Of a DNA stretch of 64,000 nucleotides, positions 1 to 64,000 are shown piece by piece. Source of the stretch: Planoprotostelium fungivorum (lineage: Eukaryota > Evosea > Variosea > Cavosteliida > Cavosteliaceae); the NCBI GenBank assembly GCA_003024175.1, contig MDYQ01000017.1, forward strand, positions 124,001-188,000, in the 5' to 3' direction. Within the stretch, counting starts at the first letter, position 1. Every line of letters begins with the position of its first letter. The notes below the pieces were generated by a model. It was not told where the DNA came from, did no database searches, and was given only the letters and a program-made list of their open reading frames with translations. A program made the position numbers and the translations under genes.

Positions 1-581
1 TCGGTAGAGTGTAGTTGGGTGTTCTCATGATGCTCTGTCCGGTGGACATCATGCGGAAGACGTGAAACTTAGCATTGAAAAGCTGTTGGATCCTTCTGAT
101 GGGTGCAGTGATCCTCACGAAATCTCCTCTCTTCTTGAAACTCACTCCTCTCTTCTTTAACCACGATTCCACCTTTCTGTTCGAGGTGAGGACGTGGACT
201 TGGAAGACATCATCTCACTCGGTGGCTTCTGTATTCACAAAATTGGAATGCACTTCGTCCAGGGAGAGATGTTTACCGAAGGTCTGAGCGCCGGGTGTGT
301 GGATCTACATGCATTAGAGTCGAAATGGTGGCCGTGTTTCATCTCACAGCGACCGTCATAGCTTCACAACGTGCGATGGCGTTTGGGACGTTCGTGATGG
401 CCATGGTCACTGTATGGAAGGACGAGCCGTCAGCAGTGCCGGACATCTGCCACCTCTTCTGCCCCGTGGATTTCGTCGCATGAGAGAATAGGGATAAGAT
501 ATCTGGTGCTGCCTGGAGAAGCTTTCCGTGGACGGATAGTCCAAATAGGAGGAGAAGAAAGACGAGCGACCGAGTGCTCAT
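1..581 (-). CDS. Sedolisin / tripeptidyl-peptidase (S53), N-terminal part
   Basis: This is the 5' part of a secreted serine-carboxyl peptidase that runs off the left edge. Three exons splice in frame: 581-348, 304-219 and 176-1, with introns of 43 and 42 nt and GTGAG donors. The first about 19 residues (MSTRSLVFLLLLFGLSVHG) form a signal peptide. The rest reads as the activation prodomain of the family (Pro-kumamolisin), with FGKHLSLDEVH, then VESWLKKRGV, ITAPIRRIQQLFNAKF and TPNYTLP, in the order and spacing known for TPP1-like proteins. The catalytic Glu-Asp-Ser domain would lie outside the window. The family removes tripeptides in acid compartments, so a lysosomal or phagosomal role is inferred. 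Identification rests on the prodomain only. Confidence 0.75.
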
Positions 582-828
582 GTTAATAAATTGGAGGATT
601 CAACAAACATAGAAAGCCATCGTTTGGATGATGCCTCCATAAGAAGGACGTGGGTAGAGATGTTGCGTTTCGGAGGAGTTTGAGAGCCTCCGCCTCCATA
701 CGTGTGTTACAGGGGGGCACTGTCATAATCGTACACCTTCAAAAGATCCCTCGTTCCATTCAGTTGCGATGTTGGACAAAGGGTGGAAATCAAAAGTGAC
801 ATCATCGATCATGGAGAGATTGTGGGCC
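582..828. other. Spacer upstream of sedolisin gene
   Basis: This is the presumed promoter side of the sedolisin gene. A short minus-strand reading (about 812-723, MIDDVTFDFHPLSNIA and onward to a stop) looks protein-like, but it is out of frame with the larger reading just upstream and no splice pair joins them. I see no RNA gene or repeat here. Confidence 0.3.
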
Positions 829-1287
829 TCATATCTTGATATCGTTGTGAATTAGATCCATCCATAGAGCAGGAGGGAGGTTGAACTCGAAAAGGCCGTT
901 TTTAAGAAGACGAACAACTAGAGCGTCATCCGGCCAATCATTTCCTCTGACGCCGCAGTCTAGAGAATCACTCCTTGAGATAAAATTAGAGAACACGCTC
1001 GAGAGGGCCTCCTCAATCATCAGGCAACGCCTCCAAAGGAAGATGACATCAGGATCGGCATCAAAGAGCTCACGAAGCGACTGCAGAAGGCACATCTCGA
1101 TGGTTCCATACGAGAAGAGCACCACGCTACCCCCTCCCCGCAGGACCAAAATGTCTACTCTTGAGCGGAACATGAAGATATCCATTCGTATTTTAAATTC
1201 CACTCCTCTCTCCATCCACATGAAAGAGCTTCGTGTGTGGTGTGACCCCCTCGTTGATAGCACGGAATGGAAAGATACGTCTTTAGA
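829..1287 (-). CDS. Unrecognised protein, possible single-exon gene
   Basis: A minus-strand open frame gives about 150 residues if it starts at the internal Met of MSKDVSFHSV; the frame stays open further upstream to about 1,407. The segment LRELFDADPDVIFLWRRC and the C-terminus FNLPPALWMDLIHND have normal amphipathic protein composition. The opposite strand also has a long open frame (881-1468), but that is rich in Arg and Ser and looks like a shadow. I recognise no domain. The frame could belong to a spliced gene with the exons at 1,470-1,860, but I could not find a consistent join. Confidence 0.3.
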   Translation of the reverse strand, partial: SKDVSFHSVLSTRGSHHTRSSFMWMERGVEFKIRMDIFMFRSRVDILVLRGGGSVVLFSYGTIEMCLLQSLRELFDADPDVIFLWRRCLMIEEALSSVFSNFISRSDSLDCGVRGNDWPDDALVVRLLKNGLFEFNLPPALWMDLIHNDIKI

Positions 1288-1469
1288 CATTAAGAGGGTG
1301 GAAGACGAGGAGTTCTCTCTCGTGCACGTCACGAAATTTCCGGATCGCCGCTGCCGGAGCAAAGATGCCCCCCGCGGCCCGAATATTGGCTTCACCGACG
1401 CAGTCAAAACGGTGAAAGGACCTTCTCGATCGTGGCTCCCTTCGTTGAAACTGTCTTCCGCTCAATAGC

Positions 1470-1856
1470 TCTCTGAGATCAAATACAAGAGGACAGCCAT
1501 GCCGTCGTACGCATTCATCATAGAGGACGCCTCAGCCGCTTCGACTTCATTCTGGGGAGAATTTGAAGTCACTTCACGATGCCTGCACCAGAAGAAAGAA
1601 GAGGTAAGGTTGAATTCAATGATATATGGGTCTGACTTGTTCAGATACCGAGAGAGACCTCACCAGCCAACAACCACTGCACGAACGTCTCCCATCCCGG
1701 TCTATTCTTCCGATCCTCCTTTGTAACAGTAACATTTACGGTGCTACTCTTCATGGTCTCGTGATGGAACGGCGAGCTGAGAAGTGGCACTTTAGTCAGG
1801 ACTTCTTTGGTTGTATGGAAATTCAGAGTGTACAGAATCAGTTCAGATTGACCCAT
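1470..1856 (-). CDS. Unrecognised small gene, model uncertain
   Basis: A minus-strand Met at 1856 opens a frame of about 70 residues (MGQSELILYTLNFHTTKEV and onward, including RPGWETFVQWLLAG), after which a GTGAG donor is plausible. A second open stretch, about 1590-1470, reads HREVTSNSPQNEVEAAEASS and ends LYLISESY-stop. Both look like real coding sequence, but the donor and acceptor phases I can see do not join them without an early stop. No family is recognised. This may be a gene with an unusual splice site or a decayed one. Confidence 0.3.
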
Positions 1857-2126
1857 TGTGAATAGATAAAGAGTGGACAATCTCGTCCTCACTGTATATA
1901 CAGAGATGTGTCACTATATCTTCCTATCTTTGATCATTTCAATCGAAACCTAGACATGCTTATGAGACGCCTCTCATTTCATATCTTTTCTTGAATCAGA
2001 TGGGATCACGCTCCATACGAGCTCAGAACCTCTTTCCTTCTTATCTGAATAGATGCACAACTTCAGAGGTATGACCAAGAGGAAGAGAAGAGGACTACAA
2101 ACCACAGAGGAAAAATCGTCACCTGA

Positions 2127-4131
2127 TCAATCCCATCCGACTTTAATCTGAGGACCGGTGTCCTCCGACATGAGCTTCTCCATCGCCTTCTTCTTCTTTT
2201 CCATCTTCGAGACCTTCTTTGGGTCGATGGGCTCCGGCCTCTTGTGGATGATGACTTGTTGAACTCCGCTGTGTGCCTTCTCTGTCGTGACCACTCTCTG
2301 CCTCTGTTCCTGTCCTCCCAAGACTCTCTGTCCTTCCTTCAGTCTCTCGGTGGATGTTTGTCTCATCGTCACCCCGATGTAGTTCTGTGTCTTCTCTGCT
2401 TTGACTTGATCCTTCTTGTCTTGTCGTTTCTGTTTCTTCTCTGCCTTCTCTGCTTCCTCTTCGGCTCTTCTCTTCAGTGGCATTCTCTCCTCTTCTTCTT
2501 CTTCTTCTTCGTCTTTCTTCTTTGTCTTCTCTACTTTCTTTCCCTTCTCTGCCTTCTTCTCCATCACCACCTTCTTCGGTTTCTTTTCTTCCTCTTCTTT
2601 CTCTTCCTTCTCTTTCTTCTTTGTCTTCTCTACTTTCTTCTCCTTCTCTGCCTTCTCCTTCATTGCCTTCTTCGGTTTCTCTTCTTCCTCTTCCTCTTTC
2701 TCTTCTTCTTCTTCTTCTTCCTTATCTTTCTTCTTTGTCTTCTCCTTCTCCACATTCTTCTCCTTCGCTACCTTCTTTGGTTTCTCTTCTTCCTCTTCTT
2801 CCTCTACCTTCTTCACCCTCTTCTCTCTCTCCACTCTCTTCGGTTTCTCTTCCTCTTCTTGTCTCTTCTTTCCTCTCTCCTCTTTCAGCTTCGTCTTCTC
2901 TTTCTCCTCCTCTTCCTTCTCCTTTGTCTCTCCCTGCTCATCTGTCTCCTCCCCCTCTTCTTTTCCTTTCCTCTGCTTCCTGTTTGGATATCTCGCTGTG
3001 TTGTCCAATATCTTCAGTTGAGGTATTGTCTTGTACACCTGATTGATTCAATCGTCACGACACGTACACTTGTGTGATCTGTAAAGAAGGAGATGGAGGA
3101 GAGAAGATGAGAAGATGAGAAGACGATGATGAGATGATGATGAGATGACTGATCACCTTCTCTGTGTAATACTTGATCTCACACACTGGATTCCCTCTGA
3201 GGTCCAATAATTTGAGACGCTCCAACTCGGCCAGCGGAGTGAGCGAGCTGTACGGAGGTGAGTGGATTTAGGGTTTAACGGAGGACGATCTGTACTCACT
3301 CGATCCTACTGATCTGGTTGTGTTGTAGATCGAGGTGACGTATCAGCTTGCATTTAGAGATAGAATCTTTCAACTGTGTGATCATGTTGTGCGATAGCTT
3401 GAGTTCATCTAATTCGACCAAATGTCCCAACTCTGGAAACTCGCTGATCTAAAGACATCTCAGACGTGATGATGATGGACGACGAGATCATCACCTGGTT
3501 GTTGTTCAGCGATAATTTTCGTAACTTCTTCAGTTTGATGATGCCGACGACGTTCTTGATGGAATTGTTTGACAGGACTGCATTACGATCAGCTACGTCA
3601 TTTGACCGTCGTCACTGACCCAATGTGTTCAGCTCTTCGCATTTGGACAGACCTTCGATCTTGGCGATCTTGTTTCTGTTCTAGAATGAGACGACGAGAT
3701 GATTGGGATGAGATCACCTATCGAGAATCAATGCCTTCAGATGAACCAGTGACTCTAGTCCTTGTATCTGCTTGATTTTGTTCTCAGATAAGTTCAACAC
3801 TGTCACTGAATCAGGATCATCATTTGAGACATTGACTGCACCTCTCAACTCGGTTAGAGAGGATATATCCTCCATAGAAGATATGATGTTACCGCTGGCC
3901 TTCAACATGGTCAATTTCTTGTTCTTCGAGAGGAATTCTAAACTCTTGATCTCATTCTTGCTGATGTCTATCTTGCTCATCTGATCCAGGGAGCTAAGAT
4001 CATCGACAGCCGTATAATCTCCATTCACTAAATCCAAATTCTTCTCCTTCAACTGTGGTTTCAATCAGCTGTGTTGTTTTCTTTAGATCTGCAACCTTTT
4101 CCTTGACCGCCTTCAGTGTCGCCCTGACCAT
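2127..4131 (-). CDS. Leucine-rich repeat protein with LRRcap and Lys/Glu tail
   Basis: Seven exons splice in frame to 553 residues: 4131-4096, 4052-3718, 3675-3620, 3577-3495, 3448-3300, 3247-3157 and 3038-2127. The first exon is the least certain. Residues roughly 30-235 are SDS22-type leucine-rich repeats (for example VTVLNLSENKIKQIQGLESL and IRHLDLQHNQISRIE). They end with an LRRcap-like segment, NPVCEIKYYTEKVYKTIPQL then KILD. About 200 residues of almost pure Lys/Glu follow, suited to long helices or RNA/nuclear contacts, then a conserved-looking C-terminus (KKAMEKLMSEDTG, ending KVGWD). The architecture suggests a scaffold or a nuclear/nucleolar protein. The exact orthologue is not clear to me. 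Confidence 0.75.
2480..2905. repeat. Long polypyrimidine/polypurine tract inside LRR gene tail
   Basis: For about 420 bp the plus strand is almost entirely C and T in CTT/TCT/TTC runs, the complement of the Lys/Glu codons of the LRR protein. All plus-strand open frames here are shadows rich in Phe, Ser and Leu. Such tracts can adopt triplex DNA and are prone to length change. Confidence 0.7.
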
Positions 4132-4412
4132 CGTTTCCGAAGTGATGTTTGTGATGATTTCTGATTTCTCACTTCGCCCTGGATGAGGTCACGTGACCTG
4201 ACTCGTGAGCTAATCAAAAGATGTACACGGATCTATTCAGAGATGATAGCATCTACCTAATCAAGTGAGCATCAGAGGATGGACACAGCTCTTCACGTTC
4301 TCTAGAGAGTCTTCTGTCGCAAACAAAAATCGACAAAATGTAAAGCCCGTCTACATTTTCCGAAGATCACCCAACAGCCCAAAGATCGGATCTCTTATAG
4401 ACACAACACACG

Positions 4413-4987
4413 ATGGGAAGACTGGGGGAAAGAGAGGAAGACAGCATAGATGCAGAATTCCTTCACAAGATGAAAGATCTGTTTGAACAATCCATCCGAG
4501 GCACCCGCACAGAGAATGTATGTTTTCACTGATAGATATGAGTGATATATGTTCCGCCTCGACCGCACATACCTTGTCTCACATCACGATGATTGATAAA
4601 TGGAACAGCCAGATCAGGCCAACTCTCTCAGACGTTTCGTCGATGGATTGGACGTCAACAACCCAAATATTCAGAAATTATTCAAGAGGATCGTGCAGGT
4701 GGATGGGATCAATCTGCATGTCCTCCATTCATCTCACGCAGGATGTGTTATCACCCAACAGAACGATGGACTCTTCCATCGATACACTGTGGGATTTCGA
4801 CGGCCGAGCACGATTCTGGCAGCGATTATTGGAGAGTACCACATTAGAGAGCGTCGATCTCGCCCCCGCCTTCGTCGCTGAATCACCGAGTATAGCAAGA
4901 AGGCCGAGCGCTTCTTCCACGAGCGGTAGACGAGCCAATGCGGCCCTGTCCTCTGCGAACCCTCTGACAAGGGATGAGCAGACATGA
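4413..4987 (+). CDS. Unrecognised 146-residue protein
   Basis: Three exons, 4413-4517, 4609-4698 and 4742-4987, join in phase. The N-terminal half is helical and charged (MGRLGEREEDSIDAEFLHKM, then SLRRFVDGLDVNNPNIQKLF). The C-terminal half is Ser/Ala/Arg-rich and likely disordered (RRPSASSTSGRRANAALSSA). It sits between two clearer genes and is divergent from the LRR gene, with a 281-nt shared upstream region at 4132-4412. No domain is recognised. The first intron (91 nt) is longer than its neighbours, and an acceptor 4 nt downstream is possible. Confidence 0.5.
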
Positions 4988-5168
4988 TGTCTGTACAGAG
5001 TGACACGATTGAGAGATAAAGAGGAGAACGATGCACTCGAGGAGGTCCAGAACCACTCGGTGCCTGAATTGGTGGTGATTCATTTTCGAACGTTTTGTCT
5101 TTTATTCTTTGTAAACCGCCACACAAAGATCTCCCGCCACATCTTCCATCTCATTTGGAGGAGAGAGA
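4988..5168. other. Short intergenic spacer
   Basis: A 181-nt gap lies between the stop of the 146-residue gene and the start of the ankyrin gene on the same strand. The minus-strand open frames across it look like shadows. It must hold the 3' end of one gene and the promoter of the next. Confidence 0.4.
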
Positions 5169-8100
5169 ATGACGAAGGAAGGAGACCGTAAGAATCGGAG
5201 GGGGAGTAAGGGAGCCACTCCTCTCATGTTGGCAGTTGGTGCTGGCGATTCTGAGACAGTCAAAAAGATGTTGGACGCTCCGAACGGTCCTGATATCATC
5301 AATCAGAGAGATTATAAGGGGAGAGCGGCCGTTCATTATGCAGTATACAAATGTGAGATGTGATGTGATGATGATCAGATATCTGAAGTGATTTCTAGCG
5401 CCTTCCATTCTAAAATTGCTGTTGAGCTATGAGCACTGTGATGCAAATATCGCCGACGATGTGGGAGCCACTCCTCTCATGTTAGCCGCCGTGAGAGGAG
5501 ACATGGACAGCATCGTAGCCCTGACAGAGTGGTCTGGTATAGGTGACGTCTTTCACCCTCCTCTCCGTCGTACGACATCATCATCTCACGAGTGTCTCAG
5601 ACGTGGACAAGAGATGCGATCAAGGTTACACCGCTCTACATTACGCTGTGAAATTTGAAAATCACGATGCATTAGAATTACTCCTGGGTAATATGACATC
5701 CATCATCTCACTCTAACTCCATCGCCTCAGGTAACGATGAAGAAGACCCCAACATTCGCGCCAGTCCGGGTATCAAGAACAACGATGGAACGACACCTCT
5801 CATGTTGGCCGTTTCTCTCGGACAGATCGAGATGGTCGATCATCTCTTACGGGAGATGTCGCCCGAAGACATCTTCACCCTCGACGAGAAGAATCGTTCT
5901 GCTTACGATATCGCTGTGATGAAAAATTTCACAGAGATCGCGCTACACATTGCCCATGTGATTGGTTCAGATGGAGGAGAAAACAGTGGAATCGAGACAC
6001 CCAACACCTTTTTCGACAGTGGATCTGATTCTGACTCTGACGTCGGTGAGATGATGATGATGCATCACGTGAGAAATATCGGCTGATGAAAATCAGAGTC
6101 GAACGGTGCAGAGCAACAGAGAGAGAAGAAGAATGGTATCAATTCGTTTGTGAGTCGAACACGATGAGATGACGACACATGTTCATCCGTCATCGACGGC
6201 AGCTGATGAGAACAGGCATCGAAAGAAGGCAACACATTGTTACATTACGCCTGTCTGAAGGGAGACAAAGAGAGAACCTTCCAGAGATTGATCAATCGAG
6301 GCATCAACGTGGACGTTCGAAACATGATGTCACAGACTCCGCTTCACCTGGTGCGATCCATCTTTTATTCTATTTTATTCTCTTCTATTGGGACTGACGT
6401 AAACACAGGCAGCAAAGGAAGGGCAGGACAAGTGTGTCATCACTCTGTTGAACCACAAGGCCACAGTGGATGCCGCCGACAACAAGAAGAGAACGCCGCT
6501 CCATTACGTACGATATCTCGACGAGACGTCATTGACACACGCCAGGCCGCTCGCTATGGACACAAGAAGGTTGTCAGGATTTTGTTGTCGAAAGGTGCTA
6601 AGATGTACGACGACATCAAGGGCTGCAACCCGCTCCACTATGCCTCTAGATTTTCTAAAGAGGACTGCGTCGAGGTGACTCATCTACCTAACTCGATGCG
6701 GATTGTACGATCGAAATTTCGACGGAATTTCACGGAATTCGCGTGATGACGTGCGACAGGCCATACTGGAGAAATTCGGAAGAGAATTCCTGGACCGAGT
6801 CGACAAGAAGGGAAGGACGGCCATTCATTTCGGTGATCTACAACGAGACATCTCACCGCCTGATTCTAAAAATAGCCTCCATGAAGGGAGGAGCTTCGGT
6901 CGTCAAGCACTTTATCGGCAGAGGCGCCCGCGTCGACATCGTCGACCACTTTGGAAAATTAGCCCTGCATTATTCCGCCAAAAACGGAGACAACTTGTGT
7001 TCTTCTCAGATCATGTCTTCACCATCCGCCAGCACCGAAGGTATATTAGACGTACAAGACCAATTGGGTCGTACGCCTCTATTTATAGCCTCCCTCGCCG
7101 GTCACGCTCAGCTCGTGAAGACCTTCGTCAAGTATTCACCCGACGCCGGAATCAGAGACACGTGTGGTCGAACACCTCTACACGCAGCTTGCAACATTGG
7201 ACACAGAGACAAGATCAGACCTCACTTGTCTATCGTTCGATGTCTATTGGACACGTCGAATCCAAATGCAGTCGAGAGCCAGCTGGGAAGGTGAGCGACA
7301 TCTTTAGAGGTCACGTGTCGGTGTAGTGTGGAGATTGAGAAGAATAGGACGCCCTTGTATTACCTGATCACTACGATGAGTTCATTCGATCGGATGGCGC
7401 CAGATCTGGGAGATAAGATCTGCAATCTGATCGATCTATTTGCGGAGCATCGTTGTAGATTCGAAAAGGTGAGATTCTACAACGAGACACGAGGGAACGT
7501 CGATGCACTGCGATCGTCGTGGTGTGACGATGTACGGTAAGATGACAGAGTTGTAGATCGATGAATTTGAAAATTCGATGGCACATCTGCTGGCCAACAA
7601 GAATGTCATGCCGGGAAATGTAAAGAGACAGATCTTTCAAAAGGTGAGCGTTGTAGACGAACGGTGATCGTGATATCACGAAGGCGATCGATTTGGTTCC
7701 ATCCATGGCGCATTTGAAGAACAAATTGGGACGCACGCCACTGCACGAGGTGACTTCTCTACAACTTCTTTTCTCAAAATTCTATTGAACACGTTTTCTC
7801 CTCTTCTCTATGGAATATCTATTGAACGTCCCCGCAGGCCAGCACATCGGGTGACGTGGACAGTTTAGAGGTGAAGACACGAACAGAATCTCAACTCATA
7901 CGATACAGATCCTGTTCAAGTGCACCGACATAGACATCAACGTGGCCGATCCAAAGGGCAGAACTCCCAGTGTGTCTCTCTCCTCTTTTCATCAGAGGAG
8001 ACACCCTCTCACACCCTACAGTTCACATCGCAGCCCTCTCTGGCCAATGCAACGTCCTTCAACTGTTGATCCAACGCTCGAATCATCCAGATGCACAAGA

Positions 8101-9892
8101 CGACTACGGCAGAACTGCACTTCATTACGTGAGGCAACGTTGTACCGACCATCGTTGATCTTCTCAGGCTGCTTACAATGGCAGCGTGGAGTGTGTCAAC
8201 TGTCTGTTAAAGAGGACAAAATTGCACATCACAGACAACCGAGGGAGGAATGCTCTACACGCCGCAGCCTCCAAGGCCAAACACGAAGTCGTGGCCTTGC
8301 TGCTGAAGGTGAGAGGCGTCTCCGTTTCCTTCTGACGAGAGGACAGAGTGGAATGGATGTCAATGTAGTTACGTTGAAGGGACAGACACCACTGACGCGA
8401 TTGTGCATCGCATCTGCCGATGATGAGCTGACCGATGAGGTCATCATGACGACGGCACGCATCTTGCTGTCTCATCACTGCATGATGGAGCCCGATGAGA
8501 AGTACGGGACACCTCTCATGTATGCCGCCGCCGCCGGTAAGACATCATCGATGTTCTCTCCTTCACGATTCGAATCGAGAGAAATATTTGATTGAATCGA
8601 TCAGGTCGATCTTGCCTAGTCAAATTGTTGTTATCACAACCCGGATGTAAATTGGAGAGGCTGACGAAGAGAGGAAAGAGTGCGATGGATTTCGCAAAGA
8701 TGAGAGGTCACGACCACATCGTCCGCATCATAGAAGAGTCCACGCTGTCTCCCCTTCCACAGAGACATACTGTAGAGGTAACCCCTTCCCTCTCTATTTC
8801 ATCTCACACTGTGTACAGGTCGTTCCAGAACCCATCGTGGAAGTAGATGATGTCATCGTAAATCCAGTTGAAGAAGAAATTTCAGGTGACCTCTCCTCTC
8901 CTCTCACATCGTCTCCTCTTCATTCTCCTCCTCCATCTACAACGATTGACTGTGTATACAGTCATATCACCTGCAAAGGAAGACGACACGAAGATTGTTG
9001 TCATCCACAGCAGCCCCATTCCACAGAGGAGATCAGTTCTAAAGGGATCGAGGGCGGCAGAGATGATGAATTCTTTGTCACCGGCGAAGACGGAAGCGAG
9101 ACCGCCAGAGGTGAGAGGAGAAGAGGAAGAGAGAGTGAAGGAGAACAGTTCAACCTGGCCATACGTGCTGTCATTGAAGCGCTCAGTGATGATACGGAGG
9201 CAGTTGCTCCTTGGTCTTTAGAACCCTTCGTACCTCGTCAGGTGTCGATCAATTCCCTTCTTCTCTGTCTTCTTGTCTTCTTTATCTTCCTTATCTTCTT
9301 GTCCTCTTATCTCCTTCTTGTCTTCTCTGTCCAATCGGCTTAATGATGTGGTAGGTGTACGATCCATTGTTGCAAGTGGTGGAAGACATCCACTTTAGAA
9401 TCGATGTCATCAAGAGGAGAATGAACCAAGATGATGTAGAGGACATCTCGAGGATCGCAGAGACGAGATGTAAGGAGATACTGAAGACTCAAGACGAAAG
9501 GAATGATTTGATCAAACAAGTCACTGTATATGCAGAAGAAGTCAGCAGGATGGTGAGATTCATCATCTTATCTCATCACATCATCTCTTCGCCTCATCAT
9601 CTCAATCACATCATGTTCCATCACATCATCTCTCCGTCACATCTCATCGTGCACAGCTGAAGGAGAGACCACCGATACTGAACGAAGACGAACCGACACA
9701 GGAGAGGAAGTTCAGATCCATCCCCTCCCCACCCCAACGACACAGCACCATCGACCGCAACATCGCAGTGAGTGTCCTCTCCTCTCTCTCCTCACACCAC
9801 GACAGCTGAGCACCCTCATCAACTTTTTCCTCTTAGCCGCCCTCCTTTGGATCTTCACCCCCCTCCATTACCCCCAACAACAACAAGAATAA
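5169..9892 (+). CDS. Ankyrin-repeat protein with C-terminal membrane anchor
   Basis: About 25 exons can be followed from the ATG at 5169 (MTKEGDRKNRRGSKGATPL) to the stop at 9890-9892, giving roughly 1,100 residues. Almost every exon carries one ankyrin unit or part of one (GATPLMLAVGAGDSETVKKM, GYTALHYAV, QTPLHLAAKEGQDKCVITLL, GRTPLFIASLAGHAQLVKTF, GRTPLHAACNIGH, YGTPLMYAAAA). Introns are mostly 36-60 nt. After the repeats comes a Pro/Ser/Glu-rich stretch, a helical segment (DIHFRIDVIKRRMNQDDVED), and a final exon (9806-9892) ending in one hydrophobic helix, LSTLINFFLLAALLWIF, plus a short polar tail. That predicts a tail-anchored protein with the repeats in the cytosol. Partner and pathway are unknown. 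The gene converges on the ABC transporter with only 21 bp between stop codons. Confidence 0.85.
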
Positions 9893-9913
9893 AACCCTCT
9901 TTTCCTCTTTTAT

Positions 9914-12181
9914 TCAACGCTTGATGAAACGCAAGGCCAAGAAGGCGATGATCCTGCAGCCGATGATGATGGCAAAGAGGGCACCGATGCACTCTCCAAT
10001 GTTGAACTTGTCGAATCCCAGGTTCTGAATCGTCTGCTCTCCCCTCTCGATGGGACACACTCCGTTCACTCTCTGTGCGTCCGTGCAGGTGATGACCAAT
10101 CCAGTCAGCTCGTTGATGGATATTCCTGTGAGGGTCAGGTGATGTGAAGAGGTGGAGGGTCATGATGATGTGAAGAGGTGGAGACTCACCAGTGTAGGCC
10201 CATTTGACGTAAGAGAGTGCGTCGAGCCATACGAAACCTCTCGGGAGGTTGATGGGAGCGAGGAAGAAACCACCAAAGAGACGGAAGATCTCGAGAGCCA
10301 TGGGGAGGACGGTGACGGCAAGTGTCGTCGTTCTGCAGATGGCTGAGATGGCAAGAGCCACTGAGAAGAGTAAGATAAAAGAGAAGAAGAGTGAGATGAA
10401 AGAGAATAAGAATAAGATAAGAGAATAAGAATAAGATAAGAGAAGGAGAACAAGTTAAGAGGGAGATGAGAATAAGAGGGAGACGAGAAAGAAGAATAAT
10501 AAAATAAGATGACAAAGAATAAGACAAGATAAGAAGAGAAGAAAATGAAACTCACCAGAAGTGGAAGCGATGTTTGTCAAAACGATGAAGAAGAGGAAGA
10601 GGAAGAATTTTCCGGCGTGGTGCTGAAGACCAACCATCCAGTAGACGATGCATGAGAAGATGGTGGGGAAGAGGATGAGTGGAATCAGCTCCACCATAGA
10701 TTTTGCCAAGAAGTAAGCCGACACATAATACGTTCCCGCAGCTCTCTCTGCGTCAAAGTCATCATCACATCATCCTCTAATGCATCATGTGCATCTCACC
10801 TCTCAGTGTGATCGAACGTTCGGAAGGAAAAGAGTTGATGATCATGAGAGCAGCAAAGATACCCTGGTTGATGACACAGAAGAACAAGACAGGTTGTCTT
10901 CGGATCGTGCTCGATTGTCCGTTGCCGATCTGATAGAAGACGGCACCGATCAGGATGGCCATCAAGATGGACTGGATGAACTGCGTGATGATGACGAGTC
11001 GTTGTCTGAGGAGACTCTTTGTCGTTCGTCGGGCCAGAATGAAGAATTGGTTGAACCATGATGATCTCTCGTGCTTGTAATCACCCTCCACCATGCCCTT
11101 CTCGAGGTCCACTTGAATGGTAGAGAGTTCTCCCTGGATGGCAACTACGTTCTCTTGGACCTTGTCCTTGTCTTCGGTGTTGAGAGGGGTGATGACGTCT
11201 AAAAGATGGTCGGCGGGGTTTGTGAATTCTGGGCAGGGGAAACCGGCTCTTCCGTATTGTTCTATGACGTCCATCCTTCTTCCCATGGCCACGATGTGTC
11301 CCTTGCTCATGACTAAAACGGAATGGAAGAGGTTGAAGATCTTCGATTGGGGCTGATGGATGGTGCACAAGATGGTGCAGTTTCGGATGGACACCAGATT
11401 ACCCAGAGTCGTGATGAGAGAGAGAGCGGTGGAACTGTCGAGTCCAGAGGTGGGCTCGTCGAGGAAAATGAGCTTGGGGTATGTGATGAGTTCCATGCCG
11501 ACGCAGAGTCTCTTTCTTTCTCCTCCCGAGATACCTTTCACGGTGGCACCTCCTACGACTGTGTTTCTGCAGCCGTCTAATCCAAGTTGTGACAAAGCCT
11601 CGTCCACTCTCTTCTTCTTCTCTTCGTGACTCATTTCTCTTGGAAGTCTTAACTCGGCGGTGTAGTGCATTGTTTCCTGATAAACGTTCGGCACATGAAT
11701 AAGAGATGTTCCATCTTCTCACCTCCACGGTCAAGTGTTCGAAGAGGAGATCGTCTTGCATGACATATCCGGACACCTTCTTTAGGAGAGAAGACGATAC
11801 CTTATGTCCGTTGATTCTGATTTCACCCGTGATCTTGACACCCCTCACTCGGTTGGCGAGGACGTTCATCAGCGTTGTCTTTCCACTTCCAGAGGGTCCC
11901 ATGATGGCCAGAAGACTAGCTGCTATCTCTCCCGATACATTGGACAGAAGCTTCTTCTTGTTGGGTGTCTCTACGCTGAGTCCTTTCCACGCCAGAGTCA
12001 ACGGTGTGAGGTTGGATTCGAGCTCTTCTATGACCTTCTTATCATCCGGGGCAACGTCCTTCATCTCTGTCAGCTCCTGCTCCTCCTTCTTTCCTTGTTC
12101 GACAAATTTCTCTGTCTCTTTATCGCCTGCCATGCGGTCTGTGTGCTGTGGGGTCTGTGTTGTGACCTCGAACTTTCTCAT
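9914..12181 (-). CDS. ABCG (White/PDR-type) half-transporter
   Basis: Five exons (12181-11723, 11676-10800, 10747-10556, 10360-10190, 10125-9914) total 1,911 nt and encode 636 residues, normal for an ABCG half-size transporter. The order is NBD then TMD, as in the G subfamily. Walker A is GPSGSGKTT (about residue 95), the signature is KGISGGERKR, Walker B plus D-loop is LIFLDEPTSGLDS, and the switch His lies in TILCTIHQP. About six hydrophobic segments follow from residue about 370 on (IITQFIQSILMAILIGAVFY; FFLFLFFIVLTNIAST; IGALFAIIIGCRIIAFLALR). Half-transporters dimerise and export lipids or small molecules, usually from the plasma membrane. The substrate cannot be read from sequence. Intron 3 is long for this region (about 195 nt) and is a simple A/G-rich repeat on the plus strand. 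Confidence 0.92.
10361..10555. repeat. Purine-rich simple repeat in ABCG intron 3
   Basis: The plus strand reads as repeated agaataagataag-type units for nearly the whole intron, so the transcript carries a long pyrimidine tract. The open frames across it are low-complexity shadows. It is the longest intron of this gene. Confidence 0.6.
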
Positions 12182-12527
12182 GCCCTCCGAGAAGCTGTCA
12201 TCGTATTAATAGTTTATACGATCTTAATACACTCAAGCACGACTTCTCTTTCTGCTTGATAGAGAAGTCAGCTTAGTTTTCTCCTGCATCTAACGTCTAT
12301 CGCAGGCATCCCAGGAATGCAACGGAAGACGAGCCATGAGATTTCCACTCCTTCCGTCATCGGGTGATGTCGCTGGACAATGGTGGGTCGAGGGCGACCA
12401 GATTGGCTCTCGTGTGTTGTGAGGGGATCTGAGATACGGAAGAGGCTTAGAGTCTATATCCGATGATGAAGTCACACACGGACGGGTGGGTCGATAAAAA
12501 ACTTGATTCATGTACATAAATATTTAT
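12182..12527. other. Intergenic region between two minus-strand genes
   Basis: About 346 nt separate the ABCG start codon from the end of the next minus-strand gene. A 75-codon minus-strand frame (12290-12517) is probably chance. The promoter of the ABCG gene must lie here. I see no repeat or RNA gene. Confidence 0.4.
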
Positions 12528-13240
12528 TTAAGCCCTGTTTTCTCTGCAGAGCACAGGTTGCACTCTCTGTTTCTCCAGGAGAGATAGCATGGTCTGCATC
12601 CAATCAGTCACCGAGAAGTCCGATGATTCACCTTTAGACCATGTCGTTTCTTCTCCGATTCCTTGAGCTGCGCCTCCATTCGGTCTCTATCTTCTATTGC
12701 CTCTGCACGAGTGTTCTGCAGTCTGGTGTATTGTGCCAACAAGAGAGCACAAGAGTCTTTCAATTGATCGCGTTCTTTCATTAGAGAGGAGGCTTCTGTG
12801 GAGAGTGTCGTGAATCGTTGTGAGATGATGTGTCTGAGCTCTGCATTCTACCTCGTGTCATCACGAGACTATAGCGTGAAATGGAGTCCCACCTCTTCTT
12901 GTAACGTAGTGATCAGTTCCGACGTCTCTGTGGATTGCACATCATCGAGCTGTGTCGATTCAGAGAAAGCTGGGAAGATGTATTGTAATAACACCACCTC
13001 GGCTCTCATCCTCTCTATAGTTTCTGCGTCTTTCATTCTCTTCAGATCAGATTCCTCCAAATGTTGTCGCAGTGAGGTAATCGTATCATGGTAGATGGTG
13101 CTCAGATCACCCCTCGCCGCAATGAGATCCTCTAATTCCGTTACGTATCTCTCTAGATGATCGATTCGGTCTGATGAAGAGTCTACATCCATCTCTCGGG
13201 AGGGTGTCTGGGTTGCATCGCTTCTGTGAGTGAGCTCCAT
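12528..13240 (-). CDS. Coiled-coil protein
   Basis: Three exons, 13240-12893, 12847-12632 and 12566-12528, join in frame to 200 residues. Nearly the whole chain shows heptad-like spacing and high Glu/Lys/Leu content (DRIDHLERYVTELEDLIAAR; EESDLKRMKDAETIERMRAE; DRDRMEAQLKESEKKRHG), so it should form a long parallel coiled coil. No family is recognised. It is divergent from the small membrane protein at 13,657, with about 416 nt between the start codons. Confidence 0.65.
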
Positions 13241-13656
13241 CTGAAGAGATGTCAGAATACAGCAACACAGGAGCACTCACAGTTTCAGTTGTGGTATACG
13301 TGTTCGTCGTGGTTAAATCCGTCTGGCACGTTGAGGTTATGCGTGGAGAGCGAGCGAGCGATAAAAATCCAAACCTTCCCACAGAAATGGTCACACGGGA
13401 AGCGCAGATCCCAGCTCTCTATGGCATGCAATCCGCACTTCTAAGAAGCTCATCTAAATCTTCACGATGCGACACGAACAATCTGCGGCTGCAAATACTG
13501 ATGGCTTCGTTGCCGTTGGACGATGAGCGTCAGTGTTTGCGTCATCGACACGTGAAATTGGCGGAAATTCAGAGTCAAAAATATTTGGGATTTCGGGCAC
13601 GGGGAAGCCACCAGGAGAGAAACAAAAGGAACGACGCAAGCAATCACACGAACAAC
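13241..13656. promoter_or_regulatory. Divergent intergenic region
   Basis: The region lies between the start codons of a minus-strand coiled-coil gene and a plus-strand small membrane protein, so both promoters must be inside it. The open frames crossing it (for example 13249-13839 upstream of 13657) are not convincing as protein. I see no clear TATA box. Confidence 0.4.
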
Positions 13657-13979
13657 ATGAACGCATTGAAGAATCTCAAGGGAGGACCGGCCGCTTATGG
13701 TCCATGGGTCGTCCTCGTCGGAGGAATGCTCTCATTCGCCACATACAGATTCGTCAGAGAAGAGCAGGACGCCTCTGTCGACTTCACAAAGCATGGACCA
13801 GCCAGTCTGCTGGTGGAGCCACCCAGAGAGGTGAAGTAGAGAGATGGAAGAGTTTCATACTGAAGGGATTTACTTAGGTCAGAGACCAACAAGTCCAAGC
13901 ATACCACCAGGCCAACTCTGCTCTCACGCAGAACCTGGTCGGCAAGCAGCACGTCGATGTTGGAGATGGAAAGAAATGA
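13657..13979 (+). CDS. Small single-pass, probably mitochondrial, membrane protein
   Basis: Two exons, 13657-13830 and 13878-13979, give 91 residues. A short basic N-terminus (MNALKNLKGG) precedes one membrane helix, about residues 15-33 (YGPWVVLVGGMLSFATYRFV). The rest is hydrophilic (REEQDASVDFTKHGPASLL, then a Gln-rich end). Size and layout resemble accessory subunits of respiratory complexes, which are often 80-110 residues with one helix, but I cannot match a named subunit. The mitochondrial assignment is inference. Confidence 0.65.
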
Positions 13980-14110
13980 ATCCTCACACAGATGGAATAG
14001 AAGAGACAGTTGATTTGAGTCGTTGTTTTCACATATCTTTGATGTTTGAAACTTTTGTCGTTGTTGAAAGGGTCAATCACATCAACCATCATAATGCATG
14101 TTGACGTAAT

Positions 14111-14557
14111 TCAACCTTTATATGTTACGACGTTCTTCTCCGTCTCCCACAACTTGACCTTGTATAAGAGACTCGTTCGCTGTTTGATCGAACGGAAGAT
14201 GAAGACGGCGAGATTCTCTGTCGTTGTCACAGTGCCCTTCAGTTCCTCTACATCTAGATCTAAATTCTTGTGATCCAACTTGTTCATCACCGTCTCTTGC
14301 ATGATTTTCTTGAGATCCTCCAGGTTCATCACCATTCCGCTCTCCTCTTCAATCTGATTGATGATATCATCATTGAAGAACGACGTCAATCGGAGACGTA
14401 CCTCACCTCTGACGGTGACCTCTAATACGTAGTTGTGACCGTGAAAATTTGCATTATTGCATTTACCAAAGACGGATGCATTCTGCTCGGCCGACCATTG
14501 AGGGTTGTGAAGTCTATGTGCAGCAGAGAACGTCTCTCTTCTAGAAAAGTTGATCAT
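14111..14557 (-). CDS. 6-pyruvoyl-tetrahydropterin synthase
   Basis: The enzyme converts 7,8-dihydroneopterin triphosphate to 6-pyruvoyl-tetrahydropterin in tetrahydrobiopterin synthesis (family members may act in other pterin or queuosine routes). Two exons, 14557-14402 and 14353-14111, encode about 132 residues, normal for the family. Visible marks are the zinc histidines in FSAAHRL and NFHGHNY, the catalytic Cys in FGKCNNANFHGH, the conserved SGMVMNLEDLKKIM, the LDHKNLD motif with catalytic Asp/His, and TTENLAVFIF with the substrate-binding Glu. The 48-nt intron has no stop and is a multiple of three, so an unspliced reading continues through it. It is called an intron because family members go directly from VRGE to ESGMVMNL. 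Confidence 0.92.
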   Translation of the reverse strand: MINFSRRETFSAAHRLHNPQWSAEQNASVFGKCNNANFHGHNYVLEVTVRGEVRLRLTSFFNDDIINQIEEESGMVMNLEDLKKIMQETVMNKLDHKNLDLDVEELKGTVTTTENLAVFIFRSIKQRTSLLYKVKLWETEKNVVTYKG

Positions 14558-14589
14558 CTCCCCTCCCAATTCTCCTCCTTTGATTTTGC

Positions 14590-15010
14590 GGCTGCCTCTC
14601 AGGCAATAACAAGTGGCAAACAGCTAGTGGCAAACAATAGGCAAGCACCAAATGGCAACTAAGAGGCAAGTAACAAGTGGCAAACAACTTACAATTGACA
14701 ACAATGAGTGGGAAATAGAGAGTAAGAACAAAAAGTGACAGACATAGAATGGCAAATAACTTGTGACCAACAATAGCAGCAGACAACAACCCTTAGCAAA
14801 AGAGGAAGAGCAAACAACACATGACAGAAAACAAGTGATCAATAAATGTAATACATGAAAGGCAACAAACAACCAGTGACCAACACCTAGTAATGATCAA
14901 TGAGTGGTAAATGACAAGAGATAAATAGTGACAATCAACATGTAACAAACAGTGAGAGGTAAGCAACAATAATAAAATAATGGGAGGCATATAAGAGGCA
15001 GACAACTAAT
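14590..15010. repeat. Degenerate short tandem array (CAAGTGGCAAACAA-like)
   Basis: For about 400 bp the plus strand is built of loose copies of a unit near 20-25 nt resembling caagtggcaaacaacta, with drift in every copy (tggcaaacagctagtggcaa, agtaacaagtggcaaac, cataacaagtgatcaa). Antisense open frames rich in Cys, Leu and Ser are translations of the repeat, not genes. It marks the start of an AT-rich, repeat-rich zone. Confidence 0.6.
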
Positions 15011-15013
15011 GTT

Positions 15014-15400
15014 CAGGTTCAGGTTTTATTCAGATATCAGTTTGACCCCGTGTGTTTAGGGGCTACTAAGCCATTGCTGGCCAACTGATAACTTTGAACT
15101 CTGCCAACCAAAAAAGGAGAAAGTGACAACGTAAAATGAGGGGAGAAGTAATTCTTTCTGGACATGTGTTCTGCGGCATACAAAGGCAGGATTTTTGCCC
15201 ATAAGGGGTGGGAGTTGACCCACATTGAAAAGAAATACAATTGGGAGATTAGACTATTGAGAGAAAAACAATAATAGTTTGGAATCAGCTGATGCCTGCA
15301 ATCTGCATAGTTAGTCTTTTCTTTTTTTCTTTTTCTTTTCTTCTTTGTGTGAATAAATTTGTACAGGGTCAAACTGACATCTGAATAAAACCTGAACCTG
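15014..15400. mobile_element. Short non-autonomous element with inverted ends
   Basis: Positions 15014-15048 and 15366-15400 are inverted copies of one 35-bp sequence with a single mismatch, ending in CAGGTTCAGG outward. The 387-bp body has no coding sequence. The same terminal sequence recurs at about 18,713 and 19,424, and at 19,424 it is the 3' end of a LINE-like copy. So this may be either a MITE-like foldback or two LINE tails in opposite orientation. I could not see a clear target-site duplication. Confidence 0.5.
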
Positions 15401-15540
15401 TGTGCATGACATATATTTTTATTATACATTTTATGTATTTGACTATTATAATATGAGTGTTACTTATGTTTCCATCATAATTTGCCTGTACAGGTATGCA
15501 TTTATGATATGCCTTCAAATTATTCTGACTGTTGCTAAGA

Positions 15541-16330
15541 TTATAGAATTAATATTGAACCCTTTATTTTCCTTATTCGAATCTTACTCTTGTCCCAGAA
15601 TTGCTTCAGAGTTGCCCACAACTGATCGTTCAATTCTCTAGTAAAAATACATTCTCCCAGAGCGTGTTGGTGGGAGTCCATAATACTTTCCTCCATTGTA
15701 TCAGAACAGAATTTACAACTATCATCCTCTGTGAGGTTGTATTGTTTCTTTCTCTTGTTTGTCCAAATTGTCATGATTTTTGTAATCAAGTTGCTGTATG
15801 GTTCTTTCTTCTCGGGTAATGAGTGTGGGTCTGCATGGCAAGTGAAGAATGCTGACCATACTTTCTGCCTATCTCTCCAATCTTCTGTTGATAAATTGTT
15901 CATCATCCTAATATTTTCTCTTGTATTCTATCTCCTGTTTCGAGTGTATAGTCTGGTGTTGATGTTATGTTCTCCCTTATATACGCAATGCTTGCCATTC
16001 TATCATCTCTCAATTGTTTGTTTTATTTCTATCTTAGTATTGCCATTCTTTTGTGTTTGTAAGGTTTTCTCTTTTTGGAGCCTACCCTTATTGCAGAAAA
16101 GGACGATATTGAAGCTGTCTGAATATATTGTGAGATTGTGGGCTGCACCTGTGTGTGTAATTGCACAGACAACTCCACGCAGTTCTGCGTGATTGATCTC
16201 TTGTGCTCCTGTTATTCTTCTTTCTACGTTCGTACATCGAATAGTCTCTTCTGACGTATCTTACGTCTATCTGAGTTGACTGGAGGGAACTCTTTCTGTT
16301 GCTTGTTTTACTTTCGTGCTTGTGCCTCAC
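15541..16330 (-). mobile_element. Non-LTR retrotransposon (LINE) 3' coding fragment, RNase H plus zinc-knuckle-like end
   Basis: Read on the minus strand, about 16220-16080 gives QEINHAELRGVVCAITHTG followed by NLTIYSDSFNIVLFC, matching the Glu and Asp motifs of an RNase H domain. After a break, 15906-15541 gives a terminal segment with CKFCSDTMEESIMDSHQHAL and GECIFTRELNDQLW, the C-x2-C...H...C pattern that ends many LINE ORF2 proteins. The frames do not connect, so it is decayed. No reverse transcriptase core is seen upstream. A related opposite-strand copy lies at 20,250-20,430. Confidence 0.6.
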
Positions 16331-17110
16331 TCGCCTTTTCTCTTAGCTCTTGTCTCTCCCTCTCTGCTTCCTCCTTCACCTGCTCCATTTCCTTCCTTCT
16401 GAATGTGGCTGAGTTCCTCTTTGGTCTCTTGCTTCTTGGGGGAAAGAGAGCGGGAAGGTCAGAGACCGATTAGGTTGAAGACTGATTCCTTCGTCGCTGT
16501 GTGCTTCTTATACAAGCTCTTCTACCATGATGGGTGATTTAACGAGCGCTCAATTATTTTCTCTTCTCGTCAGATTGACTAAGAACTTGAGAAGATGAGA
16601 GATGAGATTGAGAGAGGAATTTTCTCGTCATTCGCCTTTCGAAAGGCGTAGATAAGAGGCTGAGAGGTTGACAATCCCTGGGAAAGCATGTTCTCCGTAG
16701 GGAATATATTCAGTGCCTCTGGATGATATAGTTGATCCACTCAAGCCTTCTAGCCGTGACCTCGATACAACTGGTCCACTCTGAGCTCCTCTGCTCTCTG
16801 CGTTTGGCTGGTGGCCGTGGCTTCCACCTCCTTGTGTGAGATGTTCTCTCGTTTACTGAGAGCCAAAGATATACAGAGGAAAGAGAAGAGCTGTTGACCA
16901 GTCCCCTCAGTCGCTTCATCACTTTGAGTAGTTCACGCAGGAGATAGAGGGAGAACATGGTAGAGATCAATAGACCAGCACTATGACGATTGTGACGGGA
17001 GGAGTTTAGTGGAGAGCATGAGGCTGCTGCCTTGTCAACCTCAGTCTATATCAGGTGTGTCAGGTTATGCCCGAGTATAAGTGGTATTATACTCTCATCC
17101 TGCATTTAGA
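16331..17110. other. AT-rich region without a supported gene
   Basis: This stretch holds no convincing exon. A plus-strand reading near 16,969-17,040 (SIDQHYDDCDGRSLVESM) resembles one at 27,129-27,200, suggesting a dispersed coding remnant. Confidence 0.35.
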
Positions 17111-17112
17111 TA

Positions 17113-18062
17113 TCAGTTATAATATAATAGGAAGACTCTCACATAACACTGAAGGGTCAACTTGCGTAGTTTGGCTAGCCATTGAGTGTGAACCATTGTC
17201 AGAAGCTTCATCCTTGACAGTAAACCCTTTTTCACTGTTTCTGTATCAATTGTTTCCAAAATTGAAGATGATCTGCCCCAGAGTGATACATCTTGGATGT
17301 TTGTGCACACAGATAGACGCTCAGAGATTTTGGTTAGGCTCTCGTCACCCTCAAAGTCTCTGTATTCTAATCCTACAAACCATCAACTGACTCTCAAGAA
17401 ATAGTTATGCAACAATTTCTAGTCACATTCTTCATGAACACATACCTATTACTTGCAGAGGAGGAGTGATGAGATTTAGCACAGTCCTACTATTTTTTTA
17501 GATTTGCTTTTGTGTGAGACTGTTAAACCACTCACGAAAATGTGATCTGAGCCCAGGGGCATTGGTGTATGATCAGTGATCTCAACTTGGTCCCTGAAGG
17601 CAAAGCTTTCAAAAATTTGTCATAGTGTGTCCTCAAGAAGACTGAATTTTCCCCATAGTCCTCAATATTCTCCAATTGAAGCTTTTCCAAAGAGGTGAAA
17701 TGAGAAAAGACAAATGTAATGTCTTCCACTTGTGACTCCTTCTCGAAAATCATGTCTTTGCTCCACCGTGTCAGACACACCAAGTAGAGTACTCATATCA
17801 GGCTGTGTACACAACGTCAAAAAGAAACAGAGTCAACAGAAACAGGAGGTTACGTGATCTGTTTCAAAGGATGAGACCACATGACCTTTTGATAAAATCA
17901 CAGCTCGCTGAAAATTCTGTCACTCGCTGGGAGGCATCTCAATGTGGATGGTTTCAGAACATGATTCTGTGCCAACTTCTTTATCGTACGACTTACTGTG
18001 AAGATTTCATTGTTGCCTTCGATCTTCATTTGGACCCTTCTACCCTTCAACTCTGTGTGTGA
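17113..18062 (-). pseudogene. LRR-like gene fragment
   Basis: Several short minus-strand readings look like remains of a leucine-rich protein: FTSLEKLQLENIEDYGENS with LPSGTKLRSLIIHQC (17783-17532), and LAKLRKLTLQ (17310-17113). They resemble the RNI-type LRR gene at 21,863-25,098 in style. I could not assemble a continuous spliced model. It may be a decayed paralogue or a poorly resolved real gene. Confidence 0.35.
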
Positions 18063-18700
18063 CATCACCTTGGTTGCTGATGTGGATTCAATCTTCCTCT
18101 TTGTTGTTGCTTTGTAAGCGCCTTGGATTGCATGAATTTGTCAATCACTGCTGCATCACTCTCACTAATTGTGATAGTGAGCAGAACGATCATATCTCAC
18201 CTTTGTATATGTCATAGTTTGTATGACCCTGGCTGTGGACGAAGTTTGCGACCCAAAACTTCTTCTAGAACTTGATTATATTAGTGACATTGTCAATGGT
18301 TTGGACTGGAGAAGTTCATGAAGATGTTACTGTGTCAGATGTGGAGTAGTTTGTGATGTTTAACAACCAAGGAGTTCAGAAGGGATTTTAGGTTGCTCAC
18401 ACTGCTGACAGAAGACATTAGTTGCTTGGATTGTAATTGTAGGTATATGTTAACATTTAAAATCAATATTTGATATCACTGAGTGTCTCTGGGAACATTG
18501 CACTGAAAAATCAGCCTCAGATGAAACCAGATTTGGGTGAAAAGATGTGCTGGTGAGATGACTGTAAGCCCATCAAAGCAACAAGTGAAGACCTGGTCTA
18601 GCAAATGTATGCATTATAATGGTAAGGAGACTGCTGTTATGTAAACATAGAAATACTCTGTTTAATTTTAATATTCAAAACTAATTTTAAATTTCCTGTT
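18063..18700. other. AT-rich intergenic sequence
   Basis: No open frame, repeat or RNA signal that I can support. Composition matches the surrounding transposon-rich zone. Confidence 0.3.
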
Positions 18701-18849
18701 CATTCATGTTCAGGTTTTATTCAGATATCATCATCTCATCATTGCCCAATGACTGCCATGCCATAGCTTGCAATTCCTTTGTTCAGACTCCCATCTGTAC
18801 ATATCTCCAGATGTTCTGGGCTCTCTATTCTCGTATTATGCGACTCAAA

Positions 18850-19410
18850 TCAAACTATTTTTATCTCAAAAAAACAAGCACCTTTTTTTGCAACCACTTG
18901 CTGTCTCCTTTTGATTTTCTAGCAATCTTACACTTCATAATGCCATATTCTATTAAAATTGATCATGTTATGTTGTTTTGCAAAATCATATGGTCAACTT
19001 TGGTTTAGGTGATGATGATTGTTAGGTGATGGAACAAAATCGAAAGATCTTTGCTGATACATCACTAATCAATTGACAAATACAATAGACGCATAAGAAA
19101 AGTTTATGTAAAATCAGAAAACAATTAAACAAATTCACAGAAAAATACCAAATTGTTACTCACTGCGCGCGCGCAGACAGCTCAATTGTGGCATATTTTT
19201 CTGTATTTTTTGCATGCTTCATTGATAATTTATGTCATTTTTTGTCATATAATGCATCAACAAAGTTCAAACATTTAGATTACAGTTGGTTTCAACAATA
19301 GAATTACTTAATTAATTAGTAAGTCAATTCTGACACAAGATTAAATTAGCAGTCCTAACACCTGGCTGAGAGACAAACATTTCTGAACATAACATACATA
19401 CTTTTTTATA
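18850..19410. repeat. Left arm of large inverted repeat
   Basis: Reading in reverse complement, this stretch matches 20,930-21,840 block by block: the poly-A/T run near 18,880, the segment around gatcatgttatgttgttttg, the GC-rich word CGCGCGCGC at about 19,165 and the ATTGATAATTTATGTCATTT segment. Similarity is high but with small indels. The arms flank the nested element at 19,424-20,680. Confidence 0.65.
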
Positions 19411-19423
19411 TCCTGGACTGGTT

Positions 19424-19830
19424 CAGGTTCAGGTTTTATTCAGATATCAGTTTGACCCCGTGTGTTTAGGGGCTACTAAGCCATTGCTGGCCAACTGATA
19501 ACTTTGAACTCTGCAGTCCAGTGGGGAAACCCAAAAAAAAGTAGCATAAGAGATATATGTGAATTGGTGAATTGAGGTAGTAGGAGGGGTATGGCAATCC
19601 TTCTGGACATCTGTGCACGGTGGATAGAGGCAAGCTTGGGTGGTGTGGGGTCCCTGAGTCCATTGGGAGAGAGCCTATAATATGTTTTGTCCAGCTTTTT
19701 AGCTTTTAGCCAAGCTATTTCTGAACAATCAATTACAAAAATCATGACAGGGACAATTTGGTAAATACTTTGGTATATCCTTCTAAATTGCATTTGCTTC
19801 ACCATAGGTGCATAAGAAATCAACAAGGTT
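19424..19830 (-). mobile_element. LINE-like 3' end, second copy
   Basis: The left edge repeats the sequence at 15,011-15,110 almost exactly (the GTTCAGG end and the block with ggggctactaagccattgct). Inward it reads, on the minus strand, MSRRIAIPLLL and FGFPHWTAEFKVISWPAMA-stop. The inverted copy at 20,500-20,680 gives FGPPHWTAEFKVNSWPAMA-stop. So this is the same 3' module facing the other way. It is short and decayed. Confidence 0.55.
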
Positions 19831-20249
19831 GTAAAACTTCTTTAATTACTACCACAGTATGGATGGCCCTGTGCCATGTCCTATACCATCCTTGTAATAG
19901 TGCAATGGCTGTCAAACAGTCAAACACCACTGGTGTGTATCTCCTTTAGCAATGGTTCAGTGTGTTTTTTATTTCTCCCATGCCATAGTTCTGTTAAATA
20001 AAAAATGACATCAGGATTGAGCAGTTGTGAACTACCTTATGGGACACGTGCTGGACTGTCAGAAATGCTGATTACTCTTTTAATATGAATGTAAAATGTA
20101 ATAAAAAAATTCCTACTATTATACCTGTTGATCTGTCAGTAGATTAATCAAGAATGAGCATCTATAACCAAGAGGTTTCTTTTTAATGCATGTGTGGTGG
20201 CATTGTGGCTTTGTGTGTTTACCCACACATTGGTTGTTACATAAAATTA

Positions 20250-20680
20250 ATAATTACAAAAATCATGATGGGGACAAATTTGGATAAACAAGAGAAAGAA
20301 ACAATACAACCTCACAGAGGATGATAGATGTAAATTCTGTTCTGATATAATGGAAGAAAGTATTGTGGACTCCCACCAACACGCTCTGGGAGAATATATT
20401 TTCACTAGAGAATTGGACAAATCATACAATAGGTTCTCTCCTCTCATTTTATTCTTCTCAACAACAAGGGGTCAACTCCCCACCCCCAGTGGACTCAGGG
20501 ACCACCACCACCCAAGCAAAACTCTTAACCATATCAGAAGGATAGCCATACCCCCCCCCCAGCATCTCAATTCACCTATATCTTTTCTGCTACTTTTTTT
20601 TGGGCCTCCCCACTGGACTGCAGAGTTCAAAGTTAACAGTTGGCCAGCAATGGCTTAATAGCCCCTAAACACATGGATAC
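20250..20680 (+). mobile_element. LINE-like 3' fragment, inverted relative to 15.5 kb copy
   Basis: Plus strand 20,250-20,430 is the reverse complement of about 15,620-15,800 and carries the same DSHQHALGEYIFTRELD segment. It is followed by the FGPPHWTAEFKVNSWPAMA terminal module and the taaacaca end. Stops interrupt the upstream part. Together with 19,424-19,830 it forms an inner pair of inverted ends. Confidence 0.55.
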
Positions 20681-20929
20681 TCGCATTCAAAGCGCAGTTT
20701 CCGTTTTGATCACTGGCCACCCCTATGCAGAAGAGATGATGACAGATATTTCGCACTTTAATCTCCAAGCTTCCTCTTCGTTCCCCTCTCTTGATTGTTT
20801 TTGAACACACTTACACGTGCAAACCTCAACTTATTGTATCGGACCATTGAGAAAAAACAAGAATGCATAGGAATCTGCAAATGCCAAAGTGGTAGTAATT
20901 AAAGAAGTTTTATAACCTTGTTGATTTCT

Positions 20930-21840
20930 TATGCAGAAATGGTGAAGCAAAATGCAATTTAGAAGGATATGACAAACTATGTATGTTATGTCCAGAAATG
21001 TTTGTCTCTCAGCCAGGTGTTGGGTACTAATAATCCAATCTTGTGTCAGAATCGACTTACTCTCAATTCAGTTGTTGAAATCAACTGTAATCTACATGTT
21101 TGAACTTTGTTGGTACATTATATGACAAAAAATGACATAAATTATCAATGAAGCATGCAAAAAATACAGTAAAATATGCCAAAATTGAGCTGTCCGCGCA
21201 CGCGCGGTGAGTAATAATTTGGGATTTTCTGTGATTTTTTCTTGATTTTACATAAACTTTTCTTANCGGACAGCTCAATTTTGGCATATTTTTCTGTATT
21301 TTTTGCATGCTTCATTGATAATTTATGTCATTTTTTAGGTGTTGGGCACTGCTAATTCAATCTTGTGTCAGAATTGACTTACTCTCAATTCAGTTGTTGA
21401 AATCAACTGTAATCTACATGTTTGAAATTTGTTGGTACATTATATGACAAAAAATGACATAAATTATCAATGAAGCATGCAAAAAATACAGAAAAATATG
21501 CCACAATTGAGCTGTCCGCGCACGCGCAGTGAGTCATAATTTGGGATTTTCTGTGATTTTTTTTATTTTTTTGTTGATTTTACATAAACTTTTCTTATAT
21601 GTTGAAGTTTATGAGGACCGCGCACGCGCGGTCTGTTGTATTTGTCAATTTGCTCTGATGTATTAGCAAAGATCTTTCGATTTTGTTCCATTACCTGATT
21701 ATCAGATCTGATTTTGCAAAATAACATGACATGTATCAATTTTGATAGAATTTGGCATTGTGAAATGTAAGATTGCTAGAAAATCAAAAGGAGACAGCAA
21801 GTAGTTGCAAAAAAAGGTGCTCGTTTTTTTGAGCTATTAG
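20930..21840. repeat. Right arm of large inverted repeat, partly duplicated
   Basis: This arm is the inverted partner of 18,850-19,410. It contains the core block two or three times (about 21,020-21,230 and 21,335-21,560), and a single N at 21,266 where the orientation flips for about 80 bp. CGCGCACGCGCG words mark each copy. Part of this structure may be an assembly artefact. Confidence 0.6.
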
Positions 21841-21862
21841 GTTTGTATATTCTTGTTTTATC

Positions 21863-24800
21863 TCAACGGTCCAATACTTGTTTCACGGCTGAAGCAACAG
21901 TTGCCTTCACTGCAGATGCTGGTGCCTCTGCTTTGACAAGTGCCATTGATGGAACATGAGGTTTCATTGCAGTCTTCTCCTTGTCTTTGTCTTCCTTGTC
22001 CAAATTGTTCTCATCAGCCTTTTGTCTGCACATTGTGAGATGCTTCACCTGACTGTCTGTGCGTTTGTTGCCACATTAAGAACATTGTCCTCTTCTTCTT
22101 CTATATCAATGTCCTTGTCACCTGTGGTCTGTGAGAAGCTGAAGAGGGTGAACAGTGTTTCAATGGGAAGAGACTTACCATCACTAATGTCCACTCTAGA
22201 CAAGTCAAAGAGGTAGGACTGTGCCACAAGGTATCAAAGAGGATGATTTGTAAAATTGTATTCATATAAACCCTTTGTTGACTATTCTAATTGTATCTTG
22301 CCTTTTCAACATCCTCCTATCCAAAATCTCTTCAATCAATGAGGAGTCCATATCATATTCATCAACAATTATCTGGAGTGTCTTATGTCTTCTGGTCTTG
22401 TACTTAAAAGTTTGGTAGAGAGCTTGTATGCCACTTGTCTCTATTGTGTTACCTGTTATATTCAGAATCTATATAACTGCCATCATGTGCTGGTGTCTAC
22501 CTTTCAAAATCATTTTTGTAAGGGTTGTGTCTCTCCTCAAGAAGTCTGCCATCATTTGAGCTCCTTCTGTTCCAATTCCACAATCTGAATCAATCATCAC
22601 TATTTACTACTAAGGATTATGAAAGGTTACATGATAAGTTTAGGACTTCCAGACAGTTGTTTGAAGAAAGAGTTTCTATCAGGTTATTGATATCATCTAG
22701 GTTCATATTGTCATTACCTGAGCCTGTTCATATGATGCTCAGTAGTCATTGTAAATATCACCAGCCAAATTGAGATATACAAGTTTGGTGGATTTCACTT
22801 GCAACATATTGATGAGCAGAGACAACATCTCTCTCGTCAATCCATTCCCTTATCTTAGTTTTAGTTTATTGTGCATACTGACATCATGACTTACCACTGA
22901 GAGACAGAGCAGATAGCTTTTCTTTTAAACTGGAAACTATTGTGTCTATCAAAGGCAAGATGTGTTCTGGTGGTGCTTCAATGCAAACTGTATAAATTCA
23001 TCTCCATGACAACACTGATCAGCTTATACTGTTCATATGTAATTTGGTCTGCACTGGACGGTCTTTCAATGCATTTAACACTACAGCTATTCCGCCTGTG
23101 CTCAATGGATTCTCTACACAAGTATCATCATGTTGTCCTAATCAAATTGATGCATGTCAACTCACCAGATATATCTAATTCTGTCAAGGAGCTGTTACTT
23201 TTTAGATATGAAGCAATGGTCATCCCATGCTCAGTATCAATATTGTTTGCTGGGATATATCAATGGATATATATCTAACAGCACAACCTTGCAGATTGAG
23301 CACTTGCAGTTTGGACTTTGCTTTCAAGGCCTTGAGAATGCCCTCAATACTATTACCCACATCGTTTCCTGCAGTTTCATCATCATGTGCTTAACATCAA
23401 TCACTTGCTACAATACCTGCCAGAACCAACTCAATCAGAGATGAATTCTCCCCAAGACCATTAGAAATGGCCTCTCCACCCTTCACGCCAAGTCTAGTAT
23501 CTATCATGTACAATTAGTTATCCATTTGTATAGGATTGCATTTGATATATCTACCTGTCAGATTTAATATCTGTATTGTCTGATTCCTCTTCAGACATTC
23601 ACCAATCTCAGTGGCCTCCCTCTCATCAATACAGCTTCCTGTCAAGTCCAGATGAGTGATTGACGTGTTCAATGTCAGCCCAGCATATATGATTTCTGCT
23701 TGTTGTCCCTTCAAGTTGTCTGCATTAATCAATCATACTGTACACATTGCAAAATATTACTTGTCAAAAATTGAAGTTCTCACCTCTCAACATCAAGGTC
23801 TTGATATTCTTGTTGTTTTGGATCGCCAGAGAGAATGATCTACTGATCTCTGCTCTTCCTATGCATTGTCTCAATCCAAGGACTTGCAAATGCTTCCATT
23901 CAGAACTACTGAAAACAAGACTTAACCCTCCCTCAGTGATGTTATTATCTGTGATGGTCAATCATGTAGCCCTCCCAATCTTAATTGCAATAGAAATAGT
24001 TGCAGTCTGAAACAAAACAACCTCTCACCACATAGATAAAGTTCTGTTATTTTGGATTGGATGTTCTGTGCCTTTAAAGTCTCCTCCGTCCCCTCGTTAC
24101 CTAAATGTTTAATACTCTGCAGGGGTACAGCTGATTATACCTTCCAAGTTTAGATGTGTTAAGCTACTATTCTTCTGCAAGCAGCCGGCCAGCATCATGG
24201 CTCCCTTACTATTCATGCCTACCTCTTCTGGACGTCAATACTGATAAGAATACCATTCAATTACCGCTCAGTACAAGACGAGACAGTGTATTATTTGTCG
24301 TTTTCAATGCTTCACATATATGCAAAACTCCTTCGTCCTTCAGTCTGTTATCTATATAGTTCAGATATTTTGTCAAATTGTAAACGATCTGGAATGTTGG
24401 TTGCATGTGATATCAACTTCACAGAAGTTGACATCCCAATCATACACACTTGATAAGTCAATCTCTGTCAGTGTCTGATTTTTTCGAAGACCTTCCGCCA
24501 GCCACCTTGCTCCTTGAGCCGATATCTTGTTAATTATATGAATGTTCAGCATATAAAGGTGTGAGGGGAGATTATACATACTCGAAAGATCAAGACTTGT
24601 GACCTTCTTATTCTTGGAGAGCCCGTTGGCCAAGACCTCTGCATCATAATCACCCATCTGAAGCCCTAACAATCATTAGGCATCACCAACGGATTTGAAT
24701 CAACGATTCAATTGCATGTATGATTAACTACCTGAAAACTTCAGCCTGGTTATGTTGTCATTTCTGCGGAGGGCTTTGGCCAGATCTTGCAGAGTATCCT

Positions 24801-25098
24801 CCCATTCACTTTCTGCACATCATCAGTCGTGAAGATCAATTTGTTTGCCTCCTACTCTTTAGAGTACGTGCCATGTTTTCAGAAGATCAGTGTTTGATCC
24901 CGAGTAATGAAAAAAAAATATACCGCACGCAAGGTCAGTAATCGGTCTCATAACAGGACCGTTTCTTGAGAAGAAACTCTTCACGCAGAGGGATTCCTTC
25001 CAATTGGAAGGAAGAAGATTAGAAAGAATTACATTTCTAAATGAAGGCAAGATCGACATGCAGTATACTTCTCCTGACTTCCATTGCAGGCGTTCCAT
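21863..25098 (-). CDS. RNI-type leucine-rich repeat protein, many exons
   Basis: The start at 25098 (MERLQWKSGEVYCMSILPSF) and the stop at 21863 (ending AVKQVLDR) bound a gene of many short exons. Each traced exon is one RanGAP/NLR-type LRR unit ending in a beta-strand motif: LAKALRRNDNITRLKFSG, LANGLSKNKKVTSLDLSS, LAEGLRKNQTLTEIDLSS, LAGCLQKNSSLTHLNLEG, IYAGLTLNTSITHLDLTG, IGECLKRNQTIQILNLTG. Introns fall at the same place after the strand, so exon equals repeat. The C-terminal exons are Lys/Asp-rich then Ala/Val-rich (KADENNLDKEDKDKEKTAM). The stretch 22,230-23,500 is only partly resolved. No NACHT or TIR domain is seen. The role is probably protein binding. Confidence 0.6.
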
Positions 25099-25199
25099 TC
25101 ATACCAAATGCTCGCCATTATTCGATTCTTTGAGATCAAAGGATGGACAGCGGAATAAAGATTCGTCTTTGACCCAAGCCAGATCACAGTGCGTCTAAG

Positions 25200-25880
25200 A
25201 AGGTGATGGGCATCTGCCGTTCTAATGTCACCCTCTCATGTAGTCTTATTGATCCTCTTCAGAACATGGAGAACACCACGAACAGGGTTCCATCTCTCTA
25301 TTAGGGTTGACAGTTGCTGTGGGAGAAATGACCTCGAGATCGAAGACCCACCCACACTGGACGACAGCTTCTCTAGCATGAGTGAGGGGCATAGGCGGAT
25401 CAGAGGTACCATCCATCTCCCCGGAGAAGAGGACCGATACCTGGAAGAATGGCGTCATTGTGTTTGGTAGGGTGACCGACATGTTCCGCATGACTTCTCA
25501 CCTCTGCAGACTTCCTTCAGACATCGGTCGTGTATTGGAGCCACAGACTGGCAACAGCCTTGATCTCCAACAGCGAATTGTGGTGCCTCGCACTGCACGC
25601 GCAGGCGAAGAACTACCCGTCGGTCGAGCTGTCAATCCAAGTTTCAGCCAACAGAGATACACTCCGTCTGCTTCTACCTTGTGCACATTCAGAACACGAT
25701 GGAGATTTAGGAGGGTGATCAATTTGATGAGGGAGTACTGAGCGGAGTAGAACTGAAGGAGGAGTACCAATCATCGCTGGATCTTGAGCCTTCAATCCGC
25801 TTGATGGATGATGAAGGGAACAGATGATGCCATGCATGATCCCTCATCGCTGGTGGAGCGATCCACCATCCGTAACGTGT
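25200..25880. other. Unresolved region with overlapping open frames
   Basis: Frames of 80-120 codons overlap on both strands (25382-25741 plus; 25246-25491 and 25498-25770 minus). The minus ones look slightly more protein-like (REAVVQCGWVFDLEVISPTA). I cannot choose a strand, and no domain is recognised. The region lies between the LRR gene and an EF-2 pseudogene. Confidence 0.25.
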
Positions 25881-25944
25881 GTCACTTCTCACACTAACCA
25901 CGGTGAGGCAGCCTGGAGCCTCTGTGGACTTTCACTTACATTGT

Positions 25945-26400
25945 ATCAAGAAAATTCAGTCTGACCGACTCTCTCGTTGCCGCCAGTATCATCGCCAGGG
26001 AAGTCCGTCTGACAACACCCGTACCCACGAGGAGCGGAGAATCGCCATCAAGTCAGTCAGTCTCTCCCTCTTGTTCAAGTTCTCTGAGGAGTTTGGAGCC
26101 CTCTGTGCCGATGCCAAAGGAAAGAGTTTTTCCATCAACCTCACGGACTACCTGGGTCACGTCAATTTCTCCTCTGAGGTCACTGCCCTCCGTATCCCTG
26201 AAGGAAGTCTCGCCGTCGTCGACATCTAGGGTGTGTACAGACTGAGACCCTACTGCGTCAGGCTCTCGGAGAGCGTATCATCTCCGCGCTGACTATAAAC
26301 AAGCTCCAGCTCGAGCACGGTGGAAGGCAACGATTTCCTTCTAACACGGCCACCGTCAACAAGTGCCTCAACGTCATCGGCATCCCCCTCTCCGCCATCT
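25945..26400 (+). pseudogene. Elongation factor 2 pseudogene fragment
   Basis: The reading LTDSLVAASIIAREV, then EERRIAIKSVSLSLLFKF, then SFSINLTDYLGHVNFSSEVT and ALRIPEGSLAVVD, then VQTETLLRQALGERI and ALTINKL follow the GTPase domain of EF-2 in order (switch I, the DxPGH motif region, and the QALGER and NK motifs). The matches fall in different frames, a TAG interrupts after VVDI (26227-26229), and DSPGH has become DYLGH. No introns are needed, so a processed copy is likely. The functional gene must be elsewhere. Confidence 0.65.
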
Positions 26401-27640
26401 TGACCATTGGGTCTAGAGCTAAGGAGTTGGTCATCAAGAACGATGATGGGCAAAAAGACCGAGCTGAGGTGAGATTACACGTTCATTTCAGCGGGTGTCA
26501 ACGATGTGGAGCAGAAGACATGCTCTTCTGTGGCGACCCTTGTATGATCAATAAAAAATTGGTTGTAGTTTGTCGATTTTAGTGCAAGTTAAAAAGAAGA
26601 CGATTTGGAGAAACACTAACATTACGATTCATCGGCAAATCGACCCTCTATAACTTGCGGTTGCTATGCTAGCAAAAGTGGTCCATAATGCTAATTTTCG
26701 GCCTAATTAGGAACCGCTCAATAGGGACCAGAGTATCTCCGTATGCTCGTTTCTCTCTATCATCTGAGGGACAGAAAGGTTCATCTATTGCTGTAACCGC
26801 CCTCAAGGACAAGACCGGATGATCCACAAATGGTCAAAATCATGGTGTCACATCAACACTGGACATGGAGGCTCAATTGTTATATAATAAAACAATGAGG
26901 AGTGAGGCATTTGTGATGTGACTATGGTGGCTCGATCGTGGGTGGCCCAGCTCGAACGCTGGAAAGTTCTATGAAATTGTCAGTGTGAACAAAATGTTTG
27001 ACGAATTCTGGCAGGTCTCTTCCGAATCGTCGGATTTGAGGAAGGTATTCATGAAAGATTCCAATTATGACTGACGAACAAGACACCTTAGACTGGGGTG
27101 GTGAGTGTTTTCAGAGCGGAGTGTTCTCTTACATCAATAGACGAGCACTGTGAAGATTGTGACGTGAGGATATTAGTGGAGGTCATGCAAAAGTCACCAC
27201 CAGCAAGGGTGCGTTATAGGGGTGATTATTAATGGTGAGACTGAATAGTGAATAATTTTACAAAGGAAACAAGGTGGGCAAAGAGGGTGCATGTTGTGCC
27301 CAACATTTGACATCACTGACGAATTGGAAAACTCGGAGAAATCTCAGAGAAATCTCAGCAACCAAGAAACATATTCAATGCACATTCATTGAAAAGGAAC
27401 TCCTTGGCTTTCTTTGGTTTGAAATCATTCTTTATAAACAGAGACTCATTGAACTGTTTGGTTCTTATGTGGTGACCATACACCACAGGGCACAACACTT
27501 GGCCACCACCCTTTTTTACTTTTTCATCAGTGTAGTGTTACCCTAAACCTGATCACATCATCATCAAATGACTTGTGATTGCTGACAATGCTAGGCTGGG
27601 AAATAGAGAAAAGATTGTTTCTCTTTATCAAAATTAGACC
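26401..27640. other. Gene-poor region
   Basis: No supported gene. A plus-strand reading at about 27,129-27,220 (SIDEHCEDCDVRILVEVM) resembles one at 16,969 and may be a dispersed coding remnant. Small open frames such as 27274-27546 look like chance. Confidence 0.3.
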
Positions 27641-27714
27641 CACTGTTTGATGCATATCTCTTGTCAGCATATTGCTATGATAACTTTTTATATGTTGATC
27701 TTCAGTTTGGCATT

Positions 27715-28120
27715 AGTAGTGTTGCTTGCAAGCCTCTGTGCAATTGATGCTGCTCCTGCTGCCTCAATATCATTGGCTACATCCATCATCAGTCATTCTG
27801 TCTATATGCATTCTCATTGCATCACTCACTAATGAGATTAAGAGAAGTCAGAGTTGTGTTGCTTGCAAGCCTCTGTGCAATTGATGCTGCTCCTGCTGCC
27901 TTAATTTCATTAGCTACAACGGTCATCAGTCATTTTGTCTATATGCATTCTCATTGCATCACTCACAGCCAAGATGAAGAGAAGTCAGAGTTGTGTTGCT
28001 TGCAAGCCTCTGTGCAATTGATGCTGCTCCTGCATCTCCAATTCTATTATCTACATCTATCACTACATCTATCATCAATCATTCTGTCTATAACATTCTC
28101 ATTGCATCACTCACTAAAAA
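27715..28120. repeat. Tandem repeat, about 130 bp x 3
   Basis: Three consecutive copies share blocks around agttgtgttgcttgcaagcc, ctctgtgcaattgatgctgc and tctatatgcattctcattgc (starts near 27,715, 27,850 and 27,985). The third copy carries small internal changes. The open frames across it (LLASLCAIDAAPAALISLA) are translations of the repeat. Confidence 0.8.
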
Positions 28121-28526
28121 GAGCTGCTATTTGTGTTTGATTGAGGATGAACTGAACCTTTAATAGATCTGTTAGCTTCTATATTGTTGAAGATTAAAAA
28201 CAACCAAAAAAATTAATAATGAGAACACACCCACTCTCAACACATTGCCACTCTTAATTGCATTAATTAGAATTTGGTTTTGGAGATAAATATGTAATGT
28301 GTCAGCTGCATGTTTATGTCAGTGGCTTATTTGTATTGTCTGATTCACCACATCTTACAGACATTTCTCACTCTCATCCAAGTCTCTGTCGTGTCCTCTT
28401 TCTTCTCTTTTGGAAACAGAAGGGAGAAGATGATACGAGTGACATCAACAGATTGGATTATTCCATTCCAAGCATCTCTTCCATCAGCCATTTTCACTCC
28501 TGAATATCCAGATAGTTCTTCAAGAG

Positions 28527-28829
28527 GTGATTCATCGTATCATTGAACTTTTCAAGGAAAGACATGTGATGATACATGTTGAAGACCATCAAGATGGATT
28601 AGAGTATAGATTCTTGTATCGTTACCTTGTGTCTTTTGAAAAAATTGTTGCTATGATCAATTGGTTTCGGGCGCGATGTTCTGGCAACTTTCCTGTTCTA
28701 CAATTCCCTGGAAAGCAGTTCATCGACTTTGAGGCCATTCAGAGAGAGCTGTCATGTCACTGCATGAGAGAGGACAGTGCCAGAGGAACAGCTCTTGTTT
28801 ACCGGAAGACACATCCGAACAAGAGATGA
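28527..28829 (+). CDS. Unrecognised coding fragment
   Basis: A plus-strand frame reads EVIHRIIELFKERHVMIHVE and continues through FLYRYLVSFEKIVAMINWF to a stop after YRKTHPNKR. The composition is that of a folded, helical protein, unlike the shadow frames around. Upstream readings (28,380-28,500) may be an earlier exon (DDTSDINRLDYSIPSISSIS). No family is recognised, and it may be an isolated remnant. Confidence 0.35.
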   Translation: MIHRIIELFKERHVMIHVEDHQDGLEYRFLYRYLVSFEKIVAMINWFRARCSGNFPVLQFPGKQFIDFEAIQRELSCHCMREDSARGTALVYRKTHPNKR

Positions 28830-29351
28830 CCAAAGGTATTGTTTGTTGGTTTTGAGTTACTTGAACCACAGTATGTATATTCTGCACGAGAAGTTCTGTG
28901 GTGGCTTCTTTCCGGCCTGAGACTACGCTGCTAACCCAACTTCTGAAGGAGCGGCCATCCTATCGGTAGATCACTAATCGAATGACGTTGTTCGCTAATA
29001 TTTGAATGACTTCGGGCGTTCGACTCAACTTTTATCTGTTAACCTCTTATCCCTTTGGAGGAGATTCACCATATCGATTCCCTCATTCTGACGATTCTTC
29101 AACTTAGTCTTTCTGAAAGAGGAATTGGCACATTAAATGATGGTCGTAAGATCACCTTTTTTGCACGTAGGATGGCGGAATACTCCTCTTGTCAACTCTT
29201 ATGATGTGAGGTCTCTGGTGCGGTGTCGTGCCTCCTCCACTTGCTTTCGAAACGATTCGTCTGTTGGCGCCATTTTCCGGTGGTCTGGTGCTCCTAACCA
29301 TATACACTCATCATGGTGTGCTGTTATGTACCAATGTCTGGTGGTGTAAAT
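28830..29351. other. Intergenic region
   Basis: No open frame or repeat that I can support. Confidence 0.3.
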
Positions 29352-29720
29352 CTATCTCTGGAACACAGTGAGTCATGATGAATCATGATTGATTGTCTCT
29401 CACCAGCGTGTGTTTCTTGTCCCACCACAGACCTTGACCCAACAGCGGAGGGTACGCTGGCTCTTCTCCCACAGGCTCAAAGTCGTAATACCATCGATGT
29501 ATCTCCACGATTCTTCCGTTCTCGTGTGTGATGGCTTTCCTCTTCCTCATCCTCACAAGTCTTCCATCACGAAGCATGAGCCATTCAAACAGATCCATCG
29601 GCAGGCTTCCTGATTCACGTTAACATCGATGGAGGAGAGATGAGATGGCTCACCTAAGAATATCCTTCCTCTCTTGAAGAATCCAGACTGAAGTCGAGAC
29701 TTCTTTAACGGAGACGAGAG
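29352..29720 (-). pseudogene. Partial paralogue of the gene at 30,268-31,702
   Basis: Minus-strand exons read LQSGFFKRGRIFLG (about 29,690-29,650), then SLPMDLFEWLMLRDGRLVR through IHRWYYDFEP to PLLGQGLWWDKKHTL, and a last short exon ending in a stop at 29352. The plus-strand gene has LQSGPFLKTGTFIIG, SMPYDLFEAFLFRDGTIG, HRYVFKFKQG and PLLGQAKDCNTPWWERYY at the same places, with the same intron phase before the SLP/SMP exon. Further upstream the frame meets a stop and I could not extend it. It is probably a truncated copy, though a longer gene is possible. Confidence 0.45.
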
Positions 29721-30267
29721 TGACTCTCAGAGTAATAGTTGACAAAGAGAAGGACCTCAGCCATCCCAGAAGACATCTGCACCGACGTCAGCGACATTCG
29801 TCAAGAAGGACAAGCCAACAGACCTGACTTGTCCAAATCCCCTTCTACAATCTGGGGCGTATCGCCCCCTCATCCATCCTCTCACCTAGTCTCAGCTCCA
29901 CCTTGCTTTCAGAAGTGGCTATTGACTCACCGTGCTTGTCTGCGATGCATATAAAGGCATTGCGTTCTGCACCCTCCCTTAGGCCAACCGTCGATCAACT
30001 GCCCAAACAAGACAGCAGGAGATCCGCTTTATGCATCCGCACCTTCGCCTCCGATGCAAGATGACCCGACTTGTTTTGTTGTGATGATCGTGGGACGGAA
30101 ATAGCGTTGTAGATCTCAGGGTAAGAGAAGATCATGGAAGAACAATGCGCCGCCAAAATGAGAAAATTGCCAAATGTAGACCTTGAGAGGATTTGACAGG
30201 GACGGGAACAAGGCCATGGCTCGCGTCGAAGTCATTTTGCAGCTGCACACACACAGAGAAGGTCGAT
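29721..30267. other. Region between divergent paralogues
   Basis: It separates the minus-strand fragment from the plus-strand full copy. Short frames on both strands are not convincing. It should include the promoter of the 30,268 gene. Confidence 0.3.
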
Positions 30268-31702
30268 ATGAAACGACAATATGGTGAGTAGGTCGCATAT
30301 GAGGTGACACCTACTGATTGAACATCAGACGATGGATGGCAATCGTATCTGAATGATGTCGAGGAGTCAGAGACAACTGATGTCATTGAGGAATGCATAC
30401 GACGACACATGCGAGAGAAGAACAGTCGCATCATAATTGGACCCGATCGGACACGCATTCAGTCCCAATTAGATTGCAACGACGACACCTTTAACCACGC
30501 TTATCAACGAGTGTTAAGAGAATGGTGGGAGAGGTGGCAGGAGCACCTGAATAAGAGAGAGCCACACCCCACATTATATGTGGCACCTCTATCGGAGAGG
30601 GCCTATCAATCTTTCTCTGCGCAACAGCTCTTGGAGTGGTATGTGCGGAATGTGGACGATGTGGAGTCAGGGGTCAGACCGACAAGTGAAGACCGTCAAC
30701 TTCTCTGGAGCATCTCAGGCTGGAACGACAAACAGATCGACACTCTCTTTCGGCGAGCTCATAACCAACTGGTTCCTCGAGTGACACAGGCAGCCAGAGG
30801 ACATGTGAGAACCATCTTGTGTGCTGAGATGATGGAATCATCACTGACGTCAACAGAAAGATGAGTCGAATGGAATCGCTGAGTTCTTCAAAGAATATCT
30901 ATGTGGCACAGTCACTCAGAAACGAAAGGTGAGATCTCGCTGGATGATGTCACCTCGCTGAAAGACACAGAGGAGGAAGACCACCCTCACGACGCAATCG
31001 GTGCGAGACATCATGGACACGATCTATCACTCGTCGCAGTGGTCATTGGATGTGTCACAGGACGAGCTGCTGTCGGGCATCTGCTCTTCTTATGAACAGA
31101 GCGAGGCTGAAACCATACGGAGACGACAGCGGAAGTTTGGATTGGAGAATAGAGTTGTGGTGAGTTGTCATCTCGTTTAGTCTTCAGACTAACACCTGGT
31201 CACAGATCACGAACCAAGACATCCACGCCGCAAAGATGTTGGGAAGACGGGACTCACCCACTCTCCATCACATAAGAGTCTACCACGCGTTAGAGGCGTT
31301 CATTCCAATGCGGATCATCCTTCGAGATCGTTTGCAATCGGGGCCTTTTTTGAAGACTGGGACGTTCATCATTGGTGAGATGTCTTTCACGGTTGAGAGT
31401 GACTAATCAGAACACAGGCAGCATGCCGTACGATCTATTTGAAGCATTTCTATTTCGAGATGGAACGATCGGTGACATCAGCGATCAGAAGGGATGGAGG
31501 TGGATTGAGGGAAAGAGGGACGAGACACACCGCTACGTATTCAAATTCAAACAAGGAGGATTTCCGTTGCTAGGACAAGCGAAAGACTGCAACACGCCGT
31601 GGTGGGAGAGATACTATCGAGACAGGAGTGAGCGGAATTGTTCATCAGGTTCATCGGCTAATGTGTTCGAGATAATCAGATCACAAAGCATTACTATACT
31701 GA
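30268..31702 (+). CDS. Unrecognised protein, lineage-specific family
   Basis: Seven exons can be joined from the ATG at 30268 to the stop at 31700-31702, about 390 residues. The protein is charged and helical in its first two thirds (RVLREWWERWQEHLNKRE; LSERAYQSFSAQQLLEWYVR; RHMREKNSRIIIGPDRTR). It ends in the conserved module shared with the minus-strand copy: LQSGPFLKTG, PYDLFEAFLFRDG, HRYVFKF, PLLGQ, WWERYYRDR. Introns are 45-55 nt with GTGAG donors. The conserved aromatic-rich end looks like a small beta domain. I know no family with it and give no function. Confidence 0.55.
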
Positions 31703-32078
31703 AGTGGATTTCCGCATCTGCTCAAAAACGTTCATCGTCTGGGCTTCGTGCACATTTGAGTCCCGGTTCCAAGACAAAGTCCTTTCCAACGCTGGTATAG
31801 AACGCTGGTTACCAACTGCTTGATAATAAAGGTTCTACTGGCCGATTGTTGCCGAAATGTCTGTTAGAGGTTCGTGTCAGAAGCTGTCCCGCAATGAGAT
31901 CACCAAAAAAATCCCAAAAAGAGCTCGTCTCAATCTTCTTTGTCAGCAATTGCGATGTTGCGCTGCAGACACGTTAAGAGTGCAGAGACGCATGGAAACC
32001 ACTTCAAGATCTGCCACCATTACAACCGGTTTCTGTCTATTTCTGTTGCACTCTCAGCCAATCACACAAATTACCACC
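31703..32078. other. Intergenic region
   Basis: A plus-strand open frame starting at 31857 runs into the next gene, but its first about 70 codons are Arg/Ser/Gln-rich and unlike the following exon. This is more likely the upstream region of the gene at 32,079. Confidence 0.3.
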
Positions 32079-33721
32079 ATGTCTACGAGCTGTGATGCTC
32101 AATGGTGTATCAGTACTGAGACTATTATTTATCTGAACGAACAGTTATGTTGTGACGTCACGAAGTTATGGAGGGGTCTAACCAAACCTTCCAAAAGGCC
32201 TCGAGAATTCCTGAGTGCCTGTTTGAAGATACACCATAATAGTTCCAATTATTACCCTCTCAAGGATGTCATACCCTTTATGGCCCTCAAAGAAGAATTG
32301 ATTGGAAAGANAGACTATTATTTATCTGAACGAACAGTTATGTTGTGACGTCACGAAGTTATGGAGGGGTCTGACCAAACCTTCCAAAAGGCCTCGAGAA
32401 TTTCTGAGTGCCTGTTTGAAGATACGCCATAATAGTTCCAATTATTACCCTCTCAAGGATGTCATACCCTTTATGGCCCTCAAAGAAGAATTGATTGGAA
32501 AGATATTACTACCAGCAATGGAGAAGTACTTCGAGCAGATATTTCAGCAGATGGTGAGAAGAGATCAAGTGATATCATTCTGATCTCACATAGCGAATCG
32601 ATGGCCAATTCACACCAACATGGGGTTTAGGAGATAACACAAAATCATTCACCTATAACGCACGATCCTCTGAATCACAATTCCTTATTGGTATGAGAAT
32701 TTGTAAGAATGTGCTGATGGACATCTCAGGCTCTCATGTCGCCTCAGTTACCAAGCGACCTCTCTCCCACATTATTTCTCCAAACATCGCCCGATTTGCC
32801 ATCTTGCATGGTGAATCTTTCATCAACGTACATATTGACTGGAGTGTAGGTTGCATCTATACCTGACACACTGACCGTCTCTCCAACACAAGTTGTTTCG
32901 CCATTCAGCGCTGAGGTGTGGGTTCATCATCTATACATCATCTCTGTCTTCACCTTTCAGAATACGGAGCGGAGAGGAGATTGTCACTGACGATAATGGT
33001 GGTCTGGTGCTGAGAGACCAAGAAGGGAGAACGCGCACGTTATTTGGGAAGAAGGCTTCATTCATTCAGGTCGATGCCTCAGTGTTGACCGAGAAGCAAC
33101 GGAGGCAAGCCAATTCCATCACATCATCTCTGACATCACGTAGAAAATATCGACGCCCAAGATCCGGGAAGGAGCGTGCGGTTTCGAAGTCTGGGACATC
33201 TAATCACCCTTCTGTCTACGATGATGTTCCTGATGACGCTTTCACAACGGATCACGCTCAACNTAATGTCCGCACACTATGTCACGATAGTGATGAGCGA
33301 CAAATACAGAATGTGCTGGGAATACGGAGCGGAGAGGAGATTGTCACTGACGATAATGGTGGTCTGGTGCTGAGAGACCAAGAAGGGAGAACGCGCACGT
33401 TATTTGGGAAGAAGGCTTCATTCATTCAGGTCGATGCCTCAGTGTTGACTGAGAAGCAACGGAGGTAAGCCAATTCCAATTCATCACACTGAAATCACGT
33501 AGAAAATATCGACGGGAAGGAGCGTGCGGTTTCGAAGTCTGAGACATCTAATCACCGTTCCGTCTACGATGATGTTCCCGATGACGCTTTCACAACGGAT
33601 CACGCTCAACAAGAGGACGACGAATCCCTGGGCGTCGAGTGGGGAGATACACTCACCAATCTTGTGAGTGACCATGCCTTATATGTCTCTAACGTAGATA
33701 GACACCACGTCATTCCTTTGA
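32079..33721 (+). CDS. Unrecognised protein; model disturbed by assembly duplications
   Basis: The plus-strand coding signal begins [20 protein letters not shown] and continues [94 protein letters not shown], and an acidic end ([19 protein letters not shown]). Single Ns at 32,311 and 33,263 are each followed by a near-identical repeat of preceding coding sequence, so the true gene probably carries each block once. The second copy of the C-terminal block lacks 11 nt relative to the first, which would shift the frame and suggests two haplotypes. I recognise no domain. Confidence 0.4.
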
Positions 33722-34503
33722 TGAAGACGTCATCGGCGGTGATTTCACAGTCATGAACGAGTTTGATCTTTTTGGGTTCCATCGAACGAGTTCGCCTCAA
33801 CAACACGCGTGAGTAGTTGACGAAGAGACCACTATTTACTATCTGCAGTTCACCTCCGCAAGATGAGGACTCAAGACCGGCTAAAACACGAAGAGCAGCA
33901 ATTTCTCTGTCCGTTGAAGAGATAATGAGGGATAAGACGGTCAATTGAAACGAGACTTCTCATCGCAACACACAGTCCTTTCACAGACGAACGGTCACAT
34001 TCAGCCGGCAATGAGTTGAATGTCGAGGTAATAAATTAGCCATGGCACACAAGTTTCAACTTCGAATTTATTCGATTCTACTCGCCGCAGGTATCCAAAA
34101 AGCCAGAAGCATGTTGGCCAGATCATGCGTTCTCGTTAAGAGGTCGTTCCTCAAACAGATTCTGGCAGGCGCGAAATTTCGCGCCTCGCCTGACGGCCCT
34201 GTCATCCTACATTTGTATGGCTGGCGGCGCATTGATTCCGTTGCGATTTAAATATAACAAATTCCTACAGAAACACGCGATCCATCATCTCTATCTTTAT
34301 CCCTCTCCACTGGAATTCTCGTTCCAGTTCTCCTTCTCTTCTTCTTCAGACCAATTTGTTGTCTTGAGTAATGTGATCTGCTGATTCAATGCATGTGTAT
34401 CGACAGGGATGTTCCACATCTTTCGACTTCTCGGTGATGGCAAAGAGATGGGAGACAGTTCGACCCTGTCTTCGTGTGAGAAGAGATGGAGCATAAGAGG
34501 ATA
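33722..34503. other. Region without a clear gene
   Basis: A minus-strand frame (33944-33606) and a plus-strand frame (34042-34251) are open, but neither shows a motif or consistent splice context. A minus-strand frame at 34494-34297 ([20 protein letters not shown]) could be a last exon of the coiled-coil gene next door, but I could not match the splice phase. Confidence 0.3.
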
Positions 34504-36543
34504 TCACCCTCTCAATTTGAGCGCGGGTCTGAGGGGGGTAGAGACACTGGGTGTGTATGGAGGAGGTGCCTCTGATGCAGCTGGTGTGGAACAAGCGTTC
34601 CAAAACGATTCTTCTTCTGCGGTCATCTTGTTCTTCTGAAGAAGAGACGTCAGATCATCTTCCATCATGACGATGATTGGTTGATGATAGCCCACCTGCA
34701 TCTGCTTTCTCTCTCTTTCGATCTCATCGTGAAGGTGTCTCTTCTCTTCTTCCAGCTTCTGTCTCTGTTCTGCAACGTACCTGTTCATCCAATCAACACA
34801 AATCCAAGCAGTTTATAACTCACCTCTTCTCTCTCTCGATGGTCTCGCGTTCGTGTTCCACGGTGGAATGCTCCATGGAATATTCTCTGGCAGGTTGTAG
34901 ATGATGCTGCAGGGACAATCTCAACAGATTATCTTGCTCCCTCACAATCTTCTCCAGCTCTTTCTCTCTCAGCGAAATCTCTTCTTCTGTATTCCCCATC
35001 AGTTCAAACGTGCCTCGTTGTAGTTCGATCCCTCCCAGCCGAAATATCATACAACACGTGATGAACGACACGTGAAAGATGATGTGGAATCATAGAAGAG
35101 CTGCACCTGCAGGTATAGACAGTCTGTCGAGTCTGTCTCTGAGGGCGGCCATGTTGCCTCTCATCTTTTCCTCGAATTCGTCTCTGAGAAGATCGAAGGG
35201 CAGGTCGATAGCACCATCCAGCCCGTCCCCGTGGAGGCTGATGTCACCGGCTCGTTGTAGATGGCGAACAGCCTCTTGGTGGGAGTTCATGAGGTCCTTC
35301 AGCTCGGACTGCAAGTCCTGGAGCGAACCCCGAAGATCGGAGTTCTCCACTCGGAGTTCCGATATCTTGATGTCGTACGATTGGATGACCGATCTGTACA
35401 CGTCATCCTGGAGGGATCAGAGAAATCTCGGTGAGGTTTCGAGTTACGTTTTTGGCGGGCTTTTTCTTCAGGTCAATGGGTTTCGCTTCTCTGTTCTTCT
35501 CTGCAACGAGTGCTTGCATTCTCTCCTTCAGCTTGTTCATGTTCAATTCCTTCTTTCTCAGCTCATGCTACACGTTATGTCAGACGATGGTGATCGATCG
35601 AGATGGAGATCACCTGATACTGCGTGTCCTTGTAGATGAGGTTGTTGACCTTCTTCTGTAACTCTTCTCTCTCTGTGCTCCACTTTGTCTCCTTCTGTGA
35701 GAACGTCTCTGCGGATAGTCTCTCTTTGATCTTTCTCTGCTCGATCTCTCTCTCCAACTGGGAGACTCTGTCTTCGAGGCGGTTCTGATGATCGGTTGGA
35801 CATTGAAACAAGATCGATGGTAAGATCGTGTTATGACTTACCTTTGAGAGGGTGATAGTCTCTCTTATGGCTTGAAGCTTGCGATTGGCATCGCTGAGAT
35901 CCTCTCTCGCGGCCTCGGCTTTCTGATATGGTCAGGGGTACAAGAGAATGATCGACATCACCCTCTGTCTCTGTAAGAGTTCGTAGAGGATGTTGATGAG
36001 CTGCGCTTTTTCGTCTTCTGTGACGGACCCGCTCAATCGGATACCNTAAGATCGTGTTGTGACTTACTTTTGAGAGAGTGATGGTCTCTCTTATGGCTTG
36101 AAGCTTGCGATTGGCATCGCTGAGATCCTCTCTCGCGGCCTCGGCTTTCTGATATGGTCAGAGGTACAAGAGAATGATCGACATCACCCTCTGTCTCTGT
36201 AAGAGTTCGTAGAGGATGTTGATGAGCTGCGCTTTTTCGTCTTCTGTGACGGACCCGCTCAATCGGATACCATCTACATTCATCGATGTGAGAGCTTGAT
36301 TCAAGAAGTTGATGCTATTGGCTATGTTACTCGTTGTGCAAAAGACTGATGGCCTAATTGAAGTAAGTCATACGAGATTTTATACCGCTCACTCTTGGCT
36401 CGTATTCTGAATCTCTATACTAGGCTCATCATACTGACAAACGATTAGCATCTGCGCTGCGAAAATGAACGATATCGGAAGCAGAAGATGTGATAAGCAG
36501 CTCACTGGCCAAGGTTCATTGTTTGAATCGTCATTCCACTCAT
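34504..36543 (-). CDS. ADIP/SSX2IP-like coiled-coil protein
   Basis: The start at 36543 ([13 protein letters not shown]) splices to [18 protein letters not shown], which resembles the N-terminal helix of ADIP proteins (afadin- and alpha-actinin-binding protein / SSX2IP).  Then follow [78 protein letters not shown], a charged coil, and a Pro-rich end ([15 protein letters not shown]). In animals the family acts at centriolar satellites and adherens junctions. In an amoeba a microtubule-organising-centre role is inferred. A gap N at 36,046 is flanked by two near-identical copies (35,821-36,045 and 36,047-36,271), so exons in that part appear twice. Stop 34504 may not be the true end. Confidence 0.6.
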
Positions 36544-37700
36544 CAAACGCTCCCATATCTATTCAATGAGGTATCCTCCTCCCCTTGATGCAAAGATGTG
36601 ATTCAAAATTGTGGAGCAACGAAAAAGGCGGGAAAGACAGGATCGAATAAAAAGCTCTAAATACTCTCATGATTTATGTTCGATGCTAGGACTGTACAGT
36701 TCGTCTCTTTGAGCTAAAATAGAATGTATCGAGGCAGCGTTGACCAATGGCCAAAAGGCGAAAAATGTTTTGCCGTGTAGCCGGCCAAAAAAGGGCCCTC
36801 AGGATGGTGGATGATCGAGCGTAGTGTGGCGTATATGGGGGACTCCAAGGATCTCTCTCTGTGTCTGCCTGTTTCTCCCTCTCTCTCTTCGGGCGGGGAA
36901 ACTCGGCTCCAGGGGATGCTCTTCGTCTCCTCTCAACTCATCTCGATCATCTCTCGACCGCAGGTGATCTCTTCAGAGGACCATCTGCTCGGTCTCTCGT
37001 GGGTAGAAGAATGATTCGCCTTCTTCTTTGTGTTTACTGGAAGCGTTGTGAGAAACTGATTGAGTTATTCATCTAAGGCGACAATTGCCCCCCCTCAAGA
37101 GTGGAAAACCCAACGATCGCCTCCTTATACCATGCCTTATCTAGTAATACACTAGAAAATCCCACGTCTTTCTACTAAAAAAGGAATTATACACCGGGAG
37201 GTGTACGAACATTCCCGCGAGTTCGTAGGAAGTGCTATGGCGAACACACACCCTGGATTCGTCAGAAAAGAATCCCACGGGGTCCTCAGGAATTGATCGT
37301 TAAGCTGGTCGAGAATGAGCGATAAGTGGATGCGTGTGTATCTTATAGCGGAGGGAAACACAGTAGTTGATGTCGCCAACACGAGTCTCGCGGCAACTGT
37401 GATTTTCCAAACACGATCTATTTTCCCAGGTAATAATCTATTTGAAGTATTCATAGGTTCTATTCTATTCTATATATAATATATGACGCATCATGATTCG
37501 ATCACACCGAGTTTGAACAATTCGTGACTCTGATGATGCCCTTCCTCACGTCTCTGTGGATTAACGCCAGTTCAACTGGCCATTTTCATCCTCGGTGTGA
37601 CGTCTCATCGATTGCAGGTTTTAGAAAACACAATCGACCTTCGACTGATGATTGCAATCATCCTAATGATCGTTTGAATAGAGACGATTCGCACCATCAA
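36544..37700. other. Intergenic region
   Basis: No supported gene. A 100-codon minus-strand frame at 37454-37152 (MNTSNRLLPGKIDRVWKITV) is the only candidate. It has no domain and no splice context, so it is left as unproven. Confidence 0.3.
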
Positions 37701-37769
37701 ATTCCATCCACGAACGGGCTCAGGCATCATCACTTCCTATACCCTCAGCTGCTGATGTGTTCGACAGAG

Positions 37770-38060
37770 TGTCTTACCTTTGGTATCTTCCACAATGCAT
37801 CCTCCTCCTCAGACGGTTCGTCCTCAGCACTCTCTTCACCTGTTCTATCTGAGCCTCCTCTGAGTCCTTCGAGGATCTCAACATCGGCCTGAAGAAGGTG
37901 AAAAGGTTGTGTGACTTGACCCACAGTACTGACGTCAGCTCCATCATCACCGTCTTCCTCGACATCATCGTCTTCTTCATCATTGAGACACGAAATAATG
38001 GATTCTACTGTATCTCTCTTATGATGTAATCATAGACACAATAAAGACGTGCAATTTATT
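37770..38060 (-). CDS. Acidic protein fragment, model unresolved
   Basis: Minus-strand reading gives ESIISCLNDEEDDDVEEDGD, then, over a possible 45-nt intron, ADVEILEGLRGGSDRTGEES and EDEPSEEEDALWKIPK before a GTAAG donor. Composition resembles acidic nuclear proteins. Upstream coding to about 38,280 is ambiguous on both strands, and the 3' exon was not found. No function is assigned. Confidence 0.3.
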
Positions 38061-38289
38061 CGTCGACTTGAGCACCCATGTTGAGTCAGAAGACTTTCAA
38101 CGTCTTCACGTCCATCACCCAAATATTCAGAGTCATCACCGATCGAGAGATCCCTTCCCTCTGTCCAGCCATCCAAGACAACGAGACAATGGAGATGATG
38201 TCGCCGTTCATCAGCGTCATCCTCCCATTCCATACCACTACGAACGTGGTGGGTGACTCAGTTGTCGACTATTGGGAGGCGAGATGATG

Positions 38290-39342
38290 ATGGTGAGTTG
38301 AAGATGATAATGGTGGAGAGGAGTACTCTCTCTGTGTCGATCCCCTACAAGATGACATCTCTCAAAGACCTCGCCTCTAGCCAGTGCTACCGGAGTCTCC
38401 TCAGCCCCTTTGGAACATTCTGCTAAAGAGTTCTATCAGCACCCTGTGTAATAGGCTCTCCCTCCTTCGGAGTGAGTTTAGTCTATCTCATTTGGTCTAA
38501 AGATCTGCGGTAAAATCACTGTATCTGTCTGGACACAAATTAGTCTGGAACAAGCTAGCAGACGTATCGAAAGCCGATGTTGTTATGCAGCTAGTCGGTA
38601 TGATAGATTCCAACTGTAATCAGGCTCAAGCTCAACTCAATCGTGATGTGTGTTTGTTCCGGTATCGATAAATGAGAAAAATCACAGACGCAGTCTACAA
38701 TGACAGCACAGCGTTCAAGACTCTTGAGTACAGCTACACACGGTCAGCTCTCCTCTAAACAAAAAGTATTTGAGAGTGGTAATGCCAGAGTCTGAATGTC
38801 AAAGGTGATTAGGAATGACTGAAGTTGGTGTTCGATTGAAGTCGGAGTGAAATGCTAACGAAGAACACAGAGAGACATGTTAGAGGAGTGAGGAGATGAG
38901 AATAGTCAACAAGGTGAAGGAAAAGAGGAAAAGATGATTCTTGTAATGGCGCTGCCGAGAGGGAAGGGAGAAGGCATCAGAGAGGGAAGAAAGAAGAAGA
39001 AGAGAGAGACAATGGAGAGAGCGACAGTGGAGAGAGCGACAGTGGAGAGAGCGAACAGGGACGGTACTGTGGAGATGAAAATGAGTCACTTGTACAAGCC
39101 GCCATATGTACAATGGGAGGGATGACAGTACAACGATTGTGAGGGTAGAGTGCTGACGTCAGACAGTGGTGGAGGCGAACAAATTGGGTGAGGACCTCCA
39201 ATGATCCCCAGGATCAACTCATCACATCAATCGATACGATTATACCTCACATCGTTCAATGATGTCCTCAAAATCATCCATGCGATCAACTGAAGACTGA
39301 TCACAACAGTACGATTGAAGAGGAAGGATCTCTGCTCACATC
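38290..39342. other. Intergenic region with a small tandem repeat
   Basis: No supported gene. Around 39,015-39,056 a 17-18-nt unit (gagagagcgacagtgga) is repeated two to three times. Open frames over it are Arg/Glu-rich repeats. Confidence 0.4.
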
Positions 39343-40346
39343 ATGGAAGAGAGAGATCGATACCTCTCTCGATTGGCTGTCGACATCCAAATGCTCGCCC
39401 ACAACAAAGTCTTCCACCACTTCTACCATTGGACCTCCCGTCTGCCTTCTCTCGTCATGGAACGGTTGCAAAAGTGAGCGCCACGTTTGAATTTCAAACT
39501 CACTCTGCCAGACACATCCACACGTTGATGGCCATCGGTGCCCCGTGGATCAGATGTCCCAAGATAATCTGTGGCCGCACTGGGAGAACAAGGGTCTCAA
39601 GCAGTTGCTCTCCTTCAAAGAATGAAAGGAATTCATTCGGTCGCCCTTTCCTCTTTCCCATGCAGCCTCCGCACGAGCCTTCATCGAAGGTTCCCCTCAC
39701 CTTCTTGAGAAACGAGTATCCGAACGGAGGGTACAGACCGATGGGATGAGAGGAATAAAGTGAAGAAATCGGGGGCAGAGCAGATGTCAAAGTGGCTGGA
39801 CGAATATTTGATGACGGATATATGCTCGGGAGGGATCTCGCCGTGTTGGAACCTCTACCGTGATCGAAGAGGTGATGATCGACACGTCGATGATGTTGAC
39901 AATGATGATCAGATTGATCTGTATCTATGGAGTCGATGTACTCACGGAAACCAACTACTTGTATCGAATTCATCCGACAAAAGCACTTGTCATCGAGGAG
40001 AACGCGCCGACAGGTGAGGCTACATCACTCGGTGATGGAGAGGCTGATCAGAGTAGGGAGCGTAGAGGGACAGACCACCATCAAAGGAATCGTCTACGAA
40101 ATAGAAGACAGGCCACAAGAGAGGATCGAGAAGGAACCACCTGGAAGAAATTCGAATCGAAGTGGTGAGTGATGATCATCAACTCTGAGGTAGATGATGA
40201 TGATGATCATCAACTCTGAGGTTGATGATGATCAGGTGAAGGGAGTTTGGGTTGTCGTTCGTTGAGTTACTGCAACAAGTGGAAGGACAAGTTGGAATTA
40301 GAATGTAGAGAGCTGAAGAATGTCGAGCACAGGGCCATCACTTGAG
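39343..40346 (+). pseudogene. Decayed LCAT/PDAT-like acyltransferase (C-terminal half)
   Basis: Spliced plus-strand readings follow lecithin-cholesterol or phospholipid-diacylglycerol acyltransferases in order: EERDRYLSRLAVDIQMLAH then NKVFHHFYHW, HIHTLMAIGAPWIRCPK, LICIYGVDVLTETNYLYRI, GSVEGQTTIKGIVYE, GEGSLGCRSLSYCNKW and VEHRAIT-stop. In the family AH is followed by S-x-G with the catalytic Ser; here three residues seem missing between AH and NKV. The catalytic-Asp motif GDG reads GEG, and the final His is kept (EHR). The N-terminal half with the oxyanion region is not found upstream. So it is either a pseudogene or a non-catalytic remnant. One intron contains a 31-nt tandem duplication (about 40,165-40,230). 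Confidence 0.55.
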
Positions 40347-40426
40347 GAGAACATTTCATCATGGATGTGATGATCTGATGATCTACAACGTTGTAGACGC
40401 TCAATATTTACAGCCACAAATGCAAA

Positions 40427-40697
40427 GATGGAGAGGGAGGTGGCTGCTGTCAACGAAAAAGACTTGCGCGGAATTATCGGTGAAATCTCGTCGAAACTTC
40501 TCGCAACTGAAGGAGAGAAGGTCAAGGTGAAGAGTCTGACCGAGGAAAATACTCGGATGCAAACGGAGGCCCTGAAGAAGTCACAAATGTCGAGCGGAAT
40601 TTCTGAGGAACTCACGAGGACCAACGACGATCTACAACGAGCCGAGCACATGGTCACCGTACTGACAGCACAACACCCAACTCCTGTCGGAGATTGA
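40427..40697 (+). CDS. Coiled-coil fragment
   Basis: The plus-strand frame reads MEREVAAVNEKDLRGIIGEI, SKLLATEGEKVKVKSLTEEN and SEELTRTNDDLQRAEHMVTV, with heptad-like spacing. Near its end a +1 shift would continue as HNTQLLSEIEHMQG before a GTGAG donor, so an unrecognised splice or a frameshift is likely. It is probably a fragment of a larger coiled-coil gene. No family is recognised. Confidence 0.35.
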
Positions 40698-40699
40698 AC

Positions 40700-41010
40700 A
40701 CATGCAGGGGTGAGGCGAGAATTCTCTTCTTCCTCATCACTAACTTGGTGTCCGAGAAGCCAAATATTGCCATGGACTTCCAATGGAAGGAACGGGATCT
40801 TTTTAATGCTGCTAATAGATTGTATGTTGAATCCTCTCTTCACTTTGCATTGATTCGATCGAGACGATGGTGGTCTACAATCAGTTTCTATTTTTATGGA
40901 ATTTCAGTGCAACAGAGATGGCCGATGACTCATTGCAAGAACATACTCTTCATCATCACAATATTAAACGATAGAAAGACAGTTCAATTCATCCATTCTT
41001 TATTACGAAA
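40700..41010. other. Spacer, nothing supported
   Basis: No convincing exon, repeat or RNA gene. Confidence 0.3.
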
Positions 41011-41019
41011 GGTCGAAAG

Positions 41020-41700
41020 AGAAGACCAGAAGAGGAGAGAGATAGAGAGAGAAGGCCAGAGGCTGTACCTGGGACGTCTGGCCATGTCCTTCATCCTTGA
41101 CTCACACTCGCCTACCTTCATCGCGCTGCTCCTCTCCAAAGAGAAGAGACAGACACTCCGGTCAGAGCAGACGTCCGACGCCTGGCTCTGTGCGGTTCCC
41201 CCTGCTCTGTAGAGACGTCGCGCAGAAGCACTGGCGCCTGCACAGAACAGCGAGAGTTGTCGGTGAGTCTGACGGTATCTGCCTCTGTCTCTCGCTCGCC
41301 ACAACAGTGACAGATAGCTCCACGGTCTTTCTTCGATCTCGTTGACTCGTGAGAGAGAAGAGAGAAGAGCTGACTGCTGTCGTTTGATGAGGTAGAGGAG
41401 CGAAACCTTCTCTTGTCTCTCAGCAACCTGCATCTGTTCGACTCGATCAGTAATGTGAAGATGAGAAGATGATCTGTGGATGATGTTGACTCGTGAGTGG
41501 CGGAGGCAAAGAGAAGCCTTGTGAGAGATGTAGATATGGAAGGCCAAGCAGAGTCTGAAGAAGCCGTCGTCGAAGAGAGGTCATCTTGGGTGAGGTGCAG
41601 TGGGTAGCGTGTCCATACCTCTGTTAGAGGCTGTTCGTGTGTGTATGTAGTAGTAGTAGTGGTTGTTCGTGTGGTGGCTGGACGAAGAATGAAGCTGAGG
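41020..41700 (-). CDS. Left copy of an inverted gene duplication, unrecognised product
   Basis: Read on the minus strand, this copy matches the plus strand of 42,160-42,860. The core 41,020-41,475 is nearly identical to 42,390-42,800; the distal part 41,560-41,700 is more diverged. The best common reading contains LLYLIKRQQSA, KKDRGAICHCCGERETEAD, TVRLTDNSRCSV and MKVGECESRMKDMARRPRY. A C-x2-C pair suggests metal binding, but no family is known to me. The three frames are all partly open because of small indels, so either copy may be decayed. Confidence 0.35.
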
Positions 41701-42159
41701 TGCTGCTTTTGTAAGGCCACGTAACCGACTGTTCGTTCACCGAATGGCATTCACTGAATCCCATTCTCTTAACGCGTAACTTTGGACGACTCGATTGACA
41801 GATAATTGGATGAAATATCGAGGGTAGGAGGAATGTCTGACAGATCTGAGAACGCAAGTGAGATCTATTCCTCTAACATCGACGATTTTTTTGATATCGA
41901 TGGAGCTTCTTCTCAGCTTTATACCTATGAGACACATAGAAGGACTACTTAAGCTGTTAATGAGCACCAAAAGGCTCGAGAGGTGACACACAAGGACCGG
42001 AAGAGACACTTGGATAGGGGCATCGTGCGCATTTTTTTGTTCTTTGCGACGAAATTGGAGTAAAACACGTCACATCGGTCACTGATCGAGAAATTTGAAG
42101 GAAATTTGGAAAAAGAGCGGCAGCGTTACGCAAGAGAGGAATCGGCGGTTGAGATCACT
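41701..42159. other. Loop between inverted gene copies
   Basis: The unique spacer separates the two head-to-head copies. If both are expressed it holds both promoters. No other feature seen. Confidence 0.35.
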
Positions 42160-42860
42160 TTTCAGCCAGCCACACAACGAACAAGCGGCTTCTACTACAT
42201 ACCTACCTTACTACGACTACTATCACTCACACGAGTGCCCTACCTATTTCCCCTCGGCTTCTCTCTTACTCTCCCCGACGGCTAAGATGAAGTGATCTCT
42301 TCCTCGCATCTTCCACTGGCTACCACAACACCGCTTCTACACCTCTTCCGATATGCTGAGAGGACTTCCCAGGCCATAGACCCATCATCTTCACATTACT
42401 GATCGAGTCGAGCAGATGCAGGAAGACGATGGACGAGAGACAAGAGAAGGTTGCGCTCCTCTACCTCATCAAACGACAGCAGTCAGCCTTCTCTCTTCTC
42501 TCTCACGAGTCAACGAGATCGAAGAAAGACCGTGGAGCTATCTGTCACTGTTGTGGCGAGCGAGAGACAGAGGCAGATACCGTCAGACTCACCGACAACT
42601 CTCGCTGTTCTGTGCAGACTCCACTACTACCGATGTCTGTGCAGAGCAGGGGGAACCGCACAGAGCCAGGCGTCACAGGGACGTCTCCTCTGACCGGAGT
42701 GTCTGTCTCTTTCTCTTCGGAGAGGAGCGGCGCGATGAAGGTAGGCGAGTGTGAGTCAAGGATGAAGGACATGGCCAGACGTCCCAGGTACAGCCTCTGG
42801 CCTTCTCTTTCTCTCTCTCTCTATCTCCTCTTATGGCCTTCTCTTTCTCCAGGCTTACAA
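42160..42860 (+). CDS. Right copy of the inverted gene duplication, unrecognised product
   Basis: The plus-strand partner of 41,020-41,700. It reads MDERQEKVALLYLIKRQQSA, KKDRGAICHCCGERETEAD, and MKVGECESRMKDMARRPRY. Compared with the left copy it has small insertions and deletions around 42,610-42,680. A shorter third echo of the MKVGEC segment lies on the minus strand near 44,121. No function can be given. Confidence 0.35.
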
Positions 42861-43171
42861 TAAAGAACGGATGTATCGAACTGTTTCTCTCTATCTCTCT
42901 CCTATTCTGTGCTTCTCTTCCAACATCTTCGATCGAATAAACATCTTTGTAAAAGATGACAAGAACAACTTGTGTCTTTAACTTTTGAAAATGCGGATAT
43001 TCGATTCAGCTACGTCGTCTTCGTACAAAGTCAAGATACTGTGTGAAACCCCCGTGAAGACAACTTTATCTCCGTGAAGCCATCACTGATAAGCTGTTGT
43101 CTCATTTTTATTTCAATGCGACGAATTAAACGCGTCAGCGTGTCAGACAGAACAACAACAACAACAACAAC

Positions 43172-43797
43172 ATGGCGAAGGAACTGAGCAAAGAGGAGCT
43201 GAAGTCTCTGTGGAACCGCTTCGATTACAATGGTAACGGAAAGCTCTCCCTTGCCGAGATCGATAAGGCCGTCATCGAGGTGTATCCCGATCTTGGAAAG
43301 GACAAACCAGCTCTCATCCGCGCCTACAAGGCCGCCGATACCAGTGGAGTGAGCCGTCATCTTCTCAGACGTATGGATTGATATGCAAACAGGATGGTTT
43401 CATCGAGAAGGGAGAGTTCGCGAAGCTCATGAAGTTCCTGTTTTACTACGATAAACTCTACAAGGACTTCCAGGTGTGACTATTCCGTCGGTGGTGAAGA
43501 CGACTGAAATGAACAGCAATTGGACACCAATGGAGATCGTCGTTTGACTTTGGACGAGTTCGTCAAGGTGACCGAAGGTTACGTCATCTCATTCTCACAT
43601 CCAACATAGGGCCATGAGATCGCTGGCATCCAAGGAAAACACACCAAGGAGGAGTACAAGAAGATGTTCGACAGCATCGACACCAACCACGGAGGTTACA
43701 TCCTATTCGAAGAGGTGATGAGCACTCGCATCCCATCATGTTGACCTTCTTGCAGTTTACCATCTACGTCGCCAAACAGAAGGCCACACAGCACTGA
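43172..43797 (+). CDS. Four-EF-hand calcium-binding protein
   Basis: Five exons (43172-43348, 43393-43473, 43517-43567, 43610-43714, 43756-43797) encode 151 residues, calmodulin-sized. Four loops are visible: DYNGNGKLSLAE, DTSGDGFIEKGE, DTNGDRRLTLDE and DTNHGGYILFEE. Loops 1-3 keep Asp/Asn at positions 1, 3 and 5 and Glu at 12. Loop 4 has Gly at position 5, so it may bind Ca2+ weakly. Intron positions split loop 2 and follow loop 4. An (AAC)n-like run just before the ATG lies in the 5' leader. It is a cytosolic Ca2+ sensor or buffer; the target is unknown. Confidence 0.9.
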
Positions 43798-44257
43798 GCC
43801 CAATCGACTTGATAAAATTAATACCTATAGACAATGCATCGCCTACTACATCCTCTCTGAGATGATCACAGAAGGTGGTTCTGTCGATACAACCCACGAA
43901 TCGAAACGTTCAATTTCTGCGGCAGTACATTTCCAACGTAGGCAGAACGAGTACAGACGAACAAGAAGGAGACAAAGTTGAAAACATCTTCGATTTATTC
44001 CTCTTGTTTGTGATTGAGATCCAGATCCATCACGATGTGAGCCGTCGAACAGGAAAGAACGCCGAAGCTCTGCCTGGGCTGGGTACGTCCACAACCTCGA
44101 TGGACACTCGCCCACCTTCATCGCAGAGACCCTCTAAAGGGTTGGCGCGGCAGAATCATCTACCGCCCCTCCGCTCCAGCCAGAAGAACTGTGTTCCTCC
44201 GTGCGGTCCAGCACCATGCACGAGAGTCACAGCTAAAGCATGTCAACTCTCGCAGCA
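43798..44257. other. Unresolved stretch with overlapping frames
   Basis: Long open frames on both strands (43875-44282 plus; 44121-43846 minus) show no domain. The minus reading begins MKVGECPSRLW, close to the MKVGECESRMK segment of the inverted duplication, so a third degenerate copy may start here. Confidence 0.3.
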
Positions 44258-44500
44258 TGGCCTCGGTTGGTGGTCGATCTGATGGCAGCAGTTCTTCACC
44301 TCACATCGCTTCGACATGGACGGCAGGTGTGATCATCCTCGACCGTGATGGAAGAGGAGAGCCGAAGCTACTTGTGATCTCTGTCGTTGGAGGTGGCTGG
44401 GGAAATCATCATCAACGGACGACATCTCTTTTGAAGAGGCGATGGAGTGAAGATGTGATGATGATTCGAAATGATTCGATCGACACATTCCACATGAAGA
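44258..44500 (+). pseudogene. Possible Nudix-hydrolase remnant
   Basis: The plus-strand reading MASVGGRSDGSS through TAGVIILDRDGRGEPKLLVI then SVVGGGW resembles the first strands of a Nudix domain. The Nudix box should follow. Instead a shifted frame gives TDDISFEEAME and then a stop, so GX5EX7REUXEEXGU is not completed. Either a splice is missed or the gene is truncated. It runs into the 3' end of the large minus-strand gene. Confidence 0.3.
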
Positions 44501-44523
44501 TGAAGACAGAGACGATTCAACAT

Positions 44524-47500
44524 TTACTTCTTCTTCGAGGCAATTCTCGCACTCCTCCTCTCAGTCGGGGTATCGGATGTCTTACGGGGTGTCCCCTCTT
44601 CATCATCGACCTCCTGGCTGGCCAGCTCACTCAGTGCCTTTAGAGGTGTCATAGCTACGTCTCTTCAGTTCATCATCGTCCAACGTCCACAGAAGATGAG
44701 AAGATGGAATCACCTGAGCGAGTGATGGAGGCAGGTCCAGATAGAAGAGTCTTCTTCGTGCTGGGTGCTTGACGTGTCACCCTCTTTACGCTGGTGGCTG
44801 AGGGAGTCTTCGGAACCACTTTCACGGGAGTGGCCGGTGGAAGCTCCACCTCATCGTCCTGCGTTCCATCATCAGTCGATCTTTAGAACATGATGTCGGT
44901 GATGATGATGATCCCACCGAGATGTTCAGGACTGCCGTTTTGGCGGGAAGAGGTGTCGAAGTCGTCTGTGATGAGGCGGGTGAGCTGCTCTCCTCGATCT
45001 CCTTCATCTCCGTCATTGTCGGCTCTTCTCCCGCCCTCAAGGGTGTCCTGAACGGATCAATCTACATCGTTGTAGACGGACGCACCTCGCGGTCAATTTC
45101 GAACGAGGTGGAGTGGCGCGAGCGGGGGCAGTTTGAACGGGGGTAAGGTTGACGGGTGTGTTGGAGATATCCATTGGATCGTTGACGTCCGAGGGGTCTG
45201 ACAGCAGCTTGTTGTAGTCTTCCGATTCCAACTTTTGGATTTCTGCTTCCTCTTCGGCCTCGAGGTGGTCCGACTTGGACGCGTCAGCGAGATGAAATAA
45301 AATGAAATAAAAGACTCACGTCGAATTCTTCGCCGGGGCTGATTCTCGCCTTCTGTGTCGAGTCAGTTGTGGCTCGTTGTAGATGGAATGATCGTTACGA
45401 CATCTCACCTTCATGGCTTCTACTGCCTTGGCCTTATCGGCATCAATGGTGAGTGGTGTACCCTTAGCAGACGTAAACTCCGTCTGTCTACGTTCACTCG
45501 ATGTCGACACTGTCTGAATCAGCCATCTACAACCTATCATGACTCACGTGTCGATTTAGGGGTGGCAGGGGGTAAGTCGATGTATCTCCTCACGATCTCC
45601 GTCTGTGACGTCACCACTTCAGAGGTCAGATCTAACAGATCCTCCGTAGATCTATCCGAGATCTTCTCCTTGATGGGGGCAGGAGTGGAGCTCTTGATGG
45701 CGATCAAAGGTTTGGCGGGAACGGGTGTGGATGTCTTGGCCGGGGTCGTTGTAGATGGAGCTGACACGGGGGTAGATAAGACGGGGGTGTGAGGGAGCGT
45801 TATAGATGAGGGTGTCTCTGCGGATTTGGCTTGAGTGTCCTTCTTTCTACCGATCATGGGTGTGACCGTTGTAGATGGAGTATCCTTCTCCTACCATGTC
45901 ATCAGTCATTGCACGAGATTTCAGTGACATTTCACCGTTGTAGATGGAAACGGTGAGGCGTTCTTCACTGCAGGGGTCTCTGCTCGTGCGGGGGTGGATC
46001 TATTTTTAGATCCGAGGGGAGTGGTCTCCTTGGTAGCCTCAACTTGAGCCTGTCTGATGGGTGTCTGCACGTAAGGCGATGCAATTTCCATCGGGTCATC
46101 CATAAACGACACCTCTTCGATGACGTCATCACCTCGAATTTTCATCGAATTTTCTCACCCGTCAGCGGAGTCGCCGGCCTGCTGGACTTGACCGCCGTCC
46201 TCTTTGGTGTCTCGCTCCCATTCTTACCGGGTGTCTCGTTGTAGTTCTTGGCGGGTGTCTCCTGAACCTTGGCGGGAGTCTTTGCGATGTCTCTCGCGTT
46301 GTTCTCTACTGCCCTTCTGGCGAGTGACATCTGTGTGGCTCTCCTGGGTGTCTCTGGTATGGCTGAGAAGAGAGCGTCAGCCAGCGAGGGCTCCTCGGTG
46401 CTGGTCGGAACTTCCGAGACGGTGGCGGCCTTGGAGGGTGCGGGGGACTCGTGGCTGGTTGTAGATCGACGGGGGGAGCGTGGGGGAGATAAGGCGAAAG
46501 CGCTGCGGACTTCAGTTGGCTTGGGTGTTGGCTCTTGAACGTCGACTACCTTGGCGGGAGTCTGGGAGATCTTGATGGGTGTCAGAGCTGTCTGAGATGT
46601 CTTGACGGGTGTCTGAGCTGCCTTGGCGGGAGTTTGAGAAGTCTTGGCGGGAGTCTGAGATGTTTTGGCGGGAGTCTCAAAAGTCTTGGCGGGAGTCCGA
46701 GCTGCCTTGACGGGAGTCTCAAAAGTCTTGGCAGGAGTCTGAGATGTTTTGGCGGGAGTTTGAGTGAGGGCCTCTTCTTCATCCACTTCATCCTCTTCTT
46801 CAGAGGATTCACCACGGATGACTACCTTGGGTGCCTTCAATTGAGCAGGTGTACCCGTGCGAGTCAAGCGTGACGATCTGACAGGTGTCTCAGAGATGAA
46901 CTGTACGTTCTTCGTGGTGGTCTTCTCGGTCGACGTTGTTTCGTTCGTCGACACCGTGGTGGTGGTGACTGTCTCGGCCACGATGAGAGAAGCGTTGGCG
47001 AGGGAGTTGTTGACTCTGGACAGTAGCTCTGCGGCTCGGTTGGGTAACTCCTTTGTGATGCTCTGCAGTGCGGGCGTGCTGAATGCCTCTGGCTCAGGGA
47101 TGACCTTGGCGGGAGTCTCAACTTCTTTGGCGGAAGTCTCAACTATCTTGGCGGGGGTCTGACCGAATTGGGACGGCTTCACCAGAGTGACTTCTTCCTC
47201 TGTGATCTCAACAACGCCAACGGGTGCCTTGGCGGGTGTCTTTGTGGTCTTGACGGGTGTCTGTGCTGCCTTGGCGGGTGTCTTTGTGGCCTTGACGGGT
47301 GTCTGTGCTGCCTTGGCGGGTGTCTTGGCAACTGACTTGATGGGCGTCACCTCTTCCTCTGAAGATGAATCAAGAACGATCGCAGATGCCTTGGCGGGTG
47401 TCTTGGCTGGGGTCTTGGCGGGTGTCTTGGGTGCAGGCTTCACGGGTGTGACTTCCTCTTCTTCCTCTGACGAATCCACTTCTGCTGCACCGGATGTCTT

Positions 47501-50055
47501 GGCTGGGGTCTTGACGGTCTCCACCGCAGGTGTGGGTGCTACCTTGGCTGGTGTCTGAGATATTTTGGCTGGTGTCTCTATCCTTTTGGCGGGAGTCTGA
47601 GGCTGAGCAGCCTTCATGGGTGTCGTCGCCTCCACGGCGATCATCTCCTCTTCTTCCACTGCGTCACTTCCAACCGAGTGATAGCCTTCGTCCTCTGAGC
47701 TATCGGCCGTCACGAATGATTGGTCCATGTCTTCTTCGTCTGATGAAGCGACGAGGTCTGCCATGGTAACCACGGGAGGGACTGATTTGGCGGCTCGGTC
47801 GGGACGAGCCGGACTCTCCGTCGCCTTCGGAGTGTCCTCGGATGTTCCGACCTTCCTGGCGCGGGGGTTGACGGGTGCGGGGAAATCTGCGAAGGCGCTG
47901 CGCGTTGTAGATGGATCGGTTGGCTTGACGGCGGGGGTGGCTGATTTGGGAGCAGAGGATGATATCTCGAGGGATGTCTCTGTCGTCACCTTGGTAGCTG
48001 CCTTGGCGGGAGTCTCGACTTGTACAACGGCCGGTGTCTTCGCTTGTACCTTTGGTGCTGCCTTCGCGGGGGTAGAGACAACCGGTGTGGGCTCCTCGAC
48101 TACCTTGGCTGGTGTCTTGGTGGCTGCCTTCACGGGTGCTTGAGCTGCCTTGGCGGGTGTCTTCGGAGCTGGCTTGATGGGTGTTACCTCCTCTTCCTCC
48201 TCTACGGCGGGTGTCTTCGTAGCCTTGGCGGGTGTCTGTGCTGCCTTGGCGGGTGTCTTGGCAACTGGCTGTACGGGTGTCACCTCTTCCTCCACAGCAA
48301 CCTTGGCCGGTGTCTTAGCGGGTGTCTTTGCTGCCTTGACGGGTGCTTGAGTTGCCTTGGCGGGTGTCTTGGGAGCCGACTTGATGGGTGTCACCTCCTC
48401 TTCTTCCTCTTCGGTGATAATCTTGGCAGGTGTCTTCGCAGGCGTCTTGGCTGCCACCTTGGCGGGTGTCTTGGGAGCTGGCTTGACGGGTGTCACCTCT
48501 TCCTCTGATGATGAATCGACCACCTTGGCGGGGGTCTTGGCTGGGGTCTTCGCTGCCTTGACGGGTGCTTGAGTTGCCTTGGCTGGTTTGATGGGTGTCA
48601 CCTCTTCTGAGGACGACTCTACCATCTTGACCGGTGTCTTTGTGGCCTTGGCGGGTACCTTGGTAGTGGACTTGATCGGTGTGTTCTCCTCTTCCTCTGA
48701 AGAGGATTCGACCATGCTCACGTTAGATGCTGGCTTGACTGGTGTCTCCTCTTCCTCTTCTGAAGAAGACTCCACGACTTGAACGGACTTCTTGGCCGGT
48801 GTAGCCTTCTTGGAGGCTTGGGCATTCGGTTTGACGGGTGCCGCCTTCTCCGTCTTCTTCTTCTTCGCCGCTCTCGGTGCTTCGTCTGATTCCTCCACAC
48901 TCTCTTCGGCGCTGTCGCTGTCGCTTCCCTTCATTCTCTTGCTGGCTGGCTGTGGCGTTTCTTCCGTGTCAGAAGCTTCGCTCTCTTTCCTTCTCTTCGG
49001 TGCAGCCATTGCGTAGTCTACGCATCGAGTCAGGCGAGAGATGTCGTGGAAAACTCACTGAGAGGCTCGATGGGTAGAACGATGTTGACATTTGCGATGG
49101 CCACTCTCAGTTGGATGACAGTGCTCTTCCTACGATTCTTCAGTGAAATTTTTAAGAGACGTACGAGATATCACCCGTCACGTAGAGCCACAAATACTGG
49201 GTCGGGGTGTTCGGTGTTGATGTACAGTGACAGTAACTTTTTGTAAAACGTCGCAAAGTTGGATTCCATGTTCTTCAGCTTATCTGTGGGTAATGGTGTC
49301 GTGTAGGCCAATCTCAGGGCGGCGATGACGTCGATCGCAGTTTCCTCAGAGAAAGTGTAGAAGAAGGGAGCTTCTAACACGCCAAGCATATTCAGCAGCA
49401 CGGGCAGTATGGACTTGTGGATCTGTGGGTGATATCTCAAGAGATGACACAGACCGATCATTCTACGGAGTGATCTGACTTCGCATGATGACAGACTCTT
49501 CATCTGACTCTCTAACTGCGAGGTGTTAGATGAGATGATGGAAAGATGGCCTACCGTTTTCTGATCTTTCTCGGAGATGGGGTAATGATCGAGAAGTCTC
49601 AACACGTTCTCCTCCGCATTCTTCGGTTTCTCTTTGAGTTGAGAGAGAAACTGGAGATGACCGAGGACCGATGGAATGATGGGGAGGTGTTGGTGGACGC
49701 TGGTGTAATACACGTAGAACGTGTGTAGATCTGCAGCTTGACCCCTGTGAGATGATTTAGAAGGAATGAGAGTGTCAACCACTCACTTGGAAAATTGATG
49801 GGAAGATGCTTGTTGCATCAGCTTGTGAAATGTCTGGGACTGCGATGTATGAGATACATTCACGTGATCGTGACACATGTGTGATAATCTCACCAGTTCA
49901 ATTGTGTCTTCTGTTGCAGATAATGAATTTGTTAAAACTGATCGTACTGCATCGATAAGTGATTGTGCATCACCATACCGCTTCTTGTATTTGAGTAGAG
50001 TATGGCCGGAGGGGGATACTTTCTCCGCAACGTTCTTTCGTTTCTGTGAAGTCAT
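44524..50055 (-). CDS. Large nuclear-type protein: helical N-domain plus TPAK/SSEEE repeats
   Basis: The N-terminal exons (50055-49786, about 49742-49170 and the next short exon) encode about 320 mostly helical residues (HTLLKYKKRYGDAQSLIDAV; LRRMIGLCHLLRYHPQIHKS; MESNFATFYKKLLSLYINTE; KSTVIQLRVAIANVNIVLP). A 41-nt GTGAGT...TAG intron then joins in frame to the 955-codon exon 49009-46142. If that intron is not used, these are two genes only 20 bp apart. The long exon starts basic and acidic (MAAPKRRKESEASDTEE), then alternates dozens of TPAK/TPVK units with Ser-Ser-Ser-Glu clusters, as in Nopp140/treacle-like nucleolar phosphoproteins. Smaller exons run to a basic end, TERRSARIASKKK-stop. An apparent 26-nt intron near 46,160 is unusually short. 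A nuclear or nucleolar location is inferred; the N-domain is not recognised. Confidence 0.6.
46200..48800. repeat. Coding minisatellite-like repeat (TPAK units)
   Basis: The plus strand shows dozens of copies of ttggcgggtgtct-type units at irregular 18-40 bp spacing, the complement of codons for K-T-P-A-K. Interspersed Glu/Ser codon runs appear as cctcttcctct. All plus-strand open frames here (WLVSLVWLAGV, GVFAALTGA and similar) are shadows. Confidence 0.85.
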
Positions 50056-50065
50056 CAGAAATCAT

Positions 50066-50262
50066 TGATATCAAGCAATGATCATTGGATCTCTCTGTCT
50101 TTGGGCAACACAATTCAATTTGCGATCGAATGTAGACCTACCCGAGTCATGTCTATATATTCCCTTGTCTTTCCTCCTCTCAAATGATCATCTGCGAGGG
50201 AGAGATGTATGATAGCATTGTAGTCCGCCAAATTTGTCGAAAAAACAGAGAAGGGTCATTTA
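50066..50262. other. Intergenic spacer
   Basis: About 200 nt lie between the end of the receptor kinase and the start of the TPAK gene, both on the minus strand. No feature seen. Confidence 0.4.
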
Positions 50263-53200
50263 TCATTCCTCTTCTACCTCCTTCTTATTCGAGGAGAGAC
50301 TTGATTCCTTCAGAATGGTCACGATATCAGCCGGCTTGATTCTCTGTTTGGGTTGTTCGTTCCAACTGTTGACAGGGTGAGATCCAGATGCATGCATCAT
50401 CAGGTATCTCACCATCTCTGCATGACGATCGCATGTGGTTCTTTGTCCATCATTTCGAGTCTACCTCCGTTCAAAACATGGTCCTTGATCTGTGCAAGTT
50501 CAGACGATGTCTCCCGCTCATGCATCACCTCTCTGTTCTTCAGATGCTCGAAGGGTGTCTGTCCTTCGTTCATGATCTCCCTAGAGAACATCAGATCCAT
50601 TCCATCGACAATTCAATTCGATACACACCATAACAGGACACCAAAGGACCACACATCAGAGGCCAAATTGTACTTCTGCTCGGTCATCACCTCGGGTGCC
50701 TGAAGATGATGAGAAATGACGAGGCGAACACAAGGAGAGACTCGCACTCCAACGAACGATCTCGCGATCTGGATCGAAGGTGGGAGGTCTTCTGTTTCCA
50801 CTCCACATGGCTTGACCTGATATCGTTCAGAACTGTTTCATCAGGTGATGAATTTACCGAAATCAGCCAATTTGACCGTAGTTTCTGTGATCAGAACGTT
50901 TCTCGCCGCGATATCAGTGTGGATGATGTCCGACGATTGTAGATACGACATCGCCTGAGCTACTTGTACGGCTCTGTGATGTCGTCAGAGATGACGTGAT
51001 GTCTCGTCTCACATGTCGTATCTCTGTGCGAGGGTCAGCTCTTTCTCGGACGATTTCTGCAATTTTTCGAGGAGATTTCCTCCCATGAGGACGAATACGA
51101 CGCATAATTCTCCGCTCGGCTCGTTGTAGTGCGATAGATATTGGATGACGTGGGGATGATGCAATCCCTTTCAGATTCAGTCGATGCTGACGTGATGTGA
51201 CGTCATACCTTCAGCACGTCCATTTCGTTCTTCAAGTCTTTGACTTGTGCTCCTGTTTTCGATTTCTTCACTGCAACGAGAGTGGTTCCAGCTTGTAGAC
51301 CTCTGTACACGACTGAGAGGTCACCCTCTCCAATCTTCTCCTGCAATAGGACGGAAGACTGGATCGATATCAGATGGTGAAATTTCGCTGGAATTCACCT
51401 GATCGACGGTGGCCAGGGGCATCTCGTTAGGATCGTACTGGTACCAAGTCAGTTGGAGGCTAAATATAGAATCATCACCTGTTGTACGTGCCTCTTCTTA
51501 CGTAACAAGAAGAAGGTGATGACAGCCAGTATGGCCAACAGACACACAACACCCACCACGACACCTATCCATCCGCCTCATCACATGAAACGTTGTAGAT
51601 GACTCACCCGCGATGAGTCCCGTCTTGGATGCACCACTGGGAGAAACAACCGGAGATACAGACGAAACAGTTGGACTACCTACGGTGAAATTGGTCAAGT
51701 GACCACAGATGCATTGGACGGAGAAGGAAGTGAAGTTTTGGATGCTGGTACAGTTGTCACCGCTCCACTTGCCGGTGGTGACGTTGTAGAACAGACAAAC
51801 TACCGACGATAATTTCTCTACCGAAGTGATGTTGGTAGGGATGGTGAGACCGATCTGATCTCCCGCTCCACTGACCTACCACGTGTCAAAAGAAAGTTGC
51901 GAAATCTCCGTGAAATTTCACCTCGATCGCTGTACCATTAGAGTCCATAATCGTGAGTCCGTATATCGCCGCGGACAAATTTGCCGGATACTGCGCGAAC
52001 GACACTGAAGTATAGTTGTACTGCATGAACACTATCATAGCTGGCGCCGTCTGGTTCCTATCTTCTCTCTCCTTCTTCAACCGATCGAATAGACCATACG
52101 TGATGTAGGCAGAAGATGCTCCTCTCAGTCCATCATCTCCCATGGACACCTCTACGTGATCGGAAGAGTTACGATCTGCCCGTCTGATGTCATAAGCGGT
52201 GAGACCGAATCCTGAGGCCTGAGGTGGTAGCACGATGGGATTTGTAGCGGAGGAATTGGAGAAGAGTTGGGAGAGGGTGTCGTAGATGTCCTCGGGGGAG
52301 AGGGTGCGGTTCGTTCCGAAATCTTGGAGGTCTTGTTTGGCTCGATCGTCTGAGATGGGCTGTTGTGCCTGTCCAGTGGGTGTAGGGGGTATTACTGTCT
52401 GTCCAGTGAGTGTGGGCATAGCTTCTGTCGAGTTTGTGTGGGATAGTGTGGGTGTCGTTGGTAGATCTACTTCTCCAGATCTCGATGTAGAAGTGGGTAT
52501 TGTAGGAATGCCTGTGATTCTGCCTGATTCTGAGGTGAGTGAGTAGGAAACCGATGTGGGTGCGATTGTAGAATTTGTAGATACGGAGGTGTCTGTGAGA
52601 GTTGTAGATGTTGTGACAGAAGAGGTGGAAGATGTGATAAAAGAGGGGGTGGAGGTGATAGTGGAAGAGATGGTGGGGGTCGTGGAAAGAGGGGTAGTAA
52701 GGGCCGTAGTGGAAGAGGTGGTAGAGGTTGTGGAAAGAGGGGTGCTAGAGGCTGTGACAGAGGAGGTGCTAGAGGTAAGGGTGGAAGAGTCGAGAGTTGT
52801 AGAGGCTGAGGTAGATGTGTCCACGGATTGCATTGACGCTGGTGCTGGGATCGCACTATCACTTGCTCTCTTTTGACGAGATGTGAGAGTATTCTTTTCG
52901 AATATGGAATCCCACCGTCCCTCATCCCTTTGGATCAACGTGATCACTGTACCCTTCAGCTCCCTCTTTAACTATCCCCTCACCCGAATGATGAGTTCCC
53001 TCAATACTGTGACTGTTCCTGACGAAATTTGCTCTCGCGTAAGAGGCGCTATCGGCATGTATGATATCTACCGACACATCAGAATCAGATGATGACGTCA
53101 TCATCTCACTCTTTCCTAGATTCTCTTCAAAGAGAGCTCCTTTGATGGTAACGTCTCCATTGCTGATGATAAGGTTCGAAGACAATTTTCCGTTCTTCCG

Positions 53201-54732
53201 GATCGTGGCTCGTTGTAGATGGATGTCTCCCGTCGAGCGTATGATCGATCCCTCTTCGTCAGCCGTATTCCCTTCGTAGTAACTATCCACATCTACGCAA
53301 TGTCAGATGGATGTCTACGTCGACAACTGACCTTCGATCGTGTGACCATCGAAAACTCCTCCGTAGTTGGCACGGTTTCGTGTGTACGTACAACGGACCG
53401 AAGAGATGTGACCACGTGAACCTGCCTCCTTTAGAATCGATAGAAGAAGAGTTCGACTCACTCGCCACTGCACCGTTCGATCCATAGTTGTCGTTGAATT
53501 TCGATCCACCCAGGTGAATCAGATCGGCCATCAAGAACGACACTCTGTTCTTTGAATTCTCCACACAAGTGTCTATGATTTTCACTACGTTACCCCGGAT
53601 CATAACTGAACGTTCGATCAGCGTGGATGTGACAGTGTCACATACCTCCAGGAGAAGAGCAGTGGGTGAAATTGGTTCGATCGATGATGACATCACTTGT
53701 GGCTCGAATCAATTCACTCGTACACAGTGTGAATGTGCCGTTGGAAACTGGTGGTGTCAGACGTATTGTCGGTCACGTGACACACCGGTTACGTCTGAAG
53801 CGATGATGACACCCTCGTCGGCTCGGATGCGAGAGAATGTACAGTACGTAGCGTCCACGAGACCGGCCGGAGCATCTGTGGGTGGTCAGCGTAGAAGGGA
53901 GAGAGAAATGTGGTCTCACAGATCAGTGGCCCTGTGTGGCTGAAGCCATCAAAGATCACGTCCATCAATTTCACGCTTCCAGTGATCGATCTCACTGCAT
54001 CGTTGGAGGAAACTGAACGTGAAAGGTTGGAAGATGTGATGGTGATGTTGTGTTGGGATAGCAAAGACACGCCGTCCAGAGTAGAAGACTCGATGGAGAT
54101 GTTATCGACGTCGATGTGGGTGCCTCCGATGCTGGATGACTGAGAGTGAAGATCGCAGTCGCCAGTGAGCTGGCCGTGAGAGATGTTGGATCCGATTAAC
54201 CGCACAGATGTAGAGTTGTTTGTGAACTGTTGGTAGGGGTGAACAGAGATCTGAGCTTGAGAGATAGAAGAATTGAAAAAGGAGACGGCCTCGGTGTGGA
54301 ATGTGAGGCGGACCGGATGATTCCACAGACAACCGATGCATGTGATCTGGCAACATGTGTTATCCTTTCAATCTCTGACAACCGCTATGTCTAACGGAAC
54401 CCACCTGACGGATGTTCCTGAAGAGAAGGGAGGCACTCTGATGAACATTGAGTTGTCCTCTGATGTGGAGATTTATGGAATCTGGACCGTCATAAATGAG
54501 CAGGGAATCCTCTTTCGAAATAGTGTCTAAAACAAGTATCTTGTCAATGCATCGGTGATCTTGAACCAGCGCGTTGAATGCTAATTAAGATGAGACACAT
54601 GTAGAAGGTGAAGAAGAGGTCATCACCATCAAGAATGGGAGAACTGCTGTTGAATCGACTGATGGATGTAGCACATTCCGCCCGAGTGATTGCTACACCG
54701 AAGACGAGTATAAGGAAGACGTTGTTCATCAT
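50263..54732 (-). CDS. Receptor kinase with beta-helix ectodomain and GAIN/GPS-like cleavage motif
   Basis: Start 54732 opens with a signal peptide ([20 protein letters not shown]). Many exons follow. The ectodomain has beta-helix/PMP-like units ([28 protein letters not shown]), then a Ser/Thr-rich mucin-like stalk (about 52,870-52,450). A juxtamembrane domain ends [16 protein letters not shown] and [12 protein letters not shown], the Cys/Trp/Cys...C-x-C-x-H-L-T pattern of a GPS (51,713-51,693). One membrane helix follows, [20 protein letters not shown] plus RKKR. The kinase domain has [57 protein letters not shown], and ends KKEVEEE-stop. HTD replaces HRD (non-RD type). A GC-AG intron just before APE best fits the frame. 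It likely signals from the cell surface; ligand and substrates are unknown. Confidence 0.85.
51693..51713 (-). other. GPS cleavage motif codons (C-I-C-G-H-L-T)
   Basis: These codons encode Cys-Ile-Cys-Gly-His-Leu-Thr. In GAIN-domain proteins self-cleavage occurs between Leu and the following Thr/Ser, so the cut would leave Thr at the new N-terminus, about 20 residues before the membrane helix. The upstream Cys, Trp and Cys partners are present at the expected order. Confidence 0.75.
52450..52870 (-). repeat. Ser/Thr-rich low-complexity stalk
   Basis: The minus strand encodes runs such as [19 protein letters not shown] and [19 protein letters not shown]. Such segments are usually O-glycosylated extended stalks. 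The opposite strand shows a Val/Glu shadow frame. Confidence 0.75.
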
Positions 54733-55391
54733 CCTTCCGGTCTAATCTCTGTGGCTAGGCCGCTGCTCTCTGTTTCCGTGAAAGCCGTCAACTGACACGA
54801 GTCAAAAAAATACCCGTCCTTTCTTGGTTTCCCCAGGGCGTTCTGTTCGCAGTTGAACTCAAGTCCAAACATGTCTCACCAGGCCGGTCGATTGGTTACC
54901 TTGATGTGATCACTACCACGCAAGAGTGGCACGTGAAACAATAAGCCCGTTGTCGGCTTCTGTGAGTGGTATGAAGGACCTTTATGTTGTTTAGATGACG
55001 AAACGGTTTCATAGCAACCGTGGCACGTTGTAGACTGATTGGTGCCATACTACATCGAGGAAATGAGAGCGTATGAGTTTGACAGGTGGATCCCAATTGA
55101 TCCACAATTCCTCATCGACGCACATCTCGCCACCATAGTTCGAATGAATGCATGTTCGAATTCGATCTCATCACTTTTATTAGAAGAACGCTGTGCAGCG
55201 TAGAGAAGAATGCATCTTCCACCCCCTGGGGTAGGCTGTGGAAGCGTCTTATTTATAGATGAGGATTGTCCTCAGGGTGTCATTTTGAGCTGTTTGTGTC
55301 CTTACGGGGTATTTTAAGAGACACCTCCAGGCCTCTGGGGGATCTGCGCAGGATCTCACCTCCAGATTTACATTTCCTTCAAATCATCATC
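54733..55391. promoter_or_regulatory. Divergent intergenic region
   Basis: About 660 nt separate the start codons of the receptor kinase (-) and the Ser-rich protein (+), so both promoters lie here. An AT-rich TATTTATAG at about 55,249 could serve the plus-strand gene. A minus-strand frame of 69 codons (55105-54896) is not convincing. Confidence 0.35.
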
Positions 55392-55859
55392 ATGACGGCA
55401 CCTCTAAAGACGGTTTTCCCAAAAATCGACGACGAGAGCTTCTGGAGGAAGAGAGCGCCGTCAGAGAGTCTGGGACAATCAGCTAGCACGAAGATATTGC
55501 CTGTGTTACGAGCAAGTACTGCTTTAGACGTGGGAAGGAATCGAACGAATAGCTCTCCCGTGCCCAGTTCGTTATCACCAACGTCTTCTGCTTCATCATG
55601 CGACGGCAATGGTAATTCCAGCCCGAGAACTGCCAGCCCCAGGTCACAACAGACACCTCGTAGCCGGTCCAACAGTCCACTCACACCTCGAGCGGCTGAG
55701 AAGATCAGCATTATGAATCAGCACTTCTCACCAGATGATACGAACGTGTCAGAGTATTCATACAGACTAGTGCCCATCGCAGAGCTCCCAGCGCGTCTAA
55801 GGAGGAGTCTGCCGATTGAGATGCCGATTGGCATCAATTTCCCGTACAAAGATCTGTAA
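55392..55859 (+). CDS. Ser-rich 155-residue protein, unrecognised
   Basis: Single exon with ATG at 55392 (MTAPLKTVFPKIDDESFWRK). The middle is Ser/Pro/Asn-rich and disordered (SSPVPSSLSPTSSASSC; PRSQQTPRSRSNSPLTPRA), with many SP/TP sites for proline-directed kinases. The C-terminus is ordered-looking (YRLVPIAELPARLRRSLPIE; MPIGINFPYKDL-stop). It is one of the few intronless genes in the window. No known domain; perhaps a phospho-regulated adaptor, which is inference. Confidence 0.6.
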   Translation: MTAPLKTVFPKIDDESFWRKRAPSESLGQSASTKILPVLRASTALDVGRNRTNSSPVPSSLSPTSSASSCDGNGNSSPRTASPRSQQTPRSRSNSPLTPRAAEKISIMNQHFSPDDTNVSEYSYRLVPIAELPARLRRSLPIEMPIGINFPYKDL

Positions 55860-56096
55860 TCAGCTATTTTATCCACCTCTCTGGACGTGAGAACCAACGA
55901 GGCTTTTGTATGTATGAGTTATAAATCAGAAAGAAGTGACGACATTCTGCTTATGTGTCATCTCTCATTACATCACGCACAGATGATCATCGTCTGCATG
56001 TTATATCACCCATTCCACGATACATCACGTTGACGAAACATTTCGCACGATCATCACACCATTGTTACAGAGCTTTATGTGTTTTTACACGACCCT
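55860..56096. other. Convergent 3' region
   Basis: About 237 nt lie between convergent stop codons. No separate feature seen. Confidence 0.4.
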
Positions 56097-57415
56097 TCAG
56101 TTCGTCCAGGTAACAGCGCCAGTCGAATCTTTCAGAGTCAACTTTCCATTGTTATCGAGAGACACCACGAAAGGTGCCTGTCCCCTCCTGTAGGTTCCAC
56201 TGGCCCACAAGACTTTGTTCGTGCCGTAGCCGACGAGGTTTCCATCAGACTGCATGACGAGACGGTTCGGTCCCTGTCCAGAGCTCTTTGTGGACCAGCT
56301 CACTCTTCCACTTCCTCGGATCACGATGTTGCCGTCCGATTCGACGGTGAGTCTGTAATTGCAATCTGGAGATGTGACTCCGCGTCCATCTTGAGATGTG
56401 ATGGTGCTGGTGCCGGACGAAGAGAGAGATGAGCCGACGGTGCTGTTGCATGAAGAGCGGCTGGCGGTGATGATGCCCGAAGATCTGGAATATGATGTGA
56501 GATGATGGAAGAGGAGATGATGACTTCACCTGCAGCCGTTGGAGGAGGTGCCTGGCTGTCCAGTCTTGAACCAACAAGTGGAACCGCAGATATCGAAGGC
56601 CCAGGCGTTACAGTCGGATCTCTGGTAGCACTTGGCTTGGCAATCTTCAGAGCTGCCATCACATTAGAACATGAAACGGAACATGCATTAGGCACACCTG
56701 GATGCAGTAGTCTGTCCTCCGTTGATGTCATTTCCTGCACGATCGATCTTGTCCTCGATCATACCGTAAGGTCCCTTTCTGGAGTTGTTGTTGGTGTTGT
56801 TGCCATTGTTGTTGCCGTTGTTGTTGGAGCACATGCTGGCAGGGAAAGGCTGCTGGCCCATCCAGTTTCCGGGAGGGTTATAGTTGCAGACCACTGTCAC
56901 ACATCACTCATTGAACCACACATCTTCACAATGTCCTCACCTAACTTGCAAGTGGAGCCACAAGCACAACCGATCTTGGTGGTGCTCTGCCACAGGACTT
57001 GGGTGAGATGTCCACAGTTGGCCCAGCCACCCTTGCAGCCATCTCCCCACATGTCTTTGCCACAGGTCCAGCTCTTCTCTTCACCAAGGGTCCATCCATC
57101 GACGGAATTCTTCACGTCGTCCAGACTGCAGCCTCCACCTCCAGAACTCATCCAGATATTCTGTCCGTAGCCATCGGCACCTCCGTGCTGGAAGACACAT
57201 TTCTAAAGAGGATTAATCATTGTCGATGATAAGATCAGCCGAATCGAACTCACATCGGCCCACTTCTGAGCGAGGTTGGCACCATTATCGTCCCAAGTGA
57301 CGGGGTTCAATCCGTATTTAGAGCGATAAGCATTGTGCTTCTGGACCCAAGCGTCAGAGAACTGGCTGGCGGTGGTGAGAGCGACAAAGAGGGTAAGGAT
57401 GGCGGCCTTCCTCAT
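56097..57415 (-). CDS. Secreted CAP/SCP protein with PAN-like and bulb-lectin domains
   Basis: Five exons (57415-57254, 57202-56941, 56893-56698, 56652-56530, 56484-56097) join to about 375 residues. A signal peptide (MRKAAILTLFVALTTASQFS) precedes a CAP domain with HNAYRSKYGLNPVTWDD, CVFQHGG, GYGQNIW, CGHLTQVLWQSTTKIGCAC and CNYNPPGNW. The CAP active-site-like His and Glu positions are mostly retained. An Asn-rich linker leads to a Cys-rich PAN/apple-like module (DCQAKCYQRSDCNAWAFD, ICGSTCWFKTG). The C-terminus is a B-lectin-type beta-prism (NYRLTVESDGNIVIRGSG; RLVMQSDGNLVGYG; LDNNGKLTLKD) with the QxDxNxVxY sugar-site pattern (QSDGNLVGY). It would be exported, perhaps binding mannose glycans of prey or cell wall. 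The combination is unusual. Confidence 0.85.
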
Positions 57416-57676
57416 CTTGTCTGTGTCGGTTTGTGACGAGAGAAGCCCGTTCGCTCGCAGAAGGAGGAAAGGAATCTTCGATGTCAGTAGGATGTTACTT
57501 TCTGGTGACAGGAACCTTACTTCAAATGAACTCTTTCTCTTTAGCAGCTCCACGATTCACGTGTGTGTGGTTATGAATGTAAAACGCTCATACATAAGAT
57601 CAAGGCTCTTCAGAATGTTCACGATCGACTGCTCAGAATCATCACATCAAGAACAACAGCTCTCGTGTTACTTTAT
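57416..57676. other. Spacer between minus-strand genes
   Basis: About 260 nt lie between the CAP-lectin start and the pirin stop. It must hold the CAP-lectin promoter. No other feature seen. Confidence 0.4.
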
Positions 57677-59111
57677 CTAAAATCTTCCGCTCTGAAAGTC
57701 AACGAAGGCTTGTTGGATCTCCTTCTGCGTGTTCATCACAAAGGGTCCATACCGAGCCATCGGCTCGTTCATCGGCATGGCAGCCGCCATGATGAACCTC
57801 GCTCCCTTGTCTCCCGCTCTCACTTGGATGTGATCTCCCTCCTTCTCGAACGCTGTTCGTCCTTCAACTCTTCGTCTCTTCATGACGTGACTCACCCACT
57901 AAGACACCCTCTCCTGCTGCCTTCGTCTGTCCCTCCGGCCCAAAATGACCTTCTCCCGCAAAGTTGTAACAGAAGATGTTGTGGCCTTGTGGAACCGCGT
58001 GTTCGAATCTGAATTGTGTCAATTCTTTTTTCCACGATGAGAGACTCACTTTTGGTTGGGTTCTAGAGTGACATCGAATAAGAGGGGATTGGTTGTGATG
58101 CCGTTGACGGCACCGACGGTGCCTTCGTATTCTCCCGCCATGATCTGTCATGTGATGAGATGAGATGGGAAGATGATGAGTCGTACCTTGATCTTTCCGA
58201 ATGGAGTCTCACGGATGGGAATCTGATCGGCCTGGTAGTCTTGGTAGCGAGGTGGTATCATCTTATCCTTGGCTGGTAGGTTGACCCACTGAATCTCGTC
58301 AGTTTTCGTTGAATTCAGATTCACCATTAGCTCAAATAGAGTACGATGAGGTGATGGACGATAAGATGATTAGACGATGGTGATGGCGGTATAGAAGATG
58401 GAGAGATCCTCACGAATTGAAAGCCGTGCATCTTTCCTTCTTGTTGTTGTGGCATCTCAGAATGGATGATGCCTCTACCAGCCGTCATCCATTGGACCGA
58501 ACCTGGACCCAAGAGTCCCTTGTTTCCCTTGTGGTCTATTCCCTCCTTCAGTCTCTTCCCTTCTCTCTTCACCTCACCTTGATGTAACATCCTGCCCTCC
58601 AACATGTATGTCACTGTCTCAAATCCTCTGTGTGGGTGCTCTGGGAATCCTGCCATGTATTGTTTTGGCTGGCATCTCTTTCAATCGATGGAGAGAAGAT
58701 GGGACGACAACTCACATCATCATTGTTGAACTCGTCCAACATGAGAAAGGGGTCGAAGTAGTCTAATTTGGGTGTTCCTATCGTTCTGTATCATCGTGTC
58801 AGATGAAGAACAATGAAGACATGTTGTACCTTCTGATGGTGACTCCTGCACCTTCCTTCATTGGACGTCCAGCCAATACGAGTTTCACGGATCTGCATAC
58901 GTTTGTCGTCATTTCTTCTTTCTTGTCTTCTAATCTAAGTTGAGCCTCTTCGACGATATCACCATCTATCACCTTGTGTTGGTTGTATTGTTTCTATCTG
59001 TTGTATCTGTTCGATTGTATGATCTTGATCTATACAGTCGTGATGGTCGAGATGTGCTGTTACGCTCAGAGATAGTATGAGGAAGAGGAAGTAGTGCCCA
59101 ACTGAAAACAT
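57677..59111 (-). CDS. Pirin-family cupin with predicted signal peptide
   Basis: The pirin core is clear: [89 protein letters not shown] and, in the second cupin, [15 protein letters not shown]. The metal ligands are kept: both His of HPHRG, and His plus Glu of IIHSEMP. Upstream, an exon starting at 59111 ([20 protein letters not shown]) joins by a 43-nt GTGAT...TAG intron, in frame, to [11 protein letters not shown]. That gives a signal peptide on a normally nuclear or cytosolic protein. Initiation at 58912 would give the ordinary form. Pirins bind iron; some have quercetinase activity. Confidence 0.85.
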
Positions 59112-59451
59112 GTTAAGTCGAAGAGGTGACTATGATTCTGCTGACCTGTAAATTATGAGCTCGAGGGGGGCTGAGGTGAGCACCTACGGGAAGGATCTTG
59201 AAGGTTCGCGCAAACCGTCTCAAAAGAAAGAAGCTTCCGAAACATCGGGTCACGTGATGATGAATCTACAATTCAAAGTATAAATGGGAATTTCGCCTTC
59301 TCAGCCGTTCAACTCCACACAAGGCTCACACAAGGAACAATAAGATGGATCGTGAGGATTGAAGGACCAACAATTTATCAATTGCCACTATCGTGACAGC
59401 CATTATCGCATCACGTTCGTAGATGATGCATCATTACAAACGGTTTACGAT
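59112..59451. other. Spacer upstream of pirin
   Basis: About 340 nt lie between the beta-amylase stop and the pirin start, both on the minus strand. No repeat or RNA gene seen. Confidence 0.4.
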
Positions 59452-61205
<1,754 letters not shown>

Positions 61206-61387
61206 GCTGCTTCTTGTCGGACCGTTTGTTGTTTGTAGAGGATCTTTCCATTTTCCCCAGGTGCCAAAACAGTTTGACATTCCTGTCATCATAGGTAAGA
61301 AAAATCAAAATATATTCCGTTTTGACTACAATTGTAGACGTGAGGTGAGTTGGCGCCAAAGTCGATATTTGAACGAAGAGCAGCAAC
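61206..61387. promoter_or_regulatory. Compact bidirectional promoter region
   Basis: The 182-bp region between the beta-amylase (-) and SKA3-like (+) start codons must hold both promoters. It is AT-rich around 61,290-61,330. No defined element is recognised. Confidence 0.45.
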
Positions 61388-63404
61388 ATGACTGCCGAAG
61401 TGGCCATTTCTTCTTTCGTCTCTTACTTTGTGAGTTCTGCTTCAAGTTTATCAAGAGACTGCACACAATTGAGACAATCAATCGATCTCCCTGCAGTCAC
61501 AGAAACCAGCAGCGCTTCTGTCCTTCTGGAGCAGGTGATTGATATATTTGTTACGTTCTGACTAATGTTCTTTGACTAACGATTGCATTAGTTGAACGAC
61601 AGAGCTACAAATTTGAATGATGAAGTTCAACAATTGTTGAATTATCCTGGGTTGATAGAGCCTTTCAGTTTCGATCACATCATCTCAACATGTGAGACGA
61701 TGTGGTCTCTCAACCAGGCCCATCTTGAAAAAGTCGAATCGAAATTGATTCAATACGGATTTAAGAACGATTTCAAACCGAAGAAGCAGATACAAGAGCG
61801 TCCTGCGAAGAAACAGACGATCAGGTATGGTTGATGATGTGATCACCATTCCATCTCAACCTCTTACAGAAGTGACAATCAATCCACCTTCATCAGAAAG
61901 CCAACTGTCACCGATGTCTCCGTCTCATACAAGATCGGATTACCACTCTCCGTCGCCCCAATAGAACCCACATCCGCCGTCGATGATTTCGGTCTCGAAG
62001 ATGATCTCGACGACGACATCCAACAAGTCCAGATCTCATCATCTACCATGGCCCTCCTTGCGGAAGCATCGAGAGGTGATCTCAGCTCCCTCTCCATCAA
62101 CTGATTGACATGTCTCAGCCAAAGCCCTCGCAGCGCAGAAGGCCATCTCATCCGCGGCTCCATCTGTGATGGAGAATCGTCCCACCACCTTCACCTCCCT
62201 TCCCACCCGTCCATATGTACCTTCTACCGCAACACAACCCACCGTCGCCCCGGTAACCACCACGATCCAAGCCACAATCCAGCCCGTGATGACCATCGGC
62301 GTTGTACAAACCACGCGAGAACCATCATCGAACGTCTCTACGCCAGATCACAGCGAATCGTTCACCGAAGAGGAAGAAGAAGAAGCAGTCCCCACCTCCC
62401 TACGTCGCCCGGTGACCGTTTCGGAGTGAGCGAAATCGATCGATGACGTCATCTGACGTCATCAGATTATCTCCGGCCTCGAAGATGTTGGCCATGATGT
62501 CACCCGTGGACGATGAGCCGGTGCCTTATAACCCTCCCTCTCTGCAACAGATACTGCGCCCTACTGTCGTCGCTCAGCCGCCCGCTGCACTTCCTGCCTC
62601 AGCGAAGGATCGAACGAAAGGCCAAGAGAAATCTTCCGCTGCGGTGGCTAGACATCCAAGTCCACCAAAGAGTCAAGTGAGACATGCATCAACATGATCG
62701 ATCGCAATGATCATGATCATCTGACGGGTGACAGAACGTCCCTCTACCCTCCCCTCCCGTCTACAACCGGCCCATCCTCAAACCCACTCAAGCTACCTAC
62801 GACATCTCTCAGAGAGGATCCGTGGTGAGACCTGTAGACGAAGAGAACACGATGGACCTCATGAGGCTGTGTCGGAGTGGTATGGATGAAGGTTGGACTT
62901 CACCTGACAGAGTGCCTCCCACTCCAATGGAGTCGAGAGCGAGACCCGTCAAATTCACCGGGAGAAGGTGAGTCGTTCCGGGGATCCTCAGGGTGACGAA
63001 TTTTCAGCGGGATTTCCGTACCCACGAGACCGATCGTCCAACAGAAAGTTGAAGTACAGACGGATGCACCCAAGGTCGTTGCCACGGCGACGAGCGTTGT
63101 AGATGGATCGAAATCGAATGCGAGGCACATTCAGCCCGAAGAGATGAAATCACTCTCCTCTTACCTCCTCCAACAGTGTCCCCTCCAAGTGATAGAATTT
63201 GAAATTTGAATATAACTGACATACGAATAGGAGCTGAACTCTCTGATCGACGCGATGTCCACGTTCATGAGGGAGAAGAATGTCGACTGCGTACCACGTG
63301 GAGTGATACCGCAACTGACGACTATGAAGCCCACTACAATGAACATGGCTCTGAAGAACTTGGGCCGTGTGGACATTCGAAACGATTCGTATTATTTCGT
63401 ATAA
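61388..63404 (+). CDS. SKA3-like kinetochore protein
   Basis: Exons from the ATG at 61388 to the stop at 63402-63404 encode about 540 residues. The N-terminal about 110 residues are a helical hairpin, FVSYFVSSASSLSRDCTQLR, LLEQLNDRATNLNDEVQQLL, CETMWSLNQAHLEKVESKLI and QYGFK, matching the length and order of the SKA3 N-terminal coil, including the closing K-Y-G motif. A disordered, Pro/Ser/Thr-rich middle follows (DDFGLEDD; many SP/TP), as in SKA3 where CDK sites sit. The C-terminus (LNSLIDAMSTFMREKNVDC; LKNLGRVDIRNDSYYFV) could be a small winged-helix-like end. SKA3 acts with SKA1/2 at kinetochore-microtubule junctions. The assignment is by remembered pattern only. Confidence 0.5.
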
Positions 63405-63730
63405 AGTGTGCTCGTCTGTCTTTGTTGAAGATATCTCATGTGAACTTTCATGCGATACACATCCTCGTGATGATGAAAGAAGGGGCAGGACATCTCACCT
63501 TCGTGTTAGAGAAAGACTTTCAAGAAGATAGACGATAGGTGCAGAGAGGAAGAAGAGCCTTTTTAGAGGACGCAACGGTCTCAAACGATTATTTGAAATT
63601 TCCGTGGGTCTTCCGAAAGCAAGAACAAAATAAAATTTAACTTCCGTGGAAAATCCGCCATTTCGGAATTTGCAGATTGCACAGGCACCATCACACAATC
63701 ACCAAACGCATACGAACAACAACCAACAAC
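63405..63730. other. Intergenic region upstream of heat-shock gene
   Basis: About 326 nt. Around 63,590-63,640 there are gaa/ttc alternations that could be heat-shock-element-like (for example near ttatttgaaatttccgtggg), but I cannot confirm an nGAAn array. It should hold the promoter of the next gene. Confidence 0.3.
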
Positions 63731-64000
63731 ATGATCAGCAACCTCTCTAAGACACTCAGAGCCGCCCCAATCCGACAAGTACCACGAGCGACGGCCTTCC
63801 CACTATCACGCCGCTTCGCCACTGAGGCCAACAATACTGAAGTCATCAAGAAGGGCGAATCAGACGTGCCGGTGTCCACTCGAGCGACCAGCGACAAGCC
63901 TGCCACCGTCGATCACTCCCATCACAACCGCCGTCTCAGCACGCAGCGCCAGCAGCAGCAGCACCCGGTCAATCAGCTCTTCGATAGCTTCTTCAACGAT
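63731..64000 (+). CDS. Mitochondrial small heat-shock protein (HSP20), N-terminal part
   Basis: The ATG at 63731 opens a frame to the window end (90 codons, partial). The N-terminus is a mitochondrial presequence: basic, Ser/Ala/Arg-rich, no acids in the first 28 residues (MISNLSKTLRAAPIRQVPRA, then LSRRFATEAN). A polar His/Gln-rich linker leads to NQLFDSFFND, the start typical of the HSP20 N-arm (LFDxFF). The alpha-crystallin domain would lie beyond the window, so the family call is provisional. Such proteins hold unfolded matrix proteins under stress. Confidence 0.5.
   Translation, partial: MISNLSKTLRAAPIRQVPRATAFPLSRRFATEANNTEVIKKGESDVPVSTRATSDKPATVDHSHHNRRLSTQRQQQQHPVNQLFDSFFND

What the first reader, a model, noticed from the sequence alone, without database searches (positions are those of the whole stretch)
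50263..54732. Receptor kinase carrying an adhesion-GPCR style GPS cleavage module
One minus-strand gene joins signal peptide, beta-helix ectodomain, mucin-like stalk, a GPS motif (Cys-Trp-Cys then C-I-C-G-H-L-T) about 20 residues before one membrane helix, and a full kinase domain. GPS/GAIN modules are known from adhesion GPCRs, polycystins and a few other proteins. Direct attachment to a tyrosine-kinase-like receptor would make a self-cleaving, possibly tethered-agonist or shedding receptor kinase. The parts are read directly from exons that join in phase; the mechanism is inference.
Basis: partly seen in the sequence, partly recalled or inferred. Interest (0 to 1): 0.85.

Follow-up and report, generated by a model that had tools for sequence, protein, structure and literature searches.

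The report
Tyrosine-kinase receptor with self-cleavage motif
A protist-like gene appears to encode a one-pass membrane receptor that joins the self-cutting motif of adhesion receptors to an internal tyrosine-type kinase, an unusual combination; the cutting itself has not been tested.

Summary
The core observation holds. A 20-exon minus-strand model (54732-50263) gives one open 1212-residue protein: signal peptide, about 485-residue ectodomain, Ser/Thr-rich stalk, GPS motif, one membrane helix, kinase. Pfam finds GPS (E=8.7e-6, above cut-off) and PK_Tyr_Ser-Thr (E=3.2e-58). The four GPS cysteines, the second Trp and the His-Leu-Thr triad are present; the first Trp is Tyr. The kinase has the tyrosine-kinase-specific AAR motif and activation-loop Trp, but HTD for HRD and no activation-loop tyrosine. 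Not shown: a GAIN fold (adhesion-GPCR GAIN strands gave no match upstream of the GPS; single-exon folds were poor); a beta-helix; one transcript. In-phase joining alone is weak evidence (137 of 200 shuffles also allow it; 15 of 200 with a membrane helix). Best reading: a GPS-cleaved two-chain receptor tyrosine kinase regulated by keeping or losing its ectodomain; a tethered agonist in cis is unlikely without a 7TM pocket. Ten searches of one open-licence library listed no paper on this architecture. New variant of a known kind.

The parts
50263..54732 (-). whole gene, 20 exons, 1212 aa
   Evidence: open spliced frame; intron and composition table
54679..54732 (-). signal peptide, about aa 1-18
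   Evidence: hydrophobic N-terminus (Kyte-Doolittle windows starting at aa 5-6); the cleavage site is my estimate
   Evidence: no Pfam family above cut-off; best PDB hit E=0.47; exon 3 fold pLDDT 30
52867..52878 (-). RQKR, aa 505-508, furin/kexin-like site (motif recalled)
52396..52845 (-). mucin-like stalk, aa 516-665, 58% Ser+Thr
51681..52386 (-). possible GAIN region, aa 669-888 (contains intron 51876-51921)
   Evidence: inferred from the GPS; upstream strands not matched; exon-9 part folds poorly, pLDDT 42
51681..51800 (-). GPS motif, aa 849-888; predicted cleavage between L883 and T884 (51696/51695)
   Evidence: Pfam PF01825 E=8.7e-6, 2.5e-6 on the sub-region
51503..51617 (-). single membrane helix, about aa 910-933, split by intron 51565-51607, followed by RKKR
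   Evidence: Kyte-Doolittle maximum 3.2
50317..51401 (-). kinase domain, aa 954-1195, with introns
   Evidence: Pfam PF07714 E=3.2e-58; the 60 hits shown of 1714 in the PDB are EGFR, Src, ABL, ITK, Fes or entries named tyrosine kinase
50898..50921 (-). catalytic loop HTDIAARN, aa 1068-1075
   Evidence: AAR is called tyrosine-kinase specific in PMC8662651 (passage)
50700..50745 (-). GC-AG intron 16; its use restores VRWSAPEV

Best explanation
The gene encodes a single-pass receptor tyrosine kinase with a GPS autoproteolysis motif just outside the membrane. Most likely mechanism: the protein is cut between L883 and T884 while folding; the large ectodomain (N-terminal fragment) stays non-covalently attached to the membrane-kinase fragment; binding or pulling on the ectodomain removes or rearranges it, and the kinase fragment is thereby de-repressed or clusters and signals. 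As the kinase lacks an activation-loop tyrosine and the HRD arginine, control probably lies in the ectodomain, in proximity and perhaps in the juxtamembrane Y942, rather than in activation-loop phosphorylation. Shown: the open frame and domain order on DNA, the GPS and kinase profile matches, the conserved cleavage and catalytic residues. Inferred: a single transcript, the GAIN fold, cleavage, retention of the two chains, activation mode, kinase activity.
For: Spliced model without stops. GPS above the curated cut-off and kinase E=3.2e-58. HLT triad and four of four GPS Cys; one strong membrane helix followed by RKKR; 24 of 24 glycosylation sequons outside. The region's six PDB hits at E up to 10 are all adhesion GPCRs aligned at the GPS, though none is significant alone, E 0.11-0.96. 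The 60 kinase hits shown of 1714 are EGFR, Src, ABL, ITK, Fes or entries named tyrosine kinase. The VAVKK lysine, catalytic Asp and Asn, DFG and APE are present.
Against: No transcript evidence. A GAIN fold was not found upstream of the GPS by sequence: a profile of four adhesion-GPCR chains aligned only to the GPS; its pre-GPS part gave no hit in aa 669-849, whereas 927 of 2000 shuffles were reported as hits; summed local alignment scores were reached by 967 of 1000 shuffles. Single-exon folds were uninformative. In-phase joining between GPS and kinase is common by chance (137 of 200 shuffles, 15 of 200 with a membrane helix), and the real stretch allows 300 open paths, 48 with a helix, so its exact splicing is uncertain. 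No relative was found in the two collections scanned, which hold viral and prokaryotic contigs. HRD is HTD and the third loop glycine is Ser, so kinase activity is not certain.
Confidence: 0.6

Rival explanations
1. Receptor tyrosine kinase whose GPS is only structural: the motif folds but is not cut, or cutting has no signalling role, and the receptor signals by ligand-induced dimerisation.
For: Cutting and kinase signalling need not be coupled; the first GPS Trp is Tyr (sequence; alignment); no tethered-agonist target exists in a single-pass protein; no GAIN sequence match upstream.
Against: The cleavage triad His-Leu-Thr and the four Cys are intact; the triad would not be needed for a structural role only.
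Confidence: 0.25
2. Two transcripts or isoforms: a secreted or membrane GPS protein ending after exon 10 or 11, and a separate cytosolic kinase starting near M947.
For: Retention of intron 10 or 11 ends the GPS frame early (ORFs ending at 51498 and 51449); an in-frame ATG exists at M947 (sequence); chance in-phase joins are common.
Against: Only 349 bases separate the GPS end and the kinase glycine loop, in the model 207 of exon and 142 of three short introns, which leaves little room for a gene end and a promoter; the helix ends in RKKR and runs on in phase.
Confidence: 0.1
3. Adhesion-GPCR-like tethered agonist: the new TNFTV end acts in cis on the receptor or in trans on a partner 7TM.
For: The end after the cut begins TNF, like adhesion-GPCR chains in the alignments.
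Against: No 7TM domain; a linker of about 25 residues; the sequence departs from the TxFAVLM consensus (PMC12716839, passage) after TNFTV.
Confidence: 0.05

Closest known systems
Adhesion GPCRs (GPS/GAIN)
   Same: GPS motif with four Cys and the HLT cleavage triad between a large ectodomain and the membrane
   Different: one membrane helix and a kinase instead of 7TM; GAIN fold not demonstrated; the TA consensus TxFAVLM (PMC12716839, passage) is only partly kept
Polycystin-1 family
   Same: GAIN/GPS in a non-classical receptor (PMC13197933, passage)
   Different: 11 membrane helices and no kinase (recalled)
Receptor tyrosine kinases, including single-pass ones of Acanthamoeba and Physarum
   Same: membrane helix plus tyrosine-type kinase; seven of the 22 Acanthamoeba PTKs have predicted membrane domains (PMC4053784, passages); three of four full-consensus Physarum tyrosine kinases are single-pass (PMC4758236, section 28)
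   Different: the word GPS does not occur in the main text of either paper
Choanoflagellate GPCR-TK and GPCR-TKL/K
   Same: fusion of a receptor with a C-terminal kinase (PMC12716839, section 26)
   Different: those carry 7TM; this has one helix

Membership tests
GPS motif proteins | Pfam GPS profile above cut-off | tested here: met
   26.6 bits against 22.5
GPS motif proteins | four Cys and the HL/T cleavage triad | tested here: met
   C850, C865, C878, C880; H882 L883 T884
GAIN domain | GAIN fold upstream of and including the GPS | tested here: inconclusive
   upstream strands not matched by sequence; partial-exon fold pLDDT 42; the spliced domain was not folded
Adhesion GPCR | 7TM after the GPS | tested here: not met
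   one helix, then kinase
Autoproteolysed receptor | cleavage into two chains | not testable with these tools
   needs expression and immunoblot
Tyrosine kinase group | AAR motif and activation-loop Trp (PMC8662651, passage) | tested here: met
   HTDIAARN and VRWSAPE
Receptor tyrosine kinase | signal peptide, ectodomain, one helix and kinase in one chain | tested here: met
   on the gene model only
Receptor tyrosine kinase | activation-loop tyrosine and HRD Arg, common but not required in the group (recalled) | tested here: not met
   no Tyr between D1087 and E1115; HTD
Right-handed beta-helix ectodomain | beta-helix repeats or fold | tested here: inconclusive

The most novel reading that the evidence does not exclude
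A self-cleaving, two-chain receptor tyrosine kinase outside animals, in which the GPS/GAIN module gates a kinase with no activation-loop tyrosine: the ectodomain, not loop phosphorylation, would be the switch. It would show that GPS cleavage works as a general receptor-gating device independent of GPCRs.
Probability: 0.35. Interest if true: 0.78.

Novelty: new variant of a known kind. Interest (0 to 1): 0.55.

Why it matters
A survey of GPCRs in eight amoebozoans reports no GAIN domain in their family-2 GPCRs (PMC10445921, passage), and another paper places GAIN-7TM linkage in stem holozoans while noting that both domains occur in other genes of non-holozoans (PMC12716839, passages). It would also give a simple system to ask whether GPS cleavage alone can gate a receptor, without the tethered-agonist/7TM machinery.

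Tried and rejected
Tethered agonism in cis: rejected as the main mechanism, as no 7TM is present. A paralogue in the window: tblastn of the protein at E up to 1 found only the gene itself. Relatives in viral contigs and genome contigs: one scan each, 1 and 15 pattern matches, none confirmed; eukaryotes are not held there. Own genome: none held. Exon-3 and partial GAIN folds: low confidence, not used, so no fold search was run. Upstream GAIN strands by profile and by local alignment: negative. NCBIfam on the kinase: 14 prokaryotic models, each below its cut-off. The first gene model broke frame after exon 17 because I had placed intron 17 two bases off; corrected. A GT donor for intron 16 was rejected, because the nearest ones remove or break VRWS before APE (read by eye).

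Full report
What is there. The minus strand from 54732 to 50263 carries a gene model of 20 exons and 19 introns of 37-58 nt. Spliced, it is open from ATG to stop and gives 1212 residues (a first version had one splice site misplaced). Eighteen introns are GT-AG; intron 16 is GC-AG, chosen because it restores VRWSAPEV, the usual start of kinase subdomain VIII (recalled). The order of parts is: signal peptide; ectodomain to about residue 504; an RQKR site; a stalk (aa 516-665) of 58% Ser+Thr; about 220 further residues (aa 669-888) ending in a GPS motif; a linker of about 25 residues; one membrane helix (about aa 910-933) followed by RKKR; a kinase (aa 954-1195); and a short tail.

Is it more than chance? 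The two ends are. Pfam gives GPS at E=8.7e-6 (26.6 bits, cut-off 22.5) and PK_Tyr_Ser-Thr at E=3.2e-58. The GPS has its four cysteines, with no other cysteine between residues 360 and 849, and His882-Leu883-Thr884; the first of the two usual tryptophans is a tyrosine (alignments). The six PDB sequences listed for the region at E up to 10 are all adhesion GPCRs aligned at the GPS, but their E-values are 0.11 to 0.96, so they add colour rather than proof. The real stretch allowed 300 open paths, 48 with a helix, so the exact splicing there is not certain. In favour of one gene are a strong helix (Kyte-Doolittle 3.2) with a basic stop and 24 of 24 glycosylation sequons lying outside it, and the small space for a gene end and a promoter.

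Kinase type. The 60 PDB hits shown (of 1714 at E up to 1e-10) are EGFR, Src, ABL, ITK, Fes or entries named tyrosine kinase. [quoted passage not shown] Both are here ([10 protein letters not shown] before SAPE). The VAVKK lysine, catalytic aspartate, asparagine, DFG and APE are kept. The HRD arginine is threonine and there is no tyrosine between D1087 and E1115. From general knowledge of kinases, loss of both suggests a kinase not switched by activation-loop phosphorylation; that is inference.

GAIN fold. This is open. In adhesion GPCRs the GPS is the last part of the GAIN domain (knowledge of the family). A profile made from four solved chains (latrophilin-1, ADGRL3, two ADGRG6) aligned to this protein only over the GPS, aa 849-888. 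Its pre-GPS part gave no hit in the 181 residues before the GPS (aa 669-849), while 927 of 2000 shuffles of those residues were reported as hits, and summed local alignment scores were reached by 967 of 1000 shuffles. Only the last two or so GAIN strands were tested in this way. Folding single exons gave mean pLDDT 30 and 42, too low to use. The beta-helix reading of the ectodomain is likewise unconfirmed.

How it most likely works. The intact cleavage triad suggests cutting at L883/T884 during folding, leaving a two-chain receptor. With one helix there is no 7TM pocket for the new N-terminus, so an adhesion-GPCR-style tethered agonist in cis is unlikely. Release or rearrangement of the ectodomain, perhaps under force along the mucin-like stalk, would change clustering or remove a brake on the kinase. 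The RQKR site may add a second cut. None of this is shown experimentally.

What is known. Amoebozoa have membrane tyrosine kinases: seven of 22 in Acanthamoeba have predicted membrane domains (PMC4053784, passages), and three of four full-consensus ones in Physarum are single-pass (PMC4758236, section 28). Fusions of 7TM with kinase domains are reported in choanoflagellates, oomycetes and amoebozoans (PMC12716839, section 26). A survey of eight amoebozoans found no GAIN domain in their family-2 GPCRs (PMC10445921, passage). GAIN is said to occur in other genes of non-holozoans (PMC12716839, passage). Ten searches of an open-licence library listed no paper that by title or abstract start is about a single-pass GPS tyrosine kinase; some searches listed only 20 of 37, 50 and 36 papers, one search listed 5 of 6, and one search found none. 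Of seven papers (PMC12716839, PMC4053784, PMC4758236, PMC13197933, PMC9283941, PMC10445921, PMC8662651) I saw passages, and of two of them one section each; none was read whole. The library lacks most subscription papers, and databases of predicted proteins were not searched, so the architecture may already be annotated somewhere.

Verdict. The architecture is supported on the DNA and unusual: a new domain combination of two known kinds. The self-cleavage claim is plausible and untested; the GAIN claim is undecided.

Noticed in passing
window 52867-52878 (-): RQKR, a furin/kexin-like site, at the border of ectodomain and mucin stalk; a possible second processing site (motif recalled).
   Followed up: no
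window 50700-50745 (-): GC-AG intron inside the kinase activation segment, beside 18 GT-AG introns of the same gene.
   Followed up: partly
window 50691-50921 (-): Kinase with HTD for HRD and no activation-loop tyrosine although otherwise tyrosine-kinase type.
   Followed up: partly
window 56097-56525 (-): ORF resembling bulb-type mannose lectin B_lectin, 31.0 bits against a cut-off of 32.4.
   Followed up: no
window 46142-49054 (-): 970-codon ORF rich in TPAK-type repeats and acidic runs, no Pfam family at E up to 0.001.
   Followed up: no
window 59452-59943 (-): ORF with a match to glycosyl hydrolase family 14 (30.7 bits, cut-off 27).
   Followed up: no
window 14111-14623 (-): 6-pyruvoyl tetrahydropterin synthase ORF (E=1.6e-33).
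   Followed up: no
window 10777-11718 (-): ORF with ABC transporter and ABC-2 membrane domains.
   Followed up: no
window 32875-33468 (+): ORF in which a stretch ([34 protein letters not shown]...) appears twice with an ambiguous residue between; possibly an assembly artefact.
   Followed up: no
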